This document shows, in pieces, positions 1 through 64,000 of a stretch of DNA of 64,000 nt. Origin of the DNA: an uncultured Candidatus Poseidoniales archaeon (GTDB taxonomy: Archaea > Thermoplasmatota > Poseidoniia > Poseidoniales > Poseidoniaceae). Where the stretch lies: NCBI GenBank assembly GCA_905182185.1, contig CAJJAP010000001.1, positions 75,167 to 139,166 on the forward strand, written 5' to 3'. Made by a program: the position numbers and the translations under genes. Within the stretch, counting starts at the first letter, position 1. Each line of letters opens with the position of its first letter. The notes beneath the pieces were generated by a model. That model searched no databases and was not told where the DNA came from. It saw nothing but the letters and a program-made list of their open reading frames with translations.

Positions 1-2
1 AT

Positions 3-317
3 CTATTGTCTGGACACATTATGTCGGCTGGGTTAATTCATTCGATCACAGAAAATGGTGAAGGTAAAGAGTTCTCCATAATTGCGCCACCTTCATTACA
101 AAAATACATCATTGAGAAAGGATTTATCGCAATAGATGGAATTTCATTAACCGTTGGAGTTGTCGAATCAAATATTTTCGCACTACACATCATCCCTGAA
201 ACCCTCCGCATGACTACTTTGGGTTCAAAACTGGAAGGTGATGCAGTGAATATTGAGATAGATTCAAACACCCAAACAATCGTATCTACAGTAGAGCGAA
301 TACTCTCAGGAAAGTGA
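3..317 (+). CDS. ribE: Riboflavin synthase, bacterial (lumazine-binding) type, C-terminal part
   Basis: This is the C-terminal half of riboflavin synthase, which dismutates two 6,7-dimethyl-8-ribityllumazine molecules into riboflavin and a pyrimidinedione. The 5' end lies outside the window; the frame is open from base 3. The visible part is the second lumazine-binding barrel: the opening SGH, the block GFIAIDGISLTVGVV, IPETLRMTTLG, and the closing GDAVNIEID. Lumazine synthase begins 4 bases downstream, so the two last steps of riboflavin synthesis are co-transcribed. Many archaea use an unrelated archaeal riboflavin synthase, so this two-barrel form is of bacterial type. The identification is secure from the motifs; the symbol follows bacterial usage. 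Confidence 0.9.
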   Translation, partial: LLSGHIMSAGLIHSITENGEGKEFSIIAPPSLQKYIIEKGFIAIDGISLTVGVVESNIFALHIIPETLRMTTLGSKLEGDAVNIEIDSNTQTIVSTVERILSGK

Positions 318-321
318 TATC

Positions 322-717
322 ATGGCTAAAATTTCTATTATTTGCGGATCGTACCATAAGGAACAAATCACCAGAATGCTAGAATTCGCCCAACAAGAAG
401 CGGAAACATTAGGGTTGTCTATTGCTGAAGTGGTGTGGGTTCCAGGTGCAATGGAAATCCCGCTGGCTCTTGAAAGACAATTACGTAAAGACGAAATCGA
501 TGCGGCCGCATGCTTGGGAATCATTGAAAAAGGACAAACAAAACATGGTTTAGCAATGGGCCAAGCAGTCACTAAAGCAATAGTAGATCTACAATTGAAG
601 CACGACAAACCAATCGGTTTAGGGATTATCGGACCAGGTGCAAAGCCGGAACACATTGAGCCGCGTATTGAGCCTCATGCTAGAGCCGCAATATCTGCAA
701 TTTCTTCGATGCTGTGA
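322..717 (+). CDS. ribH: 6,7-dimethyl-8-ribityllumazine synthase
   Basis: Lumazine synthase condenses 5-amino-6-ribitylamino-uracil with 3,4-dihydroxy-2-butanone 4-phosphate and supplies the substrate of the riboflavin synthase just upstream. The 131-residue length is normal for the archaeal form. Family landmarks are the early Gly-Ser near residue 10, VWVPGAMEIPLAL near residues 39-51, the GIIEKGQTKH phosphate/substrate loop near residue 75, and KPIGLGII near residue 98. The ATG at 322 follows the ribE stop by 4 bases and sits behind GTGATAT. The last 43 bases overlap the end of the convergent membrane-protein gene on the other strand. Confidence 0.95.
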   Translation: MAKISIICGSYHKEQITRMLEFAQQEAETLGLSIAEVVWVPGAMEIPLALERQLRKDEIDAAACLGIIEKGQTKHGLAMGQAVTKAIVDLQLKHDKPIGLGIIGPGAKPEHIEPRIEPHARAAISAISSML

Positions 718-1214
718 GTTTTTTCTTTCTTCAAAATATACCACCATACAGCGCCAAGAATAATCGCTTGTGGCCAGAAGAACCACCATTCACTCCATCT
801 GGCTCCATCTATCATGAAATCGCTGAACGGATATAGGAATGGGGTTGGGAAGAAACTAATCGTATGGCCAGGAATATCCAATAAGATGTGGAAAAACCAA
901 GGTATGACAAATACCCATGCCATATATTTCGGATTTTCATGATTCTTTGCCTTTAGAATATACCAGGCTACCAGAAATAAGATTACTACAATTGTAAAAG
1001 AATGGGACCATTGATAGATACTCCATGCGATTGGTAGGTCCGAAGTGACCGTATTATCATCTATTTGAACCGGCTTTATGCTATAGATTAAACCATAAAT
1101 GGTCGAAGGTATGAATGCGACTAAATCGGGGAGGACTCCCATCGGGCCACTAACTTTCCACGACATCTTGCCTCTGGTTAGTACCACTCCCCCATAGCCA
1201 GTGTGAAATGACAT
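675..1214 (-). CDS. Membrane protein, possible DUF457/YdjM-like metal-dependent hydrolase
   Basis: This is an integral membrane protein of about 179 residues with four or so hydrophobic segments. Conserved-looking polar residues lie at membrane edges: SHS near the middle and a later HILLDIPGHT. This His/Asp arrangement is reminiscent of the DUF457 (YdjM/LexA-regulated membrane-bound metal-dependent hydrolase) family. That assignment is by eye only and is tentative. The frame is open upstream to a TTG at 1262, but the ATG at 1214 leaves room for a divergent promoter shared with thioredoxin reductase. The gene ends inside ribH (43-base convergent overlap). Confidence 0.6.
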   Translation of the reverse strand: MSFHTGYGGVVLTRGKMSWKVSGPMGVLPDLVAFIPSTIYGLIYSIKPVQIDDNTVTSDLPIAWSIYQWSHSFTIVVILFLVAWYILKAKNHENPKYMAWVFVIPWFFHILLDIPGHTISFFPTPFLYPFSDFMIDGARWSEWWFFWPQAIILGAVWWYILKKEKTHSIEEIADIAALA

Positions 1215-1294
1215 CCATGTCTCTAGGGCGGCATTGTTTTGTTCTTGAATGTTGATGGACAATGTTCAAGGATTATACTCACGCCGCAAAGGAT

Positions 1295-2227
1295 ATGGAC
1301 GACAAAATACACAATGTAATAATCATCGGAAGTGGACCTGCAGGGTACACTGCTGGACTTTATGCCGCACGTGCTATGTTAGAACCTCTAATGTTTGCCG
1401 GATACATGTCTGGGGGGCAATTAATGCTGACAAGTGATGTTGAAAACTTCCCTGGCTACCCACAAGGTATTGGCGGTCCTGAGATGATGGTGCAATTGAG
1501 AGAACAAGCAGAGCGCTTTGGACTGAAGGTCGAGGATAGAAATGTTGAATCGGTAGATCTTTCTGAAAAACCATACAAAGTGGTAGTTGAAGGTGAGACC
1601 TATTTGACTCATGCAATAATCGTTTCAACCGGTGCAGAATCAATTTGGCTCGGCGTTAAGGGTGAAGAAGAGCAGAAAGGACGTGGAATTTCAACTTGTG
1701 CTACATGCGATGGTGCTTTCTTCAAAGATGAGGAAGTATTGGTTGTCGGAGGAGGAGATTCTGCTTGTGAAGAAGCAACATTCTTGACTCGCTTTGCAAG
1801 TAAGGTAACACTTATTCATCGTAGAGATGTCTTCAAAGCTTCAACAATCATGTATGAAAGAGTACTTAATCACGACAAGATAGAAATCCAAACCTTTAGA
1901 CAAGTTAAGGAATGGCTAAGTGATGAAAAAGGATTGACCGGAGCGGTTCTTGAAGACCCACGAGATGGTTCAACATCGACAATAGCGGCAACAGGAGCAT
2001 TCATTGCGATTGGCCATACTCCAATTACTGCATTCCTAGATGGGCAAGTAGAAACAGATGGAGAAGGATACATTCTACACAAGAAACACACTATGACTTC
2101 GGTCGATGGCGTATTTGCGGCTGGAGATGTAGTTGATACTCGTTACAAACAGGCTATTACTGCTGCTGGAATGGGATGTCAGGCTGCAATGGATGTTGAA
2201 AAGTGGCTAGAAGATAACGTTGAGTGA
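1295..2227 (+). CDS. trxB: Thioredoxin reductase (NADPH)
   Basis: A flavin disulfide reductase that passes electrons from NADPH to thioredoxin or a similar small redox protein. The order is standard: FAD-binding GSGPAGYTAG near residue 11, redox-active CATCDG near residue 137, NADPH-binding VVGGGDSACEEA, and the C-terminal FAD motif GVFAAGDV. The 310-residue length from the ATG at 1295 matches the family. An upstream in-frame ATG at 1262 would add 11 residues, so 1295 is preferred. The stop lies about 50 bases before the E1-like gene, or overlaps it if a TTG at 2220 is used there. Function as a thioredoxin reductase is very likely; the partner is not in the window, unless it is the thioredoxin-like protein at 50 kb. 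Confidence 0.95.
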   Translation: MDDKIHNVIIIGSGPAGYTAGLYAARAMLEPLMFAGYMSGGQLMLTSDVENFPGYPQGIGGPEMMVQLREQAERFGLKVEDRNVESVDLSEKPYKVVVEGETYLTHAIIVSTGAESIWLGVKGEEEQKGRGISTCATCDGAFFKDEEVLVVGGGDSACEEATFLTRFASKVTLIHRRDVFKASTIMYERVLNHDKIEIQTFRQVKEWLSDEKGLTGAVLEDPRDGSTSTIAATGAFIAIGHTPITAFLDGQVETDGEGYILHKKHTMTSVDGVFAAGDVVDTRYKQAITAAGMGCQAAMDVEKWLEDNVE

Positions 2228-2279
2228 GACTTTTTCACTTATCCGGCGGATTCATTGCTATGATGCCGCTGGCCAGTCT

Positions 2280-3466
2280 ATGGTCGACCTGTCTCGTCAT
2301 GCGCGGCATATTTCATTGCCACAAGTTGGCATGAAGGGTCAACAAAAATTGTCAGATGCTAATGTTCTTGTTGTAGGTGCGGGAGGATTGGGAAGTCCTG
2401 CATTACTTTACTTGGCAGCAGCAGGCATTGGAAGATTAGGGATCATCGATGATGATACAGTAGATATTTCTAATTTGCAGAGGCAAATCATTCATAGCAC
2501 AAATAATGTTGACAAACCTAAGTCTCAATCTGCAAAGGAAAGTATTAATTCACTTGACCCAGCAATCCAAGTAGTTTCTATAGAAGAAAGGCTTACTCCA
2601 GATAATGCAATTGCTATATTGCAGCAGGGCTGGGATGTATTGATAGATGGAACCGATAATATTCCTACTCGATATTTGATAGATGATGCATGTTCAATAC
2701 TAGGAATCCCTTGGATATATGGATCAATTCATCGTTTTGAAGGGCAAGTTACTGTGTTCAATCATAAAGATGGACCATGTTACCGTGATTTATTTCCTGA
2801 AGCACCACCTACAGGCGCAGTTCCTAATTGCGAAGAAGGTGGTGTCCTAGGAGTTTTGCCTGGAGTTATTGGTTCAATTCAGGCTACGGAGGCGATTAAG
2901 ATAATACTGGGAGGTCGGAGAATCTTTGTCGGGTCGTCTTTTAATTTATGATGCAGAAGGAATGAAATTCAATATCTTAAAGTTTTCAAAAAGTGATGGC
3001 AGAGTGCCAGTTTCTGACTTGGAGGAAGTGACTAAAATGTTTGATTCTAGCCAATGGTGCTCGACCGACTCCAATCATTTTGAAATTGATAATGAACAAG
3101 AGATTAAAAAAGGAAAGGCCAACCAAGAGAACATAATGATTGCTGAAATTACCATTGAAGAAGTAATTCAAAAGAGAGACAATGGATGGTCACCGTTTAT
3201 TTTAGATGTACGTTCTGAAATGGAATATGACCAAGCAAGAATTGCTACAGTAGACCTTCAGATAGAACATGGTAGAGTCCAGTCAATAATGAATGATTTA
3301 CCAGCGGATAGAGATGTTTTGGTCCATTGTAAATCTGGAATGAGATCGCAAATAGCAATAATGCTTCTAAAACAGTCTGGCTTTGATTCGTTCAGACCGG
3401 TTGGTCAATATGCGCGGTGGATTTCGAGCATATGCATCTAATGGTGGAAAAATCTCACGCCGTTAA
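2280..3466 (+). CDS. MoeB/ThiF (E1-like) adenylyltransferase fused to a rhodanese domain, with two apparent +1 frameshifts
   Basis: The first part is an E1-like enzyme that adenylates the C-terminal glycine of a ubiquitin-like sulfur carrier (MoaD, ThiS or SAMP type). It shows VVGAGGLGSPALLYLAAAG, ISNLQRQI, DGTDN and a candidate catalytic Cys in NCEEGGVLG. The second part is a rhodanese domain with loop CKSGMRS, giving a MOCS3/Uba4-like fusion. The reading frame breaks twice. Removing one G at 2913 turns LGGRRI into LGVGESLSGRLLIYD. Removing one G at 3403 turns PVGQYARW into PVVNMRGGFRAYA, ending at TAA 3464-3466. The two zinc Cys pairs of MoeB look absent: one pair has CYRD and the other has no CxxC. 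ATG 2280 is chosen; the frame is open to a TTG at 2220. Confidence 0.8.
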
Positions 3467-3484
3467 TTGACTTTATCGAAGCCC

Positions 3485-3493
3485 TTTAAAAAA
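3485..3493 (+). promoter_or_regulatory. Candidate archaeal TATA box
   Basis: TTTAAAAAA lies about 77 bases before the start of the receiver-domain gene and just after the end of the rhodanese frame. The match to the archaeal TATA pattern is visible. The promoter role is inference, because no start site is known. Confidence 0.4.
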
Positions 3494-3569
3494 CAGCCTA
3501 AAAATTGCATTTGAAGGGGAGAGTTTGAAGGCTGATGGCCAACCCCTATGGGGTTGAAGAGGTGATTGC

Positions 3570-4667
3570 ATGGCAAAGGTAATCGTTGCAGATGAGAATG
3601 AAGGTAGGCGCAATCTCCTCGCATCTTCACTAGAAAGAGAAGGCTTTGATATTACTCGGGCTAGTACTCTTCGCCAAGCAGAAGGCACAGCGCTAGCAAC
3701 AATGCCGGAAGTTGTATTGTTAGAAGGTGATTGGAGTACTGGCGATGTAATAGATGCTAGTCAGCGCTTAATGAGTGACCCCGAATTCGCATTCAAGTGC
3801 CGCATCGTGGTATTATCGCGAAATATAACTGATGATTTTTTGTTAACTGCTGCCAAAGCAGGAATTTCAGAAGTAATGTCAAAACCGATTGATATGCCTT
3901 CATTGATTGAACAAGTTGGCAAGCATACTCGTAAACAATTTGTTCCTCCACCTGCTGATGTCGATAGTGGGACTGGGGGCGGAGGTTCTTTTGATGTTGG
4001 AATGATGATGGGTGATGGTAAATGGGCCCTTCCAATGCTGAAAGGTTTGATTAGTCCTGAAAAAATTAACGTACTGATTTTCATCGATGAAATAATGCAA
4101 CAACTAGGTGAGGAAGGAATCGAAGTTGATGAGTCAATAGATTTGTCATTGATGTCTTCTATGCTGCGAATAGCCTTGAATAGATTGGTAGAGGAGGCGA
4201 GTGAAGTCTCAGCTCAAAATGAATTGAACAATGTCGATGGAAGTGATGCGATAGAATCACAAACAAATAAATCTTCAATACCTTCATTCAAACAAATGAG
4301 CAAAGGCAAAAACACACTGGGCGGTGGAGCAAATTCATCTAAAAATATCAAACTGAGTTCTTCAATGGAAGATATTCTTCAAAATCAAGCAGATAATATT
4401 GAAGATGAAATAATTGAAATAATGGATTCAATTCTCGAAGAAGAACCTGATTTAATTGCGATTCATGAAGATGAGTTTATGGTTAAAATCGACCCTCAGG
4501 TTCTGAAAATGACAAAATTAACAACCGAGATTATACATGATTTGATGTGGAGTCTTGGCCGACCAGGTGCAGTTTCAGATTTGACATTGATGACGCAAAT
4601 TGAAGATGCTGCGAAATTAACCAAGGAAGTTCTCGATTCCTTGCCCGAATTGGAGGAAGAGGAATGA
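3570..4667 (+). CDS. CheY-like receiver-domain protein with Glu at the phosphoacceptor position
   Basis: Residues 1-120 form a response-regulator receiver fold: acidic pair D8-E9, a beta-3 strand ending VVLLE, a Ser after beta-4 (VVLS) and the conserved Lys in SKPID. The residue aligned with the phosphoacceptor Asp is Glu (E52), so the domain may not be phosphorylated in the usual way and could be locked in an active-like state. A Gly-rich linker near residue 132 leads to an acidic C-terminal half of about 230 residues that I do not recognise. There is no DNA-binding domain and no histidine kinase nearby. The start is supported by GAGGTG five bases upstream. The gene overlaps the following MFS gene by ATGA, suggesting coupled translation. 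Confidence 0.8.
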   Translation: MAKVIVADENEGRRNLLASSLEREGFDITRASTLRQAEGTALATMPEVVLLEGDWSTGDVIDASQRLMSDPEFAFKCRIVVLSRNITDDFLLTAAKAGISEVMSKPIDMPSLIEQVGKHTRKQFVPPPADVDSGTGGGGSFDVGMMMGDGKWALPMLKGLISPEKINVLIFIDEIMQQLGEEGIEVDESIDLSLMSSMLRIALNRLVEEASEVSAQNELNNVDGSDAIESQTNKSSIPSFKQMSKGKNTLGGGANSSKNIKLSSSMEDILQNQADNIEDEIIEIMDSILEEEPDLIAIHEDEFMVKIDPQVLKMTKLTTEIIHDLMWSLGRPGAVSDLTLMTQIEDAAKLTKEVLDSLPELEEEE

Positions 4668-5920
4668 ATAGCCAAGAAAGAAAGATGGTATTTGTTTTTC
4701 CTGCCTTAATCATGGCTCTATTCGTTAATTATCTCGGTTATGCATTCATCGTGCCGATATTGCCGGCGTGGCAAAATCAATTCGGCTTCAATGCAACTCA
4801 AGCGACATTATTGATTTCAATCTGGGCGGTTCCGATGTTTCTATTGGGCCCACTAACGGGTCGCTTGACCGATAAAATTGGTTGCGGTAAGATCATTCTA
4901 ATCTCTTTAGTTCTATTATCGGCTTCTTCACTGATGTATCTTGTAGCAACCCAAGAGTTACTACCACGCCCATTCTTAATTCTCGCAGGAGCCAGATTGT
5001 TACATGGCGCATCAGGTGCGGCAATAATGACGGCTTGTCTGGCATCAGCATCACAATTATGGCCTAATAAATTCGGAGAGCAGGCTGGAAAACTAATCGC
5101 AATGGCAGCGGTTGGAGGTCTACTGGGGCCAGTTCTCGGTGGAGTTTTATTCGAATACTTTGGCTCAGCAGCTTTCATCGTATTATCACTTGCAACCCTT
5201 CTTGCAGTTCCTATAGTCTGGTATTGCTCTTCGGTTATCGGTAGTGCGCAAGAGCCTACGCAAGGTAATGTTTCACTGAAGGTATTCATCACTAACCCAG
5301 TCTTGTTAAGAGTTGGAATCTTGATCGCAATAACCACGTTAGCAACAGGAGCATTGGAAGCCGGAGGTCCGTTATTCCTTCATGATAAATTGGGTTTAGG
5401 ACCAGCAGCGATTGGAGGGGTACTATTGGTAATGGTATTCACTCAAGGTATCGGTTCATTGTTTTGGGGTAAATTAGTCGACAAGAATGGTCCTACCAGA
5501 TATATGCTGATGGGTTGGATGGTGGTTACTATCTCTTTGGCGTTGGTCGGAATCTTGGGGTTCCAACTTTCGGGCAAAGAAGCAATTTTTGCTATGATCT
5601 TAATGCTCGGAATATACCAATTCGCTATTGCGGCAACTCAAATACCAATGCTGACTATGATAGATGCTGCTGCTAACCAAGCCTATGGTTCCGGTAACCC
5701 TGGATTGGCCTTTGGAGCATTTGGTACTGCATGGGCAGCAGGAACAATAGTTGGACCACTAATCGTTGGACCAATGTATGACCTTTCTCATTCATGGCCA
5801 CTTTCACTCGGCCTTCTAGCTGTACCAGCATTGATTGGTTTTGTGATGACATATAGAAACCAAGATTTGCTCACTGAGTGCTATAATTCGGAAATGAGTA
5901 CTCGTCTTGAGTCAGAGTAA
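4664..5920 (+). CDS. Major facilitator superfamily transporter, 12 TM
   Basis: A 418-residue polytopic protein of the major facilitator superfamily. The loop after TM2 carries GPLTGRLTDKIGCGK, the classical MFS loop-2 motif, and a related GSLFWGKLVDKNGP follows TM8, marking the two six-helix halves. GGLLGPVLGGVLFEYFG resembles the TM5 motif of drug/H+ antiporters. The substrate cannot be told from sequence. The ATG overlaps the stop of the receiver-domain gene (ATGA), so the two proteins are probably made together. Confidence 0.85.
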   Translation: MNSQERKMVFVFPALIMALFVNYLGYAFIVPILPAWQNQFGFNATQATLLISIWAVPMFLLGPLTGRLTDKIGCGKIILISLVLLSASSLMYLVATQELLPRPFLILAGARLLHGASGAAIMTACLASASQLWPNKFGEQAGKLIAMAAVGGLLGPVLGGVLFEYFGSAAFIVLSLATLLAVPIVWYCSSVIGSAQEPTQGNVSLKVFITNPVLLRVGILIAITTLATGALEAGGPLFLHDKLGLGPAAIGGVLLVMVFTQGIGSLFWGKLVDKNGPTRYMLMGWMVVTISLALVGILGFQLSGKEAIFAMILMLGIYQFAIAATQIPMLTMIDAAANQAYGSGNPGLAFGAFGTAWAAGTIVGPLIVGPMYDLSHSWPLSLGLLAVPALIGFVMTYRNQDLLTECYNSEMSTRLESE

Positions 5921-5934
5921 TATTTATTGTTTAA

Positions 5935-6090
5935 TCAACTAAAATAATAAATCAACAATACAAGGAATGGGGAGAAAAACAAGAATTTTGTTAGTGGTTT
6001 CCACCACCATTTCCTTTCCATTTTTTCCAAATTGACAGCATCCGCGGCAGATACAGCAATCATTTCAGCGAATTCTGCTGTAGGGTCCAT
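5935..6090 (-). CDS. Small single-pass membrane protein, 51 aa, putative
   Basis: A short frame fills most of the gap between the MFS gene and the E1 gene. It starts ATG at 6090 and ends TGA at 5935. The product has an acidic N-terminal half (MDPTAEFAEM), a Trp/Lys stretch (KWWWKPLTK) and a C-terminal hydrophobic helix, which is the look of a real tail-anchored small protein. A run of As lies just before the start. No family is recognised. Conservation in related genomes is untested, so confidence is modest. Confidence 0.45.
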   Translation of the reverse strand: MDPTAEFAEMIAVSAADAVNLEKMERKWWWKPLTKFLFFSPFLVLLIYYFS

Positions 6091-6196
6091 ATCTTTTTTT
6101 TTGAGACTTATTGGATATCAATGTTTCCTGTACTTTGTTGCAAATGATGGATAGACTTGAAGGAGACTTCCTTCTGCGCCAACATGAGGCTGTGAC

Positions 6197-8797
6197 ATGG
6201 AACAAGGTGACTTACCACTAATTCACGGCGCTGATTGGCGCCCACAAACCCCTCTTGAATTCATTCAACAACTTCATGCAGATACCGCTAGGAGTGAAGT
6301 GCTACGCTTTGTAACACAGCGCCACGATGGCCATTTATTCCTCGTTGCTACCGTTTGGGATCACATGATTGGGAATGAGCCAAAACAATTTGAGGGCCCT
6401 TCATGGCATACTTTTAGCAGTCGCTTTTTGGTTGCATTGGATAAAGCAATGAAAGCGCAAATAAATTCGAAGATGAAAGACCAAGGAGATGTGGAAGTGA
6501 TTCCACGAAGAACTTTAGATGAATTTCTGGAAAGAAGAAATACACATTTTATTATTGATATGCGTTTGACCTTAAGACGCTTAGCTCATTACATGTCTGT
6601 AACGATAGAAAACCGTCTTGAGTGGCAAAGATTAATGGAAAGGACTCGATATTTGGACGACCAATTGAAAATTATTTTCACAGAAGGGATTGAAACTCCA
6701 GACGGCAGTAAATTTGGAGGTAAAGGTTTCCGTTCTACCTGGCAAGAAGGTGTTGTAGCAGTTGCTACCGCCTTAAACCGTCAAATTGATGCACCACGCG
6801 GCTCCACTCCGGGAAATGGTTATGATGGCGATTTAGTTGCACCAATGATTAGAGATATCGGTCTTGGATTGGCAATGGGTGATACTCCTCTAGATGTGAT
6901 GGCAGCAAATATTGGGAAAGCCGGTTCTAATCAAAATGGGGGCTGGGAGAATGCTGGTGGAAGAGATTTACACGTTGGCGCATGGCATGTAGGCGTTTTA
7001 CCTCCTACTGCGCCATTGCCTATTGCTAGTGTTACGATGACGGGACTGGCATTTGCAGCATGGAGGCAGAATTTGCCAAGATTCCATATTGCTTGTATTG
7101 GCGAAGGTGCTTCATCTTCGGGAGAATATTGGGAGGCACTCAATTTAGCAGGTGCTAGAGGTTTACCAATTTGCTATATCTTACAAAATAACCAAATTGC
7201 TTTGGACACCCCTCCTGCAAAACAATCAGGAGTAGAGGTTTGGGCTGATAAAGCAGTAGCGATGGGATTCCCGTCTTGGACAATCGATGGTTCAGACCCA
7301 GCATCTTGGCACGCTAGTACCGCAGTTGCACGTGAGTTCACTGTAGAGGGTGGTGGGCCTACAATGATTCATGTTGAAACAATGCGTGGTTGTGGCCATG
7401 CTCATCACCACGACGATCTCTATCTTGGAAGCGAGACAGGAACTCCACCAGGCTATGTAGACAAAGACTTACTCGCTTACTGGGAAGCGAAAGACCCAAT
7501 TCCAACACATCGTCAACTTCTTGTTGAACTTGGAGTAGAGGAGGAAGTATTGCTCGCGATTTCTAGTGAAGAACAACAACTCGTTGAGGATGCTCGAGGA
7601 GACCTTGAGGATATGGAATGGCCAAGTCCTGAGACCGTGACCAAAGGAATTACTTCCCTCAATGATGCAGATACTCACCAAGACCATCTGTCAAGAATTA
7701 ATGGAACTGAGGAAATACAGTTGCACGATTCCCCTCTTGAAGTTGGACAATGCATTTTACAATATTCTGAAAGTGGTGGTTGGACATATGCACGTGCTAT
7801 ACAACAAGCGATGGCTGATATTGCGACACGTCATCAAGAGAACTGTGTCTTCATCGGAGAAGATATGGAAGTTGCCGGTGCCTTTGGAATGAATATGGCA
7901 TTGAAAAATGCAGGCCATTCTGATAAATTGATAGACATGCCACTTTGTGAAGCGGTCATCGTCCATACTGGCGTAGGCGCTGCATTATCAGGTATGAGGC
8001 CAATGATCGAAATTCAATTTGGAGGATTTGCAGCTCTTGGCTATAATGCACTCATCAATAATGCTGCAATGCTTCGTTGGAGATGGGGAGCAGAGTGTCC
8101 AATGACTATTCGGATACCACTCGGAGGAAAAACTCGTTCAGGACCTTTCCATGCTAACATGATTGAAGCGTGGTTTGCTAATGACCCTGGATTAGTTGTC
8201 CTAGCACCAGCAACGCCACAAGATGCCTACGACCTCCTGATGGAGGCTGCAGAATTGAATGACCCAGTATTGATGCTTGAACACATTGGATTGTATGGAT
8301 TGAGGGGTGGTCTAACTGGGTGGGGTCAAAATATTAATCAGATAGTTGATACTGAATCGGTCAAACAATCGATTGAAAATAACGAACCCTTCAAAATTGG
8401 TAAAGCTGCGGTAATCCGCGGTGGCAGGGATGTAACTCTGGTAACTTGGGGATCAATGCTTCACGTTGCACTAAAAGCAGCACAACAATTGGCTCAAGAA
8501 AATATTGAAGTTGAGATAATTGATTTACGAACTCTAATACCATTCGATGCCCAAACATGTATTGAATCGGTGACTCGGACTGGTAGGCTAGTCATCTTAC
8601 AAGAAGGTCAATGGAGTGGTGGACTTGGTCATACAATACAATCGAGAATTTTAGAATCTTGTTTTTACAATATGGAATCTGCACCTATTGTGATTGGTGC
8701 CTTGGATACCCCAGTACCATTTTCTCCACCTCTGGAAGATCATACAATTCCTTCTCTTGAACACGTTATTGAAGTGTTGCGAACCACCTGTTCTTAA
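6197..8797 (+). CDS. 2-oxoacid dehydrogenase E1, alpha and beta subunits fused
   Basis: The thiamine-diphosphate E1 component that decarboxylates a 2-oxoacid (pyruvate or branched-chain type) and passes the acyl group to the E2 lipoyl domain. Residues about 150-470 form the alpha half, with the ThDP motif beginning GEGASSSGEYWEA near residue 300 and ending in QNNQIA. Residues about 525-866 form the beta half, with FIGEDMEVAGAFG, MPLCEA and the C-terminal transketolase domain. The single 866-residue chain joins what are usually two genes. The first 150 residues are not recognised. No E2 or E3 gene is adjacent. The specific substrate is uncertain. Confidence 0.9.
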   Translation: MEQGDLPLIHGADWRPQTPLEFIQQLHADTARSEVLRFVTQRHDGHLFLVATVWDHMIGNEPKQFEGPSWHTFSSRFLVALDKAMKAQINSKMKDQGDVEVIPRRTLDEFLERRNTHFIIDMRLTLRRLAHYMSVTIENRLEWQRLMERTRYLDDQLKIIFTEGIETPDGSKFGGKGFRSTWQEGVVAVATALNRQIDAPRGSTPGNGYDGDLVAPMIRDIGLGLAMGDTPLDVMAANIGKAGSNQNGGWENAGGRDLHVGAWHVGVLPPTAPLPIASVTMTGLAFAAWRQNLPRFHIACIGEGASSSGEYWEALNLAGARGLPICYILQNNQIALDTPPAKQSGVEVWADKAVAMGFPSWTIDGSDPASWHASTAVAREFTVEGGGPTMIHVETMRGCGHAHHHDDLYLGSETGTPPGYVDKDLLAYWEAKDPIPTHRQLLVELGVEEEVLLAISSEEQQLVEDARGDLEDMEWPSPETVTKGITSLNDADTHQDHLSRINGTEEIQLHDSPLEVGQCILQYSESGGWTYARAIQQAMADIATRHQENCVFIGEDMEVAGAFGMNMALKNAGHSDKLIDMPLCEAVIVHTGVGAALSGMRPMIEIQFGGFAALGYNALINNAAMLRWRWGAECPMTIRIPLGGKTRSGPFHANMIEAWFANDPGLVVLAPATPQDAYDLLMEAAELNDPVLMLEHIGLYGLRGGLTGWGQNINQIVDTESVKQSIENNEPFKIGKAAVIRGGRDVTLVTWGSMLHVALKAAQQLAQENIEVEIIDLRTLIPFDAQTCIESVTRTGRLVILQEGQWSGGLGHTIQSRILESCFYNMESAPIVIGALDTPVPFSPPLEDHTIPSLEHVIEVLRTTCS

Positions 8798-8798
8798 A

Positions 8799-9434
8799 TC
8801 ATTCAGCGCTTTCTTTTTTGGGACTAATTCTCAAAAATAATTCAACGGCCAGCCATGCTCCAATTATCGTTGAAATAATATAGAGTGGCATGCTGCTATA
8901 GATTTCAGAAACTAAGTTAGGACCAATTGTTCGTGCAGGATTCATGCTCGCACCAGTAGCAGGTCCAAACAAAAACGCCAATATTCCTACACATCCACCA
9001 ATCCAAGAAGCAATAATTATTCTATTTTTACTATTGCTGATAATCCACAAGATATTTGCCATCAAAACAAAAGTGATGAATACTTCGATAAAGAATGCAC
9101 TTAGGTAATTATGGTTGATTGCGATCGTTGTTGGTCCAGTGCCAGCACCAGCGGAAGAAATAGCAATTGCAGCGAGCAATCCACCAATGACTTGTGCAGA
9201 AACGTATGGGATAAGCGCATCTTTTTCTAAATCACCATGTCTGTAAAAAGCAATGCTCACCGCTGGATTGATATGAGCACCTGAGATTGGTCCAAAAATT
9301 AGTATTGCAGTTGTGACTGCAACTGCAAATGACAAACAAATAATCGGTGCTGATGCTCCATAAGCGATACTTCCGCATCCTACTGCAACCATCAATGCGG
9401 TACCGGTAAATTCGGCTCCCGCGCGTTTCCACAT
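8799..9434 (-). CDS. Aquaporin / glycerol facilitator (MIP family)
   Basis: A six-helix MIP channel of 211 residues carrying water or small neutral solutes. The two NPA boxes are intact: GAHINPAVS near residue 58 and ASMNPART near residue 165, the second followed by the selectivity-filter Arg. The short, compact size is closer to AqpZ or archaeal AqpM than to GlpF, but the substrate is not decided by this. The stop is two bases from the end of the convergent E1 gene. Confidence 0.9.
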   Translation of the reverse strand: MWKRAGAEFTGTALMVAVGCGSIAYGASAPIICLSFAVAVTTAILIFGPISGAHINPAVSIAFYRHGDLEKDALIPYVSAQVIGGLLAAIAISSAGAGTGPTTIAINHNYLSAFFIEVFITFVLMANILWIISNSKNRIIIASWIGGCVGILAFLFGPATGASMNPARTIGPNLVSEIYSSMPLYIISTIIGAWLAVELFLRISPKKESAE

Positions 9435-9535
9435 ATCTTGTCCGCATAATTGGAGTATTATGTGGTTTTCCTAAACGAACCAATTGATAATATTCTCACA
9501 TAAATGTCAAGAAGGAATGCAGATGACGGTTGAAC

Positions 9536-10669
9536 ATGGCAGAGGACACTAAGGTAATGGGTATACCAGAATTAATCCATTACAATACTCTTGCAGTTAC
9601 AGGTTCGTTATTCATTGGAATAATCGCCTTCAAGTTTGGAGGCGAAAAGATTGGTTGGGATAATCTTCCTCTAACATTACTTGTTTTAGCATTAGCATTA
9701 GCCCTATTGGTGACATCTGCAGATTTTTTCATTAAAGGTGCTAAAGGGTTAGCCCGAAGAGCAGAGATACCAGAAGTTGTTATCGGTCTCACCGTCGTTT
9801 CTATTGGCACTTCGTTACCAGAAATTGTATTAACTTCAATCTCTGCAATGGATTCCGTAAAAGAACCGGGCCTTGCCAACTTTGCAATCAGTGGAATATT
9901 CGGCTCTATTTTGGTTCAAATAACTCTAATTCTTGGAGTCGTAGTTTTGTTTAGAGGTATGAAAATACGCCCTTCATGGCTGAAAAGAGATGGTCTAATA
10001 ATGCTTTTTTCATTATTATTACTAAGTTTCTTTATCTATACAGGGAGCGAGTTAAATCGCATTGAAGGATTGATTTTAGTTCTACTCTATGTCGCATACG
10101 TGTATTGGTTACTGCTAAATCGTAAAGAGATTAAAGCGGATGAAATGAAAGACAAATCACTCGAGGTTGAGGCTACAGGTTCCAATTGGACTACTGCGGC
10201 ATATATCGTTATGATTATATTGGGGCTTTCTTTTGCAGTTTTTGCTGCTCAATATCTAGTAGAGGTCGCAGACAAGTTGTCAGCATCGATGAATCTTCCA
10301 CATTCTACAATCGGCTCAACTATTTCGGGATTAGGGACTTCGCTTCCTGAATTGACTATTGCCTTGATGGCTGCAAGAAGAAGTGAAGGTGTGGCGATAG
10401 GTACTCTGATTGGCTCCAATATCACAGATCCATTATTGTCTATTGGAATTGCCGCGCTAATCAGTCCATTAGCGATAACTAGTGCCGAGGCACCAGAACT
10501 ACTCCACTTCATCATTCCAACAACCATTATCGGTTCCACGCTTGCAATTTTCATGATGTGGACCCAATATGAATTTAAGCGCTGGGAAGGTTTAGTATTG
10601 GTCTTATTTTACGTGGCTTTCTTATCAATTCTAGCGGCAGAACATCTAAACTATCTATCCTTTCAATAG
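9536..10669 (+). CDS. Cation:cation (Na+/Ca2+ type) exchanger, CaCA family
   Basis: A membrane antiporter of about 377 residues with the two inverted alpha-repeats of the CaCA superfamily. The first carries GTSLPEIVLTS near residue 95 and the second GTSLPELTIAL near residue 270. These Glu residues coordinate the cation. Hydrophilic loop residues with charged clusters (KEIKADEMKDK) separate the halves. It probably exports Ca2+ in exchange for Na+ or H+. A TTG at 9530 is in frame, but the ATG at 9536 is preferred. Confidence 0.88.
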   Translation: MAEDTKVMGIPELIHYNTLAVTGSLFIGIIAFKFGGEKIGWDNLPLTLLVLALALALLVTSADFFIKGAKGLARRAEIPEVVIGLTVVSIGTSLPEIVLTSISAMDSVKEPGLANFAISGIFGSILVQITLILGVVVLFRGMKIRPSWLKRDGLIMLFSLLLLSFFIYTGSELNRIEGLILVLLYVAYVYWLLLNRKEIKADEMKDKSLEVEATGSNWTTAAYIVMIILGLSFAVFAAQYLVEVADKLSASMNLPHSTIGSTISGLGTSLPELTIALMAARRSEGVAIGTLIGSNITDPLLSIGIAALISPLAITSAEAPELLHFIIPTTIIGSTLAIFMMWTQYEFKRWEGLVLVLFYVAFLSILAAEHLNYLSFQ

Positions 10670-10769
10670 AATAAAAGTATTCACCGGTTTATTGAGAACC
10701 AGTAATATTTCCTAATTCCGATGTTATTTTTGTTTCAAGCCTCATAAGGGGGTTCTTGTTGGGACTGTT

Positions 10770-11918
10770 ATGGTCAACTTCCAACTCGATGAGATGCAGG
10801 AGATGTTGCGTGAGCTTGCTCACGATTTTGCAGTCGACGAGATTCGTCCTAATGCTGAGCATTGGGATGCTAATTCTCAATATCCTAAGGAGGCCATACA
10901 GGCTGCACATGAGATGGGACTGCTAAACTTGCATATTCCTGAAGATTATGGTGGCCCAGGATTAGGTACATTTGAGGAAGTTTTGGTCAATGAAGAACTT
11001 GCTTGGGGTGATCCTGGGTTTGCTACAGCAGCCTACGCTACTTCCTTGGCCTGCGCCCCTATCATCACCGGTGCAACCGAAGAACAGAAGCAAAAATGGT
11101 TGAGAAAAGTTTCAGAAGATGGTGCTTTGGCATCATATGGTGTGACAGAACCAGGAGCAGGTTCTGATTTAGCAGCTTGTAAAACAACAGCAATCCGTGA
11201 TGGAGATGAATATGTCATCAATGGCTCAAAGATGTTTATCACAGGAGCAGGATATGCAGACTTCTTCTTCATTCTAGCAAAAACAGACCCAGATGCCGGT
11301 TACAAAGGAATGTCTGGATTTATTGTTGAAGCAGGTACTGAGGGCTTCACACTGGGCAAGAAAGAAACCAATATGGGTCAGAGATGTTCTGATACACGTG
11401 CAATTACATTTGACAATGTAAGAGTCCCCGTTGAGAATCTAATCGGTGGTTCTGAATCTGGCGGTTGGATGAATGCAATGAATGCCTTTGATGTGAGTCG
11501 ACCGAATATTGCCGCCCATGCCACAGGTTTGGCAAGAGCAGCCTATGAGCATGCATTGCAATATTCAAACGAGCGCCATTCATTTGGTAAGCCTTTACAT
11601 AAGCACCAAGCGATACAATTCTTGCTTGCAGATATGAAAACTAAAATCGAGGCTAGTAGATTATTGACTTGGAAAAGCGCTTATGAATCTGATAATGGGA
11701 TTCGTAATACTGAGTCTGCTGCACATGCTAAGAGATTTTCAGCAGATGCAGCAATGCAGATTACTACCGATGCAGTACAAATTTTCGGGGGCTATGGATA
11801 TTCAGAAGAATACCCAGTTGCGCGTCTTATGAGAGGTGCAAAAGTTATGCAAATTTATGAAGGATCATCACAAGTTCAGAGAATGATTATTGGGCGTGAA
11901 ATTACTAAAAACTTCTAA
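10770..11918 (+). CDS. Acyl-CoA dehydrogenase
   Basis: A FAD enzyme that introduces the alpha-beta double bond in acyl-CoA during fatty-acid or branched-chain amino-acid breakdown. The 382-residue length is standard. Motifs are YGVTEPGAGSDLA near residue 128, TGAGYADFFFILA, and the C-terminal FGGYGYSEEYP followed by the catalytic-Glu region IYEGSSQVQR near residue 362. The chain-length or substrate class is not decided. No electron-transfer flavoprotein gene is in the window. Confidence 0.93.
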   Translation: MVNFQLDEMQEMLRELAHDFAVDEIRPNAEHWDANSQYPKEAIQAAHEMGLLNLHIPEDYGGPGLGTFEEVLVNEELAWGDPGFATAAYATSLACAPIITGATEEQKQKWLRKVSEDGALASYGVTEPGAGSDLAACKTTAIRDGDEYVINGSKMFITGAGYADFFFILAKTDPDAGYKGMSGFIVEAGTEGFTLGKKETNMGQRCSDTRAITFDNVRVPVENLIGGSESGGWMNAMNAFDVSRPNIAAHATGLARAAYEHALQYSNERHSFGKPLHKHQAIQFLLADMKTKIEASRLLTWKSAYESDNGIRNTESAAHAKRFSADAAMQITTDAVQIFGGYGYSEEYPVARLMRGAKVMQIYEGSSQVQRMIIGREITKNF

Positions 11919-11920
11919 TT

Positions 11921-12673
11921 TCATCGTAATCCACGAACTTTATCGGCTTCTCTATCCCAGTCATAAATTATCTTTTCAATATGGTTTTCTCTCATCTCTT
12001 GTTGTTCTAATTGATGTACAAGATCGATACTTTCCTTTTCAGCCGATGCTGCGGTATGGATTAATAGGTTTGCAAGTACATCAAATGTAGAATTGGCAAA
12101 TGGCAAATCATTTTGCCGTATCTCTTCCTGCTCTTCTTCCCACTCGTCTTCCCATTCATCAAAAATATCTTGTCCTTGATTCAACATTTCTGATGTAACG
12201 ATTCCTTCCTCTTGGAATATTTCAATCGTTGAAAGTCGCTTTCTCGGACAGATGATGAATTGAGCGAGTAATGGAATGTCAAGTGCAGTAGTTTTGTCAT
12301 TGGCCAAGGATAAGCATAGGCTAACTAAACTGTCTCCTATCGGGAACTGTCCTCCACTTCTTCTCGTGTGGATGCATAGGTCAACAACCATTGAATTGTT
12401 GTTAAAGTCTGATTTCCATGCAGCACCCTTTACTATAATCGCCCAAGAACTGGTCCAATGTTTTGGGTCTTTAATCGGTTTATCTATATTTTGCGATTTA
12501 ATTTGGGAGGCATTAATTTTGTACCAGCGTCTTGACATCCCTTTGACAAAAATCTCAACTTTTCCATATTCATTATCATCCCACTCAAGTGAATCGTTAC
12601 TTTCTACAGTATCGAATAACAACTGCATCGACCTGTGATAAGGTCCCGATATGTCGCCCTCAGATTGTTCCAT
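11921..12673 (-). CDS. Conserved-looking protein of unknown function, 250 aa
   Basis: I do not recognise this protein. It is soluble, with no signal peptide. The first 150 residues are mixed alpha/beta; a highly acidic stretch (EWEDEWEEEQEE) lies near residue 175, and a probable helical C-terminus ends in basic residues. It is convergent with the acyl-CoA dehydrogenase, separated by two bases. Coding is supported by its length and by tight packing against its neighbours; function is unknown. Confidence 0.6.
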   Translation of the reverse strand: MEQSEGDISGPYHRSMQLLFDTVESNDSLEWDDNEYGKVEIFVKGMSRRWYKINASQIKSQNIDKPIKDPKHWTSSWAIIVKGAAWKSDFNNNSMVVDLCIHTRRSGGQFPIGDSLVSLCLSLANDKTTALDIPLLAQFIICPRKRLSTIEIFQEEGIVTSEMLNQGQDIFDEWEDEWEEEQEEIRQNDLPFANSTFDVLANLLIHTAASAEKESIDLVHQLEQQEMRENHIEKIIYDWDREADKVRGLR

Positions 12674-12789
12674 GGGTGCTGAGAATAACTAGGGTATTTC
12701 AAGACGCGAAGTTGTTCCACAGCGTTATTGACTGGATTCTCAAAAATAATAGCCGATTACTCAAAGAATAACTCTGTTATGGCAACATC

Positions 12790-13383
12790 ATGGCCAAGGG
12801 TATTCCGGCGATTATTTTGGCAGCGGGAGCATCGTCTCGCCTTGGCCAAGCAAAGGCGCTTGTCAGCATTGGAGATACCAATTTAGTTGGCTTGGCCCAT
12901 CGCCGTCTACAAAATGCTGGTTGCTCTCCCATTGTTGTAGTAACATCATCTGAATTAGCATTTGATTGTTTGACTTCCGTTCCAGGGGCTACAATCGTAA
13001 TCAATAAAGCACCTCAAGATGGCAGAACTGGAAGCATTCAATGCGGTTTAATGTCATTATGTGGCGATCATGGGAGAACTCCTAGAAGAGTGCTAATTGC
13101 GCCAGTGGATAGACCGGGATGGAATGTGTCCATGGTTAAACAGTTAATGGAATCTAACAACTCTTGTAAGCCAGTAAGTGGCAACAGAAGCGGTCATCCA
13201 GTAATCCTTGCCGATGGAGATATTGAAGAGGTATTGGCCTCTTATCCAGATGAGGCATTGAGAGATATTATTTCATTTGATTCGGTTCAGGTAGATTACC
13301 AATTGATATCATTGAATATTGACACCGAACAAGATTTACAGTTGTTATTGGAACACGAGCAAACACTTCTGAAAAAAGACTGA
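12790..13383 (+). CDS. MobA/MocA-like nucleotidyltransferase
   Basis: A GT-A-fold nucleotidyltransferase of 197 residues of the molybdopterin cytidylyl/guanylyltransferase type. The N-terminal signature IILAAGASSRLGQAKAL holds the nucleotide-binding Gly/Ser/Arg and Lys. A metal-binding Asp lies in APVDRPG near residue 103, and GHPVILA follows near residue 133. MocA-like enzymes make molybdopterin cytosine dinucleotide for hydroxylases of the xanthine dehydrogenase family. An XdhC-like gene follows at once and such a hydroxylase lies at 26.7-31.1 kb, which supports this role. Confidence 0.8.
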   Translation: MAKGIPAIILAAGASSRLGQAKALVSIGDTNLVGLAHRRLQNAGCSPIVVVTSSELAFDCLTSVPGATIVINKAPQDGRTGSIQCGLMSLCGDHGRTPRRVLIAPVDRPGWNVSMVKQLMESNNSCKPVSGNRSGHPVILADGDIEEVLASYPDEALRDIISFDSVQVDYQLISLNIDTEQDLQLLLEHEQTLLKKD

Positions 13384-13430
13384 ACTTTTTCAGTCGCAAA
13401 GTGTATGTGTGAACCCCTCAAGGAGTGGTT

Positions 13431-14327
13431 ATGACCGCAGCGGTTTTGGCATGGACATTATCACGTCTTGACCGAGGTCATTCCGTAGTCTTAGCCAGTG
13501 TGATCAGCACAGCGGGTAGCGTTCCTGGTAAAGTGGGTGCTAAATTGGCACTTTCTGGATTTGATGAGCATGAGCAATGGGTGGGCACTGTTGGCGGTGC
13601 AGGTCTTGAAATGAAGGTTTTGCAGCGCTGTAGAGAGTTACTAAAGCAATCATCAAAGCCAAGTGGGGAAGTGCTTACTTATGGTTTGCACAAGGGTGCG
13701 AAGGGCTATCAAGTAACACCTCTTGATTCGTTATGCGGGGGCCAAGTCACTCTCGCCATTGAGGTGATTATTGCTATGCCACATGTATTATTGATGGGTG
13801 CTGGACATTGCGCCAAGGCATTGGTCAATGTCTTCGAATCCTTGGATTGGAATTATTCAATTCATGATACTAGAACTGAATTCGTTAGTTCGGATGAATT
13901 TGCGAATTCAAAAGAATCACATTGCAGTTCGGTTAAATCATTCTTTTATGGTGATGAACACAAAGAGGCAGAGACCAAGCAATCTCTCTCTCGCTTTAGT
14001 GATATTTTGTTACTTGGCCATGATTGGGCTGAAGATCAAGAGAGGTTGATTAGTTTGCTAACCATTCTTGAATCCGAAGGTGAAATTGATTCCAACACCA
14101 AACCAAGAATTGGGGTCATTGGTAGCAGAAGTAAATGGCAAGCCTTTGAATCTGAATGCTTGAATATGGGTATTACTCAAAAGACATTAGATGAGATTCA
14201 ATGCCCAATTGGATTGAATATTGGTGCTGAAACTCCTGAAGAAATCTCAGTAGCTGTAATTGCACAAATCCTTGCCGCACACAAAGGTGTTGACCATTCC
14301 CTGCCTTCTTGGAGAGATCATAAATGA
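13431..14327 (+). CDS. XdhC/CoxI-family molybdenum hydroxylase maturation protein
   Basis: A 298-residue XdhC/CoxI protein. These bind molybdenum cofactor, help sulfurate it and insert it into xanthine dehydrogenase-type enzymes. The N-terminal domain shows VLASVISTAGSVPGKVGAKL, and the C-terminal Rossmann-like part begins HVLLMGAGHCAKAL and ends GLNIGAETPEEISVAVIAQI. The ATG at 13431 sits behind AAGGAGTGG; an in-frame GTG at 13425 is less likely. It follows the MocA-like gene by 47 bases, so the two probably form a Moco accessory unit for the hydroxylase at 26.7-31.1 kb. Confidence 0.85.
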   Translation: MTAAVLAWTLSRLDRGHSVVLASVISTAGSVPGKVGAKLALSGFDEHEQWVGTVGGAGLEMKVLQRCRELLKQSSKPSGEVLTYGLHKGAKGYQVTPLDSLCGGQVTLAIEVIIAMPHVLLMGAGHCAKALVNVFESLDWNYSIHDTRTEFVSSDEFANSKESHCSSVKSFFYGDEHKEAETKQSLSRFSDILLLGHDWAEDQERLISLLTILESEGEIDSNTKPRIGVIGSRSKWQAFESECLNMGITQKTLDEIQCPIGLNIGAETPEEISVAVIAQILAAHKGVDHSLPSWRDHK

Positions 14328-14401
14328 CGCATTTTTCACAATAAGAGCGCCTTTCCCTTGAATGTAAGTAATTGATATGGTATCGCTTTTTCGACGAGAA
14401 T

Positions 14402-15946
14402 ATGGAAAACCTTCATTCACATCATGAGAATCGGTGGATTATTTTAGCAATAATGAGTCTCAGTCTTGTTATTGTAATGCTCAACAATGTCACTCTAAAT
14501 GTGGCATTACCAAAATTGGCAATTGATTTGGGTGCCGATAACTCCCAAATGCAATGGATCGTAGATGCATATGCATTGATTTTCGGAGGTACACTTTTGG
14601 TAATGGGTTCTCTTGGAGATAGATTTGGTCGCAAAAATGCTTTACAATTTGGTATGGTTATTTTAGCCAGTTCAGCTGGCTGGGCCGCATTTTACGCTGA
14701 TACAGCAAACCAAGTAATCGCTGCTAGAGCGATAATGGGCCTTGGAGCGGCTTTGGTAATGCCAGCAACTCTCTCCATTGTGATTGTGGTTTTCCCAAAG
14801 AATGAGCGCGGTAAGGCAATCGGGATTTGGGCAGCAATGGCAGGAATCGGCGCTCCAATTGGATTGCTCGTTGGAGGTTATATTATGGAGCACTACCAAT
14901 GGCAGGATATTTTCTTAATCAATGTGCCAATTATTTTCTTAGCTCTTATTATTGGAGCGAAATATGTCCCTCAATCAAAAGAAACCACTACTACACCACT
15001 CGATTGGGTTGGTTCAATCTTATCGATAGTTGCTCTAAGTTCAATTCTTTTTGGAATAATAGAAGGTCCAAATCTGGGTTGGAATAGTTACGAAGTACTC
15101 GGTGCTTTTGGAATAGGAATTATTTCGTTAATAGTGTTCATCAAATGGGAAAATAAAACTCCATATCCAATTTTACCAATGTCCTTTTTCTCAAACAGAG
15201 GATATACTGTAGGTCTTGTGGCTATCAGTCTTGCATTTTTTGTAATGTTTTCATTCATGTTTATGCAGATGTTACATTTCCAATTGGTAAGAGGATATTC
15301 ACCACTTGAAGCAGCCATACGCTTCTTTCCTCTACCATTCGGTTTGATGCCTGCCGCAGCTAATAGCGACAAATTAGTTTCAAAATTCGGTGTCAACCGT
15401 GTTGTAGGAACTGGATTATTATTGGTCACACTCGCATTAGCAATATTCTCGCAGGTTTCAATCGATACGCCATACATAATTTTGGCACTAATGTTTTGGT
15501 TCCTTGGATTAGGTATGGGATTGACAATGGCACCATCAACAACGGTAGTCATGGATGCAATACCGGAAGACAAGGCTGGAGTTGGTAGTGCTACTAATGA
15601 TGCTAGCCGAGAAGTTGGAGGTGCATTGGGAATCGCCATTGGTGGTAGTGCGCTGAATGAATTGTATCAAAGAAGCATAGTTATTCCTGACGGATTAGGC
15701 CACTTTTCTAGTGAGATCAATAATTCCTTCCCAACGGCGATAAGGATTGGCCAGAAACTCAAGATGGAAGGTAATCCCGCGGGAGATATATTGATTGAAA
15801 ATGCACGTCTTGCATTTATTGAAGGAATGCAAGCATCATCTCTTATTGCAGGAGTTATAGCTTTGACTGCATCCATATTTGCTTATCGGATGATGCCTAA
15901 AAAGGTCATTATCAGCAAAGTTAAGCAGTTGAAAGAAGAAGAATAA
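14402..15946 (+). CDS. MFS efflux transporter, DHA2 (14 TM, EmrB/QacA) type
   Basis: A 514-residue MFS protein with about 14 membrane spans. Landmarks are NVALPKLAIDL in TM1, GSLGDRFGRKNAL in loop 2, and GIWAAMAGIGAPIGLLVGG in TM5, which is motif C of drug:H+ antiporters. It is probably a proton-driven exporter of amphipathic compounds; the actual substrate is unknown. The ATG at 14402 is preferred over a TTG at 14372. Confidence 0.85.
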   Translation: MENLHSHHENRWIILAIMSLSLVIVMLNNVTLNVALPKLAIDLGADNSQMQWIVDAYALIFGGTLLVMGSLGDRFGRKNALQFGMVILASSAGWAAFYADTANQVIAARAIMGLGAALVMPATLSIVIVVFPKNERGKAIGIWAAMAGIGAPIGLLVGGYIMEHYQWQDIFLINVPIIFLALIIGAKYVPQSKETTTTPLDWVGSILSIVALSSILFGIIEGPNLGWNSYEVLGAFGIGIISLIVFIKWENKTPYPILPMSFFSNRGYTVGLVAISLAFFVMFSFMFMQMLHFQLVRGYSPLEAAIRFFPLPFGLMPAAANSDKLVSKFGVNRVVGTGLLLVTLALAIFSQVSIDTPYIILALMFWFLGLGMGLTMAPSTTVVMDAIPEDKAGVGSATNDASREVGGALGIAIGGSALNELYQRSIVIPDGLGHFSSEINNSFPTAIRIGQKLKMEGNPAGDILIENARLAFIEGMQASSLIAGVIALTASIFAYRMMPKKVIISKVKQLKEEE

Positions 15947-16016
15947 TCGTTGAATGAGAAACTCCTTTAACTTCTCAAATTGGATGCCAAGCATCGATAA
16001 AGAATGCAATCCTTAA

Positions 16017-16042
16017 ATGCCTTCTTTTTAGGACAAAGGCAT
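16017..16042. promoter_or_regulatory. Perfect 7-bp inverted repeat at the 5' end of bioY
   Basis: ATGCCTT and AAGGCAT form a perfect inverted repeat separated by 12 bases. It covers the upstream candidate start (ATG 16041) and lies about 60 bases before the preferred ATG at 16104. The spacing suits a dimeric repressor or a small RNA hairpin. That it controls bioY is inference from position. Confidence 0.4.
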
Positions 16043-16103
16043 GTTCAGTGAAGTGGCATGGAGAAAACCCCAACAATGGCATCTAGATTTTAGTTCCAAC
16101 AAA

Positions 16104-16667
16104 ATGACGACTTTAGAGAGAATAATTACAATTGTATTTTTTTCAGGACTTACTGCCCTCTGTGCACAAATTGTATTTTCTGCCCCATGGACTCCGGTGC
16201 CATACACATTCCAAACATTTGCAGTATTAGCGACTGGAGTGTACCTTAGAAGAAATGATGCATTTGCCTCAGGTTGTCTTTATGTGTTAGTTGGTGCATT
16301 GGGTGCCCCAGTATTTGCTGCTAATGGAGACCATTTGTTTGATGGTGGTAAATTAATCGCTTCGGGTGGATATTTGATTGCATTCCCAATCGCATCAGCG
16401 TTGGTTGCAGAGGGATTGGACCGTTCAAGAAAAGCAGGGATTGCTGACCTTAAAGCGCAGATGATTTGCTGGGTATCTGCAATGCTCCCAGTATACATTT
16501 TTGGAACATTGTGGCTTGCTAAATCATACGGAGTTGATTTTGCTCAGGCCTTTGAGTGGGGTGTTGAACCATTCCTTATTTGGGATTTCGGAAAGATATT
16601 GATTATGGCTTTAATCACTACCAAATTATGGTCGTATTCACCTCCTCAGGATAAATCTCTTGTTTGA
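16104..16667 (+). CDS. bioY: Biotin transporter BioY
   Basis: The substrate-binding membrane subunit of an ECF-type biotin importer. Six hydrophobic segments and the family motifs are present: TPVPYTFQTFAVLATGVYL near residues 33-51, LYVLVGALGAPVFA, and GGYLIAFPIASALV. From ATG 16104 it has 187 residues, typical of BioY; ATG 16041 would add 21 residues. No BioM or BioN ATPase/transmembrane partner is adjacent, so it may work alone or with a shared ECF module encoded elsewhere. It implies biotin scavenging. Confidence 0.88.
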   Translation: MTTLERIITIVFFSGLTALCAQIVFSAPWTPVPYTFQTFAVLATGVYLRRNDAFASGCLYVLVGALGAPVFAANGDHLFDGGKLIASGGYLIAFPIASALVAEGLDRSRKAGIADLKAQMICWVSAMLPVYIFGTLWLAKSYGVDFAQAFEWGVEPFLIWDFGKILIMALITTKLWSYSPPQDKSLV

Positions 16668-16733
16668 AGCAAAGGAAAATCTATTGGATTTAGAATAAGT
16701 GAATTAATATGCTTCATTATTTCTGTTTATCAC

Positions 16734-17282
16734 CTATTGTGAAACCTTGAATAATTCATTTCTAAAGTATTTTAATTCCTCAATCGACTCTAGAATGTCG
16801 TCAAGAGCCAGATGGCAACCTTTCTTTTGGAAACCTTCAATTTGCGGATACCATCGTCTTGATAATTCTTTAATGGTGGAAACATCTATCATTCTATAGT
16901 GTAAATATTTTACTAATTGCTTCATCTCCTTTTCCATGAATTTACGGTCATTCCAAATTGAATTACCACATAATGGTGCAACACCTTGATCGACCCATTT
17001 TGAGATGAATTGTAGCGTTTGCCTTTCTGCTTCCTCAAGCGAAACAGAATTATTACGAACTCTCTCCACTAACCCGCTTTGGTTATGGTGGCTGGTATTC
17101 CATTCATCCATATTTGCTAATAATTCCTCATTGACAGAGATTGCTAAATTTGGTCCTTGGGCGAGAATATTCAATTCACTATCGGTTATTACGGTCGCAA
17201 TTTCAATGATGGACTCAGATTCGATGTCCAATCCAGTCATTTCTAGGTCTATCCATACCATACGTTGTGACCTTTCGTCCAT
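16734..17282 (-). CDS. orn: Oligoribonuclease (DEDDh 3'-5' exonuclease)
   Basis: Degrades two- to five-base RNA fragments to mononucleotides. DEDDh motifs are in order: WIDLEMTGLD (Asp, Glu) near residue 10, CGNSIWNDRKFM near residue 107, and the His/Asp pair in GCHLALDDILESI near residue 157. From ATG 17282 the protein is 182 residues, the usual length. The open frame continues upstream through the divergent protease start, which is not credible as coding. Oligoribonuclease is mainly known from some bacteria and eukaryotes, so an archaeal copy points to transfer. Confidence 0.88.
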   Translation of the reverse strand: MDERSQRMVWIDLEMTGLDIESESIIEIATVITDSELNILAQGPNLAISVNEELLANMDEWNTSHHNQSGLVERVRNNSVSLEEAERQTLQFISKWVDQGVAPLCGNSIWNDRKFMEKEMKQLVKYLHYRMIDVSTIKELSRRWYPQIEGFQKKGCHLALDDILESIEELKYFRNELFKVSQ

Positions 17283-17352
17283 GCTGAAGCCATGAGGCTT
17301 GACCCTTTCAATTAGGCGTAGTGTTGAAGAAGGACACATTTGAGGCATAAGC

Positions 17353-18738
17353 ATGTCCGATGATAGCATAGTTGATATTGCTGACGCGATAATCGTAATT
17401 GGTCCAAGCCCTAGCAAGAAAATGCTTGGTGCATTGTTATCGACAATACTTCTGTCATCGATTGTGCTAGGGTTTGCAATGAATACCAATCCCGATGTGG
17501 ATAATGGGGCAAGTGGAGAGGGGGCCGAACAAGATCAATGGCGGGCATTTTCAGTAGTGGCACCAATCGATACCGGAATCAACGTCTACCACGAACATTT
17601 CCGTAATAATGAAACTCTACCAGCATGGCTAGGGCAACAACTCGGTGTTACAATCACCTGTAATCTAACCTTTGAAGGTTCATACCAAGAGATGGTCGAT
17701 GCCGATAGAGAGAGTTGTTGGGACCTAATTGGTTCCGATGATGTTGTTTACTTTGCAGGTACTAGAATTTTCGGCCAATCACCTGATTGGACTGAAGGCG
17801 ATGGAACTCCAATCTTGGATGACCCAGATGATGGGCATGGCTCAGCCGTTACCGGTGCAGTAGTAAATGCAAATCCAAATGTAATCATTTTCTTCGTAGA
17901 AGGATTCAGTACCGAAGCAGTACTTGCAGCGGCCAACCAACCACTTGTTGATGTCATAACAACTTCATTCGGAGCACCTGGTTCTCTTCCAGTTCCTGGG
18001 ATTGAATTAGGTACCAAAGAAGCAGTGGTGTCTCAAATGAAACTTCATGCTGGTGCAGCTGACAATTCACCATCTCCTGCTGTACAGGATGCAACAGCAG
18101 GACCGCCATGGAGTATTGGTATTGCAGGTTATGCTGAGGAAGGCGATGACCAAAAAGAAATAATGTCCGGTTCATATCCAGATATTTCTGCGGACTGGAC
18201 TCAGGTATTACCCAATCACCAAGATATTGATGGTTATCATGAGACTTCTGGTACTTCATTTGCCACCCCAAGAACTGCTGGAATCATTTCCTTTGTATTA
18301 GAGGAATTGAGAGACCAATTTTCTGATGATGGTAGCGGCGCTTCCCCTTCCAATAGATCTGGAAATTTAGTCAATGGAACTGACGCTGAAGGCAATCAGG
18401 TTCAGATTAAGAATTATGATGTCCGTGAAGCGATAAACTTGAGCGCTTGGTATCCTGATTTGGATTGGGACCCGACCAGTGGTACAATGCCAATTTCTCC
18501 GATAGCACCTTGCACTCAAACTGGTTGGGGTTTGATGAATTTGAGTAATATTGAACCAATAATTAAACATCTAAATGGCAGTCAAGAAATGCCATCTAGA
18601 GCCTCAGACATTGTTCTTTGTATGCAAATAAACCAACAAGCGAGGGAAGCATATTGGGGCGCTTATCCTAGTATTCAAAACCTAATAGTTACACCCAGAA
18701 CAGCCGCAGGGGATGAAGGCGCAACCACTCGTGATTGA
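17353..18738 (+). CDS. Subtilisin-like (S8 family) serine protease, membrane-anchored at the N-terminus
   Basis: A 461-residue secreted or surface protease. A hydrophobic segment at residues 24-43 is a signal anchor. The catalytic triad is visible: Asp in APIDTGIN near residue 73, His in DDGHGSAVTG near residue 160, and Ser in SGTSFATPRTAG near residue 300. The domain is divergent from classical subtilisin, and the oxyanion Asn is not obvious. It likely cleaves extracellular protein. It is divergent from orn, with about 70 bases between the starts. Confidence 0.82.
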   Translation: MSDDSIVDIADAIIVIGPSPSKKMLGALLSTILLSSIVLGFAMNTNPDVDNGASGEGAEQDQWRAFSVVAPIDTGINVYHEHFRNNETLPAWLGQQLGVTITCNLTFEGSYQEMVDADRESCWDLIGSDDVVYFAGTRIFGQSPDWTEGDGTPILDDPDDGHGSAVTGAVVNANPNVIIFFVEGFSTEAVLAAANQPLVDVITTSFGAPGSLPVPGIELGTKEAVVSQMKLHAGAADNSPSPAVQDATAGPPWSIGIAGYAEEGDDQKEIMSGSYPDISADWTQVLPNHQDIDGYHETSGTSFATPRTAGIISFVLEELRDQFSDDGSGASPSNRSGNLVNGTDAEGNQVQIKNYDVREAINLSAWYPDLDWDPTSGTMPISPIAPCTQTGWGLMNLSNIEPIIKHLNGSQEMPSRASDIVLCMQINQQAREAYWGAYPSIQNLIVTPRTAAGDEGATTRD

Positions 18739-18744
18739 ACCTAA

Positions 18745-20662
18745 TCATTCATTCTCGAAATTCAACATAACTTGTCCAGAAGGAGAGAATCCCAGTACTG
18801 GCTTAAATCCTTGATGTGGGGTATTATTAATCGAATTCAAAATGTTTTGTACAACGTCGCCAGGTAATCTAATTGCAAATCCATCCATAGTCTCAATCAA
18901 TCCATCGTGAATTACTGGAGTTTCTACTATCGCTGCTTCAGGTATTGGCTTGGTAACAGTCGGTGCTTTATGGACAATAATTTCCTCTTCAACGAGTTTT
19001 GGTTGTGTTTCTTGCTTGTTCGGCATTTCCTTTGCAACGAGTTTTGGTTGTGTTTGTTGTTGAATTATTATTTCCTTAGTGACTTGAAGAAGGCCGCTTT
19101 GAACTTGTTCATCCGCTACATAAATTTCACCTTCATCACCAATTCTTTGGCTGAACATTGCACCATAACCGAATCCAAGTATTCCCAGGAATACATATCC
19201 GAGTGCTGTGAAAATATCAGAATCTAATGTATTGGCGAAAATGAATGCTGTAATAAGCGAACCAAAACCTCCGAAACCTCTTCTCCACCGTGCATCATTT
19301 TCCTTAGAAAATCCTTGAATAGCGACCAATGTGAAGAGAATAGTCATTATCAGCCAAGAAAACGAGTCAAGATTTGTATTTGCAAATGCATACCATGTAC
19401 CTGAAATCGCCGATAGCAAACCACCCATTCCCAAGTAGTCCATGAAATCTAAGAACTCATCATCATCATCCCATTTGAAAGTCTCCCATTCGTAAACTGT
19501 ATCATTTTGGGTTGAGAAGTAGATTAGGACTCCTCCTTCTATTGCCATCAACAATCCTACGATGATCTGTCTAATCTCTTCGGAAGCAATATCTGCTTCA
19601 TTCAAACTATTTGCTATTGAGATTCCATGCAGTAATGGCATTGCAAGTAACAGTCCATTTGTACTGCCTTTGCGTATTGCGATATAAGTTACCCAAACAG
19701 AAGCAATAACAGGGCCGATCCCTACTGCGACATCAAACGACAACAAAAATGCAGCAATGCCCATGATTCTCAGCGCATCCGAAATTTGTGTTCTTCCTTC
19801 TTGAGTAGTTATTGAAATAACTTGCTCCGGTTGATGAATGCCAGTCATCTCCTCACACTTTGAATATAACCAATTAGTCATCTCCATCACTGAAAGAGAT
19901 AGTGTGAATAATGCAGTTGTAATGGCGGTCCAACCAAAGATTTCACCGTCGTTTAATTCGGAGAAACTAGCAGTCATTAGCCATTCCCCAAGAGCAGTGA
20001 GAAGAAGAAGATGATTGGCATTAGCGGGTATGAATGAAATCTTACCTCTGTAAATAGCGCTCCCAGTCAACATGATTGTGAATATCGTTGGAAGCCAGGA
20101 TGCATCGGGCAGTGCAGCGATCAAGCCTACTGCAAACCAAGCCATTGAGCCCCACCATGGCAATTGAGTTTCTCTTTCACCCTCCATTTCTCGAGTTGCC
20201 ATTATCCAAACGATTCCCATTTGGATTGCAATTATCCACCCGCTGATGTTTGCAATGGTGAAGAATCCATACTCGACATTCAAATCCAATTGCTTCTAGA
20301 ATTGTATTAGCCAATCCGATTTCTTTAACCCAAGTAGTTCCAATAAATGCGAAAATAATTGGAGATGCCATTAACAGCATATTGTGTCTATGCTTAATCG
20401 CCCTAAAGGTGGCCAATACAAACATACTGATGAGAAGTAAACCTCCTGAACTATCCATCATTGCCAGCACAAGAAGTCCAGCCAATGCAGCAACATCCGC
20501 ATTCTTGGATAATACTTCATCATCTATTCCACGCTTATTTATTTGAGAATTGACAATGAATGGAGCAGCGATTAAAATCAAATCTAGAACAATAGCAGAA
20601 GGTATCAATTCGCCCAAATTAGCTACTTGACTTTCAGTTGTACCAGCTCTTGCTAATTGCAT
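18745..20662 (-). CDS. Large polytopic membrane protein with acidic/Lys cytoplasmic tail, apparent +1 frameshift
   Basis: Two overlapping minus-strand frames, 20662-20177 and 20289-18745, read as one protein of about 635 residues if one T of a TTT run near 20284 is extra: the junction then reads EAIGLNVEYGFFTIANISGW. The product has more than ten hydrophobic segments. A tail follows with two QTQPKLV repeats (QQQTQPKLVAKE, KQETQPKLVEEE), and the last 60 residues are soluble. I do not recognise a family. It follows another membrane-protein gene with a single base between, and may be a continuation of it. Confidence 0.65.
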
Positions 20663-20663
20663 C

Positions 20664-21782
20664 CTAATGTACCATCGGAACAGCCATTAAGACCAGCATC
20701 CACACACCCGCAGACCTAGTAAAGGAACTTATTTTGTCAAGTGCAAGTATCTCCGAAACTAAGATTCCAACCGGGATTGCCAACAATATTACCCAAATTG
20801 GATTTTGAGCGAAAGGCTCGATTTCTACTTCAGTTATTGCAATAGTCATCAGTATCAAAGGGATAATCACACTGATTCTCGCTAAAGAACTCCATGACTT
20901 TGATAGCCAATTTTGTTCAAATTCAATGAGGTATTGATCATTTTGGTTATCAACTTCAATCCAAGCATTCAATTTTGCGTCAAAGGTAGTTGATGCCCTT
21001 TTGATTGTTTGCCAATTCAGCAGCATCCCCATGTCAAATTCAATTTCTCGTCCAATGCGTAACAGGAAATAAGATCCAATTCCTAATATCATCAAAGAGA
21101 TATTGAAACCGGATAACAATTCATCAAGAGATGTTTCAGGCAGATTCAATTTTCCAAATATTGCCAAAAGAAGTGTTGCACCAAGGGCAATTATTACTGT
21201 TTGAGTCGCTTCCTTTCTGTCGTTGAATATGCCGGATTTAGTGGCCATCTTCAGGCTGGTACTTGCGATATACAGGATATATGCAACGAATACCCAAGGT
21301 AAGAACCATTCTTCAGCCCCTAATATTGCTCGGGATAATGTGACTCCTGATACGACGGATAGGTGAGCCCATGAGGAGATTTTCTTTTGTCTAAATCCGG
21401 CTTCAGCAATAGCCACTAGAGCTATCGGAATCAGATAATGGGTATAAGGAATTGAAAACATATCAGCGTAAGCGATTTCATTTACTCGAGCTATTGAATC
21501 GGTCATGAAAAAGGACACTGCTAACATGGCGACAGTTAAATCAGCAACCCATTTCCTTGCATTTTTGTTGATGAATAACATGTAAGGAATCATTGCCAAT
21601 GTGATGATCCAGGGAATCATATTGGACTCTGTGGGCAAAAAGAACAAGGAGAACGCCAGGCCAATAGGCATCCATGGCACTCTGCGTTGCATCACTGCAG
21701 GGAAATATGCGATCAGGACAGCAATCCACAACATCACGGGTAGGGTCAAATGGTCCCCTAAGAGTCCAAGATTTTCAGTCAT
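20664..21782 (-). CDS. Polytopic membrane protein, unknown function
   Basis: A 372-residue protein with about ten hydrophobic segments and one soluble loop near residues 265-290. No family is recognised. It begins at an ATGA overlap with the upstream membrane-protein gene and ends in VPMVH one base before the ATG of the next gene. Dropping one C near 20677 would instead give VRWYIRMQLARAG and join it to the downstream frame, so this and the next protein may be one polypeptide of about 1,000 residues. Confidence 0.65.
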   Translation of the reverse strand: MTENLGLLGDHLTLPVMLWIAVLIAYFPAVMQRRVPWMPIGLAFSLFFLPTESNMIPWIITLAMIPYMLFINKNARKWVADLTVAMLAVSFFMTDSIARVNEIAYADMFSIPYTHYLIPIALVAIAEAGFRQKKISSWAHLSVVSGVTLSRAILGAEEWFLPWVFVAYILYIASTSLKMATKSGIFNDRKEATQTVIIALGATLLLAIFGKLNLPETSLDELLSGFNISLMILGIGSYFLLRIGREIEFDMGMLLNWQTIKRASTTFDAKLNAWIEVDNQNDQYLIEFEQNWLSKSWSSLARISVIIPLILMTIAITEVEIEPFAQNPIWVILLAIPVGILVSEILALDKISSFTRSAGVWMLVLMAVPMVH

Positions 21783-22909
21783 TTAGTGGGCCGATAATTA
21801 AGTTGTAATCCTTCACTCCCAGCAATAAACATTGCAACTAAAACTTCACCAACCAATAGCACACTTGCTTTCTGCATCAAATCAGAGCGTAATTCTTGCT
21901 TTGATGCATAATAGCCTTGAATCGCAATAATGAATATCAATAACGATAATGCGCCACCTTCGCCTCCAGCAGGAGCATTGGTGTTGAACAGTTCATACAA
22001 GATCGGAACTAAGCCAGAAACGATTGCAGCAACGAAAAAGTGCATTGATTTATTTGAGCGTAAGGCTGCTTCCATACTGACGAAAGAGAGTATGATTATG
22101 GCAAGTCCTAACTCGTAAGATACTTCATTATTGGACCACTCAATCCAAGGTCCTATGCCGGTAATCATCAATGCCAGTGGTCCATAAATAGCAACACCCC
22201 AGCCAAACGTAGTCGCACCCTTGTATCGCTTGAGAAGTTTTATTTCTCCATACAATAGGGCAATAACTGCTATTACTTGCATATATATTCCATTTGCATT
22301 AGGTTGCCAATTCGCTCCAGTTCCGTAAGCATCTGAGTCTCCAAAAATGTCAAGCTCAAGTGTACCTGTGGCGAAGCCCATTAGGTATCGAGCACCCCAT
22401 AGTGTACCGACCGTTGCAAAGAAGAAACCTAGTCCAAGCATGTAATTTTGCACTTCCATCAATTGATATGCATTTCTCTTGGATTGCATTTCAATCCAAG
22501 CGATGGCCATTGCAGCAGAAACTAATCCGCCAATGAATAGTAGAAGGAAATTTGAATTGGTTGCATTGTCATCGAAAGCGATACTAAAAATCCCGCCCCA
22601 TATGGCAATTAATGCAACAACATACATTATCAGTTGTGCGAATTTTTCTAAATCAACATCGCCCTGTGTTCTAACTTTGCCTGGTTGACTAATGACCATT
22701 GGGGGTGCACTAGTAGCATTATCTGATGTTGAATAGATTGCACCTGGGTCATTTGCACGTGATAACAATCCGTGGTTTGAAACTCTTTGTGGTGCATTTC
22801 GGGTTGGTGCTGCCATAGTAATCCAACGATGATTATTGATACTCACTATAACTTTTGACCCGTCAATAAGGGGATAAGGGCAAAAACTGCCATCAATCCG
22901 ATATTCCAT
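21779..22909 (-). CDS. Polytopic membrane protein, unknown function
   Basis: About 376 residues with roughly nine hydrophobic segments after a soluble N-terminus of about 95 residues (NHGLLSRANDPGAIY). It is first in an operon of two or three membrane proteins that read toward the oligoribonuclease/protease region. A palindromic TATA-like GTTTAAAC about 30 bases upstream fits a leaderless message starting at ATG 22909; an ATG at 22816 is the alternative. Function is unknown. Confidence 0.65.
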   Translation of the reverse strand: MEYRIDGSFCPYPLIDGSKVIVSINNHRWITMAAPTRNAPQRVSNHGLLSRANDPGAIYSTSDNATSAPPMVISQPGKVRTQGDVDLEKFAQLIMYVVALIAIWGGIFSIAFDDNATNSNFLLLFIGGLVSAAMAIAWIEMQSKRNAYQLMEVQNYMLGLGFFFATVGTLWGARYLMGFATGTLELDIFGDSDAYGTGANWQPNANGIYMQVIAVIALLYGEIKLLKRYKGATTFGWGVAIYGPLALMITGIGPWIEWSNNEVSYELGLAIIILSFVSMEAALRSNKSMHFFVAAIVSGLVPILYELFNTNAPAGGEGGALSLLIFIIAIQGYYASKQELRSDLMQKASVLLVGEVLVAMFIAGSEGLQLNYRPTK

Positions 22910-22936
22910 CTTTAAACACTAAAAATACAAATTATT

Positions 22937-22944
22937 GTTTAAAC
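22937..22944. promoter_or_regulatory. Palindromic TATA-like element between divergent genes
   Basis: GTTTAAAC lies between the membrane-protein operon and the second subtilase. It is about 30 bases from ATG 22909 and about 57 from ATG 23001, so it could serve both directions. Function is inferred from sequence and position only. Confidence 0.4.
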
Positions 22945-23000
22945 TATCAAGCACTATCTTGAAACGATAAACGCTTGTGGATGTATTGAAGGTGCAAGCA

Positions 23001-24990
23001 ATGAACACACTCCGTAACGCAATAACATTCTTCTGCTTGACTATATTTTTGTTGCCAACCTTGATGATGGGAGCTCCAGTTAGCGCCGAAACAAGCAACG
23101 AACCATCTGAGGATGGTTGGTGGGTTGAAACAACTGTTGACCGCAATCAAAACAAGATTGGAGATATGGTCGAGTTACACAAGGACAATCCAATATTCTT
23201 AGATGAATTTGAGACACTGCCACTAATCATTGATTTCGACCACACGCCGGGCCAAGAAGAAATTGACCTATTGGTAAGAGAAGTAAATTATCAACACCAA
23301 TGGACATTGAAGCACATTGATGCACTTGCAGGAAGAGTTCCGGTAGGATCTATATTGAACACAATTTCACTACCAGGGGTCGTTATGGTTGAATTGGATA
23401 GTATTTTGACAATAAATAATGCCGATGCCGCTGTTTTACATGGTGTAGACCAAGTTTGGCAAAATACTGGATATGATGGTGCCGGTTCTACTGTTGCCAT
23501 CATCGATACAGGAATTGATGGAGCCACACGCAAGCCTTGATGATTTAGATGATGATAACTCAACCTATGACCCGAAAGTGATTGGGTTTTATGATGCAGT
23601 AAATAATCCAGGAGCGACTAATGGAACTGAAATATTCCCTTACGATGATCAGGGTCACGGTTCGCATTGTGCTGGTACAACCGCTGGTACAGGAGCGCCT
23701 AATTACGAACATATTGGAATGGCACCCCAGGCTTTTTTAGTTGGTGTCAAGGTTCTAGATAGTGCCGGTTCAGGTTCATTTGCAACTGTTATGGCAGGGA
23801 TGCAGTGGACCGTTGACCACCGCTTTGAATTCAATATACGCGCAGCATCCATGAGTCTTGGAGGACCAGGTCCGATCGAATGGACATCCTCTGAAGAAGA
23901 CAGTGTTAATCGCTATGCAAACGAAATGGTTCGTTCTGGAATCGCATTATTTATCGCAGCAGGAAACAGTGCCACATCAGGTTCAATCGGAACTCCAGGT
24001 TCCGCTGAAGATGTAATCACAGTTGGAGCATTGGACAAGGATTCTGGAATCGCAATATATTCCAGTCAAGGGCCATCCGAAGAAGGAAGAATAAAGCCAA
24101 ATGTTGCTTTTGTCGGTTCTAATGTAATGTCTGTTGAAGCAAATAGTGGTACTGGATATACCGACATGTCAGGGACTTCAATGGCGACACCAGGTGCTGC
24201 AGGAGTTGCAGCATTAATGTACCAAGCGAATCCAGATTTATCTCCATTTGATATCAGAAATATTATGCAAGAAACTGCGGAATACAGACAGTGTCATTAT
24301 ATGCTCAAGAATGAACCTTGTATCGAGGATCTTGCCCCTAAGAATCGCCAAAACAATGTATACGGTCATGGTGAAGTAAGAGCATTGGATTCTGTAATGG
24401 AAGCAGCACAACAAGATTATGACTTCAACAATAACATTACAATCAATCTCAATACAGAAGTCGGCATGGATAACCGTATTCATTTAGAGAGTTCAGATAA
24501 AATACAATTCAATATTTCGCAAACAGTTGATACAGTCCAATGGAGAAGTAATCATCTTAGAGATGATTGGACCAATCTTCATTCCTTTGATTATGGAGAT
24601 GAAAAGTTTACGATTTCAGCCATTGACATGATTCATAATTTAGAACACTTACCTGGTATTTCATTAGAAGGAAACCACACCATTTCTATTCGTGGAATTG
24701 GTAATGAAGGTACAGATTCTTATTCAACAGCGATTATTACTGCAGATATTATGTTAATGAATCCGAGCAAAGAAATTTCATCATCAAGTGGTGATGGGGA
24801 TGGTGTTTCTAGCATTGCTCTGGCAATAGGTGCTTTCGCAATAGTGTTCTTATTAGTAATTCTAATCGCAGGATTAGTCACTGATAAGGAAGAAGGAAGT
24901 TTAGCATCAGTTGATATTTCAGATAAACAATATGCTGAATCAATCGATGGCGATATTGAATCTATAGCGGATGCAAAACTTGAGGATTGA
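23001..24990 (+). CDS. Subtilase (S8) with signal peptide and C-terminal membrane anchor, apparent +1 frameshift
   Basis: A large secreted serine protease. A signal peptide ending near PVSA is followed by a propeptide-like region (residues 30-150). The peptidase domain has Asp in AIIDTGIDG, His in DDQGHGSHCAGT, Asn in FIAAGNSA and Ser in SGTSMATPGAAGVAAL. A beta-rich region follows, then a C-terminal membrane helix (AIVFLLVILIAGLV) with an acidic tail. The frame breaks between the Asp and His: removing one base at 23523-23526 gives DTGIDGAHASLDDLDDD. ATG 23001 is favoured by GAAGGTG upstream. It is probably cell-surface anchored and degrades extracellular protein. Confidence 0.85.
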
Positions 24991-25071
24991 TGATTTTAAT
25001 TGCATCAGAACACCCTCTAATTTTGTCGTGTCCGGTGATTATTTCAATTACTATTAGAACTAGGGTCGGCT

Positions 25072-26661
25072 ATGAAGTGGCTAAAAGACCCGGTCGGAGA
25101 TAACCATCCTAAAGTTGGATTCATTTATCGCCTTACTCGCAGGTTTACACGTGCTTTAGTATCTGTTTGGTTCAGAGAAATTGATCTTATTGATTCAGAT
25201 AATCTGCCCACTGAGGGGGGACTTCTATTCATTGCATGGCATCCATCCGGACTTATCGACCCCATGCTAATGCATGCATCTCTACCAGGTAAACAATCGA
25301 TGATCGCTAAACATACACTATTCAAAATACCAGTTTTAGGCAGATTTATCAAAGCAGCAGGGGCTTTGCCAATAGAACGTTCTCAAGACAGTAATGACAG
25401 AGAAGCTGCAAGTAATAGGAATAAAAATCAATTATCAGCAGTTTCAAGCGCTGTTGCAAATGGGGGTCGGTTGATTATTTTCCCCGAAGGAACAACTCAT
25501 ACAGAGGCAAGTTCCAAACAGGCTCGCTCAGGTGCAGCAAGAATAATTCAAGCAGCGATTAGAGAAGCGGAAGAGTTGGGTAAACCAAGACCCCAATTGG
25601 TTCCAATCGGATTGCACTATTCTGATGCAACTACTTTCAGAGAACGCTGTGCAGTAGTTATTGAAAGGCCGATGACTTTGCCACAATTACCTGAGATAAT
25701 TGATGATTTTGAAGTGCAAGATAAACTCGATAGAGAATGGGTTACTTCGGTAACAAAATCCATTGATGCTGAATTAAAACGCGCATCATTATCCAAAACC
25801 TCTTGGGAAGAAAGGGAATTAATTTGGAGAGGGAAAGGAGTAGTCCATGCTGAGAGGGCTCGACAAATGGGCGAGTCTTTCAAAAAACCCACTTATTATC
25901 AATCGGTATTAGGCGCTAGAAGGATTCGTGCTGGATGGGAGTTCATGGCTCAAAATGAACCAAAAAAGACTGCAAAAATTGTTGAAAATTGTACCGCACA
26001 TTTTGCAAATTTAGATGATAGAGGAATCAGTCCGTTAGATGTTGACAGTAAGCCAGAACGAATGAGCACATCTGCCGGTTTCATCCTAATGGTAAAATGG
26101 TCGTGGGCTGCCGTTTGGATGTTTGGATTAATCACTTGGAGTGCAGTAATAGGGAATATGCCTGCATATCAAGCCAATTATCTTTTAATGCATTTTGCTA
26201 AGAAATCAGATGCAGTTGATAAATCTGTTTTGGGTACTTACAAAGTTCTTGCAGCCGTAATAACGTTCCCAATTTGGTGGGTTACTGCATCTTTAATGGT
26301 TACTTGGGCGCTATTGGCTGAGGCTAGTCCAGTCAATGAATTATTGTCTATGCATTACCTATTAGAAAAGTTAACACATTTGCCATTCTTCTTCGTTTTC
26401 CTAATTTTCATGTATTGGTGGCCAAACTCAGCCAAGTTACATTTGAAACTATATGGGCATTTGGTTCGTAGTCATCGTAGTTTGAAGAGATGGTCCCGCT
26501 GGTCTGATGACGAAATTGACTGGGACTCATTACAGCAAAACCAACAGTCTATTGCACAACAACTTACTCAATTAGGAGACGGATTAGTATTGCCCGGAGA
26601 CCCTGATTGGGTTGAACCTCAAACTGGAATGGATGATTTTTCTGCGGTAAGTTATCGCTAA
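25072..26661 (+). CDS. PlsC-type glycerol(phosphate) acyltransferase with C-terminal membrane region
   Basis: Residues 1-200 form a PlsC/LPLAT acyltransferase domain that transfers an acyl chain to a glycerol-phosphate-type acceptor. The first block is WHPSGLIDPM, an H-x5-D spacing as in the Gat/Sct1-like subgroup with HPNSLxDP, rather than the usual H-x4-D. Later blocks are GALPIERS and FPEGTTH. The C-terminal 200 residues hold two to three membrane segments and a soluble tail. The acceptor is unknown. Bacterial-type acyltransferases are unexpected in archaea with ether lipids but are reported for Marine Group II relatives. Confidence 0.8.
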   Translation: MKWLKDPVGDNHPKVGFIYRLTRRFTRALVSVWFREIDLIDSDNLPTEGGLLFIAWHPSGLIDPMLMHASLPGKQSMIAKHTLFKIPVLGRFIKAAGALPIERSQDSNDREAASNRNKNQLSAVSSAVANGGRLIIFPEGTTHTEASSKQARSGAARIIQAAIREAEELGKPRPQLVPIGLHYSDATTFRERCAVVIERPMTLPQLPEIIDDFEVQDKLDREWVTSVTKSIDAELKRASLSKTSWEERELIWRGKGVVHAERARQMGESFKKPTYYQSVLGARRIRAGWEFMAQNEPKKTAKIVENCTAHFANLDDRGISPLDVDSKPERMSTSAGFILMVKWSWAAVWMFGLITWSAVIGNMPAYQANYLLMHFAKKSDAVDKSVLGTYKVLAAVITFPIWWVTASLMVTWALLAEASPVNELLSMHYLLEKLTHLPFFFVFLIFMYWWPNSAKLHLKLYGHLVRSHRSLKRWSRWSDDEIDWDSLQQNQQSIAQQLTQLGDGLVLPGDPDWVEPQTGMDDFSAVSYR

Positions 26662-26728
26662 AGCAGTTGAGATTACTTTTCCAATAGCATCATTAGTGGG
26701 CGCCATTAGGTCGCCATGGGCGACTATC

Positions 26729-27331
26729 ATGGTAGGGACAGAACATGTTGATATGCTACCGGTTGGGGCTAAGGAAATTTGGTCAGCAAAGGTCAATGGA
26801 GAGGACGTTGAAGTACTTACAACATCTAATGCAACACTACTAGATGTGCTACGAGATAAAGTAGGCACTTTAGGAGTAAAAAGGGGTTGCGACTTGGGTA
26901 CTTGTGGCTGTTGCACGGTAATGGTCGATGGCCAACCACAACTTTCCTGTCTTACTTTCGCGGGACAAGTTTCACAATGTGAAATCATCACCGTAGAAGG
27001 TCTTGCAGATGGCGCACACCTTGCTCCAATTCAGAATTGCTTTGCAAAGTATGGCGGTTCACAATGTGGCTTTTGTACTCCGGGATTCCTTATTTCAGCA
27101 CAATCCTTACTCAATACAAATACTTCCCCAACAGATGAAGAGGTAAAAACTGCAATCGAAGGGAATCTATGCAGATGCACCGGATATCAACAAATTGTAG
27201 AATCGATTCAGGCAGCAGCGGCTATTCACAGAGGCGAAGTAGAAGCTGAGGCGCCAGCGAGTTCACCTCATCCAGATCCACATCCATCCGGTCCTGAAGA
27301 ACCACAAATGCCTCCGGGCCACGCTAGGTGA
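26729..27331 (+). CDS. Molybdenum hydroxylase, [2Fe-2S] small subunit
   Basis: The iron-sulfur subunit of a xanthine dehydrogenase-family enzyme. It carries electrons between the Mo site and FAD. The N-terminal plant-type ferredoxin cluster is KRGCDLGTCGCC with a later Cys in LSC. The C-terminal cluster has GGSQCGFCTPGF and GNLCRCTGYQQI. A His/Pro-rich tail (SSPHPDPHPSGPEEP) extends past the normal end. It overlaps the large-subunit gene by four bases. A GTG at 26696 is an upstream alternative to ATG 26729. Confidence 0.92.
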   Translation: MVGTEHVDMLPVGAKEIWSAKVNGEDVEVLTTSNATLLDVLRDKVGTLGVKRGCDLGTCGCCTVMVDGQPQLSCLTFAGQVSQCEIITVEGLADGAHLAPIQNCFAKYGGSQCGFCTPGFLISAQSLLNTNTSPTDEEVKTAIEGNLCRCTGYQQIVESIQAAAAIHRGEVEAEAPASSPHPDPHPSGPEEPQMPPGHAR

Positions 27332-30141
27332 ATTTCATGTCAGGTGGATACAAACAACAACCAGGTGGTGGAGGTAACATCACTCGTAAAGATGGTAAGC
27401 GCGTTGCGGGAAAGCAATCGTTCCCACCTCCTGGTTCCGGAGGTTCACGACCACAAATGGCAGAACGGGACTTACAATTTATTCCAGAGATGGTCGGCGG
27501 TCGTGAAAAACAACCAGCAGGAGCCCATGTACACGATAGAATTCGAACAGGGACAACCGTTGGTAAATCAATGAAATTAGTAGATTCCAATGCCAAAGTA
27601 ACGGGCCAAGCATGGTATGGTGATGATGTAAGATTACCAAATGAATGCGTTGCAAAAATATTACGCTCACCACATCACTACGCCAAAGTAATCTCTATTG
27701 ATACTAGTAAAGTTGAGGCTTTACCAGGTGTATTGGCTGTAGCGACAGGACAGGATTCTACAACCAGTTTCGGTGTTCTACCAGTAACAAAAGATGAACA
27801 CGCAATGGCGGTTGATAAAGTTAGACACGTTGGAGATTTAGTGGCCTGTGTGGCAGCGGTTGATGAGGCCACAGCGCTACATGCACTTTCTTTGTTTGAA
27901 GTAGAATATGAAGAACTTGAACCAGTATTTGATCCAAAGAAAGGTTTGGAAGATGCCGACGAACCGATTCATTGGAGAGGAAAATACCATCTTGCTAAGA
28001 CCAATGTCCAAAAGCGAGTATTCCAAGAATTCGGCGACCGAAGTTTAATTGACAAACCTTCAGCCAGCAATCATAACAAATGGACCATGAAAGGAGTACA
28101 TCACGGCTTCACAGAACCCCACGCAGTTGTCGCACATTGGGATCCAAATGGTCGTTTGCAATTGTACACGCCAAGTCAAGTGCCACACTATACACATCGA
28201 GCACTTTCAACCGTTCTAGCAGTTCCAATGCATCAAATAAATGTCATTAGAACCTTTGTAGGCGGTGGATTCGGTGGCAAATCAGACCCATTCCCTCACG
28301 AGATGTGTGCGGCATTATTGTCACGAAAATGTGGCCGCCCAGTCAGAATTACATTTGACCGAGAAGAAGTCTATATGATCAATAGAGGGCGACATCCAAG
28401 CCATATTGAAGTTAAAATGAGTGCGGATAAAGAAGCAAGAATCACTGGTTTTGATATTGATGCTCTAATCGATGGCGGAGGATTCGCTAGTTTTGGTCAC
28501 GTCACTTCATACTACAATGGGGTTTTAGCAACTGCTCCATATGAATTAGGTTCATTCCATTATACCGGTGCAAGAGTTTGGACAAATAAACCAGCAAGTG
28601 GTGCAATGAGAGGCCATGGTGCCGTCAATACAAGATGTGCGGTAGAAGTTGGACTCGACCAAATGGCTGAGGATTTATCAATTGACCCAATCGATTTGAG
28701 GTTGGCCAATCTTTTGCCACCACATAGCAGGACAATCAGTGGATTCAGGATTACCAGTAATGGTATGCGTGAGGCGCTTGAAAGGGTAAGAGAAGGTTCT
28801 GATTGGGACAATAAGTTTAGACAATTGCCACTGGGTAAAGGAATCGGAATTGGTTGTGGATTTTTCATTAGTGGTTCTGGGCTACCGATTCATTGGGACC
28901 CGAACAAGTTCCCGCATGCAACAGTACATATTCAAGTCGATATGGATGGCGGTGTTACAGTTCATTCCGGTGCAGCAGATATTGGTCAAGGTTCCACGAC
29001 TGCAATAGCACAAGTGGTTGCTGAAGTTTTGGCATTACCAATTGAAATGATTCATGTTCGTTCACATGAAAGTGATACCAGTCCAGTTGACCTTGGTTCA
29101 TATTCCAGCCGTGTTACTTTCATGAATGCAAACGCTGCAATCCGTGCAGCGATTGAGATTAGAGATAAGTTACTGAATGCTGCTTGGGAAATGATTGGAT
29201 ATCATCCAGACCTACTGGTTCTAAACGATAGAAGAATCTACTACAAGCATGACCCTTCGATTGGTGTTTCATATCTCAAAGCATTGCACAAGGCCCAAGA
29301 GGACAAAGGAGCACTAATTTCTAGCGGAGCCTATCGTTCTCCTCCTATGGGTGGGATTCACAAAGGGGCAGCAGCAGGATTAGCCCCCGCATATTCCTTC
29401 TCAGCATATGTTGCAGAAACCGATGTTGACATTGAAACGGGCAAGATAAAATGCACAAATGTTTGGGCAGCTCATGATTGTGGTAGAGCACTGAACCCTT
29501 TGGCTGTTAAAGGGCAGATAATCGGTTCTTGCCATATGGGGCTTGGACAAGTTATCTCTGAAGAAATGGTCTATGGCCGAACAGGACATTTACAGAATGC
29601 TAATTTGTTAGAATACAAGATTCCATCTGTTCATGAAATGCCGAATGTTGTACCGATAATTGTAGAGTCATGTGACCCGGAAGGGCCATTTGGTGCTAAA
29701 GAAGCAGGTGAAGGACCACTTCTACCAATATTGCCAGCGGTTGTAAATTCAGTATACGACGCAATAGGAATTAGAATCAATGATTTGCCACTAACTCCAG
29801 ATACAGTATATTTTGCCATTGAAAAGAAAATGAAGGCACAGTCTGTTGACGATCCATTGGAATTAGAAAGTCCGAGATTAATTCATTCAGCTATGCAACA
29901 AGTTGTTGTTGAAAGAGCGGCTCAGCACAAGGTAAGAGATGTTGCAAGGCAACGAAGTGACGATACCTCGGCATACGTTAACGGAGTATTGTTTGGATTT
30001 GACCCTAATATTCCTCTGGAAGATCAAGTGGAGGGTTGGAGGTCAGCAACAGAACCTCTCCCTGACCAATTAGCAGAACTTGGATTTGCTGGAAAGGCTT
30101 GGCTCAAAAAAGAACAACGTGAACTGGAAGGTGATAATTGA
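27328..30141 (+). CDS. Molybdenum hydroxylase, large (Mo-pterin) subunit
   Basis: The catalytic Mo-pterin subunit, 937 residues. The first 75 residues are Gly/Pro-rich and not recognised. The a/b hammerhead begins near SNAKVTGQAWYGDD. Mo-pterin binding motifs are GGGFGGKSDPF and SGAMRGHGAVNTR; the conserved catalytic Glu is in GAKEAGEGPLLP. The aerobic CO dehydrogenase signature AYRCSFR is absent, so it is not a form I CoxL. The first start, GTG at 27328, overlaps the small subunit; an ATG at 27337 is equally possible. The FAD subunit follows with a four-base overlap. Its insertion suggests a 4-hydroxybenzoyl-CoA-reductase-like enzyme; the substrate is unproven. Confidence 0.9.
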   Translation: MNFMSGGYKQQPGGGGNITRKDGKRVAGKQSFPPPGSGGSRPQMAERDLQFIPEMVGGREKQPAGAHVHDRIRTGTTVGKSMKLVDSNAKVTGQAWYGDDVRLPNECVAKILRSPHHYAKVISIDTSKVEALPGVLAVATGQDSTTSFGVLPVTKDEHAMAVDKVRHVGDLVACVAAVDEATALHALSLFEVEYEELEPVFDPKKGLEDADEPIHWRGKYHLAKTNVQKRVFQEFGDRSLIDKPSASNHNKWTMKGVHHGFTEPHAVVAHWDPNGRLQLYTPSQVPHYTHRALSTVLAVPMHQINVIRTFVGGGFGGKSDPFPHEMCAALLSRKCGRPVRITFDREEVYMINRGRHPSHIEVKMSADKEARITGFDIDALIDGGGFASFGHVTSYYNGVLATAPYELGSFHYTGARVWTNKPASGAMRGHGAVNTRCAVEVGLDQMAEDLSIDPIDLRLANLLPPHSRTISGFRITSNGMREALERVREGSDWDNKFRQLPLGKGIGIGCGFFISGSGLPIHWDPNKFPHATVHIQVDMDGGVTVHSGAADIGQGSTTAIAQVVAEVLALPIEMIHVRSHESDTSPVDLGSYSSRVTFMNANAAIRAAIEIRDKLLNAAWEMIGYHPDLLVLNDRRIYYKHDPSIGVSYLKALHKAQEDKGALISSGAYRSPPMGGIHKGAAAGLAPAYSFSAYVAETDVDIETGKIKCTNVWAAHDCGRALNPLAVKGQIIGSCHMGLGQVISEEMVYGRTGHLQNANLLEYKIPSVHEMPNVVPIIVESCDPEGPFGAKEAGEGPLLPILPAVVNSVYDAIGIRINDLPLTPDTVYFAIEKKMKAQSVDDPLELESPRLIHSAMQQVVVERAAQHKVRDVARQRSDDTSAYVNGVLFGFDPNIPLEDQVEGWRSATEPLPDQLAELGFAGKAWLKKEQRELEGDN

Positions 30142-31115
30142 TGTTAATGCCTCCTTTTACACTACACCATCCATCAAATGTTGAACAAGCATGTGAGATT
30201 GCGAAGCAATTGATCGAAGATGGCCAACAATTCGATTGGGTTGCTGGTGGAACTGATTTGATTCCTAATTACAAGTGGCACATTAATACTAAGCCGCATG
30301 TGATATCTCTTGCAAAAATAGAAGGTACAAATGTGATTTCTGCTACAGAAATTGGTTGTATGGCTAGATTGTCGGATTTGACAATAGCCAATGGCGCACA
30401 TCCATTGATCGCTGAAGCTGCTTCTAAAGTTGCTTCATCTCTAATTAGAAAGAATGCAACAATGGGTGGAAATCTTTGCCTGGATACACGTTGTTTTTGG
30501 TATAATCAAGGTGAAGATTGGCGACGTAGTATCGATTGGTGCCATAAAGCAGATTGCGGTTCAGGCGCTGATTGCAGGGTGATTCCTAATCAAAATACAC
30601 TTTGTGTTGCGACTTACCAAGGTGACCTTGCTCCTAATTTGATGGTTCTTGAGGCAGTAGTGCACATTGTTGGTCCTTCAGGGCAAAGACAAGTTCCTAT
30701 TGCTGAATTTTATCAATTGGATGGTAAGAAAAAGAATGTCCTTGAAGCAGGTGAGTTTTTGCTCAAAGTAACTTTTCCTGAACAGTCACAACAAAGAACT
30801 GGCTGCTATCAAAAGTTACGTGTTCGCGATACATGGGATTTCCCAGAGGCAGGAGTTGCCGCATCATGGATTGCAGGTGATGAAAAGTCACTGCTCATAG
30901 CGTCCACTGCGTTAGAATCAATCCCAAAGATGCACGATGAACAAGTCTCGGAGGCATTAACCGATGGTTGGAACGGTGCAGACAGTGTGAAATCATTATC
31001 GGTGGCGATTCAAAAGTCAATTAAGCCAGTTAACAATACTACGCTCACTCCGAGATATAGGAGAAAGATGGTTCGTGTACTGGCTAAGCGAGCGATTGAA
31101 GGTTTTTTACAATGA
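30138..31115 (+). CDS. Molybdenum hydroxylase, FAD subunit with extra Cys cluster (HcrB-like)
   Basis: The FAD-binding subunit, 325 residues. FAD motifs are WVAGGTDLIP near residue 35 and NATMGGNLCLDTRC near residue 108. Straight after comes a Cys-rich insertion (NLCLDTRCFWYNQ, then WCHKADC, GADC and NTLC, followed by YQGDLAPNLM). In 4-hydroxybenzoyl-CoA reductase the beta subunit carries a very similar insertion binding an additional [4Fe-4S] cluster, and this match is the best clue to the enzyme class. Ordinary xanthine dehydrogenases lack it. The gene closes a three-gene unit; the next gene begins 37 bases on. Confidence 0.9.
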   Translation: MMLMPPFTLHHPSNVEQACEIAKQLIEDGQQFDWVAGGTDLIPNYKWHINTKPHVISLAKIEGTNVISATEIGCMARLSDLTIANGAHPLIAEAASKVASSLIRKNATMGGNLCLDTRCFWYNQGEDWRRSIDWCHKADCGSGADCRVIPNQNTLCVATYQGDLAPNLMVLEAVVHIVGPSGQRQVPIAEFYQLDGKKKNVLEAGEFLLKVTFPEQSQQRTGCYQKLRVRDTWDFPEAGVAASWIAGDEKSLLIASTALESIPKMHDEQVSEALTDGWNGADSVKSLSVAIQKSIKPVNNTTLTPRYRRKMVRVLAKRAIEGFLQ

Positions 31116-31151
31116 GGGCGGTTATATGATTAATCAAGAGGTAAAACAATT

Positions 31152-32075
31152 ATGGCAATTTTCATCTTGCTGGTGATGCCGATTACAATTAACTCATCAG
31201 CCCAATTCGGAGGAAGTTGGGAATTGGGATGGGTCACCGATGTTGATGGTAATTATGAAGTCGAGATGGAGGATGATTGGGATATTAATGGCGAGTTGGT
31301 GATTTACATAGATAACACAGGCCAAGGTGAGATAACTATTGATTTCGATTTGGAATGGGATTCGGATATTCCATTTATTGTTGATGGGCCAGAGACTGCT
31401 TCTATTGCAGGAGGGGCGAATGAAACCTTCACCTTCACCTTGACAGAAGACAGTGAACTCGACATTCGCAGTTTCAGTCCATCTGAAACTTATGTCCTAA
31501 CATTAATTGCTGAACAAGTAGTTTCTGAACAAACGGTATCCTCTCAAGATATTGATGCTAGAGTTGAACTGCCTGAGATATTCAATCTACAACCAAATAG
31601 TGTTGATGATCAATCAATGTATTCAGATACCTGGATTGAGGTTGAAGTTCTAGTTTCAAACTGGGGCAATAATGGGGATGCGATAACTAGTGCTGATGTT
31701 GAGATAAGAAGTTGCCCTAATCTTAAAGCGGAAGGATTAGATCAGTTTAGCAATTTAATTATTCAACCTACTGATTTGGATAATAATGTTGCAAAAGGTT
31801 TCGATGTCAAATTCGTTGCTTCTGCTAGCCATCCAGATAGAACTTGCGAAGTTACATTTTCAGTAATTTCTGAAGGCGATGAAAGAGTACGTTCAGTAAC
31901 CTTTGACCTCCAAGTCTCAGCTGCTGACATTGTTGTAGATGACCAGTCATCCAACGGTGGCTCATCAGATGGTGATGGTTTGAGTGAAAATTCTAGCGAT
32001 TTGGCGTGGATTGGTTTTTATGAGTTGTTTTTAATTCTTATATTTACAATATATTTCCGCCGTCTGAAGCAATAA
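31152..32075 (+). CDS. Secreted beta-rich protein with C-terminal membrane anchor
   Basis: A 307-residue protein with a short signal peptide (residues 1-17, ending near NSSA), an acidic beta-rich body with two likely Ig-like or CARDB-like domains, a Gly/Ser/Asp linker (SSNGGSSDGDG) and a C-terminal membrane helix followed by RRLKQ. This is a type I surface-protein layout. Two Cys in the second domain may form a disulfide. Nothing in it suggests an enzyme. It is separate from the molybdenum-enzyme operon in content, though only 37 bases away. Confidence 0.7.
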   Translation: MAIFILLVMPITINSSAQFGGSWELGWVTDVDGNYEVEMEDDWDINGELVIYIDNTGQGEITIDFDLEWDSDIPFIVDGPETASIAGGANETFTFTLTEDSELDIRSFSPSETYVLTLIAEQVVSEQTVSSQDIDARVELPEIFNLQPNSVDDQSMYSDTWIEVEVLVSNWGNNGDAITSADVEIRSCPNLKAEGLDQFSNLIIQPTDLDNNVAKGFDVKFVASASHPDRTCEVTFSVISEGDERVRSVTFDLQVSAADIVVDDQSSNGGSSDGDGLSENSSDLAWIGFYELFLILIFTIYFRRLKQ

Positions 32076-32148
32076 GAGGCTTTTCCATCGGAAATTCTGT
32101 CATTAAGTGACAATAAATTATCATTTTTAGTCAGTACTTAATGGTTTG

Positions 32149-32155
32149 TTTTTTT
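32149..32155 (+). terminator. Oligo-T tract, possible archaeal terminator
   Basis: Seven Ts lie 74 bases past the stop of the secreted-protein gene and before the MoxR operon. Archaeal termination often uses T-tracts without a hairpin. This is positional inference only. Confidence 0.3.
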
Positions 32156-32312
32156 CCGCATTCCGGCATATTTGGCACCGATTTAATTGGAAACAGGAAG
32201 TGCGATAAATTTTGAGACTGCGCAGTGATGGAAAACTATTATGAGTGGAGCGAAGTTCCGACGAATGCTTGTATTGAGTTTTGCTCATGCGAATACCTAT
32301 GGAGATTATGAA

Positions 32313-33908
32313 ATGTCAGAGAGCGAAGGTTCCCGTTTCAGTCTTGAAACATGGTTGATGGCAGGTTTAATTACCTCTCTTTTACTATCGACTGTAGTGA
32401 TTGCATTAGTTTCTTCTAACAAAGATACTGTGTTCTCTCCATACGATAATAGTTCAGAACATTCCGATCAACAACTCACTGTGATGCGAGAAGATTTAGG
32501 AGGGGGCGAAGGAGGATTTGGCTACAATATTGCTAATACAATGTCTACTCCAATGCTTGTCAATGATTGGAAAGAACCTCACCGCACCTTACTGGTCATC
32601 GTTGCGCCTGAGAAACCCTTTGATTCAGCAGAAGCATCAGCAATGTACGACTTTGTAGCGAATAAAGGCGGTAAAGTTATTCTTGCAGCAAATAGTACCA
32701 ATGCACAATTGGTTGCTGAAGAGTTCGGTGTCAAATATTTCGATGCACCAGTTGTAGACCCTTACCAATACTATGAGGTTGCGGATGAAAAAGGTGAACG
32801 CATGGTACCAGATCAAAGAAGACTTTGGTCTGTTGCAAGTATTGACAGAGATGTAACTGAGATGGGGGATGAATCTAGAATCCCTTGTAGCCAAACTATG
32901 ATTGATAACACACAAATCAGCAATTGTAGAATGCCAGTACTATTTCACCGTCCAACAGCAATCCAGGTATTGGATGAACAAGCTGACAGCGGCCGTACAA
33001 TCAGTGTACTAGCCCACGCCTCAACCCCTGCATTCATCGCTCGTAATTCCATGGATGTTAATGATGCCAACAATCCTACTCTCGGTGAAGGTAAAACCGG
33101 ACTTATCGTTCGTATTGACTATCCAGTAAACAGTGGTGACATCATCGATAAAAGACCTAACAATGATGTTGGTAAAGTTTCGGTAACCGGAAGTATAGTA
33201 TTCGTCTCAGACCACTCTGTATTCGCAAACCATCTATGGGATATTGACCTTGCAGGTGAAACCGGAAAGCAACAATGCACTTCAACACTTTATGTCGATA
33301 ATAATCACAAATGCTGGAGTACTTCAAGCGATGGACTCTCCTCTGCACAAGGTGAGACTCAATGGAATGGTAATTCACAATATTTCTCAGCATTGATTTA
33401 TGATATGATGGAATTTGATAACGATGAGATGTCAACGACCATCACTAGTCACCCAGACCAATTCAATTTGGTCTTCGATGAGAGCAGGCACGTTTCCAGT
33501 GCTTTGAGCATGCCTTTCACCGAAGCGATGGGAGCAATCGTATTACTGACCAGCGATGTAGTATTGAAGTGGTTGATTATTCTCAATCTCTTTGCACTAC
33601 TATCCATCGCAATCATGGTTGTACCAGAGAAAGAGAATTGGAGACACGTCTTCGATTTGACACGCTTCCGCGAACGTCCTAAGAAAGTAGACGCTTCGCA
33701 ATACCACATGCGCACTAGAGAGGCATTACTCTCTAAGGTGCGGCAAGCAAGCGATTTGACGCGTGATGAATTTGCGCTCAAAAGCCCAGCGGAAATAATG
33801 CAATTAGTCCGCGACCCACGATTGGTTGAATTGATCAGCAGCAACCGTGCATACTCCAACGAAGAACTAAGGGAAGTAATCCCGCAAATTCGACGTTGGG
33901 GGAAATAA
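32313..33908 (+). CDS. DUF4350-like membrane protein of the MoxR/DUF58 operon
   Basis: About 531 residues with an N-terminal membrane helix (residues 14-33), an extracytoplasmic domain and a C-terminal helix near residue 450 (VVLKWLIILNLFALLSIAIMV) before a soluble basic tail. The stretch from MLVNDWKEPHRTLLVIVAPE to GGKVILAAN resembles the DUF4350/GATase-like domain often found beside MoxR ATPases. The ATG at 32313 has GGAG 12 bases upstream; the ATG at 32241 would add 24 residues. The MoxR gene follows after 16 bases. It probably acts with MoxR and the DUF58 protein at the membrane. Confidence 0.7.
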   Translation: MSESEGSRFSLETWLMAGLITSLLLSTVVIALVSSNKDTVFSPYDNSSEHSDQQLTVMREDLGGGEGGFGYNIANTMSTPMLVNDWKEPHRTLLVIVAPEKPFDSAEASAMYDFVANKGGKVILAANSTNAQLVAEEFGVKYFDAPVVDPYQYYEVADEKGERMVPDQRRLWSVASIDRDVTEMGDESRIPCSQTMIDNTQISNCRMPVLFHRPTAIQVLDEQADSGRTISVLAHASTPAFIARNSMDVNDANNPTLGEGKTGLIVRIDYPVNSGDIIDKRPNNDVGKVSVTGSIVFVSDHSVFANHLWDIDLAGETGKQQCTSTLYVDNNHKCWSTSSDGLSSAQGETQWNGNSQYFSALIYDMMEFDNDEMSTTITSHPDQFNLVFDESRHVSSALSMPFTEAMGAIVLLTSDVVLKWLIILNLFALLSIAIMVVPEKENWRHVFDLTRFRERPKKVDASQYHMRTREALLSKVRQASDLTRDEFALKSPAEIMQLVRDPRLVELISSNRAYSNEELREVIPQIRRWGK

Positions 33909-33924
33909 ATAGGAGGAAATTGAC

Positions 33925-34080
33925 ATGCAACCACCAGCACCACCAGCAGCCCCAGCAGTTCCTGCACCAGCAGCACCTGTGGCCCCTGCAGCGCCTATGC
34001 CTGCTCCTGCCCCGGCACCAATGCCAGCAGTAGCACCAGCAGCGCCAGCAGCACCAGCCCCAATGCCAGCAGCGACAGCC
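33925..34080 (+). repeat. Degenerate GCACCAGCAGC-like tract encoding an Ala/Pro-rich segment
   Basis: A low-complexity stretch rich in GCA, CCA and GCC codons spans the first 50 codons of the MoxR gene. It is coding rather than a mobile or CRISPR repeat. Its length is likely to vary between strains, as such tracts expand and contract easily. Confidence 0.6.
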
Positions 34081-35061
34081 CAACCAAGACATCAGAGCAC
34101 ACCTGAGGTCCGTGAACGCCTACAAGCAGTCGGAGCAATCGCAGCAGCGATCGCAGCGGAAGTTCAAAAGGTAATTATCGGTAAGGCTCACGTTATTGAT
34201 AACGTATTAGTGAACATCCTCTCCGACGGTAACCTTCTGTTCGAAGATTATCCAGGTTTGGCTAAGACTTTGATGACAAATACATTCGCCGATGCACTCG
34301 GTTGCGATTTCAAGCGTGTACAATTTACACCGGATTTGCTACCTGCTGACATCACCGGTACCAACATCTATGATGCTAAGAAGGGAGAGTTTACTTTCAA
34401 GCCAGGACCATTGTTCTGTAACCTTCTACTAGCGGATGAGATTAACCGTGCTCCTCCAAAGACTCAAGCAGCTTTGCTTGAGGCTATGCAAGAGAAGCAA
34501 GTTACCATCGGTACAGTGACTCACAAGTTGCCAGCACCATTTATTGTAATGGCAACTCAAAACCCTGTAGAGCAAGAAGGTACTTACCCTCTTCCAGAAG
34601 CTCAACTTGACCGTTTCATGTTCAAGATGTCCGTCGGATATCCTGACCGTGCAGATGAAGACGAAATTCTTTCCCGCCGTATTAGCCGTGGAAAGGACGC
34701 AGTCGATGTTGATGTAATTACTGACCCACAACGAGTTATTGCAATGCAACAAGCTTGTGAAGATGTCTATGTTGACCCAGCACTTCGTATGTACATGGTA
34801 GAAGTCGTAGCAAGAACTCGTGAAGATCCTCGTGTTCTAGTCGGTTCTTCCCCTCGTGGTAGCCAAGCTCTTCTGAAGACTTCTCGTGCAGCAGCTGCCC
34901 TTCGTGGCCGTGACTTCGTTACACCAGATGATATCAAGGGTGTTGCAGAACTTGCACTTGCTCATCGTCTTATTCTCAAGCCTGAACATCAAATTAAGGG
35001 TCTTGAATCTGGTGAAATAATTCAAGGAATTTTGCGCGAAGTACCTGTGCCTACTGTTTGA
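33925..35061 (+). CDS. MoxR-family AAA+ ATPase with Ala/Pro-rich N-terminus
   Basis: A MoxR AAA+ chaperone-like ATPase, 378 residues. Residues 1-50 are almost only Ala, Pro, Val and Met, an unusual flexible extension. The ATPase follows: P-loop-like DYPGLAKTLM near residue 110, LLADEINRAPPKTQAALLEAM (Walker B), ATQNPVEQEGTYPLPEAQLDRF (sensor 1 and Arg finger region) and the C-terminal lid. MoxR proteins usually act on von Willebrand-type or DUF58 partners, and a DUF58 gene follows after 35 bases. Strong Shine-Dalgarno AGGAGG precedes the start. Confidence 0.93.
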   Translation: MQPPAPPAAPAVPAPAAPVAPAAPMPAPAPAPMPAVAPAAPAAPAPMPAATAQPRHQSTPEVRERLQAVGAIAAAIAAEVQKVIIGKAHVIDNVLVNILSDGNLLFEDYPGLAKTLMTNTFADALGCDFKRVQFTPDLLPADITGTNIYDAKKGEFTFKPGPLFCNLLLADEINRAPPKTQAALLEAMQEKQVTIGTVTHKLPAPFIVMATQNPVEQEGTYPLPEAQLDRFMFKMSVGYPDRADEDEILSRRISRGKDAVDVDVITDPQRVIAMQQACEDVYVDPALRMYMVEVVARTREDPRVLVGSSPRGSQALLKTSRAAAALRGRDFVTPDDIKGVAELALAHRLILKPEHQIKGLESGEIIQGILREVPVPTV

Positions 35062-35096
35062 ATTTAAACGCTATAATTATTGAAGAGGTGTTTTAG

Positions 35097-36410
35097 ATGT
35101 GGAGTCGTAAATCAGCAATGTTGGGAAGTTTGGCAGTGTCCATGTATTTACTTGGACTAACCTTACGGAATACACAACTTGTTACAATTGCCGTAGTCAT
35201 CTTTGTTTTCCTTACCTGGGCTGCCCTTTTCGGTGGTCATGCTGATGTCTCAAGTACTGGGCGTCGCGCAGAGGAATGGAAAGGAGAAGAAGGGGTGGCA
35301 TTAGGCAATGTCTCTGCAATGCGTAAATTATCTAGCGCTCGTATTTTCGAAGACGGGGAACTAGATGTAACGCTGCGAATGCAAAACCACTCTTCATTAG
35401 CCAAGATTTTAGAGGTAAAAGATAGAGTTCCTGAAGTAATGCGAATCAAGAAAGGTTCAAATTACATCTTGATGGAACTTGGTCCACGCCGTGAAACTAT
35501 GATTGAATACACTGTTGAATGTCCACTACGTGGCTTCTATAGTCTAGGTCCTGTGGCTGTCAGGATCCAAGACGCTTTCGGATTATTTCACAAGGAAAAA
35601 GAATTGCATGTCTACAATGATTTCCTTGTGTTCCCTAAGATGGAAGACCTTAGCGATACATTCGTCAAGTCTCGTGTTCCAAAGATTTTCACCGGTGCGG
35701 TAAATATCAGGCAACCTGGTCCAGGTTCGGAATTCTATTCACTGCGTGAATACTTCCAAGGAGATTCATTCAGAGCGATCAATTGGGCAGCATATGCCCG
35801 TACAGGTCGCCTGATGGTCAATGAGCGTGAACGTGATGCTGTATCTGATATCATTATCATTGTGGATGCAAGAGCAGTTTCTGAAACTGGTCCTGTCTCT
35901 AGAAATGCCTTAGTTTATTCAACAAGAGCAGCAGCATCGTTGGCCAAGTTTTTCTTGAGCCGTCGTGACTCTGTTGGTGTAATTACATATGGAAATGAAG
36001 TTGTCAGCGTCGATAGAGATACTGGAAAGAAGCAACTATACGTTATCTTAACCAAGTTATCAGGTGCAGTTGCCGGTGGTAATATTCCGCTACAAGTAGT
36101 AGTGAACAGAATAATGCCGCATATCAACAAAGGTAGCCCAATCATTTTCTTGTCAAATCTTGAAGATGATCCAACAATTGTTAATGCATTACGTGACTTT
36201 AGAGCAAGGAACTTCGATGTAACAGTTCTATCACCATCTTCTCTTGAATTTGAGTTTGATGCCAAGCGTCTTGACCGAACAGGATATGAAGTAATGAAGA
36301 CTGAAAGAGATGTATTAATCAGTGAATTAAGCAGTCTTGGGGTCAATATTATGGATTGGGAACCAGATATGTTACTATCTACTGCACTTGCGGGAGCAAG
36401 AGGATTCTGA
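35097..36410 (+). CDS. DUF58 domain protein
   Basis: A 437-residue protein with two N-terminal membrane helices (residues 8-45), a beta-sandwich region, then the DUF58 signature EFYSLREYFQGDSFRAINW near residue 215, followed by a von Willebrand A-like domain (DIIIIVDAR; RDSVGVITYG). It starts behind GAGGTG. This class is typically the partner of MoxR ATPases, as the gene order shows here. The physiological role of such pairs is poorly known; a part in cell-envelope or complex assembly is inference. Confidence 0.9.
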   Translation: MWSRKSAMLGSLAVSMYLLGLTLRNTQLVTIAVVIFVFLTWAALFGGHADVSSTGRRAEEWKGEEGVALGNVSAMRKLSSARIFEDGELDVTLRMQNHSSLAKILEVKDRVPEVMRIKKGSNYILMELGPRRETMIEYTVECPLRGFYSLGPVAVRIQDAFGLFHKEKELHVYNDFLVFPKMEDLSDTFVKSRVPKIFTGAVNIRQPGPGSEFYSLREYFQGDSFRAINWAAYARTGRLMVNERERDAVSDIIIIVDARAVSETGPVSRNALVYSTRAAASLAKFFLSRRDSVGVITYGNEVVSVDRDTGKKQLYVILTKLSGAVAGGNIPLQVVVNRIMPHINKGSPIIFLSNLEDDPTIVNALRDFRARNFDVTVLSPSSLEFEFDAKRLDRTGYEVMKTERDVLISELSSLGVNIMDWEPDMLLSTALAGARGF

Positions 36411-36419
36411 GGTGATTTT

Positions 36420-37343
36420 ATGACTATTAATAGACCAGTAGGAGATACTTCTCACTTGTATGATGGAAAGACTGTACGTTCAGCAGCTCCTTCGAGGAAG
36501 AAAGCAGCAGGTCAGATGAATATTGGTTCTGAAATACCAAAGGATGCGATTCCAACAGTTGAAATCCCGTCATTCATCGAGAGTCTATTAGGTGGACCAC
36601 TAGTTCCAAAAATGAAATTTTTACCACCTGATAAGATGGTTCAAAACCTTCAGATTGGAGTTTATGGAGTGCTTATCGCTCTCGCACTTCTTACATTCAT
36701 TGTTTCACCGGAAGAAGGTTCTCTTTGGTATTTGATGTCTGGAAGCCTTGGATTTGCTTTTATTATGCAAATGACGGTAATCACTTCAGCAACAGTACTT
36801 GGTTTCTGGGGAACTTTCCAAAGAGACGCTCGCTTTTCCATTGCGAGCAATCTTCTTTTCATCCTCGCAATATTGCGTTTCGCTTCATCAAAGGTCACAT
36901 TGTCCAATGATGTGTTTGGATTATCAGAGAACCCTGCAATGCTATCAGTTTTAGTGGTTGTATATGCAGTTCTACTGGTGATGTATTTCGAATTGTCAAA
37001 TGGAGTAATCCGATACTCAATGCTCGATACAAGTATTCGCACAAATGAAGTATATGTGATGAACCCAAAGAAGATCGTTGGAAAATACCACCGTTCACTC
37101 ATTTTGAATCCGATACTTGCAACTGTTCTAGCATTGATTGTATTAAACGCAAATAACATTCTCCCGTTCATCGTTGGCATCTTCTCCGAAGATGTTGCAC
37201 TGCGCATGGAAGAATCGGTTGAATTGATTTCAGTATATGGTGTTGCACTTGGAACACTATTTGTCTTCTTATTAGTAGGTGGATTGTTTGCTTTGAACCT
37301 TCCGACTCACTTGCAGAATTACCGAGAGAATAAAGCAGAGTGA
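36420..37343 (+). CDS. Membrane protein of the MoxR operon, unknown function
   Basis: A 307-residue protein with a soluble N-terminus of about 75 residues and about six hydrophobic segments afterwards. I recognise no domain. It begins 9 bases after the DUF58 stop with GAGGTG five bases before ATG, so it is clearly in the same operon (DUF4350-like, MoxR, DUF58, this). Its job is likely tied to that complex at the membrane. Confidence 0.75.
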   Translation: MTINRPVGDTSHLYDGKTVRSAAPSRKKAAGQMNIGSEIPKDAIPTVEIPSFIESLLGGPLVPKMKFLPPDKMVQNLQIGVYGVLIALALLTFIVSPEEGSLWYLMSGSLGFAFIMQMTVITSATVLGFWGTFQRDARFSIASNLLFILAILRFASSKVTLSNDVFGLSENPAMLSVLVVVYAVLLVMYFELSNGVIRYSMLDTSIRTNEVYVMNPKKIVGKYHRSLILNPILATVLALIVLNANNILPFIVGIFSEDVALRMEESVELISVYGVALGTLFVFLLVGGLFALNLPTHLQNYRENKAE

Positions 37344-37354
37344 ACAATTTCTCT

Positions 37355-38680
37355 TCATTGGTGAAGAGTATTGCACAAGTTATAAGATTGATTCATATCT
37401 ACTAGTATTGCTTTGACATCATCAACTTTAGCCAGTAATCTCACTGAGTGAGGAGATTGGCTGAGTAATTCGAATTGCCATTTATTACTAATTTCTTCGA
37501 ACAATGTCCTTTGCTCTTGTTCAGTACCATTTCCAATCAATGAAATCATTGCTGAATATGTTTCAACTTTAGGGGTTTGGAAATGTTTTGCTACAAATTC
37601 TTGAGATTTAATTAGGTCATGCTGAGATATTATAATTCTCAATTCACCAGGCTGTGAGTGCAAATGCCAACAAGAGATATTCTCATTTGAGAAATCAACC
37701 AACAACCGACCTAAATTTTTACTTTGCTCTTCTAGAGAGAGTGTCTTTATCGATAAACTAGCCACACTTGCAAGGCAACCAATTCCCTTTATTCTGTATT
37801 CATCATAAATATCAGGTCCAATGGTTGTTTGTGAAAATTCTTTTTCTTGGTAGAGGTGCATTATTTTCAAAGGGATTCCTACCGATGACAAGGGCTCAAC
37901 AGTCGCTGGGTGTAAGACTGGGGTATCCAATCTGGAGAGTTCCATCGCTTCTCCATATCCAAGATAATGAATCGCAGTAGTCTCTATTCCCCAACGTGGA
38001 TTAATAGGCAATACTCCAGCAACATCTTTCCACAGAATCACTTTTGTTGCATCAACAAGATTTGCAATTGCAGTAGCGGTATGATCGCTACCTCCGCGAC
38101 TCAATAATGCCAACTCACCATCATCTCCTTGTCCGAACCAGCCAGTGATTACAGGTGTTCCTTGCAAAGCAGAGAGGTCAAGATTCAACTTTGATGATTG
38201 TAAATCGACAGTAGGTGCTTTTCCTATCCCGTTTAATCTTAATCCGATATCCTCTGCCCCAACTGGGTGGGAATCTATTCCCTTCATGTTTAGGAAATGC
38301 GAAACTACTAGGGCACTCAACCTCTCACCAGCCGCCAATAAGCGGTTTTTTGCGATATTATCTTGCGGACTCACCGCAAGTTCAACCAACGAAGTTTCAA
38401 TTCCTGCCAGTACTAAATTGAACAAATGGCCTACCTTTGAGTCTGCTAAACCAGGAGCAAAACGAAGATGCTGTTCTTCTAAATCATTGACTAGTCGACC
38501 TGCATAGCGAGGTTCATACGAGGCTCTGATCAATCTATCTGTAGTTCCCCATAAGGCGGAAACAACAATAATTGCTTGTCCATCAGTTTGTTGAATGACC
38601 TGTGAAATCCGTTCAAGGTCAGAAGAATCACGTAGGCAAGAACCTCCAAATTTGTGAACTGTAATCAATTCCTTATTCAT
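37355..38680 (-). CDS. Aspartate kinase
   Basis: Phosphorylates aspartate to aspartyl-4-phosphate, the first step toward aspartate semialdehyde, lysine, threonine and methionine. The N-terminal KFGGSCLRDSSDL is the substrate/ATP motif; SRGGSDHTATAIANL near residue 195 and the C-terminal ACT-like regions (KTLSLEEQ; ISCWHLHSQPGELRIIIS) follow. The 441-residue length is ordinary. Its ATG overlaps the end of aroC by eight bases, so it is the last gene of the shikimate operon. In archaea of this type, aspartate semialdehyde is a precursor for ADH synthase, the first gene of the operon, which explains the position. Confidence 0.9.
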   Translation of the reverse strand: MNKELITVHKFGGSCLRDSSDLERISQVIQQTDGQAIIVVSALWGTTDRLIRASYEPRYAGRLVNDLEEQHLRFAPGLADSKVGHLFNLVLAGIETSLVELAVSPQDNIAKNRLLAAGERLSALVVSHFLNMKGIDSHPVGAEDIGLRLNGIGKAPTVDLQSSKLNLDLSALQGTPVITGWFGQGDDGELALLSRGGSDHTATAIANLVDATKVILWKDVAGVLPINPRWGIETTAIHYLGYGEAMELSRLDTPVLHPATVEPLSSVGIPLKIMHLYQEKEFSQTTIGPDIYDEYRIKGIGCLASVASLSIKTLSLEEQSKNLGRLLVDFSNENISCWHLHSQPGELRIIISQHDLIKSQEFVAKHFQTPKVETYSAMISLIGNGTEQEQRTLFEEISNKWQFELLSQSPHSVRLLAKVDDVKAILVDMNQSYNLCNTLHQ

Positions 38681-39809
38681 CGAAATAACCTCCTCTTAGT
38701 GCTAAATCAGTTAAAATAAAAGTCGCCATTGCCTCAACAACTGCTACTGCCCGTGGGCCTATAACGGGGTCATGCCTCCCTTTTATCACAAGATTTTCCT
38801 CTTCACCTGTTTCTAAATTCAAAGTTAATTGTGGTTTTGCTATACTGGACGGCGGTTTGAAAGCGACGTTAATTTTCAAAGGTGCTCCACTGGCTAATCC
38901 AGCGATTGCACCGTCAGGAGATTCTCCTTTCAGTTTAGGATCTGCCGCAGTTCCACCCCAAGCGTCATTATGTTGTGAACCGAGCATCTGTACTGCATTG
39001 AAGCCTCTTCCGAATTCGACACCTCTAGCGGCAGGAATAGACATCATTGCCCTTGCAAGAGCAGGCTCGACTCCATCAAACCAAGGTTCTCCCAAACCGA
39101 TAGGTAATCCGGTGATGCAAAGTTCTACTTTACTCCCAACAGAATCTAATTTAGTTCTTAGAGTGGTTAGATACTGGGCCATTGATTTTGCAGCAACAGG
39201 ATCTTTGCATCTCATGTTTATACAATTTTCATCATTCCAATCATCAGGGCATAATTGAATATCACGGGCAGTAATATTGCCAATGGAGGAAACATGCCCT
39301 TCTATTTTCACGCCAATCTCTTTGAGTAAAGGCGACAATATCGCCGCAACAGCGACGATTGGTGCAGTCAATCTCGCACTTGATGTGCCTCCACCCCTCA
39401 AATCAGCCTTTCCATCCGTTTTAATATGCATTAAGAGGTCTTGATGACCAGGTCTTGGGTGATGCGGCAGGAATGAATAATCACTTGATCTAGCATCATT
39501 ATTGGCGATTCTAATTTTACACGGCTCACCATTTGTAATTCCATCTTCTACACCACTCAAGATTTCTACATTATCGCTTTCCTTTCTTTTGCTGGAATAC
39601 TTTCCACCAGGTTTGCGCTTATCCATCGCTTGTTGAATTGCAACTTCATCAATGCTAATGCCTGAAGGCATCCCTTCAATGATCGCACCAACTTCAAGAC
39701 CATGGCTGGTGCCAAACAGGGTCAAACGTATGGCTTGGCCGATGCTCATTTGCATACTTGACTCATCCAAGCCAGCAAACACTGTTTGAAGAATGTGTTT
39801 ATTACTCAT
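38673..39809 (-). CDS. aroC: Chorismate synthase
   Basis: Converts 5-enolpyruvylshikimate-3-phosphate to chorismate using reduced FMN. Signatures include LFGTSHGLEVGAIIEGMPSG, then SRKRE-like PGGKYSSKRKE, PRPGHQDL, GGGTSSARLTAPIVA, and the C-terminal RHDPVIGPRAVAVVEAM. The family usually starts near MSIGQAIRLTLFG, so the first about 18 residues are an extension; ATG 39809 is kept because it overlaps the upstream shikimate kinase stop (ATGA). It is the fourth gene of the operon. Confidence 0.95.
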   Translation of the reverse strand: MSNKHILQTVFAGLDESSMQMSIGQAIRLTLFGTSHGLEVGAIIEGMPSGISIDEVAIQQAMDKRKPGGKYSSKRKESDNVEILSGVEDGITNGEPCKIRIANNDARSSDYSFLPHHPRPGHQDLLMHIKTDGKADLRGGGTSSARLTAPIVAVAAILSPLLKEIGVKIEGHVSSIGNITARDIQLCPDDWNDENCINMRCKDPVAAKSMAQYLTTLRTKLDSVGSKVELCITGLPIGLGEPWFDGVEPALARAMMSIPAARGVEFGRGFNAVQMLGSQHNDAWGGTAADPKLKGESPDGAIAGLASGAPLKINVAFKPPSSIAKPQLTLNLETGEEENLVIKGRHDPVIGPRAVAVVEAMATFILTDLALRGGYFDE

Positions 39810-40705
39810 TCAGTATCATCTAGGACTACTTCAGTGTTAAGAAATATTGTTTCAATTATCTCAACACCAGTATACCTTGTAGAGAATAATTTAATTAATC
39901 GTTCAGATGATGGTTTACTGACAGAAGGAGTAATTACCATAATCGCAGAACCTGAACCGGATATACCCGATGACCTTGCCCCATTAACAAATGCATCATT
40001 GGTCATTTTTCTGGCAATTGAATCTGAAGTGATAGCAACCATTGCCCGTCCATTCCAAGTCAATGCAACAAGTTCTTGCCCTTCTTGAATTGCATTTAAT
40101 GCTTGAATAAAATTTTGCTGATGCGCAGCGAAAGCCTCTGGGTCAGGTCTTGAAACTCTTTCACCTCTCGACAAGATCATCACATGCCAATCCTCAGCAA
40201 CAGGACCGGAGCCTTCCAGTAGTACGCCTTCTTCAATAGTTTCAGCATTAACATCAATTAATTTCCAACCATTAGTTGCGCAAGCCCACGAATCATCGAT
40301 GGAACCGGTGATGGATACACCTGCTTCTAATTGTGCTTGTGCTGACATCAAGACGATATCTTTGTCTTCTAATTGCATTTTCGTTGAGCTAATTAATGCA
40401 CGGATAGCAGCGACAGAAACCGCTGCAGATGATTTCAAACCCTGCCGAGGTGGGATTTTTGAAGCGACAGCCCAATGCAAATCGCCTTTTTCTAATCCAT
40501 TTGGTAATGAGTGTCCATTGGCAATCCAAATATCAATTACTGCCTCAAGCAATCCATCAGGGTCTGATAAAGTTCTCTTGCTTTCTTTATCTAAAAGACG
40601 TACTGCAACTGGCAAGTCGAGTGCCATGCTGCACCCGTATCCCAAGCCAGCAGCATGAAGAAGACTACAAGCGCCATGTGCTTGCCCCTTTCCAATTACT
40701 GCCAT
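39806..40705 (-). CDS. aroK: Shikimate kinase, archaeal GHMP type
   Basis: Phosphorylates shikimate at O3. It belongs to the GHMP kinase superfamily used by archaea rather than the bacterial P-loop AroK. The ATP motif PPRQGLKSSAAVSVAAIRA lies near residue 92, an N-terminal GKGQAHGACSLLHAAGLGYG near residue 5, and GISGSGSAIMVITP near the C-terminus. The 299-residue length fits. It begins behind GAGGTGAA, six bases after the DHQ synthase II stop. Confidence 0.93.
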   Translation of the reverse strand: MAVIGKGQAHGACSLLHAAGLGYGCSMALDLPVAVRLLDKESKRTLSDPDGLLEAVIDIWIANGHSLPNGLEKGDLHWAVASKIPPRQGLKSSAAVSVAAIRALISSTKMQLEDKDIVLMSAQAQLEAGVSITGSIDDSWACATNGWKLIDVNAETIEEGVLLEGSGPVAEDWHVMILSRGERVSRPDPEAFAAHQQNFIQALNAIQEGQELVALTWNGRAMVAITSDSIARKMTNDAFVNGARSSGISGSGSAIMVITPSVSKPSSERLIKLFSTRYTGVEIIETIFLNTEVVLDDTE

Positions 40706-40711
40706 TTCATT

Positions 40712-41746
40712 TCACCTCTCAACTACTTCGCTTGGCACAGCAACACCGATATGTCGGGCATCGGGGTCGCTCCATCCGAGAATATATTGGCCGATGGTTA
40801 AATCAGTTACGGTTATATTTTCTTTTTCGGTACCGACCAGACGGACAGTCTCTGCTTGTTGGGTAAATATTTGCGACACTTTATCATTTGTATTCTTGAG
40901 TGAGAATAATAACATTGGCCTCCGTTCAATTTTCAATCTACCGACAGTGGCAGTTTTGCAGTATTCGGAACTAGAAACAATTAATATTTCATCACCTGCT
41001 TTTAGTTCACTCAAATATTTTGTATCTCTATTTGCCATTACAATGTAGGCATGAGGTGGTCCTGCATTTACTCTAAATGGCCGTGGTGGCACATAATCGG
41101 AATTAAGAGTCTCACCATGAACTAATGCCATACATGAGGAACTTGAACCAATTAGCATCCCCTCTCCAATTTCTAAGAGACTTGTTAGATCAATGCAATA
41201 TCTGTCCGATAATCCCCCAGATTCAATATTAGTGATCAACAATGGTTGTAATTTAATCTCTTCATTATCCGGAACAACATTAGTCTTTTCAGCCACTTCT
41301 CCACGTTGTGATTTGGCGATTGCTGCTGAATCTATCATCTGTTGCTGTGGAATTACCACCAAAGCGTCAACACCGATTTCAAGCGCAAATGCAGCCCCTT
41401 GTGCTTCGGCTGGAAAGCGTAGTAATGCTGCTACTTTGGTTGGGCTACCAGCACAAGCGGCAATGATGTTCTCAATCGGAATCATTGACCAATTTTCAAA
41501 CTCTAGTAATAGCCAACTTACACTTCCAATCAAAGAAAGAGCCTTACTTTGACCTTCTGAACCATCAATTTTTATTATTTCCCCGACGACTTTCCCGGAT
41601 TGAATAATACTTTTTCCATCAATAAGTATTGTTGGTAAATCTGTTTTAGCGACATCTTCTATAGATTGAATAACATGATCAATACAATCAATATTATAAG
41701 CAGATAATTCGGCGAGGTTATCGCGATTATCTAGCCACACTTCCAT
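40712..41746 (-). CDS. aroB': 3-dehydroquinate synthase II
   Basis: Archaeal DHQ synthase II makes 3-dehydroquinate from ADH, with NAD-linked oxidative deamination and cyclisation. It is not homologous to bacterial AroB. Seen: NIIAACAGSPTKVAALLRFPAEAQGAA-like block near residue 100, GLSDRYCIDLTSLLEIGEGM near residue 180, GSSSSCMALVHGETL and FRVNAGPPHAYIVM. The 344-residue length is in range. GAGGTGAT precedes the start. It sits after ADH synthase, whose product it uses. Confidence 0.93.
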   Translation of the reverse strand: MEVWLDNRDNLAELSAYNIDCIDHVIQSIEDVAKTDLPTILIDGKSIIQSGKVVGEIIKIDGSEGQSKALSLIGSVSWLLLEFENWSMIPIENIIAACAGSPTKVAALLRFPAEAQGAAFALEIGVDALVVIPQQQMIDSAAIAKSQRGEVAEKTNVVPDNEEIKLQPLLITNIESGGLSDRYCIDLTSLLEIGEGMLIGSSSSCMALVHGETLNSDYVPPRPFRVNAGPPHAYIVMANRDTKYLSELKAGDEILIVSSSEYCKTATVGRLKIERRPMLLFSLKNTNDKVSQIFTQQAETVRLVGTEKENITVTDLTIGQYILGWSDPDARHIGVAVPSEVVER

Positions 41747-41755
41747 AATATCACC

Positions 41756-42553
41756 TCAAAGGCCACACGATGCCATTGCATCTTTAACAGAATAATTCTG
41801 ATGAACTAACAACACAATCGCTTTTGCTATTTGCTCAACTTCAGGGTGAGAAAATACTTGCCTTCCCATGCAAACCCCACTAGCACCGCAATCTAGTGCA
41901 GTTCTAACCATCTCTAAGATAGCGAATGAATCGCCAGTAGAAGGTCCACCGGCAACTAATAATGGGATTGGAACGGCTTGACATGTTTCTGAGAAGCTCT
42001 CAGCATCACCGGTCCATACAGTCTTTGCAGCATCACACCCCAGTTCAAATGCTAGTCGAGCAGCATGAGCATTTCCAAGAGTAGAATCGCCTTCCATTAT
42101 GTTCAAAAATTCACCCCTAGCATATATCATTCCAAACATAGGTAATTGCAATTTATGACTTTGACGGCTGACCTCACCCATTCTTTCGATCATTTCGGCT
42201 TCATTAGCACTACCAATATTTACTTGGCAGGACACACCAAGCCCTCCTCTTGAAATTACTTCATCCGGATGGCCAACAAGTACTTTGTTTGCGCAATCCG
42301 GACCAGCATGCCTAGTTGAAACAGATAAATGGACTACCATATTTGTTTTCGTACCTTGGCAAAGATGAGAATAGTGACTAACTACACCTTTTTGGGCGAG
42401 GATAACATCAACACCGGCAGAGATTAGTGCCTTTATTGTGCTTTCAGTATCAACCAATCCCTCTACTGGGAAATCAGACGCACCATGGTCGATTGGAATC
42501 CATACTCCTCTGCCATTCGGCAATAGTTTCTCAAGGCGTGCTGACCTATCCAT
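41756..42553 (-). CDS. aroA': 2-amino-3,7-dideoxy-D-threo-hept-6-ulosonate (ADH) synthase, FBA class I-like
   Basis: Builds ADH from 6-deoxy-5-ketofructose 1-phosphate and aspartate semialdehyde, starting the archaeal shikimate route that lacks erythrose 4-phosphate. It is a DeoC/FbaB-type aldolase: IPIDHGASDFPVEGL near residue 20, GMIYARGEF near residue 140, AKTVWTGDAESF with the Schiff-base Lys, and VAGGPSTGDSFAIL near residue 200. It leads the operon aroA'-aroB'-aroK-aroC-aspartate kinase. A 73-base gap separates it from the HTH_10 regulator upstream and may hold a promoter. Confidence 0.93.
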   Translation of the reverse strand: MDRSARLEKLLPNGRGVWIPIDHGASDFPVEGLVDTESTIKALISAGVDVILAQKGVVSHYSHLCQGTKTNMVVHLSVSTRHAGPDCANKVLVGHPDEVISRGGLGVSCQVNIGSANEAEMIERMGEVSRQSHKLQLPMFGMIYARGEFLNIMEGDSTLGNAHAARLAFELGCDAAKTVWTGDAESFSETCQAVPIPLLVAGGPSTGDSFAILEMVRTALDCGASGVCMGRQVFSHPEVEQIAKAIVLLVHQNYSVKDAMASCGL

Positions 42554-42626
42554 GCCACTCCCATGAGCACCATAGAGTCAAGGTTTTGGGTGATTCTTGA
42601 TAGGAAATAATTCAAGATTTTCGGAA

Positions 42627-43271
42627 TTAGTTCTTTCTCAATGATTCGGCAGCCCAATTCATAAGATTCGCTTCTGCTCGACTGAGATGTTCTTGCAGTG
42701 TTGAGCGGGGAATATTCATCTGTTCGGAAAGTAGTCTCAAACTAGTATTTTTTGGTGTTTGGTAGTATCCTACCGAGCAAGCAGCAATAACACATTCAAT
42801 TTGCTTCTTGGTGAGTAATTGTTCTAATTTTTCTTCATCATTAGCCATCTCTACAATTTTCACTCGATCCGGTGGTAAAAATAATTTACAGGCTTTTAAG
42901 AAATCTGAGATTCCACTAGGAACGCCTCTAACAGTAATCTCTATTCCATCACCTCCAAATATGTAGGGGGGGATAATATGAATGTTTTGAAAACCAATAG
43001 CTGCTAAAGAGAGAGGGTGTGAATTCCAAACTACAAGATGGCCTGCGCTATTCTCTTCTAAAAATGATGCTTCAAATGTTAAAAATGGGATATCATTCAA
43101 ATCCTCAGGGCCCATTCCTTCTTTAAATGTTGGAATTATTAGTTGGCGAATACCCTTTTCACCTATGTCTAAATGGGCAACAACTTCTAATTTATGGGCT
43201 ACCTTGGCAATAGAAGCATATTCTGATTTGGCAATGCTATCTGCATGCCACGATATATGGGCTTCTCTCAT
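42627..43271 (-). CDS. HTH_10 (bacterio-opsin activator) type transcriptional regulator
   Basis: A 214-residue regulator. The C-terminal 60 residues form the HTH_10 domain: LTKKQIECVIAAC, GYYQTPKNTSLRLLSEQMN and IPRSTLQEHLSRAEANLM. The N-terminal part is an unknown sensory domain, beta-rich with no obvious cofactor site. HTH_10 proteins are common in euryarchaea; partners and ligands are mostly unknown. It reads in the same direction as the shikimate operon just downstream, so that operon is a natural target, but this is inference. Confidence 0.85.
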   Translation of the reverse strand: MREAHISWHADSIAKSEYASIAKVAHKLEVVAHLDIGEKGIRQLIIPTFKEGMGPEDLNDIPFLTFEASFLEENSAGHLVVWNSHPLSLAAIGFQNIHIIPPYIFGGDGIEITVRGVPSGISDFLKACKLFLPPDRVKIVEMANDEEKLEQLLTKKQIECVIAACSVGYYQTPKNTSLRLLSEQMNIPRSTLQEHLSRAEANLMNWAAESLRKN

Positions 43272-43298
43272 AGTTCGCCGAACCGGTGGTTGCTATTA

Positions 43299-43330
43299 AT
43301 GATAGATGATTTTCAGTTATTATCCATCAT
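43299..43330. promoter_or_regulatory. Imperfect inverted repeat upstream of the HTH_10 regulator
   Basis: ATGATAGAT and ATCCATCAT (one mismatch) are 14 bases apart in the 190-base space between the divergent HTH_10 and coiled-coil genes. The rest of this gap is AT-rich with no open frame of note. It could be an autoregulatory operator, which is untested. Confidence 0.3.
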
Positions 43331-43460
43331 TTTGTGAATTACCAATATGGATATAGGTCTTTGTAGGTTAATCTTATTGGTTTCTAAATGTTATTCTAGT
43401 CATTAAATTGATTCTGTTCAGTGGAATGTTTCAATAGTTACCACTTTTAGAGGGTAGACT

Positions 43461-44522
43461 ATGGAACCCGGCGCTATGGGCATGACCCTAATTTTAGGTG
43501 GTGCATTTTTCATCGGTATTTGGGCTATATTTCTTCGCAAGGGAGCATCTGTTAATGTTAGTCAAGGAATGAGTGCTGAAGGATTGCGTAATGCCAATAA
43601 CACTCCTGGTTTTGGACGAGCCAAAAATGAATTCGACCGCAAACTTGCTTTGGTCGAAGAACGTCGTAGAAGACGTGAAGCAATAGAAAGCCGTTTGTCA
43701 ATAGATGAGAATGAGCGTTTGGCTAATGAAGAATCAGAACGAATTGCTAAAAAGTTGGCTGAGGAAAGAGAAAATGCAGAACGTGAGAGAATTGCTGCTG
43801 TAATGGAAGCAGAACGACTTAGTTCAGAACAAGAAGAGGCAGAACGTCTTCGCTTAGAACAAGAAGAAGCAGATAGAATCGCACGTGAAGAAGAAGAAGC
43901 ACGTTTAGCAGCAGAAAGAGAAATCCTGCGTCAACAGGAAATGGCTGATGCAGAAAAACTGAGATTAAAAGAAATCAAGAAGGCTGCAAAGCAACAAGAA
44001 CTAGAATCACGCGAAGCAGCAAAGCGAGCAATGTCGGAATTACAAGCGAGATTGGCACGTGAAGGAGCTCGTTCTTCAGATGTACAAGTTTCATTAATGT
44101 GGAATAATTACAATGACCTAGATTTGCACATCGTTTGTCCTAGTGGAGAGCGTATACATGGAGGAAATAAAAATTCTAATTGTGGTGGAGAACTAGATGT
44201 TGATGCAAATGTAAGGGCTGAGACCAAGAAACCGGTTGAAAATGTTGTTTGGCCTGAAGGTAAAGCACCAGCCGGAGTATACCAAGTCTATGTTCATCAT
44301 TACAAGAAACATGCAAAACGCCGCACAAGAGATCCAACAAAGTTCCAAATTATTACTTCAAATGGAGGCGAACTTATGGAATATAATGGTACATTGACTC
44401 ACGGAGACCCAATCAAGTTAGTTTGTGAATTCAAGGTCGCAACCCCTGAAGAAAGGGCCGCTAAGAAAAGAGAATTGGAAGAGCAGTTAGAATCAGTAAA
44501 TGAATCTCGAAACAGGTGTTGA
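43461..44522 (+). CDS. Membrane-anchored coiled-coil protein with YfaP/DUF2135-like domain
   Basis: A 353-residue protein. One N-terminal membrane helix (residues 5-23) is followed by a long Glu/Arg/Ala-rich coiled coil (about 50-200; repeated EEAERLRLEQEEADR-like heptads). A globular domain comes near residues 205-330 with VSLMWNNYNDLDLHIVCPSG, NSNCGGELDVDANV and AGVYQVYVHHYKKH, matching the YfaP/DUF2135 pattern. The stop at 44522 may be a frameshift product: other frames up to 44599 give acidic, coding-like residues. The function is unknown; it looks like a surface or division-type scaffold. Confidence 0.75.
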   Translation: MEPGAMGMTLILGGAFFIGIWAIFLRKGASVNVSQGMSAEGLRNANNTPGFGRAKNEFDRKLALVEERRRRREAIESRLSIDENERLANEESERIAKKLAEERENAERERIAAVMEAERLSSEQEEAERLRLEQEEADRIAREEEEARLAAEREILRQQEMADAEKLRLKEIKKAAKQQELESREAAKRAMSELQARLAREGARSSDVQVSLMWNNYNDLDLHIVCPSGERIHGGNKNSNCGGELDVDANVRAETKKPVENVVWPEGKAPAGVYQVYVHHYKKHAKRRTRDPTKFQIITSNGGELMEYNGTLTHGDPIKLVCEFKVATPEERAAKKRELEEQLESVNESRNRC

Positions 44523-44687
44523 AGAATCGGATTCTAGAGATTGAAGAAGTTCCTAGCATGCCCGATTTGGATTCGTTATCTGAAGAGTTAAAAGATTGAA
44601 ACAAAGTTCGTTTAATCCCAGACTTTTTTAAGAATCGTTTGACTCTTAAAAACGATATACTAAAAGACAGCATTCAAAAAATATTGT

Positions 44688-45128
44688 ATGGATGTATATG
44701 ATTACTCATTTTTTTTATCTACAATGTGGGTTGGCCCGTTTTGGTTTGCCATGCTTGTTATTCCAGAACACGAGTTAACTAAGAAAATTATGCAAGGACC
44801 TTGGTTCTTCCTTGGTCCAATCCTAATCTGGTGGGCTGTAACCATCGCCGCTCCACAAGGACTAATTGATCTAGGTAAAGATTTTCTAAACCCAGCAGGA
44901 ATTCTTGATGGACTTGCAGCTATCATGGGTTCAAAACCGGGTGCTTCAGCCGCTTGGGCGCACATGGTCGCAGGAGACATTTTCGTCACTAGGTGGATGT
45001 GGAAACGATGTCTTGAGCAAGGTAGCCCGCGCTGGGTCACTGCAACAACCGTGTTCTTTGGAGTGATGTTGATGCCAGTAGGAGTCGCCTTACACATGGC
45101 TCTAGTGCGCTCACCAAACCTAAAGTGA
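44688..45128 (+). CDS. ABA4-like (DUF4281) membrane protein
   Basis: A 146-residue protein with four hydrophobic segments. It matches the ABA4/DUF4281 family by WAHMVAGDIFVTRWMWKR near residue 95, a polar motif near the membrane, and the closing LMPVGVALHMAL. ABA4 in plants is needed for neoxanthin formation from violaxanthin. Homologues elsewhere have no settled role. In this organism a tie to carotenoid or retinal chemistry is possible but is inference. There are no carotenoid genes in the window. Confidence 0.75.
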   Translation: MDVYDYSFFLSTMWVGPFWFAMLVIPEHELTKKIMQGPWFFLGPILIWWAVTIAAPQGLIDLGKDFLNPAGILDGLAAIMGSKPGASAAWAHMVAGDIFVTRWMWKRCLEQGSPRWVTATTVFFGVMLMPVGVALHMALVRSPNLK

Positions 45129-45214
45129 ATTACTAGACTTGGCTCATTAGGCAATCAATTCATACTCAAGGCATATTTGTGAAGTACTCTAGGATTGTAT
45201 TAGGGGTGTCTGTG

Positions 45215-45973
45215 ATGGTTAGGAAATACGGCAAGAGTAAAGTCATAGATTTTTCTGATTGGGGAAGGCCAATTGCCCGAGTTATTGCAAAATATCTTGA
45301 GAAGAAGCCCGTGTCGGTCATACAAGTTACAAACTTTCATTTGTTGCTTTCCTTATTCGGTGCTTGGTTGATATTAGAAGGGTACACAATTGAAGCCTGC
45401 TCTTTATTGGTCGTGAAAGGAGTTATTGACGCAGTCGATGGTGAATTAGCCCGTATACGTCAAAGGCCATCGCATGTAGGAAGATATTGGGACACGATTG
45501 CAGACACAGTGGGATTGTTTGCAGTAATGTATGCCTTTGGAATACTTTTGAATTGGGAACTTACTTTCACATTTACAATTATTTTGGCCATCTTATTTCA
45601 GTATTCATTGTTTAATCATTTTTCAATTATGATGAGAGTATTAGGCTCTGGGGACCTGACTAGTCGAATTGATGAGCGTATTCAGCCCATTGCTTACCCT
45701 TGGGAAAGACAAAAAAATGTTAACTTCTTTCATTTCATATACCTCTGCTTTTTCAGTTGGCAAGACCTCATCATTTCTAAATTAACAGGAAAGGGTTCAG
45801 AAAATTTATCTTTTGAGTTATCAATTTCTTCCACACTTGGGTACGGTGCACAATCAATTTTGATCTTAGCATTAGCGGTCTCGCAAAATCTTGATCATCT
45901 ACCCACCTTATTCTTGGGAGTGAATGTAGTTTTGATGGCATTGGCTATATTGTATAGTTGGTTATGGAAATAA
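45215..45973 (+). CDS. CDP-alcohol phosphatidyltransferase family protein
   Basis: A membrane enzyme of about 252 residues that swaps CMP of a CDP-alcohol for an acceptor alcohol in phospholipid synthesis. The full CDP-OH-P motif is present near residue 75: DAVDGELARIRQ, then GRYWDTIAD, giving DxxDGxxAR(x8)GxxxDxxxD. Five to six hydrophobic segments follow. The frame also begins with GTG at 45179; ATG 45215 is preferred. The acceptor (glycerol-phosphate, inositol-phosphate or serine) cannot be read from this sequence. Confidence 0.85.
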   Translation: MVRKYGKSKVIDFSDWGRPIARVIAKYLEKKPVSVIQVTNFHLLLSLFGAWLILEGYTIEACSLLVVKGVIDAVDGELARIRQRPSHVGRYWDTIADTVGLFAVMYAFGILLNWELTFTFTIILAILFQYSLFNHFSIMMRVLGSGDLTSRIDERIQPIAYPWERQKNVNFFHFIYLCFFSWQDLIISKLTGKGSENLSFELSISSTLGYGAQSILILALAVSQNLDHLPTLFLGVNVVLMALAILYSWLWK

Positions 45974-46137
45974 CTTTCATGATGTGATAGTTGTCAATAA
46001 GATATCCAATTTCAGACTTTGCTCAAACCAATGATGCCGCTAAAGAGTTCATTCAAAGACAATTTAATTGGTAATTGGATTAACTTGAGCCTACTTGAGA
46101 TTCACTAATCGCCTAAGCGAATAGGGGGTAGAATGAT

Positions 46138-46854
46138 ATGTGGATGGCTCTACCAATAAACATGGAAGAAACTATCGAGTTTAACCCTGCATACGCACTC
46201 CTGACCTATACCCTCGCCCCAGGTGAGTCGATAAATGTAGAACCTGGTGCTATGGTGGCAATGGGGGGCGTAGAAATGCAAACTCGTAAGAGCAGCGGTG
46301 GAATATTCAAGGCCCTCAAGAAGATGGCTATTGGTGGAGAGTCCTTTTTCCTCAACACCTTCACAGCAGGCGCAACCGGCGGCTGGGTCAGTGTTGCACC
46401 GGGTTCCCCTGGTGACATCCAAGGCTTCACCGTCCAACCTGGTCGTAAGTTGTATATTCAAGGCGGGTCTTACCTATCCTCGAGCGTTAATATTCAAACC
46501 GATACTAAATTCCAAGGTGGAAAAGGCTTCTTCAGTGGCGAATCTATGTTCTTTATCCAAGCCTCAACCGAAGACGGGTCCGTCGGCCGAGTCTGGTACA
46601 ACTCCTTTGGAGCTCTCAAGCAAATACCAGTTCAGCCTGGACAAACTATCACCGTTGATACTGGTCATGTTGTTGCTTTCGAAGACACCGTTCAATACAC
46701 CGTCAATAAAGTCGGTGGCATGAAGTCGTTCCTCGTTGGTGGAGAAGGTCTTGTAATGAACTTCACAGGACAAGGTAGTGTTTGGATTCAAACTCGTAAT
46801 GTTGAAAGCCTCGCTAGTAAGCTTATTCCGTTTATGCCGTCCTCAAGTAATTGA
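46138..46854 (+). CDS. AIM24 / TIGR00266 family protein
   Basis: A 238-residue beta-rich protein related to AIM24 and the TIGR00266 family. Motifs: YTLAPGESINVEPGAMVAM near residue 25, LAKMAIGGESFFLNTF-type (KKMAIGGESFFLNTFTA) near residue 61, PVQPGQTITVDTGHVVAFEDTVQY near residue 162, and GGEGLVMNFTGQGSVWIQTR near residue 200. The family is widespread, with no agreed biochemical function. A purine-rich AGGGGG lies 12 bases upstream of the ATG. It is flanked by about 165 bases upstream in which I see no gene. Confidence 0.88.
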   Translation: MWMALPINMEETIEFNPAYALLTYTLAPGESINVEPGAMVAMGGVEMQTRKSSGGIFKALKKMAIGGESFFLNTFTAGATGGWVSVAPGSPGDIQGFTVQPGRKLYIQGGSYLSSSVNIQTDTKFQGGKGFFSGESMFFIQASTEDGSVGRVWYNSFGALKQIPVQPGQTITVDTGHVVAFEDTVQYTVNKVGGMKSFLVGGEGLVMNFTGQGSVWIQTRNVESLASKLIPFMPSSSN

Positions 46855-46946
46855 TTGGTAAAGCATTCTTCGTAAAAAGGAAGTAATCAATAGTGATTGG
46901 AATTAATTCCAAACCTGAATCTAATAATTCACTTTAGTGGAAACTC

Positions 46947-48059
46947 TCAAGACAAAATGTCGAGTAATGTTCCATCGGCGATAGACTTCTTGATGGAGCG
47001 AGCGATTCTTCTACCTGTAGACATGAATGGTTCATTTATATCCGAATATGGTGACCCTCCAATGAATGGATTTGAACCTGCCACTATTCTTGCACTGATT
47101 TCAAAGACTTTGAATTCAAGTTGGTCTGTAACAATTGTTTCAAGACAAAATGGTCCGATCATCCCCTTTGCCCCTTCTTCTAGTTCAAATGATGCAGAAA
47201 CTGTCCCCTCAGCCATTTCAAAAGCACGTGGAAGTAATGATTCACGAATTACAACAGGTTGGTTACCGGTTACAACGAATGAAGGCTCTATTCCCTTTTC
47301 TCTCAAATCTCTAAGAGATCCTAACTTGTAAAATTCATCAACATTTGCTTCGTCTCTTCTATCCATGCTCAGTAATTCAAGACGGCCAAGGTTTTGTCCA
47401 GCGTGACTTCCTCGTCCCTGAACTTGGAATCCATCAGTTGCGGTTGGGTCAAAGAAGAAGTGAAGATAGTATCGGCAGCCCAATGCATACTCTTGAATTG
47501 TAAACTCGTCTTCTAAATCGGCATTCCTGCGGAAATCTCTGTAATCTCTTGCGATAAAGTATCCTCTTCCACCCTTTGCTCCGGCGTATTTAACGATAAC
47601 AGGACCGTCAATGTCGTGAGGGTCAGTGTAGACCTTTGGCATTGTACAGCCGCCTGCTTCTAGCCATTGGCGCTGCCTTTCACGGCTACTTTCCCAATGT
47701 AATATACCTCTATTACCAAATGTTGGAACCTGTAAAGATCTAAAATTAGTCGAACCAAGATATTCAACAAGTGAGCCATGAGGTATTATCACAACATTTC
47801 TGTTGCGAAACCATTCAGCATAATCCAGCATTTCTCTGTAATCTTCAAGCATTAACCATTCATCAGGTTCTGCACCAGGGAATGCCTTGTAATAACGGCG
47901 TCTGTTCTCGCCAACGGCAATTCCTAATGTCTTGAAACCCTCAAGACGAGCTCCATGAAGAATTTGTAATGAAGAATGAGAAGCAACCACTCCAATTGTG
48001 ATTTGACTCGGGTCATAATCGGCCAGCCATGTAGCCAGTGTATTGGAATCTACGCCCAT
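46947..48059 (-). CDS. purP: 5-formaminoimidazole-4-carboxamide ribonucleotide synthetase PurP
   Basis: The archaeal enzyme that forms FAICAR from AICAR, formate and ATP in purine synthesis. It is an ATP-grasp protein: VVASHSSLQILHGARLEGF near the start, PHGSLVEYLG, PVIVKYAGAKGGRGYFIA near residue 145 and the metal-binding FKVFEISARIVAGSNPF near residue 325. From ATG 48059 the protein is 370 residues, as expected; the frame is open to 48134. It is divergent from tryptophan dioxygenase. Confidence 0.93.
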   Translation of the reverse strand: MGVDSNTLATWLADYDPSQITIGVVASHSSLQILHGARLEGFKTLGIAVGENRRRYYKAFPGAEPDEWLMLEDYREMLDYAEWFRNRNVVIIPHGSLVEYLGSTNFRSLQVPTFGNRGILHWESSRERQRQWLEAGGCTMPKVYTDPHDIDGPVIVKYAGAKGGRGYFIARDYRDFRRNADLEDEFTIQEYALGCRYYLHFFFDPTATDGFQVQGRGSHAGQNLGRLELLSMDRRDEANVDEFYKLGSLRDLREKGIEPSFVVTGNQPVVIRESLLPRAFEMAEGTVSASFELEEGAKGMIGPFCLETIVTDQLEFKVFEISARIVAGSNPFIGGSPYSDINEPFMSTGRRIARSIKKSIADGTLLDILS

Positions 48060-48244
48060 GTTGAGGGGTTTAGTATTCCCCCTATATGCGTTATCCCAAA
48101 TAAATGTGCAAAAGTAATAATGAGAGATATCCATTATCCCCGCAACTGTTTTTCAGTCTTTGCGTTGGGAAAAATTATTTTCCAATAGTCATTAATCAAA
48201 TTAATTGGGTGAACAATTCAAAGGCTTGATACCAATCGCCAACC

Positions 48245-49336
48245 ATGGCACAGGACAAACCAGCATCTAGGATGACCTACGGCGGATATCTTCGGATAGA
48301 GGACCTATTGAAATTACAAGGTGGACCACAAGGATATTCACCGGCCCCATGCAATAACGAATTGCATTTTATTATAGTTCACCAATCATTTGAGCTATGG
48401 TTTAAATTGGTGCTAAGGGAGTTGAAAGAAGCATATCAATTACTTTCAGTAAGTAGCGTTGATGAACAATCAATCCCGCAAATTGTTCATCATTTCGATA
48501 GAGTTACTACCATAATGAATTTGATGTCTCATCAATGGGATGTAATGCAAACTCTTGATCCTCAAGAATTTCTAGCATTCCGTGATAAACTAGGGACTTC
48601 ATCAGGATTTGAATCTTGGCAGATGAGGGAATTGGAGGTAATTCTAGGTCTTGATAATTCTCAACGTATGGGTGGAATGGACCCATTGGCACACATGAAG
48701 AAATTAGTTGGTGAAGGTAAAGTCAGTCAAGAAGTATTTGATAACTTTGAGGAGGTCTCTTCTCGTCCATCACTGAATGATGTATTGACCGATTGGTTAG
48801 GACGGACACCGATAAACGGTTCAATTTCTTCCGATACTGCTGATGCTGAAACGATTTCACAATTTGTAGAAGGCCATATTGAAGCGATGACAGAACATGG
48901 AGAATCAGTAATATCTCACATAGTTGAAATTGGTCATGGTGAAGAAGAGCCCGTTAGGGCAAGGATAGAGGCTGGAATTGATGGTGCTCGTTCGTTCTTA
49001 ATGCCTAATGGAGAAATAAATAGAAGCAGAGCAGGTTTGCTATTCATTGAATCATATCGAGAATTGCCTCTGCTTGCATGGCCGAGGAAATTAATTGACT
49101 CTGTAGTAGAATTAGAACAATCAATGCTATTGTTCCGTTCTCATCATGCAAGAATGGTAGAAAGAATGATTGGAAGAAGAATGGGAACAGGTGGTTCAAG
49201 TGGTGTTGATTATCTCGATGCTACTCTGAAATACAGAATCTTTGTTGATCTTTGGTCGGTTCGGACATTATTGGTAAAGCGAGATGCTCTGCCGGATGTA
49301 AAGAACTCAGAATTCTACGGCTTTGCTCAGTCTTGA
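48245..49336 (+). CDS. kynA: Tryptophan 2,3-dioxygenase
   Basis: A heme dioxygenase that opens the indole ring of tryptophan to N-formylkynurenine, starting the kynurenine route. Family motifs: MTYGGYLRIEDLLKLQ near residue 10, ELHFIIVHQSFELWFKLVLREL near residue 38 (distal heme pocket), ESWQMRELE near residue 123 and the C-terminal heme-side FRSHHARMVERMIG near residue 297. The 363-residue length is slightly long. The last 30 bases overlap the convergent RNA polymerase gene. No kynureninase or formamidase genes are nearby. Confidence 0.93.
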   Translation: MAQDKPASRMTYGGYLRIEDLLKLQGGPQGYSPAPCNNELHFIIVHQSFELWFKLVLRELKEAYQLLSVSSVDEQSIPQIVHHFDRVTTIMNLMSHQWDVMQTLDPQEFLAFRDKLGTSSGFESWQMRELEVILGLDNSQRMGGMDPLAHMKKLVGEGKVSQEVFDNFEEVSSRPSLNDVLTDWLGRTPINGSISSDTADAETISQFVEGHIEAMTEHGESVISHIVEIGHGEEEPVRARIEAGIDGARSFLMPNGEINRSRAGLLFIESYRELPLLAWPRKLIDSVVELEQSMLLFRSHHARMVERMIGRRMGTGGSSGVDYLDATLKYRIFVDLWSVRTLLVKRDALPDVKNSEFYGFAQS

Positions 49337-49609
49337 GCAATAATTATTGATAATCAATCTAAGTGAGGGATCAATATCGATTGGGATTAATTCGTGTTCG
49401 TACTCATATAGAGCAATCTTTAGAGGATCTAATACGAAACGAACTGAAGCTTCTTCCAATCCATAAAGAGTAACTAGTTCAGCGCGAAAAGCATCACGAA
49501 GAACATCTTCGGAAGCGAATAGCGGGGCACCCATTCCAATTTGTAGTGCCCGAGCACCAATGATTCTAGCGCGTTCAAAACGTGTATGTTTTCGTGCTGG
49601 TTTTACCAT
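49307..49609 (-). CDS. rpoK: DNA-directed RNA polymerase subunit K (omega homologue)
   Basis: The archaeal RPB6/omega subunit that helps hold the polymerase together. Signature TRFERARIIGARALQIGMGAPLF near residue 9 and the end PLKIALYEYEHELIPI near residue 63 are characteristic. At 100 residues it is longer than usual, with an insertion in the middle (residues 33-58) and a C-terminal tail. Its 3' end overlaps the tryptophan dioxygenase gene by 30 bases on the other strand. Confidence 0.93.
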   Translation of the reverse strand: MVKPARKHTRFERARIIGARALQIGMGAPLFASEDVLRDAFRAELVTLYGLEEASVRFVLDPLKIALYEYEHELIPIDIDPSLRLIINNYCSRLSKAVEF

Positions 49610-49696
49610 TTTAATGACACCTACGAGCGAACTCGCATTCGTGGGCTAATGCCTTCTCTTTTTGAACCTACCCCCGAAGGATGCTTCAATAATGAT

Positions 49697-50620
49697 TCAT
49701 TCTTGCTCAAGAATTGATTGTTTAGGACGCTTTAGTTCCTTTACCCAGAGTATTATTGCAGGAGTGATTAATGTCAGCATTATTACAAACCATATCGCTG
49801 CATAGTGGGCTGAATTAGATTTTTCTACTTGATTTTTAGCATAATTTACATCATCATTAAATTCCATATTGGTCGCAGTTTGATCACTATATGAGCGCAA
49901 TTGCGGAGAACCATTGTTTTCCAATATGAAAATTAGCCGACCACTCCAATTCTGCAGCAAGCCGGTGATATTAACTCCATCATTGTTGGAGATATTTGAA
50001 TCGTTTAAATCAATAGTAACAGAATCAGTTGCTAGGTATTGGTGGGTTGAATTCCTGTTTTCATGTTGTGTAGGATCTAATCTCCAAATAGTTAATTTTT
50101 GACCAGTGGAATGATTCCAACTAATAGTGCCATTTTCCAATACCACATCACTTAGGGTCTTATTTATCAATCCCGTATTGTTATTGAGTGAATAATTCAA
50201 GTCAAAAGATTGACTTGAACCGGTAAGTAATCCATTGCCATCAATTACTAAACTTGGAATAAATAACAATCTAAATTTAGCATCGTATCTCAAATATGAA
50301 TAATTGAGGTAGGTAAAATCTTTATCCGAGGCATGATGCTGAAGAATAACTGTATCAGTTCGATTCATCATCGCTAAATTCTCTTCAACGGTTTGACAAG
50401 GTTCACACCAATCAGCACCGAAATATTCCACTATATGTTCGCTTTCAGTCGCTTGACATTGTAGTGATTGTTGATAGCATGAATAATCAATATATTGAAC
50501 CGCAATAATATCACCATCCTCTATAAGTTCCTCATTTTCTGAAGATGTATTTACTGTAGTGATGGGAAGCAATAGGAATATTGCAATCCACAACAAAACA
50601 CGCCCCCTACTATCGGCCAT
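49697..50620 (-). CDS. Secreted/membrane protein with thioredoxin-like domain
   Basis: A 307-residue extracytoplasmic protein: a signal peptide (residues 1-22), a thioredoxin-like fold with active-site WCEPC near residue 74, a variable region and a C-terminal membrane helix before a basic tail. The CxxC suggests disulfide exchange outside the cell, which suits a neighbourhood of cytochrome-oxidase assembly genes (CtaA, CtaB). The ATG at 50620 leaves a 52-base divergent gap to ctaA; the longer open frame up to 50815 would cover it. Confidence 0.75.
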   Translation of the reverse strand: MADSRGRVLLWIAIFLLLPITTVNTSSENEELIEDGDIIAVQYIDYSCYQQSLQCQATESEHIVEYFGADWCEPCQTVEENLAMMNRTDTVILQHHASDKDFTYLNYSYLRYDAKFRLLFIPSLVIDGNGLLTGSSQSFDLNYSLNNNTGLINKTLSDVVLENGTISWNHSTGQKLTIWRLDPTQHENRNSTHQYLATDSVTIDLNDSNISNNDGVNITGLLQNWSGRLIFILENNGSPQLRSYSDQTATNMEFNDDVNYAKNQVEKSNSAHYAAIWFVIMLTLITPAIILWVKELKRPKQSILEQE

Positions 50621-50672
50621 TAACAAGCGCTGTGGGAATGTGTTCAAAAGGGGTCTGCAACAGGCTTCAAGC

Positions 50673-51737
50673 ATGGACCGAGTTTGGTGGGCCCGCCCTA
50701 GCGCCTTTCCATTGGCATTGTTGGTAATTTCATTACTGATAATCGTAGTAGGGGGTACAATCCGGATTAATGATGCCGGAGAATCATGCCCTGATTGGCC
50801 AAAATGTTTCGACACTTGGACTTTCGATGTTTCCGAACAAGATCAACAACAATTCTGGGAAGATAACCCCGAACACGAGGATTCACGTGGACCTGACCAG
50901 CGCTATACAACATTCCAAATTTTCACTGAATGGTTTCACCGTTTGCTCGTCGCAGTAGTGGCAGTACCGATATTATTGAATTTTTTAATGGCTAATAAAT
51001 TAAAACAAGAATACGGTGATAGAACGGTGAAAGTATCCCTTCTGGCAGGTGTCTTGCTCATTGCGCAAGCGTTAGTAGGGGCGGTGACTGTTGTTTTCGA
51101 TAATGTTGATTGGTCAGTAGCGTTACATCTCTCATTGGCATGTATTTGGGCATCCACATTGTTGTATCAATATTTATGGATGAGGATTTGTGAAGGGGCT
51201 GACTGGTCATTATTGAAGACTTCACAAGACTTTTTCCACGCACATGCAAAAAGAATTGATTCAATGGCAGCAGCAATATTTGTTCTTCTAATCCTTGGTG
51301 CTTGGGTTGCAAGTACTGCAGGTGGCCAATACAATCAGGGATGTTCGGTAGGATTCCCTACCGGATGGCCAAAATGTAATGGTAATGTTTTACCCTCGAT
51401 AGATGGGCCAGGGGTAATGATTCAAATGATTCACCGCATTGGGGCATTAGTAGTTGGAATCTTACTGATATTATCCACTGCAAAAATCACAGAAAGCGTT
51501 AGGCAAGATAAGAACGCATCTGGGTTCAAAATATTCGCATCCATCACAACTGGGTTCTGGGGTTTAAATCTCTTGGTTGGTGCTTCATATATCATTTTAG
51601 CAAAGTTAGAAGAGTTCCCTGAATGGCTTTCACTAGTGCATTTAGTGGTTGGGGTAGTTAGCGTTTTAATCGCAATTTGCGCAAGTATCTTGGTTCGCTT
51701 TAGTAAACAAGTTTCAATTGATTCATCGGAGGAATAA
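50673..51737 (+). CDS. ctaA: Heme A synthase (CtaA/COX15)
   Basis: Oxidises the C8 methyl of heme O to the formyl of heme A. An eight-helix membrane protein of 354 residues: GGTIRINDAGESCPDWPKCF near residue 30 (Cys pair), EWFHRLLVA near residue 88 and a second half with GAWVASTAGGQYNQGCSVG, WPKCN and MIQMIHRIGALVVG, each with His residues that bind heme. CtaB follows after 41 bases. Together they imply an aa3-type terminal oxidase and aerobic respiration. Confidence 0.92.
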   Translation: MDRVWWARPSAFPLALLVISLLIIVVGGTIRINDAGESCPDWPKCFDTWTFDVSEQDQQQFWEDNPEHEDSRGPDQRYTTFQIFTEWFHRLLVAVVAVPILLNFLMANKLKQEYGDRTVKVSLLAGVLLIAQALVGAVTVVFDNVDWSVALHLSLACIWASTLLYQYLWMRICEGADWSLLKTSQDFFHAHAKRIDSMAAAIFVLLILGAWVASTAGGQYNQGCSVGFPTGWPKCNGNVLPSIDGPGVMIQMIHRIGALVVGILLILSTAKITESVRQDKNASGFKIFASITTGFWGLNLLVGASYIILAKLEEFPEWLSLVHLVVGVVSVLIAICASILVRFSKQVSIDSSEE

Positions 51738-51778
51738 CTATCAGCGAGGAAATCAGTCAATCAATCCCTCATCCAGGC

Positions 51779-52753
51779 ATGTTCAATGTTTTTCTTCAAT
51801 TGATGAAATTGAGAGTAATTGTCTTACTACAGGTGACAGCAGTCTGTTCAATATTGGTTCACGACCTATTGGCTCGCCACGATTTATTGAACATAGATCG
51901 AACCTGGATGGATACAGTTCAAACAATTATCATTACTGTTGTCGCAGGAACTCTCTCTGCTGGTGGTTCTAATTCGATCAATATGTGGTATGATGCAGAT
52001 ATCGACCCCAAGATGAAAAGAACTCAAAATCGGCCAGTTCCGCTAGGGCACATCTCTGCAAGAGGTGCGCTAATCTTTGGAATCACAATTGCTGTTTTAG
52101 GTTCATCACTATTCTTCTTAGTTCATTGGAAAGCAGCCTTTTGGTCCTTTTTCTCTGTTGCCTTTTATGTATTCATTTATTCAATGTTACTAAAACGTAG
52201 AACTCCGCAAAACATCGTTATTGGCGGTGCTGCAGGAGCAACACCTCCAGTTATTGGTTGGGCTGCAGCAGCTGCGGATTCAATAGGTTCAAGCAATCCT
52301 TTTGATTTGGGTTCACCAATTCCATGGATGCTATTCATGTTGATATTCTTGTGGACTCCCCCTCATTTTTGGGCTTTAGCACTTTACCGTTCAGGTGAGT
52401 ATGCCAAAGCAAATGTTCCGATGCTGAATGAAGTAAAAGGTCCAAAACGTACAGTTTCAGAGTCTAAAGTGTACTGCGTATTATTGCTTTTATTAGGTGC
52501 TGTGCCACTATTTTGGCCCGAATCAGGTCTTCCATTACTATGGTCGATTTTCGCTACAGGCCTTACCTTATGGTATGCAAAATCAGTTTGGAGCATAGAT
52601 CCGCTGGAAGGCTTTGATGAAAATGGCCGGATGCCCAAAGCAGCAAAATCATTCTTCCGTTCATTGTATTATTTGGGTTGGATGTTCCTAGTTCTAGTAG
52701 TGGTTTGCGCCATCCCTCCCGCGTGGTTAGGCTCTCTCGGGCCATTGGCCTGA
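51779..52753 (+). CDS. ctaB: Protoheme IX farnesyltransferase (CtaB/CyoE)
   Basis: Adds a farnesyl group to heme B, giving heme O, the substrate of CtaA. A UbiA-fold membrane protein of 324 residues with the first Asp-rich motif in NMWYDADIDPKMKRTQNRPVP near residue 62, preceded by the usual N-terminal MKLRVIVLLQVTA. A second polar motif lies near residue 115. ATG 51779 is the first standard start, but the frame is open to 51740, where an ATC codon sits behind GGAGG. The end is 93 bases before tRNA-Ser. Confidence 0.92.
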   Translation: MFNVFLQLMKLRVIVLLQVTAVCSILVHDLLARHDLLNIDRTWMDTVQTIIITVVAGTLSAGGSNSINMWYDADIDPKMKRTQNRPVPLGHISARGALIFGITIAVLGSSLFFLVHWKAAFWSFFSVAFYVFIYSMLLKRRTPQNIVIGGAAGATPPVIGWAAAAADSIGSSNPFDLGSPIPWMLFMLIFLWTPPHFWALALYRSGEYAKANVPMLNEVKGPKRTVSESKVYCVLLLLLGAVPLFWPESGLPLLWSIFATGLTLWYAKSVWSIDPLEGFDENGRMPKAAKSFFRSLYYLGWMFLVLVVVCAIPPAWLGSLGPLA

Positions 52754-52800
52754 AAGCGTTGCACTGCAAGCATATCGCTCATTGTTAATTGGATGATGTT

Positions 52801-52825
52801 GAACCGTCATCTTGATGACGGGTTC
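52801..52825 (+). promoter_or_regulatory. Stem-loop between ctaB and tRNA-Ser
   Basis: GAACCGTCAT and ATGACGGGTTC pair around a CTTG loop with one bulged G. It ends 20 bases before the tRNA. It could be a terminator, a leader structure or part of a small RNA; the pairing is seen, the role is unknown. Confidence 0.4.
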
Positions 52826-52845
52826 ACCGGTGGCCGCAACTACAA

Positions 52846-52932
52846 GCGGTGATCGCATAGCCTGGCCATTGCGCTGGATTGCTAATCCAGTGGGCTCGTC
52901 CCTCGGGAGTTCAAATCTCCCTCATCGCGCCA
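52846..52932 (+). tRNA. tRNA-Ser (anticodon GCT)
   Basis: A full cloverleaf is visible. The acceptor stem pairs GCGGTGA (52846-52852) with TCATCGC (52922-52928), one G-U. The anticodon stem CTGGA/TCCAG encloses loop TTGCTAA with anticodon GCT at 52881-52883. A long variable arm with a GGG/CCC stem is the mark of serine tRNA. The T stem is GGGAG/CTCCC with loop TTCAAAT. The discriminator is G, and the CCA end is encoded (52930-52932). It reads AGC and AGU codons. Confidence 0.96.
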
Positions 52933-52944
52933 TTTTCTTTTAGT

Positions 52945-55914
52945 TCAGTCAAAGAAATTTTCAAATTCATCGTCACTAATTGTTGACTTACGACGGTTCC
53001 TAGCAGAAATTACCCGCTTCAATCTCTTTCTTTTCTTCAGTATGAGTGGAATCAAAATAATACTTAACATTAGAATCGTAATGAGGGTCCCACCCGAATA
53101 GAGGAAGATCTCATCTTGCATTGAATCCTGTAAATCTCCTAACCATTGTACTCCAAGAGGGGGTTCTTCTGGTGTAGGTGGTACTGGGATGATATGTTGG
53201 TTATAGACCCACCATAGGTCTTCGATATGGACCCTATTTACATTACTAGATGGATAGGATGTCAAAGTGTTTTCATTTCCGACCCAATCAATAGGTGCAA
53301 GGATGTAATAGTATGTTCTGTAAGGTCTTATTCCATCGATTTCGGTTCCGCTTTGATTGAAGTATCCAGTTTCACCAGGAGTTGATTGGATGGCGCTAGA
53401 AATTGGTGTAATGAATCTCAAGTCTATATCGACCGGCCGTGACTCAACTCTGTATAGGTTCCAAGAAATTGGTCCACTCAATTCATCTTCAGGCCATATC
53501 CAAGTCAAACTTACTTCATAGCACATATTCCATTCTCTCGAAATATCATAACAATCACTTGAGTTGGTGAAATCATAATTTGAAACGAAATTAGAAATTG
53601 TGACAGCTGGGGGAATGGCATCACCACAAATCATTCCAGGAATACCGTTTACATTGGTTGTAATACTGGCTTTCTCGTAGTCCGGGTTTCCAGTTCTATC
53701 AGACGGCATTATTGCGTATGAGGCACAGTCGCCAGTTTGCAAATGAACAGGGTCAATCCAATTATTTGTATTGGTTGTGACAGTGGCAACCTTTGTTTGA
53801 AGAGTTAATTCTTCCCATACGAGAGGATTTATTCCACTGTCAGGGTCTGGGAAGTAAGTTGAACTGGATTCGGCGCCAACAATTTTGTATATCTGCCAAC
53901 CGCCCAAATATGGATTTGATAAATCTCCTGAAACTGACCAATTCAATTCAATCTGGCCGTCTTTGAGGAGAGTATTGTCCACATCTCCCAAAGAAACATT
54001 TGCTTCGGGTAAAACTCCTACGATTAGAATCGCCCCGTTGGAAACCATGCTAACTGTAAATGTGCCATCTTGATTATTTGTTAATTCATTAGGAGATTCA
54101 ATGAAGGACCAAACATTATCATTAATGGAATCTATTTGGCGAACATCAACAGTTGAGAGATTGATGTTAGATGGTAATAGGGCATTCATGTTGAGTGTAA
54201 ACTCCATTGATTCCATTCCAACATCAGCAGAACCATCTGCTTGTGACAATATGTCAAAAGACATCAACATCAATGGTTCTTGGCCAGAACCAACTCCATA
54301 ATTAACACCAAGTTTAGGCAGAATTGTTTCTGTTTCTAGATATGCTTCCGAACGTGTGATGGCATTCCCAGTGTAATATGGTTCATTACTGATGTCAATG
54401 TGATCGAATATTGTTATTTCTTCATGCACGGAATCAACTGTTCCGAAATCATCTATTACTCTAAGTGTAACCGTATGGTCACCTAATCCCAAAGTACTTC
54501 CACTGATGTTTAGAACTTGACCATATCCCAAGTTAATAATTCCAGAGACCCACCACGAATAATTTAGAGGCCCAGCAGCAGTAGTTCCAGTCTTAGCTAC
54601 CATCTCAATAGCATCACCAGTATCGTAGTTTCCATTGAAACTCTGTTGCTGTATTTCTGCTTTAATGTCGCCTGCAAGAATGTCAGCCTGTTCACTGATA
54701 ATATTATCTGAAGTTTTAGCGTCCTGGCCATCAAGGAAGTTATTAGGTGCAGAAATCTTTAGGATTCGATTATCCCCAGTCACCGTAATATTGAACTTAC
54801 AAACCTGACTTTGAGTTGGTATTAGTGATGTCACTAGACACTGTTCTTCCATTTTTAATTCACTACCTAGGTCAAACACTTCAAACGCTACAAAGAAGTT
54901 TTCAATCGTTTTATTACCTACATTTCTTACCTCAGAATAAACCATTTCATTTCCGAAATAATAGTTTTCCGAACTCGAGTCATGTGCCGGATACATAAAA
55001 ATAACTGCAGCATCAATAGTATCATCAATAATAATAGGTGTCGAAGTAATATCGTTGAAATCATTTAGATCGCTATAAGGAGTTCCAGTACTGTTGTACA
55101 AGCCCCATTTTAGAATATATGTTCCCGCAAATGGATAGTTAAACACAGGCATTTGGTAGCCAAAATCCATAACTACGCCCCATGAGTTCAATCCGGATTT
55201 GTATGAGTATGACTCATCGAGCATAACAGTTTCACCCTGGTCCCATAGTTGCCATCCAATGGTGGCATTGAAGTTACATGAACCACAACTATTGACAGCC
55301 GTTTTAGCCTTTAGAGTATAATTTGTGTTTGAATTTAGTATTTTTTGGCCATCATAGATTGCAAGACCTTCAATGTCATCATATGGTCTCCATGATTCAT
55401 CCACGCTCAAATCAACAAATGATTGTGATATGTTAAAATTATATTTCAATACATCATTACTAGTTACTTGGTCAGATACATCAAAGGAATATACCACGGT
55501 TACAATTCCTTCTGATCCAGATGGTGGGTTCCAAGTATTTACAGATGTGATATTGGAGTATTGTCCTTGAGGGATATTTGTCAGGGTGAACAGTCCTCTT
55601 GAATCATAGTTTGATTTACAGATCGGCCCATCTAAATCTCCTAAGCAAACATGCCAACGCATTAATCTATCTAATCCAGCAGAACTCAAGCCCTGATTTT
55701 TTATTTGAGTAGTGAATGTAAATGTATCGAATGATGAAGCCCAGATGTCTTGAGGGGGTGAAATTCCATCGGTAATAGCGAGGTCACCTGTTTCCGAAGC
55801 ACTAACGCCAGGTAGAGCGGTGAGGCCTCCCAGGGAAGAAAGAAGAAGCAAAAACACAAGGAACAAACTGCTACCTTTGGCCCCGTATTGATATGACTCC
55901 CGCTGCGACATCAT
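52945..55914 (-). CDS. Large surface protein with Ig/PKD-like repeats and C-terminal anchor
   Basis: A 989-residue secreted protein: a signal peptide (residues 13-40, ending near GVSAS), several beta-rich modules, a PKD-like module near residue 440 (LNYSWWVSG then HTVTLRVIDDFG), an FN3-like stretch near 650-750, then a single membrane helix near residue 943 (LITILMLSIILIPLIL) and a basic tail. Paired Cys are scattered through it. It may be an S-layer-like or adhesive protein; the architecture is clear, the ligand is not. It reads away from the pilin-like gene, with a TATA-like site between. Confidence 0.8.
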   Translation of the reverse strand: MMSQRESYQYGAKGSSLFLVFLLLLSSLGGLTALPGVSASETGDLAITDGISPPQDIWASSFDTFTFTTQIKNQGLSSAGLDRLMRWHVCLGDLDGPICKSNYDSRGLFTLTNIPQGQYSNITSVNTWNPPSGSEGIVTVVYSFDVSDQVTSNDVLKYNFNISQSFVDLSVDESWRPYDDIEGLAIYDGQKILNSNTNYTLKAKTAVNSCGSCNFNATIGWQLWDQGETVMLDESYSYKSGLNSWGVVMDFGYQMPVFNYPFAGTYILKWGLYNSTGTPYSDLNDFNDITSTPIIIDDTIDAAVIFMYPAHDSSSENYYFGNEMVYSEVRNVGNKTIENFFVAFEVFDLGSELKMEEQCLVTSLIPTQSQVCKFNITVTGDNRILKISAPNNFLDGQDAKTSDNIISEQADILAGDIKAEIQQQSFNGNYDTGDAIEMVAKTGTTAAGPLNYSWWVSGIINLGYGQVLNISGSTLGLGDHTVTLRVIDDFGTVDSVHEEITIFDHIDISNEPYYTGNAITRSEAYLETETILPKLGVNYGVGSGQEPLMLMSFDILSQADGSADVGMESMEFTLNMNALLPSNINLSTVDVRQIDSINDNVWSFIESPNELTNNQDGTFTVSMVSNGAILIVGVLPEANVSLGDVDNTLLKDGQIELNWSVSGDLSNPYLGGWQIYKIVGAESSSTYFPDPDSGINPLVWEELTLQTKVATVTTNTNNWIDPVHLQTGDCASYAIMPSDRTGNPDYEKASITTNVNGIPGMICGDAIPPAVTISNFVSNYDFTNSSDCYDISREWNMCYEVSLTWIWPEDELSGPISWNLYRVESRPVDIDLRFITPISSAIQSTPGETGYFNQSGTEIDGIRPYRTYYYILAPIDWVGNENTLTSYPSSNVNRVHIEDLWWVYNQHIIPVPPTPEEPPLGVQWLGDLQDSMQDEIFLYSGGTLITILMLSIILIPLILKKRKRLKRVISARNRRKSTISDDEFENFFD

Positions 55915-56014
55915 CCAATGGCTTACAAGGGGGATTCAAAGAGTCATCGCCCACGAAGGTGTATGTAGTGGCGATAAATGCACTTTTGCTATTAGCCGAA
56001 ATAACCTTGGTCGA

Positions 56015-56024
56015 TTTAAAAATT
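56015..56024 (+). promoter_or_regulatory. Candidate TATA box in divergent space
   Basis: CGATTTAAAAATTTG contains a TTTAAAAATT box near the middle of the 180-base space between the giant surface protein and the pilin-like gene. The core is close to palindromic and might serve both. The rest of the space shows no gene. Function is inferred. Confidence 0.4.
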
Positions 56025-56093
56025 TGAATTAACATAGCCAACGATGTTGAAATATGCGGCAACCTCTTGAATCGTCAAACAACACCCCGTAAT

Positions 56094-57170
56094 ATGCAGG
56101 GAACCGTTTACTCTCACTCAGAGAGAGAAGATGGCGCGATTACTGCGGTAATTGAATTCCTTACAGCCTTTGTATTATTCTTGATGATCTTGACTGCATT
56201 TCTTTCCCTGGCACAATTAGAAATGGGCTCAAATGACCCTTCCTTGGACCGACTAGATGGTGCCGCAGTTCTTGGCATGGACCGTATTAGTTCGGGCGAA
56301 GGATGGTTCGTTCCTATTCAAAATGAAGTATTTGATTATGACAATTCAACTGCGAACTGGCATTCATTTTCAGCCAAACAATTGGATTCGGGGAGAGTCC
56401 AAGCGGGATTGATAGTGGATGGCAAAATAAATGAAACAAAAATCAATGCTTTGCATAATTTAAGCGAAGATGGTTTTGCCATCGGAATCGGATTGGATGA
56501 GGGCTACAGTTTCCACCTCAATATTGTAATTACTGAAAGTAACGATGTCCTACGAATGGGCCAAGTATTATTTGATGGGGGTACAGAAAAACAAGGTACT
56601 CGTTCATCATCGACTTCTTATCGCTATTTCTATCAAAATGACGAAACGATCCAAGTAATCCTCGAAGTGCATGATGGGGGGCGTAAGGAGAATCAATTGC
56701 AAATCACAGAAATCCATCCACGTCCAACGCAGTTCGGTCCTGAATGGATTGAAATATACAACCCAAATGACTTCGCAGTATCTTTGTATGGGTGGTCACT
56801 TACTCATACCGCTGGTTCTTCAGTTTCAAATTTACTTCTTAAAGATGGTATAATTACAGGTAAGGCAACTGCAATATTTACAGGCGACCCCTCTAGTCAA
56901 GCCGCTGGAAATGCAAGCGAAGTGATTGATTTGGGGGTTGACGGTTTCCTCGGTGTCGGCTCAATTGATATTTTAGCAAATGGTAATGGGCAATTGGCTC
57001 TAAAGTACACACAAATATTCGAATCACGTCCAGTGGACATCCAGCGAATTAAATGGGGTGGGGACACAGGATTGTTTTTGATAAACGGTCAATCAATTGT
57101 TTGGGATGGTACCTCAATGTTTGATTCTACTTCATGGTCAATTTCAGATGAACCAACTCCAGGAAATTAA
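56094..57170 (+). CDS. Archaeal pilin/archaellin-like protein with lamin-tail domain
   Basis: A 358-residue protein whose N-terminus looks like a class III (type IV pilin-like) signal: SEREDGAITAVIEF followed by a long hydrophobic helix (FLTAFVLFLMILTAFLSL). A soluble domain follows. Near residues 205-285 comes a lamin-tail (LTD) domain: ITEIHPRPTQFGPEWIEIYN, then SLYGWSLTH and ATAIFTGDPS. A pilin-like membrane anchor with LTD is unusual. The frame opens at TTG 56067, but ATG 56094 is a proper start. It is followed by three KaiC-like genes. Confidence 0.72.
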   Translation: MQGTVYSHSEREDGAITAVIEFLTAFVLFLMILTAFLSLAQLEMGSNDPSLDRLDGAAVLGMDRISSGEGWFVPIQNEVFDYDNSTANWHSFSAKQLDSGRVQAGLIVDGKINETKINALHNLSEDGFAIGIGLDEGYSFHLNIVITESNDVLRMGQVLFDGGTEKQGTRSSSTSYRYFYQNDETIQVILEVHDGGRKENQLQITEIHPRPTQFGPEWIEIYNPNDFAVSLYGWSLTHTAGSSVSNLLLKDGIITGKATAIFTGDPSSQAAGNASEVIDLGVDGFLGVGSIDILANGNGQLALKYTQIFESRPVDIQRIKWGGDTGLFLINGQSIVWDGTSMFDSTSWSISDEPTPGN

Positions 57171-57262
57171 TGTTTGAATATTTCACATTCAAATGAGCCA
57201 CTAACTCAACATTTTTGGGCGCACAGTTCATCAACCCAAAGCCCTTCGTCGTATTTGTTCCC

Positions 57263-58045
57263 ATGCAACCTGCAGCAGTTTACACCCGTGATAGATGCAT
57301 AACAGGCATCCATGGATTAGATGAAATCCTCCGCGGCGGGATACCATATGGTTCAACTGTACTAGCATCTGGCACTTGTGGTTCTGGAAAGACTACGTTG
57401 GCGATGGAATTTTTGGTTAGAGGGGCAATTGCAGGCGAGGCATGTGCGCATTTCACTGCTACCGAGCCATCTGTAAAGTTGTTAGAAAACATCCGCCAAT
57501 TTGAATTCTTTGACATGAATATGGTCGATACCGGATTGATCAATGTTTTTGATATGGATGTATTATATTCTTGGTTGGGTTTGGAAAAATCATCTTTCGA
57601 TTTGGATGATGTTCACGCTCTAATCAAAGCGATTGTAGATATTGTCAATACAATTGGTGTCACTCGTTTAGTAATTGATTCAGTTACAACACTTTGTTAC
57701 AAGATTAAATCCGAACAACTAATCAGAGATTTCCTTTTCACATTGGGAAAGAAATTATCAACTTTAGGTTGTACTACTATACTAATTTCTGAAATTACTT
57801 CCGCTACAGAGAATGCTCATTGGTCGTCTTTCGGTGTTGAAGAAGCAATTGCTGATGGAATTGTCGTTATGGGGGATGTTGAACGAATGGGGCATCTTCT
57901 AAGGTTTTTACAAGTGGTAAAGATGCGTGGAACTTCACACTCTAGGGCAAAGCATGCAATTGAATTAACCCCGATTGGTGTGATGCTAACTCCAATGCTC
58001 AAATGGGGCGCTCAAGGCGATACAAAAAGCAGATGGGGTGCTTAA
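57263..58045 (+). CDS. KaiC/FlaH-like RecA-superfamily ATPase (intact P-loop)
   Basis: A 260-residue single-domain KaiC-like protein. It has the KaiC-type opening ITGIHGLDEILRGGIPYGSTV, an intact Walker A in GTCGSGKTTLAMEF near residue 36, and a Walker B-like strand LVIDSVTTL near residue 150. Such proteins act as ATP-driven switches or motor accessories (for example FlaH/ArlH). Three related genes in a row, starting with this one and following a pilin-like gene, suggest a joint complex. Only this copy has the catalytic Lys. ATG 57263 is preferred over TTG 57215. Confidence 0.82.
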   Translation: MQPAAVYTRDRCITGIHGLDEILRGGIPYGSTVLASGTCGSGKTTLAMEFLVRGAIAGEACAHFTATEPSVKLLENIRQFEFFDMNMVDTGLINVFDMDVLYSWLGLEKSSFDLDDVHALIKAIVDIVNTIGVTRLVIDSVTTLCYKIKSEQLIRDFLFTLGKKLSTLGCTTILISEITSATENAHWSSFGVEEAIADGIVVMGDVERMGHLLRFLQVVKMRGTSHSRAKHAIELTPIGVMLTPMLKWGAQGDTKSRWGA

Positions 58046-58047
58046 TA

Positions 58048-58632
58048 ATGTTCGAACTCGACCAAAGAATCGCAGAACAACTCACGGAAGTTGCTCTAAG
58101 CAGTTCAGTTCAAGTTCGCTGTGGTAACTCAAATGCATTTATGGTAACTGCTAGTACTATGGTTCCATTGATGCAAATGTTTGAAATGGGTGGGGTTTAT
58201 ATTTCTGGAAGCAGAAGTGCAATGGAAATGATTGACGCATTTGAGACCATTGGAATAGATGTATCCAATATACAATTTATTGATTTAGTGTCCTCTGGCG
58301 TACTAGGGGGTACAAATACAACCAGAAAGAATATCCATTATGTAGATTCGCCAATTATGCTGGAGTCGATATTACTTAGATCACTCTACCTATTGAGGAC
58401 CACAACCCTTGAACGCAATTTCGTAATATTGGATAGTGTGAATGCATTAGCGATATACAATGATGATCGAATGCTCGCAGAGTATCTTCATACATTTATT
58501 AACACTTTTAGGCAAAGAGAAGTTCTTTCAGTAATATTGAATGTTCCCGACCAAACTCCTCCGCTGGTATTATCAAATCTTGATTTATACTGCACAGACC
58601 TAATAGACAGAGGGCAAGTCGTAATTCATTGA
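58048..58632 (+). CDS. RecA/KaiC-fold protein without P-loop
   Basis: A 194-residue protein whose second half looks like a KaiC/RecA core (NFVILDSVNALAIYNDD as Walker B-like strand near residue 130, then FINTFRQREVLSVIL). The Walker A loop is missing: the N-terminal part keeps the strand order but shows no GxxxxGK. It starts two bases after the KaiC-like ATPase stop. It is likely a non-catalytic partner. The frame also opens at TTG-type codons upstream, inside the previous gene; ATG 58048 is the sensible start. Confidence 0.72.
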   Translation: MFELDQRIAEQLTEVALSSSVQVRCGNSNAFMVTASTMVPLMQMFEMGGVYISGSRSAMEMIDAFETIGIDVSNIQFIDLVSSGVLGGTNTTRKNIHYVDSPIMLESILLRSLYLLRTTTLERNFVILDSVNALAIYNDDRMLAEYLHTFINTFRQREVLSVILNVPDQTPPLVLSNLDLYCTDLIDRGQVVIH

Positions 58633-58633
58633 G

Positions 58634-59446
58634 ATGATTGTTATGAATAAGCAATATACATTCAAGGAAGAAGACGAAGAGTTCTTTGGAGGAGTAGGTT
58701 CCTTCGGAGTTCCAAAATTCGATTTAGAAATGCATGGTGGAGTTCCGCGAGGATTCACAATGGTCAGTTTTACTGATACCGGTTCAGGTTCAGAATTATT
58801 TGGCAAGCAATTCACATCTCCAGCAGAAGAATCAGAAAATACACTATATGTTTCCACCAATGAAGGGCGTCAAGAAATAATCCGTGTTTTTACTAAGTAT
58901 GGATGGCCTTTAGATATCAATGTTAGAACCATTGGTGAAGAATATAATAGTGAAGTATTGGAAAAGGAACTTCTGGCAAGTCGGTTTCGACTTGAGGGCT
59001 TTAGATTAGAAGATATTCAACGCTTAGCACAAACAAGGTTCGTAGATGAAAAGCACCATGATTACCTAACAGAGGTAACGAATGAAATCATGTCACTCGG
59101 GCCATACTTTAGAGTAGTAATTGATAATTTAGATTTCTTCTTACAGAGAGAAGATAATACCAAAGTTGTAGCTATGGTGAGAATGTTACAAGCGCATGCA
59201 CAAATGATGCGTGGGCTAGTGTTGATCAATATCTCCAACGAAGGATTAAATCCTACTATCAAGCAAGAATTGTCATCTATTGCCGATATGGTGCTTTCAT
59301 TCAAAGTTAGAACCATTGGAACAGATTTTGAAACATCTATGATCGTTTCAAAATTCCGTAACGCTCCAGAAAATTTGAAAATTCTAGTTTTCAGAGTAAC
59401 TCCTGCGGAAGGTATTACTCCAGAAACAGTAGAACGTATTTCTTGA
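58634..59446 (+). CDS. KaiC-like protein with degenerate P-loop
   Basis: A 270-residue KaiC-like protein. The opening FGVPKFDLEMHGGVPRGFTM matches the KaiC start, but the P-loop position reads DTGSGSELFGKQF and lacks the Lys-Thr/Ser pair at the normal place. The Walker B-like strand is FRVVIDNLDFFL near residue 155. With its two neighbours it makes a three-gene family in which only the first is expected to hydrolyse ATP. An internal ATG at 58643 is the alternative start. Confidence 0.72.
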   Translation: MIVMNKQYTFKEEDEEFFGGVGSFGVPKFDLEMHGGVPRGFTMVSFTDTGSGSELFGKQFTSPAEESENTLYVSTNEGRQEIIRVFTKYGWPLDINVRTIGEEYNSEVLEKELLASRFRLEGFRLEDIQRLAQTRFVDEKHHDYLTEVTNEIMSLGPYFRVVIDNLDFFLQREDNTKVVAMVRMLQAHAQMMRGLVLINISNEGLNPTIKQELSSIADMVLSFKVRTIGTDFETSMIVSKFRNAPENLKILVFRVTPAEGITPETVERIS

Positions 59447-59524
59447 GTATCGATTGTAATCCACTGGTTGCTGCAATCGCATCTATGCGACAACTCAAAA
59501 GGCAGGCCCTAGCCCGCGAAAGAT

Positions 59525-60268
59525 ATGGCTACACGTGATGCAACTGGTGGTTTTGACCCCTCGGGCATTGATGAAGAAGCATGGAACGATTTAGAGTTGC
59601 AACTTGAAGCAACAATTCCCAATTATGACAAAGTCAACAAATTAATGACTTTTGGACAAGACAAAAGATGGCGCAGGAATGTTCGTAATCATGCTACAGA
59701 AGGTATGAATGTTCTAGAAGTTGGATGTGGTCCAGGTTCTTTTGCGGAAGATTTAGTGGGCCTTGAAGTCACATGCCTTGACCCATCAGCGCTGATGTTG
59801 AAATTTGCTAAAGAGCGTGTCGATGCAGCGCGTAACTCTCGTGAGGAATCCCCTGCTAATTATGTGGAAGCGATCGCTGAAAACATTCCTTTGCCAGATG
59901 ACACATTCGACATGGTTTTCTGTTTGTTTTCATTTAGAGATTTTAAGGATAAAAAGCAGGGATTGGCTGAGATATATAGAGTTCTAAAACCAGGTGGCCA
60001 ACTAGTGATTTGTGATGCCGGCAAAGCAAATTGGTTACATGGTTTTTTTGGAGCGATTTGGATGGCGACAGTCGTTCAATGGATGGCGCGTTTTGTCACC
60101 AAGGATAAAAACCACCCTTGGAAAGGGTTAGCCCGAACTTACACTCATTATGGTAGCAATGGATATTATCGTAAAATGATGAAAGAAGTAGGCTACAATG
60201 ACGTACAAGGGCGCTTACTTCTACCGTTTGGAATGGCCAGTAGATTCCGTGGTAGAAAACCACAATGA
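59525..60268 (+). CDS. Class I SAM-dependent methyltransferase, UbiE/MenG-like
   Basis: A 247-residue methyltransferase. SAM motif I is VLEVGCGPGSFAEDL near residue 63, followed by acidic VTCLDPS, LPDDTFDMVFCLFSFRD near residue 124 and RVLKPGGQLVICD near residue 152. The overall order resembles UbiE/MenG quinone methyltransferases; the internal KLMTFGQDKRWRRNV also fits that family. A role in menaquinone or another lipid quinone is plausible but not proven. Confidence 0.82.
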   Translation: MATRDATGGFDPSGIDEEAWNDLELQLEATIPNYDKVNKLMTFGQDKRWRRNVRNHATEGMNVLEVGCGPGSFAEDLVGLEVTCLDPSALMLKFAKERVDAARNSREESPANYVEAIAENIPLPDDTFDMVFCLFSFRDFKDKKQGLAEIYRVLKPGGQLVICDAGKANWLHGFFGAIWMATVVQWMARFVTKDKNHPWKGLARTYTHYGSNGYYRKMMKEVGYNDVQGRLLLPFGMASRFRGRKPQ

Positions 60269-60283
60269 GATTATTTTCTCATC

Positions 60284-60290
60284 TTTAAAG
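60284..60290 (+). promoter_or_regulatory. Candidate TATA box of the ATP synthase operon
   Basis: ATCTTTAAAGTC, just past the methyltransferase stop, is about 105 bases before the first ATP synthase gene. The sequence fits an archaeal TATA box; the role is inferred. Confidence 0.4.
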
Positions 60291-60318
60291 TCAAAATCAC
60301 TGCAATTGTCATGTTTTT

Positions 60319-60345
60319 GGGGCTGGATTACCATCTTCAAGCCCC
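60319..60345 (+). promoter_or_regulatory. Stem-loop in the ATP synthase operon leader
   Basis: GGGGCT and AGCCCC are perfectly complementary, with 15 bases between them, and lie between the TATA-like box and the first start codon. It might shape the leader RNA. There is no T-tract after it, so a terminator is unlikely. Confidence 0.35.
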
Positions 60346-60394
60346 ACTACTCTCATAAACCCCTTTCATCTCGCCAAGGCTACCGGTGATTGCT

Positions 60395-60712
60395 ATGGGT
60401 ATGGCTGAAGTTCTTAGAAGCATCAAAAATGCTGAACAGGCTGCTGAAAAGCGCTTGTCTGACGCACAAGATGAATCCTCAAAAATAATGGCTGATGCAC
60501 GAAGAAATGCATCTGATTTAATCGCTGAAGCAACCGATGATTCGGTGAACAATACTAAATCTACTATGGACAAAGCTCGTGATTCAGCAAACAAAGATGC
60601 TGATAAAGTAAAATCCGAAGGTGCAAAAGGAATCGAATCAATCGGTTCCGCTGCAAATGGCCGTAAAGGTGATGCAGTACAATTAATCATAGATTCTCTA
60701 ATGCCACAATAA
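60395..60712 (+). CDS. atpH: A-type ATP synthase subunit H (peripheral stalk coiled coil)
   Basis: A 105-residue Ala/Lys/Asp-rich coiled coil with the AhaH start MAEVLRSIKNAEQAAEKRL and SKIMADARRNASDLI. It forms the peripheral stalk with subunit E. GGTG sits six bases before ATG 60395; a second ATG at 60401 gives MAEV. It opens the operon H-I-K-E-C. Confidence 0.82.
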   Translation: MGMAEVLRSIKNAEQAAEKRLSDAQDESSKIMADARRNASDLIAEATDDSVNNTKSTMDKARDSANKDADKVKSEGAKGIESIGSAANGRKGDAVQLIIDSLMPQ

Positions 60713-60722
60713 AGGTGATTCA

Positions 60723-62780
60723 ATGTTTGTAACTGTTGATATGTCCCGTTTGACAGTGGCTGCCCCTGTTGATAAAATGGAACAGATTCTCCGTATTTGC
60801 GCGGAGATGAGTTGCGTACATATTGAAGAATATGGTAACTTCGAAGATGGAATTGGTATCGGGCAGGCAATTGACACTCATAGTGCAAATTCAGTGAGCA
60901 ATCTACTAACCAAAGTACGCGGGGTCAATGCACACTATTCTCCTAATAATCTCAAAGGTCCTAAATCCGTCTCCGAAGTTCAAAAAATGATTAATTCAGG
61001 GTTTGAAGAAATCGTAGACCAAGGTTTGGCATTTGCAGATGTGGTAAGAGATGCTGAAGCAGAGATTGAATCCAAGGGCGAACAACTCGCAATATTGAAG
61101 AGAATTGAACCACTTAACATTCCGCTAGATCTGCTTACAAGCACAGAATATTTAGAAGTCTATGTTTCTGAATCTTCAAAGTCAAAAACAATTTACAACA
61201 CACTTGTCCAAGAAATGGGCAAGGATGTAGAAGTTCATGCTGAATCAAATGTAATAGCGATTGCATGTCTTTCTAAACACGCTACAGATGTTCAACTAAT
61301 ACTCAGTAGCAAGAACGCAAGAGCGATTCAAGTTCCGAGCGGAGTTGGTTCGCCAAGCGAAGTTATTTCATCTCTTGAAAAAGAAATCGCTAAACTAGTG
61401 ATAACGGTAAAAAAGAATATCGCACTCGGGGACTCCTGGGTCGCAAATCATGGCAGAGATCTCGTCATCATGGAAGAATATTTGACAAGAGAAGATGCAA
61501 TTTTTACAGCACCAACACTTTGCGCAGTATCTAAGCAAGCATTTGCAATTGACGCATGGGTGCCTACTGAAAATGCATCAGATGTCAAGAGTGCACTTTC
61601 TTCGTTGGCTTCTCACGTTGAAGTTGAAGAGCATGTGGACGACCATCACCACGCTGAGGGTGAGCATCATGCAAGCCCACCTATCGCATTAGAAAATGGG
61701 GTTGTTTCAGAACCGTTTGAACTACTTGTTGATTTAGTGGGTCGTCCAAAGTATGGCACATTCGACCCGACACTAATGCTGATGATGACATTCCCTCTTA
61801 TCTATGGAATGATTTTGGGAGATTGGGGATATGGTCTCATTATATTGCTGCTAGCGAAATGGCTTGGAAGCAAACCGTTCGCAGTAGACCCAATTGCCAA
61901 GAACGGAATCACGATTCTAACGTGGATGGGTGTTTGGTGTATCATCTGGGGAATAATTTTCGCTGAAGGGTTTGGTTTCATTTGGGATGGCAAAGATGGT
62001 GCATCAGGGCCTACAATTTGGTTCATTAAAGATTTCTATAGTTGGACATATACTACATTCCATGTTCCAGAAACAGTTGCCACCTTGACGGGGTTGACTG
62101 GCTTACACATGCCATTCCATAGAGCATCGGATGGGTATGGATTGCAAGAATATGTTCTTTTATCAATCTATATTGGTGTATTACATCTTTTATCTGGATT
62201 CATTATTGGATTTGTTAATGTCTACAGAGCACATGGGCTACCGGCAGCATTCTTCGAAAAAGGTTCTTGGATGATGATTCTCATCGGCGGTTTCATGCAA
62301 TGCAGGAATATGGTTAGCGGGTACAATGATTTGTTCGATTTCCAAATTTGGACCGCATTATTATTTATTGGAATTGTCAGCCTAGTAATCGGTCTTGCAA
62401 TATTTGAGAAATTCGGATGGGTCGGAGGAATAATCATGGGGCCGATTGAGACATTCGGTCTTCTAGCAAATACACTCTCATACTTGCGTATCATGGCAGT
62501 TGGTGTGGCAGGAGTTAAGATCGCTGAAATTTCCATCTCTATGGGGTGGGAAATGATGTGGAGCGGAGGCGTCCTCAGTTTCATCGTCGGACTAATATTG
62601 TTCATCTTCATACAAATATTTGCTTTGGCTCTAGGAATACTCTCGCCGAGTATTCACGCTATCCGTCTCCACTTTGTGGAATGGATGAGCAAGTTTTACG
62701 ACGGATCTGGTGTGATCTTTAATCCACTGGGCGGCCGGACCCTGCACGCTGAGCGTGAATCACAGTCCACTGGACAATAA
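60723..62780 (+). CDS. atpI: A-type ATP synthase subunit I (a subunit)
   Basis: The membrane stator/ion-channel subunit, 685 residues. The first 330 are soluble and helical; the last 340 hold about eight membrane helices. Conserved regions are RPKYGTFDPTLMLMMTFPLIYG near residue 343, MILGDWGYGL, and the channel helix NTLSYLRIMAVGVAGVKIAEI with Arg near residue 590. A His/acidic loop (DDHHHAEGEHH) near residue 305 is unusual. AAGGTG lies five bases before the start. Confidence 0.93.
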   Translation: MFVTVDMSRLTVAAPVDKMEQILRICAEMSCVHIEEYGNFEDGIGIGQAIDTHSANSVSNLLTKVRGVNAHYSPNNLKGPKSVSEVQKMINSGFEEIVDQGLAFADVVRDAEAEIESKGEQLAILKRIEPLNIPLDLLTSTEYLEVYVSESSKSKTIYNTLVQEMGKDVEVHAESNVIAIACLSKHATDVQLILSSKNARAIQVPSGVGSPSEVISSLEKEIAKLVITVKKNIALGDSWVANHGRDLVIMEEYLTREDAIFTAPTLCAVSKQAFAIDAWVPTENASDVKSALSSLASHVEVEEHVDDHHHAEGEHHASPPIALENGVVSEPFELLVDLVGRPKYGTFDPTLMLMMTFPLIYGMILGDWGYGLIILLLAKWLGSKPFAVDPIAKNGITILTWMGVWCIIWGIIFAEGFGFIWDGKDGASGPTIWFIKDFYSWTYTTFHVPETVATLTGLTGLHMPFHRASDGYGLQEYVLLSIYIGVLHLLSGFIIGFVNVYRAHGLPAAFFEKGSWMMILIGGFMQCRNMVSGYNDLFDFQIWTALLFIGIVSLVIGLAIFEKFGWVGGIIMGPIETFGLLANTLSYLRIMAVGVAGVKIAEISISMGWEMMWSGGVLSFIVGLILFIFIQIFALALGILSPSIHAIRLHFVEWMSKFYDGSGVIFNPLGGRTLHAERESQSTGQ

Positions 62781-62793
62781 GGAGGTAGCAAGA

Positions 62794-63099
62794 ATGAACG
62801 CAAATACCCTAAAAATGAGCCTACGCACACTGATTGTAATGCTAGCACTAACCCTTGTAGCACAAGGTGTAGCAGCTGCAGAAGAAACTACTGATGCAAC
62901 ATCTGGAATGACCGGAGATGTCGGAGTCGGCCTCTCACTAGGCCTTGCCGCAATCGGTGCGGGCTTCTCTCAAGCAGCAATCGGCAGCGCAGCTGTTGGT
63001 ATGCTTGCTGAAGACAGTTCCAAATTCGGTATAGCAATTATCTTCACAGCATTGCCTGAATCCATTGTGATTCTAGGTGCTTTGCCATTATTTTTATGA
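62794..63099 (+). CDS. atpK: A-type ATP synthase subunit K (proteolipid c ring)
   Basis: The ring subunit, 101 residues. An N-terminal hydrophobic stretch (residues 10-28, ending AAA) looks like a signal or leader, then two membrane helices: VGVGLSLGLAAIGAGFSQAAIG and FGIAIIFTALPESIVILGAL. The Glu in LPES is the ion-binding carboxylate. A strong AAGGAGG precedes ATG 62794. Whether it moves H+ or Na+ is not settled here. Confidence 0.92.
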   Translation: MNANTLKMSLRTLIVMLALTLVAQGVAAAEETTDATSGMTGDVGVGLSLGLAAIGAGFSQAAIGSAAVGMLAEDSSKFGIAIIFTALPESIVILGALPLFL

Positions 63100-63153
63100 T
63101 GGCACAACTGATTGGGTTCGCCCAGTCTTGTGAATAAAATCGGAGGAAATATC

Positions 63154-63717
63154 ATGACACTTGAAACATTAGCAAAAGACATCGCATCATCTGCGCAAAC
63201 TGAGGCAAACGCCATCTTGAAAGAGGCAAATGCTTCAGCCAAGGAGATTATTGCGGAAGCAGAAGCAAAGGCCGCAATTATCCGTGACAAAGCGGGTAGT
63301 CGTGCTTCACGTGAGGCAGAACAACTAGCAAGGGAAATCGTTGCTAGTGCTCGACAATCCAACCAAAAAGATGTGCTAGTAGCACGTCGTGTAGTGTTGG
63401 ATGCCACATTCGAAGAGGCAAAAGGACAACTAGCAGACCCAGCATTATCTGGAAGGGCTTCAATTCTCAAAGGATTGATGGCTCAAGCAGATGAACTAGC
63501 GGTTGGCGACTTTACTGTTCGCCCAGTTGCGATTGACCGTGCCGCCCTATCTGGAATTGCCGGCTCTAGGGTCATTGGCGAAGATGTTGAGGGCTTAGGC
63601 GGCTTCATCCTTGAAGCAACAGATGGCTCAGTTTCTTTCGACATGAGATTTGATACACTTCTCGACCAAGTTTGGTCTGACAAGCGTACTTCAATAAATG
63701 CAACACTTTTCAATTGA
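63154..63717 (+). CDS. atpE: A-type ATP synthase subunit E
   Basis: The peripheral stalk partner of subunit H, 187 residues. The N-terminal half is a long coiled coil (KDIASSAQTEANAILKEANA; EAEAKAAIIRDKAGSRAS) and the C-terminal half a mixed alpha/beta head that binds the catalytic hexamer (GLGGFILEATDGSVSFDMRF). CGGAGG lies before ATG 63154. Confidence 0.9.
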   Translation: MTLETLAKDIASSAQTEANAILKEANASAKEIIAEAEAKAAIIRDKAGSRASREAEQLAREIVASARQSNQKDVLVARRVVLDATFEEAKGQLADPALSGRASILKGLMAQADELAVGDFTVRPVAIDRAALSGIAGSRVIGEDVEGLGGFILEATDGSVSFDMRFDTLLDQVWSDKRTSINATLFN

Positions 63718-63723
63718 GGGATT

Positions 63724-64000
63724 ATGATGGCAATGCTCGGTAATACTCCATATGTGGCCGCCCGCGCTAAATCGCGTAGGCAAAAACTAGCAGATCGTGC
63801 ACGTCTACGTCAGTTAATCAACCAATCACCTGAACAAATGACCATTGCTGTCGGGGACATGGGTTACCGAGCAGAAATGGACCTATACGCTGGAAAATAT
63901 TCTGGTGGAGATTTAGTTGAGGCAGCCCTTACGCATAACTTAGAACACGAGTTAAAAGAAATTGTAGGGATGTGTAATGGTGTAATCCGCGCAATGGTGG
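63724..64000 (+). CDS. atpC: A-type ATP synthase subunit C, N-terminal part
   Basis: The frame from ATG 63724 is open to the window edge (92 codons seen). It reads NTPYVAARAKSRRQKL, then GDMGYRAEMDLYAGKYSGGD and LEHELKEIVG, matching the start of the AtpC/V-type subunit d family that couples the c ring to the central stalk. GAGGG precedes the start. The rest is outside. Confidence 0.85.
   Translation, partial: MMAMLGNTPYVAARAKSRRQKLADRARLRQLINQSPEQMTIAVGDMGYRAEMDLYAGKYSGGDLVEAALTHNLEHELKEIVGMCNGVIRAMV

Follow-up and report, generated by a model that had tools for sequence, protein, structure and literature searches.

The window analyzed here is a whole stretch of 64,000 nucleotides from an uncultured Candidatus Poseidoniales archaeon (G000:C1, from an assembly that is 63% complete). 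It harbors a cassette of four genes: a type IV pilin-like membrane protein with a lamin-tail (LTD) domain is followed by three genes of KaiC ancestry, KaiC1, KaiC2 and KaiC3. Judged from sequence comparison, these three genes (the triad) are an ancient set, kept across the whole phylum Thermoplasmatota. Its spread over the phylum and its association with type IV pili, as opposed to the swimming filament, make a control switch for surface pili its probable role. With moderate confidence, we read the triad as a complex in the cytoplasm that controls a type IV pilus; KaiC1 would be an ArlH-like switch and the LTD protein the cognate minor pilin or adhesin. The locus comprises the following features:

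52945-55914, minus strand: divergent surface protein with a C-terminal membrane anchor, 989 aa; a conserved neighbor
56094-57170, plus strand: LTD pilin-like membrane protein (P0001), 358 aa; the lamin-tail domain is C-terminal
57263-58045, plus strand: KaiC1, KaiC-family ATP-binding protein with an intact P-loop, 260 aa
58048-58632, plus strand: KaiC2, a degenerate short protein with KaiC fold and no P-loop, 194 aa
58634-59446, plus strand: KaiC3, KaiC-family pseudo-ATPase, 270 aa; P-loop Lys lost, KxRN finger kept
59525-60268: methyltransferase gene, downstream of KaiC3

An earlier note on this DNA had reported the four genes of the cassette, and all are open frames where it placed them. Its spacings of 2 and 1 bases between the KaiC genes are correct; the gap between the LTD gene and KaiC1, given as 93 bases, counts 92. 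By comparison with relatives, KaiC3 more likely starts at 58643 than at 58634. The genes downstream of the methyltransferase are read as an A-type ATPase operon.

KaiC1 matches PF06745 with 178.7 bits (1.6e-52, cut-off 26.6) and contains the P-loop GSGKTT, the only intact one of the three, as had been proposed. KaiC3 also exceeds the cut-off (60.3 vs. 26.6 bits), and its profile comparison with KaiC1 gives 9e-15. KaiC2 remains under it (21.4 vs. 26.6 bits); its profile comparison with KaiC1 gives an E-value of 3.5e-5 and a probability of 72%, and 50 of the 50 Foldseek matches listed are KaiC or FlaH. The KaiC2 model was built from a shallow alignment and is modest (mean pLDDT 62.6, pTM 0.65). 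Because its profile matches that of KaiC1 and its modelled fold matches KaiC and FlaH, KaiC2 is regarded as a degenerate KaiC relative; an origin unrelated to KaiC is ruled out by the fold search, with the caveat of the modest model. The KaiC ancestry that the note had assigned to the second and third genes is thereby upheld, for KaiC3 by the PF06745 score and for KaiC2 by profile and fold comparison. Neither has a P-loop or its Lys, and the strands VILDS and VVIDN are present, again as described. Among KaiC3 relatives, the P-loop Lys is lost except in families f3 and f12, and the next Thr/Ser is always lost. KaiC3 K240-x-R242 lies at the position of KaiC K224-x-R226 (K in 43/46 and R in 41/46 sequences). 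The short KaiC2 contains neither P-loop nor K-x-R finger; its invariants in 49 sequences are the SPxxLE motif and D129.

Among solved structures, those of cyanobacterial KaiC come closest to KaiC1 and KaiC3. In KaiC, the ATP phosphates are ringed by the P-loop K52, E77 (the general base), E78 (metal) and E183, and the adjacent subunit contacts them through K224 and R226 (PMC2777353). In 51 KaiC1 sequences, K43, T44, Thr67, E68, D139, E177, K220, R222 and H226 are invariant. The ATP ligands of KaiC1 are those of cyanobacterial KaiC except at E77, with which Thr67 aligns: the P-loop is present, and the catalytic Glu pair is incomplete. The genome's own ArlH likewise lacks the general-base Glu (TTELT) and, as in KaiC1, combines an intact P-loop with TE in place of the EE pair of KaiC. 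The comparison with ArlH that the earlier note had drawn is supported. ArlH binds ATP, does not hydrolyze it and autophosphorylates (PMC8978795). Because the general-base Glu is missing, as in the genome's own ArlH, KaiC1 is likelier a switch than the motor for which it had been taken.

The phylum survey covered 390 genomes of Thermoplasmatota, with KaiC1 relatives taken at E<1e-60. KaiC1 relatives occur in 178 of these genomes and KaiC3 in 182: both are present in 166, one only in 12 and 16 (28 discordant) and neither in 196. Within the 51 loci examined in detail, 48 have matches to all three KaiC genes, and the order KaiC1-KaiC2-KaiC3 is kept with its strand in 47 of the 51, over 17 families; the frames in the conserved loci mostly overlap or touch. 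This arrangement is not due to chance, because it is conserved over great distances. Family f1 is taken as Poseidoniaceae and f2 as the other Poseidoniales family, because the window's assembly is close to Candidatus Poseidoniaceae ANT-132 (L118); further families are given by number only. In the genus of the window the four genes are kept together with their surroundings; in f2 the flanks differ and the four genes remain together. Their order is fixed among the Poseidoniales carriers examined, so that the synteny on which the earlier reading depended is confirmed there (f1, f2). The 80 closest loci, among the matches listed, are all assigned to Poseidoniales/Poseidoniaceae or to unclassified Euryarchaeota. 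Two families, f20 (L090:10282-11397) and f13 (L116:3733-4872), carry a tandem MetOD1/ATC-hydrolase-like protein between KaiC2 and KaiC3, possibly a sensor module for the triad. In f7 (L093, L112), the neighborhood of KaiC1 contains another KaiC1-like gene in place of KaiC2 and KaiC3.

The LTD domain of P0001 scores 40.1 bits (Pfam cut-off 34.3) and is its sole Pfam match; no NCBIfam profile matches the protein, the Pilin_N and archaellin N-terminal profiles included. In the AF2 model (mean pLDDT 80.2), an N-terminal hydrophobic helix (residues 14-43) precedes a β-rich head that includes a lamin-like Ig domain. The top 13 Foldseek matches of this model are lamins (Ig-like domains), and the Haloferax pilus 8fj5 and archaella rank far below them. 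The best-conserved part of P0001 is the N-terminal helix. A candidate junction between leader and helix reads EDG/AITAVIEF in the window and RRDKKG/ISRIVEF in the f20 relative, with E21 invariant. The succession of hydrophobic helix and LTD domain agrees with the first description of P0001 as a type IV pilin-like protein with a lamin tail, and the protein is probably a minor pilin or a pilus-associated adhesin. The LTD gene is part of the cassette only in f1, f2 and f20; in other families the KaiC trio stands alone or beside pilin genes.

The association with pili is seen in whole genomes. The pilus ATPase of the 418-aa type (called at E<1e-80) occurs in 95 genomes, and all 95 have KaiC1 or KaiC3; conversely, 165 of the 166 genomes with KaiC1 and KaiC3 have a pilus/archaellum-type ATPase, both counts being phylogenetically uncorrected. 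The exception is G123, which is 97% complete and contains KaiC1 and KaiC3 but no pilus ATPase match. Pili do not need the triad, because 131 genomes with a pilus-type ATPase lack KaiC1, KaiC3 or both. In Poseidoniales, the co-loss is confounded with genome reduction. A profile of the LTD pilin that includes its N-terminal part matches in 15/15 chosen genomes with the 418-aa-type ATPase vs. 0/20 without it, kinship being uncorrected; the match in G028 is solely via the LTD domain of a larger protein, and in some families it is a short protein without LTD domain.

Gene neighborhoods point in the same direction. A Pilin_N gene lies directly 3′ of KaiC3 in f2 (L037, L038, L099, L106) and in genus g17 of f1 (L101), and one or two such genes lie just downstream of KaiC3 in f42, f45, f52 and f53. 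Because there are only 3-5 Pilin_N genes per genome, chance adjacency is roughly estimated at ~1% per lineage; the six families are not fully independent, because some may be close relatives. In f2 the cassette has a gene for an archaeal prepilin peptidase as its neighbor, and in f7 so does KaiC1 (divergently in L093). In most of the 17 families, the neighbors of the triad are unrelated housekeeping genes, and a search across families for conserved neighbors other than pilus genes gave none that was convincing. Downstream of the triad, f2 has pilin and EPSP synthase genes whose relatives in the window's genome are on contig C4, at ~6 kb from a pilus ATPase of 418 aa whose T2SSF platform is split. 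In f2, the 3′ neighbors of the 418-aa ATPase locus are the methyltransferase and ATPase-operon genes found 3′ of the cassette in the window. A single inversion of about 75 kb would explain the maps of both families. A single pilus operon is ruled out: the 418-aa ATPase locus lies elsewhere, about 75 kb from the cassette where both are on one contig. The EPSP synthase gene of the window's genome appears to be split over two frames (L032:202-1660; 440-1660 and 202-429), by a frameshift or an assembly error. In f12, two copies of the 418-aa-type ATPase are apparently joined in an 862-aa frame (L215:3648-6236, G049:C40).

In the proposed mechanism, KaiC1 would bind ATP and switch state, by binding or by autophosphorylation as in ArlH, and would do no motor work. 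KaiC3, having lost its own ATP site and kept the K-x-R finger, would pack beside KaiC1 and complete the KaiC1 site, and KaiC2, with neither site nor finger, may serve as adaptor or cap. By docking on the ATPase and platform of the pilus, the complex would gate the assembly of the pilus or the choice of pilin. The analysis directly supports the homology, the conserved order of the genes, their co-occurrence with genes of the pilus and the pattern of motifs lost and kept; that the proteins form a complex, that it docks on the pilus machine and in which direction control runs are what we infer from these. On the simplest reading, the proteins would form a hetero-oligomer with KaiC3 completing the site of KaiC1, which fits the finger that KaiC3 keeps without a P-loop. 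Its fullest form is put forward tentatively and as rather doubtful: a phylum-wide hetero-oligomeric KaiC of one ATP-binding subunit and two obligate pseudo-ATPases, whose composite sites would use the KaiC3 finger, acting as a three-part switch or timer of the pilus. If true, this would be a heteromeric KaiC, in contrast to the homohexameric KaiC of cyanobacteria.

The triad may instead be a general KaiC signaling hub, that is, a sensory or timing regulator with several targets, of which pili would be one output, reached via transcription or phosphorylation and not by docking. Such a hub would suit the lineages in which no pilus gene adjoins the triad, and the insert in f13 and f20, a likely ligand-binding module, would be at home in it; archaeal KaiC proteins have been described as regulators, e.g., CirA in Haloferax (PMC13286277). 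It leaves unexplained the repeated adjacency of pilin and prepilin peptidase genes and the fixed LTD pilin of Poseidoniales, and we regard it as possible but on the unlikely side. A role away from the surface (e.g., in DNA or membrane housekeeping), with the pilin neighbors coincidental, seems improbable: RecA-fold proteins have many roles and most families have no pilus-gene neighbors, but Pilin_N genes adjoin the triad in six families at only 3-5 genes per genome, and the LTD pilin and the peptidase are linked to it as well.

The archaellum was the remaining candidate. Its arl locus lies on another contig than the window (G000:C8, L034) and encodes an archaellin, ArlH (5.7e-53, 180 bits) and ArlI (666 bits, above cut-off); the triad is encoded outside the arl operon and not beside arlI/arlJ. 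Against the NCBIfam ArlH equivalog (cut-off 215 bits), KaiC1 scores 38, KaiC3 50.2 and the genome's own ArlH 180. Genera g4 and g20 of f2 carry ArlI and lack the triad; the converse holds for G027, G031 and G032. Absences may be false in draft genomes, but the pattern recurs, with several genomes of the first kind and three of the second. It is highly improbable that the triad is an ArlH-type archaellum part encoded away from the arl locus, for although this genome has an archaellum, KaiC3 finds its best NCBIfam match in ArlH (2.6e-13) and KaiC1 shares the TE motif, the arl locus has an ArlH of its own (5.7e-53) and, in Poseidoniales, archaellum without triad and triad without archaellum both occur. 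As an archaellum component the triad is rejected on account of this ArlH and of the dissociation in both directions.

ArlH (FlaH), like the triad proteins, belongs to the KaiC family, has a single domain and is associated with a type IV pilus-like machine. The triad differs in having three proteins, two of them without an ATP site, in lying outside the arl operon and in scoring far under the ArlH cut-off. Cyanobacterial KaiC is a two-domain homohexamer, whereas each of the three triad proteins has one domain and is encoded separately, and two of them lack the P-loop. A 2017 article by Makarova and colleagues (mBio) reportedly proposed KaiC hubs that include inactivated homologues. The KaiC families arCOG01171, 01174 and 01175 are encoded near archaeal type IV pilus genes and were proposed as regulators (Makarova, Koonin and Albers, 2016, PMC4858521); the systems described in the available part of that article are single KaiC ATPases or KaiC with a DEATH-like partner, in contrast to the two pseudo-ATPases and LTD pilin found here. 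Because this link between KaiC families and archaeal pili was reported in 2016 (PMC4858521), the cassette is not wholly undescribed in kind. A search of the available papers found no account of the triad or of the LTD pilin; there may be overlap with the 2016 supplementary tables and the 2017 work on inactivated KaiC. The CdiP pilus of Cuniculiplasma, a member of the same phylum, has its platform protein split in two genes beside that of its ATPase, an arrangement shared with the 418-aa-type locus, and pilins encoded far from the machine; the available part of that report describes no KaiC partner, unlike the triad-linked pili (PMC12448462). The Poseidoniales archaellum was interpreted in the main genomic survey, by Rinke and colleagues, as a likely adhesion device for particle attachment (PMC6461757). 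The cassette suggests that Marine Group II archaea, which are uncultured and abundant in the surface ocean, possess a second pilus system, inherited separately and controlled by a three-part module of its own. How ATP-binding and dead paralogues divide the work of a KaiC-type assembly can be tested on it, and the role of ArlH, still unsettled, gains a simple point of comparison.

The giant anchored surface protein reported beside the cassette is indeed divergent from it (989 aa, 52945-55914, minus strand) and has no Pfam match. It occupies the same position in the f1 loci and in the f2 loci L035, L038, L098 and L099; this divergent place is kept in f1 and in most f2 loci, at identities down to about 26%. 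Still larger frames of ~4,500 aa with a Pilin_N domain occur elsewhere (G000:C8:86096, G054:C1:1608215, G032:C7:154216, G039:C22:24960) and, from their predicted translations, would be giant pilin-headed surface proteins kept across Poseidoniales.
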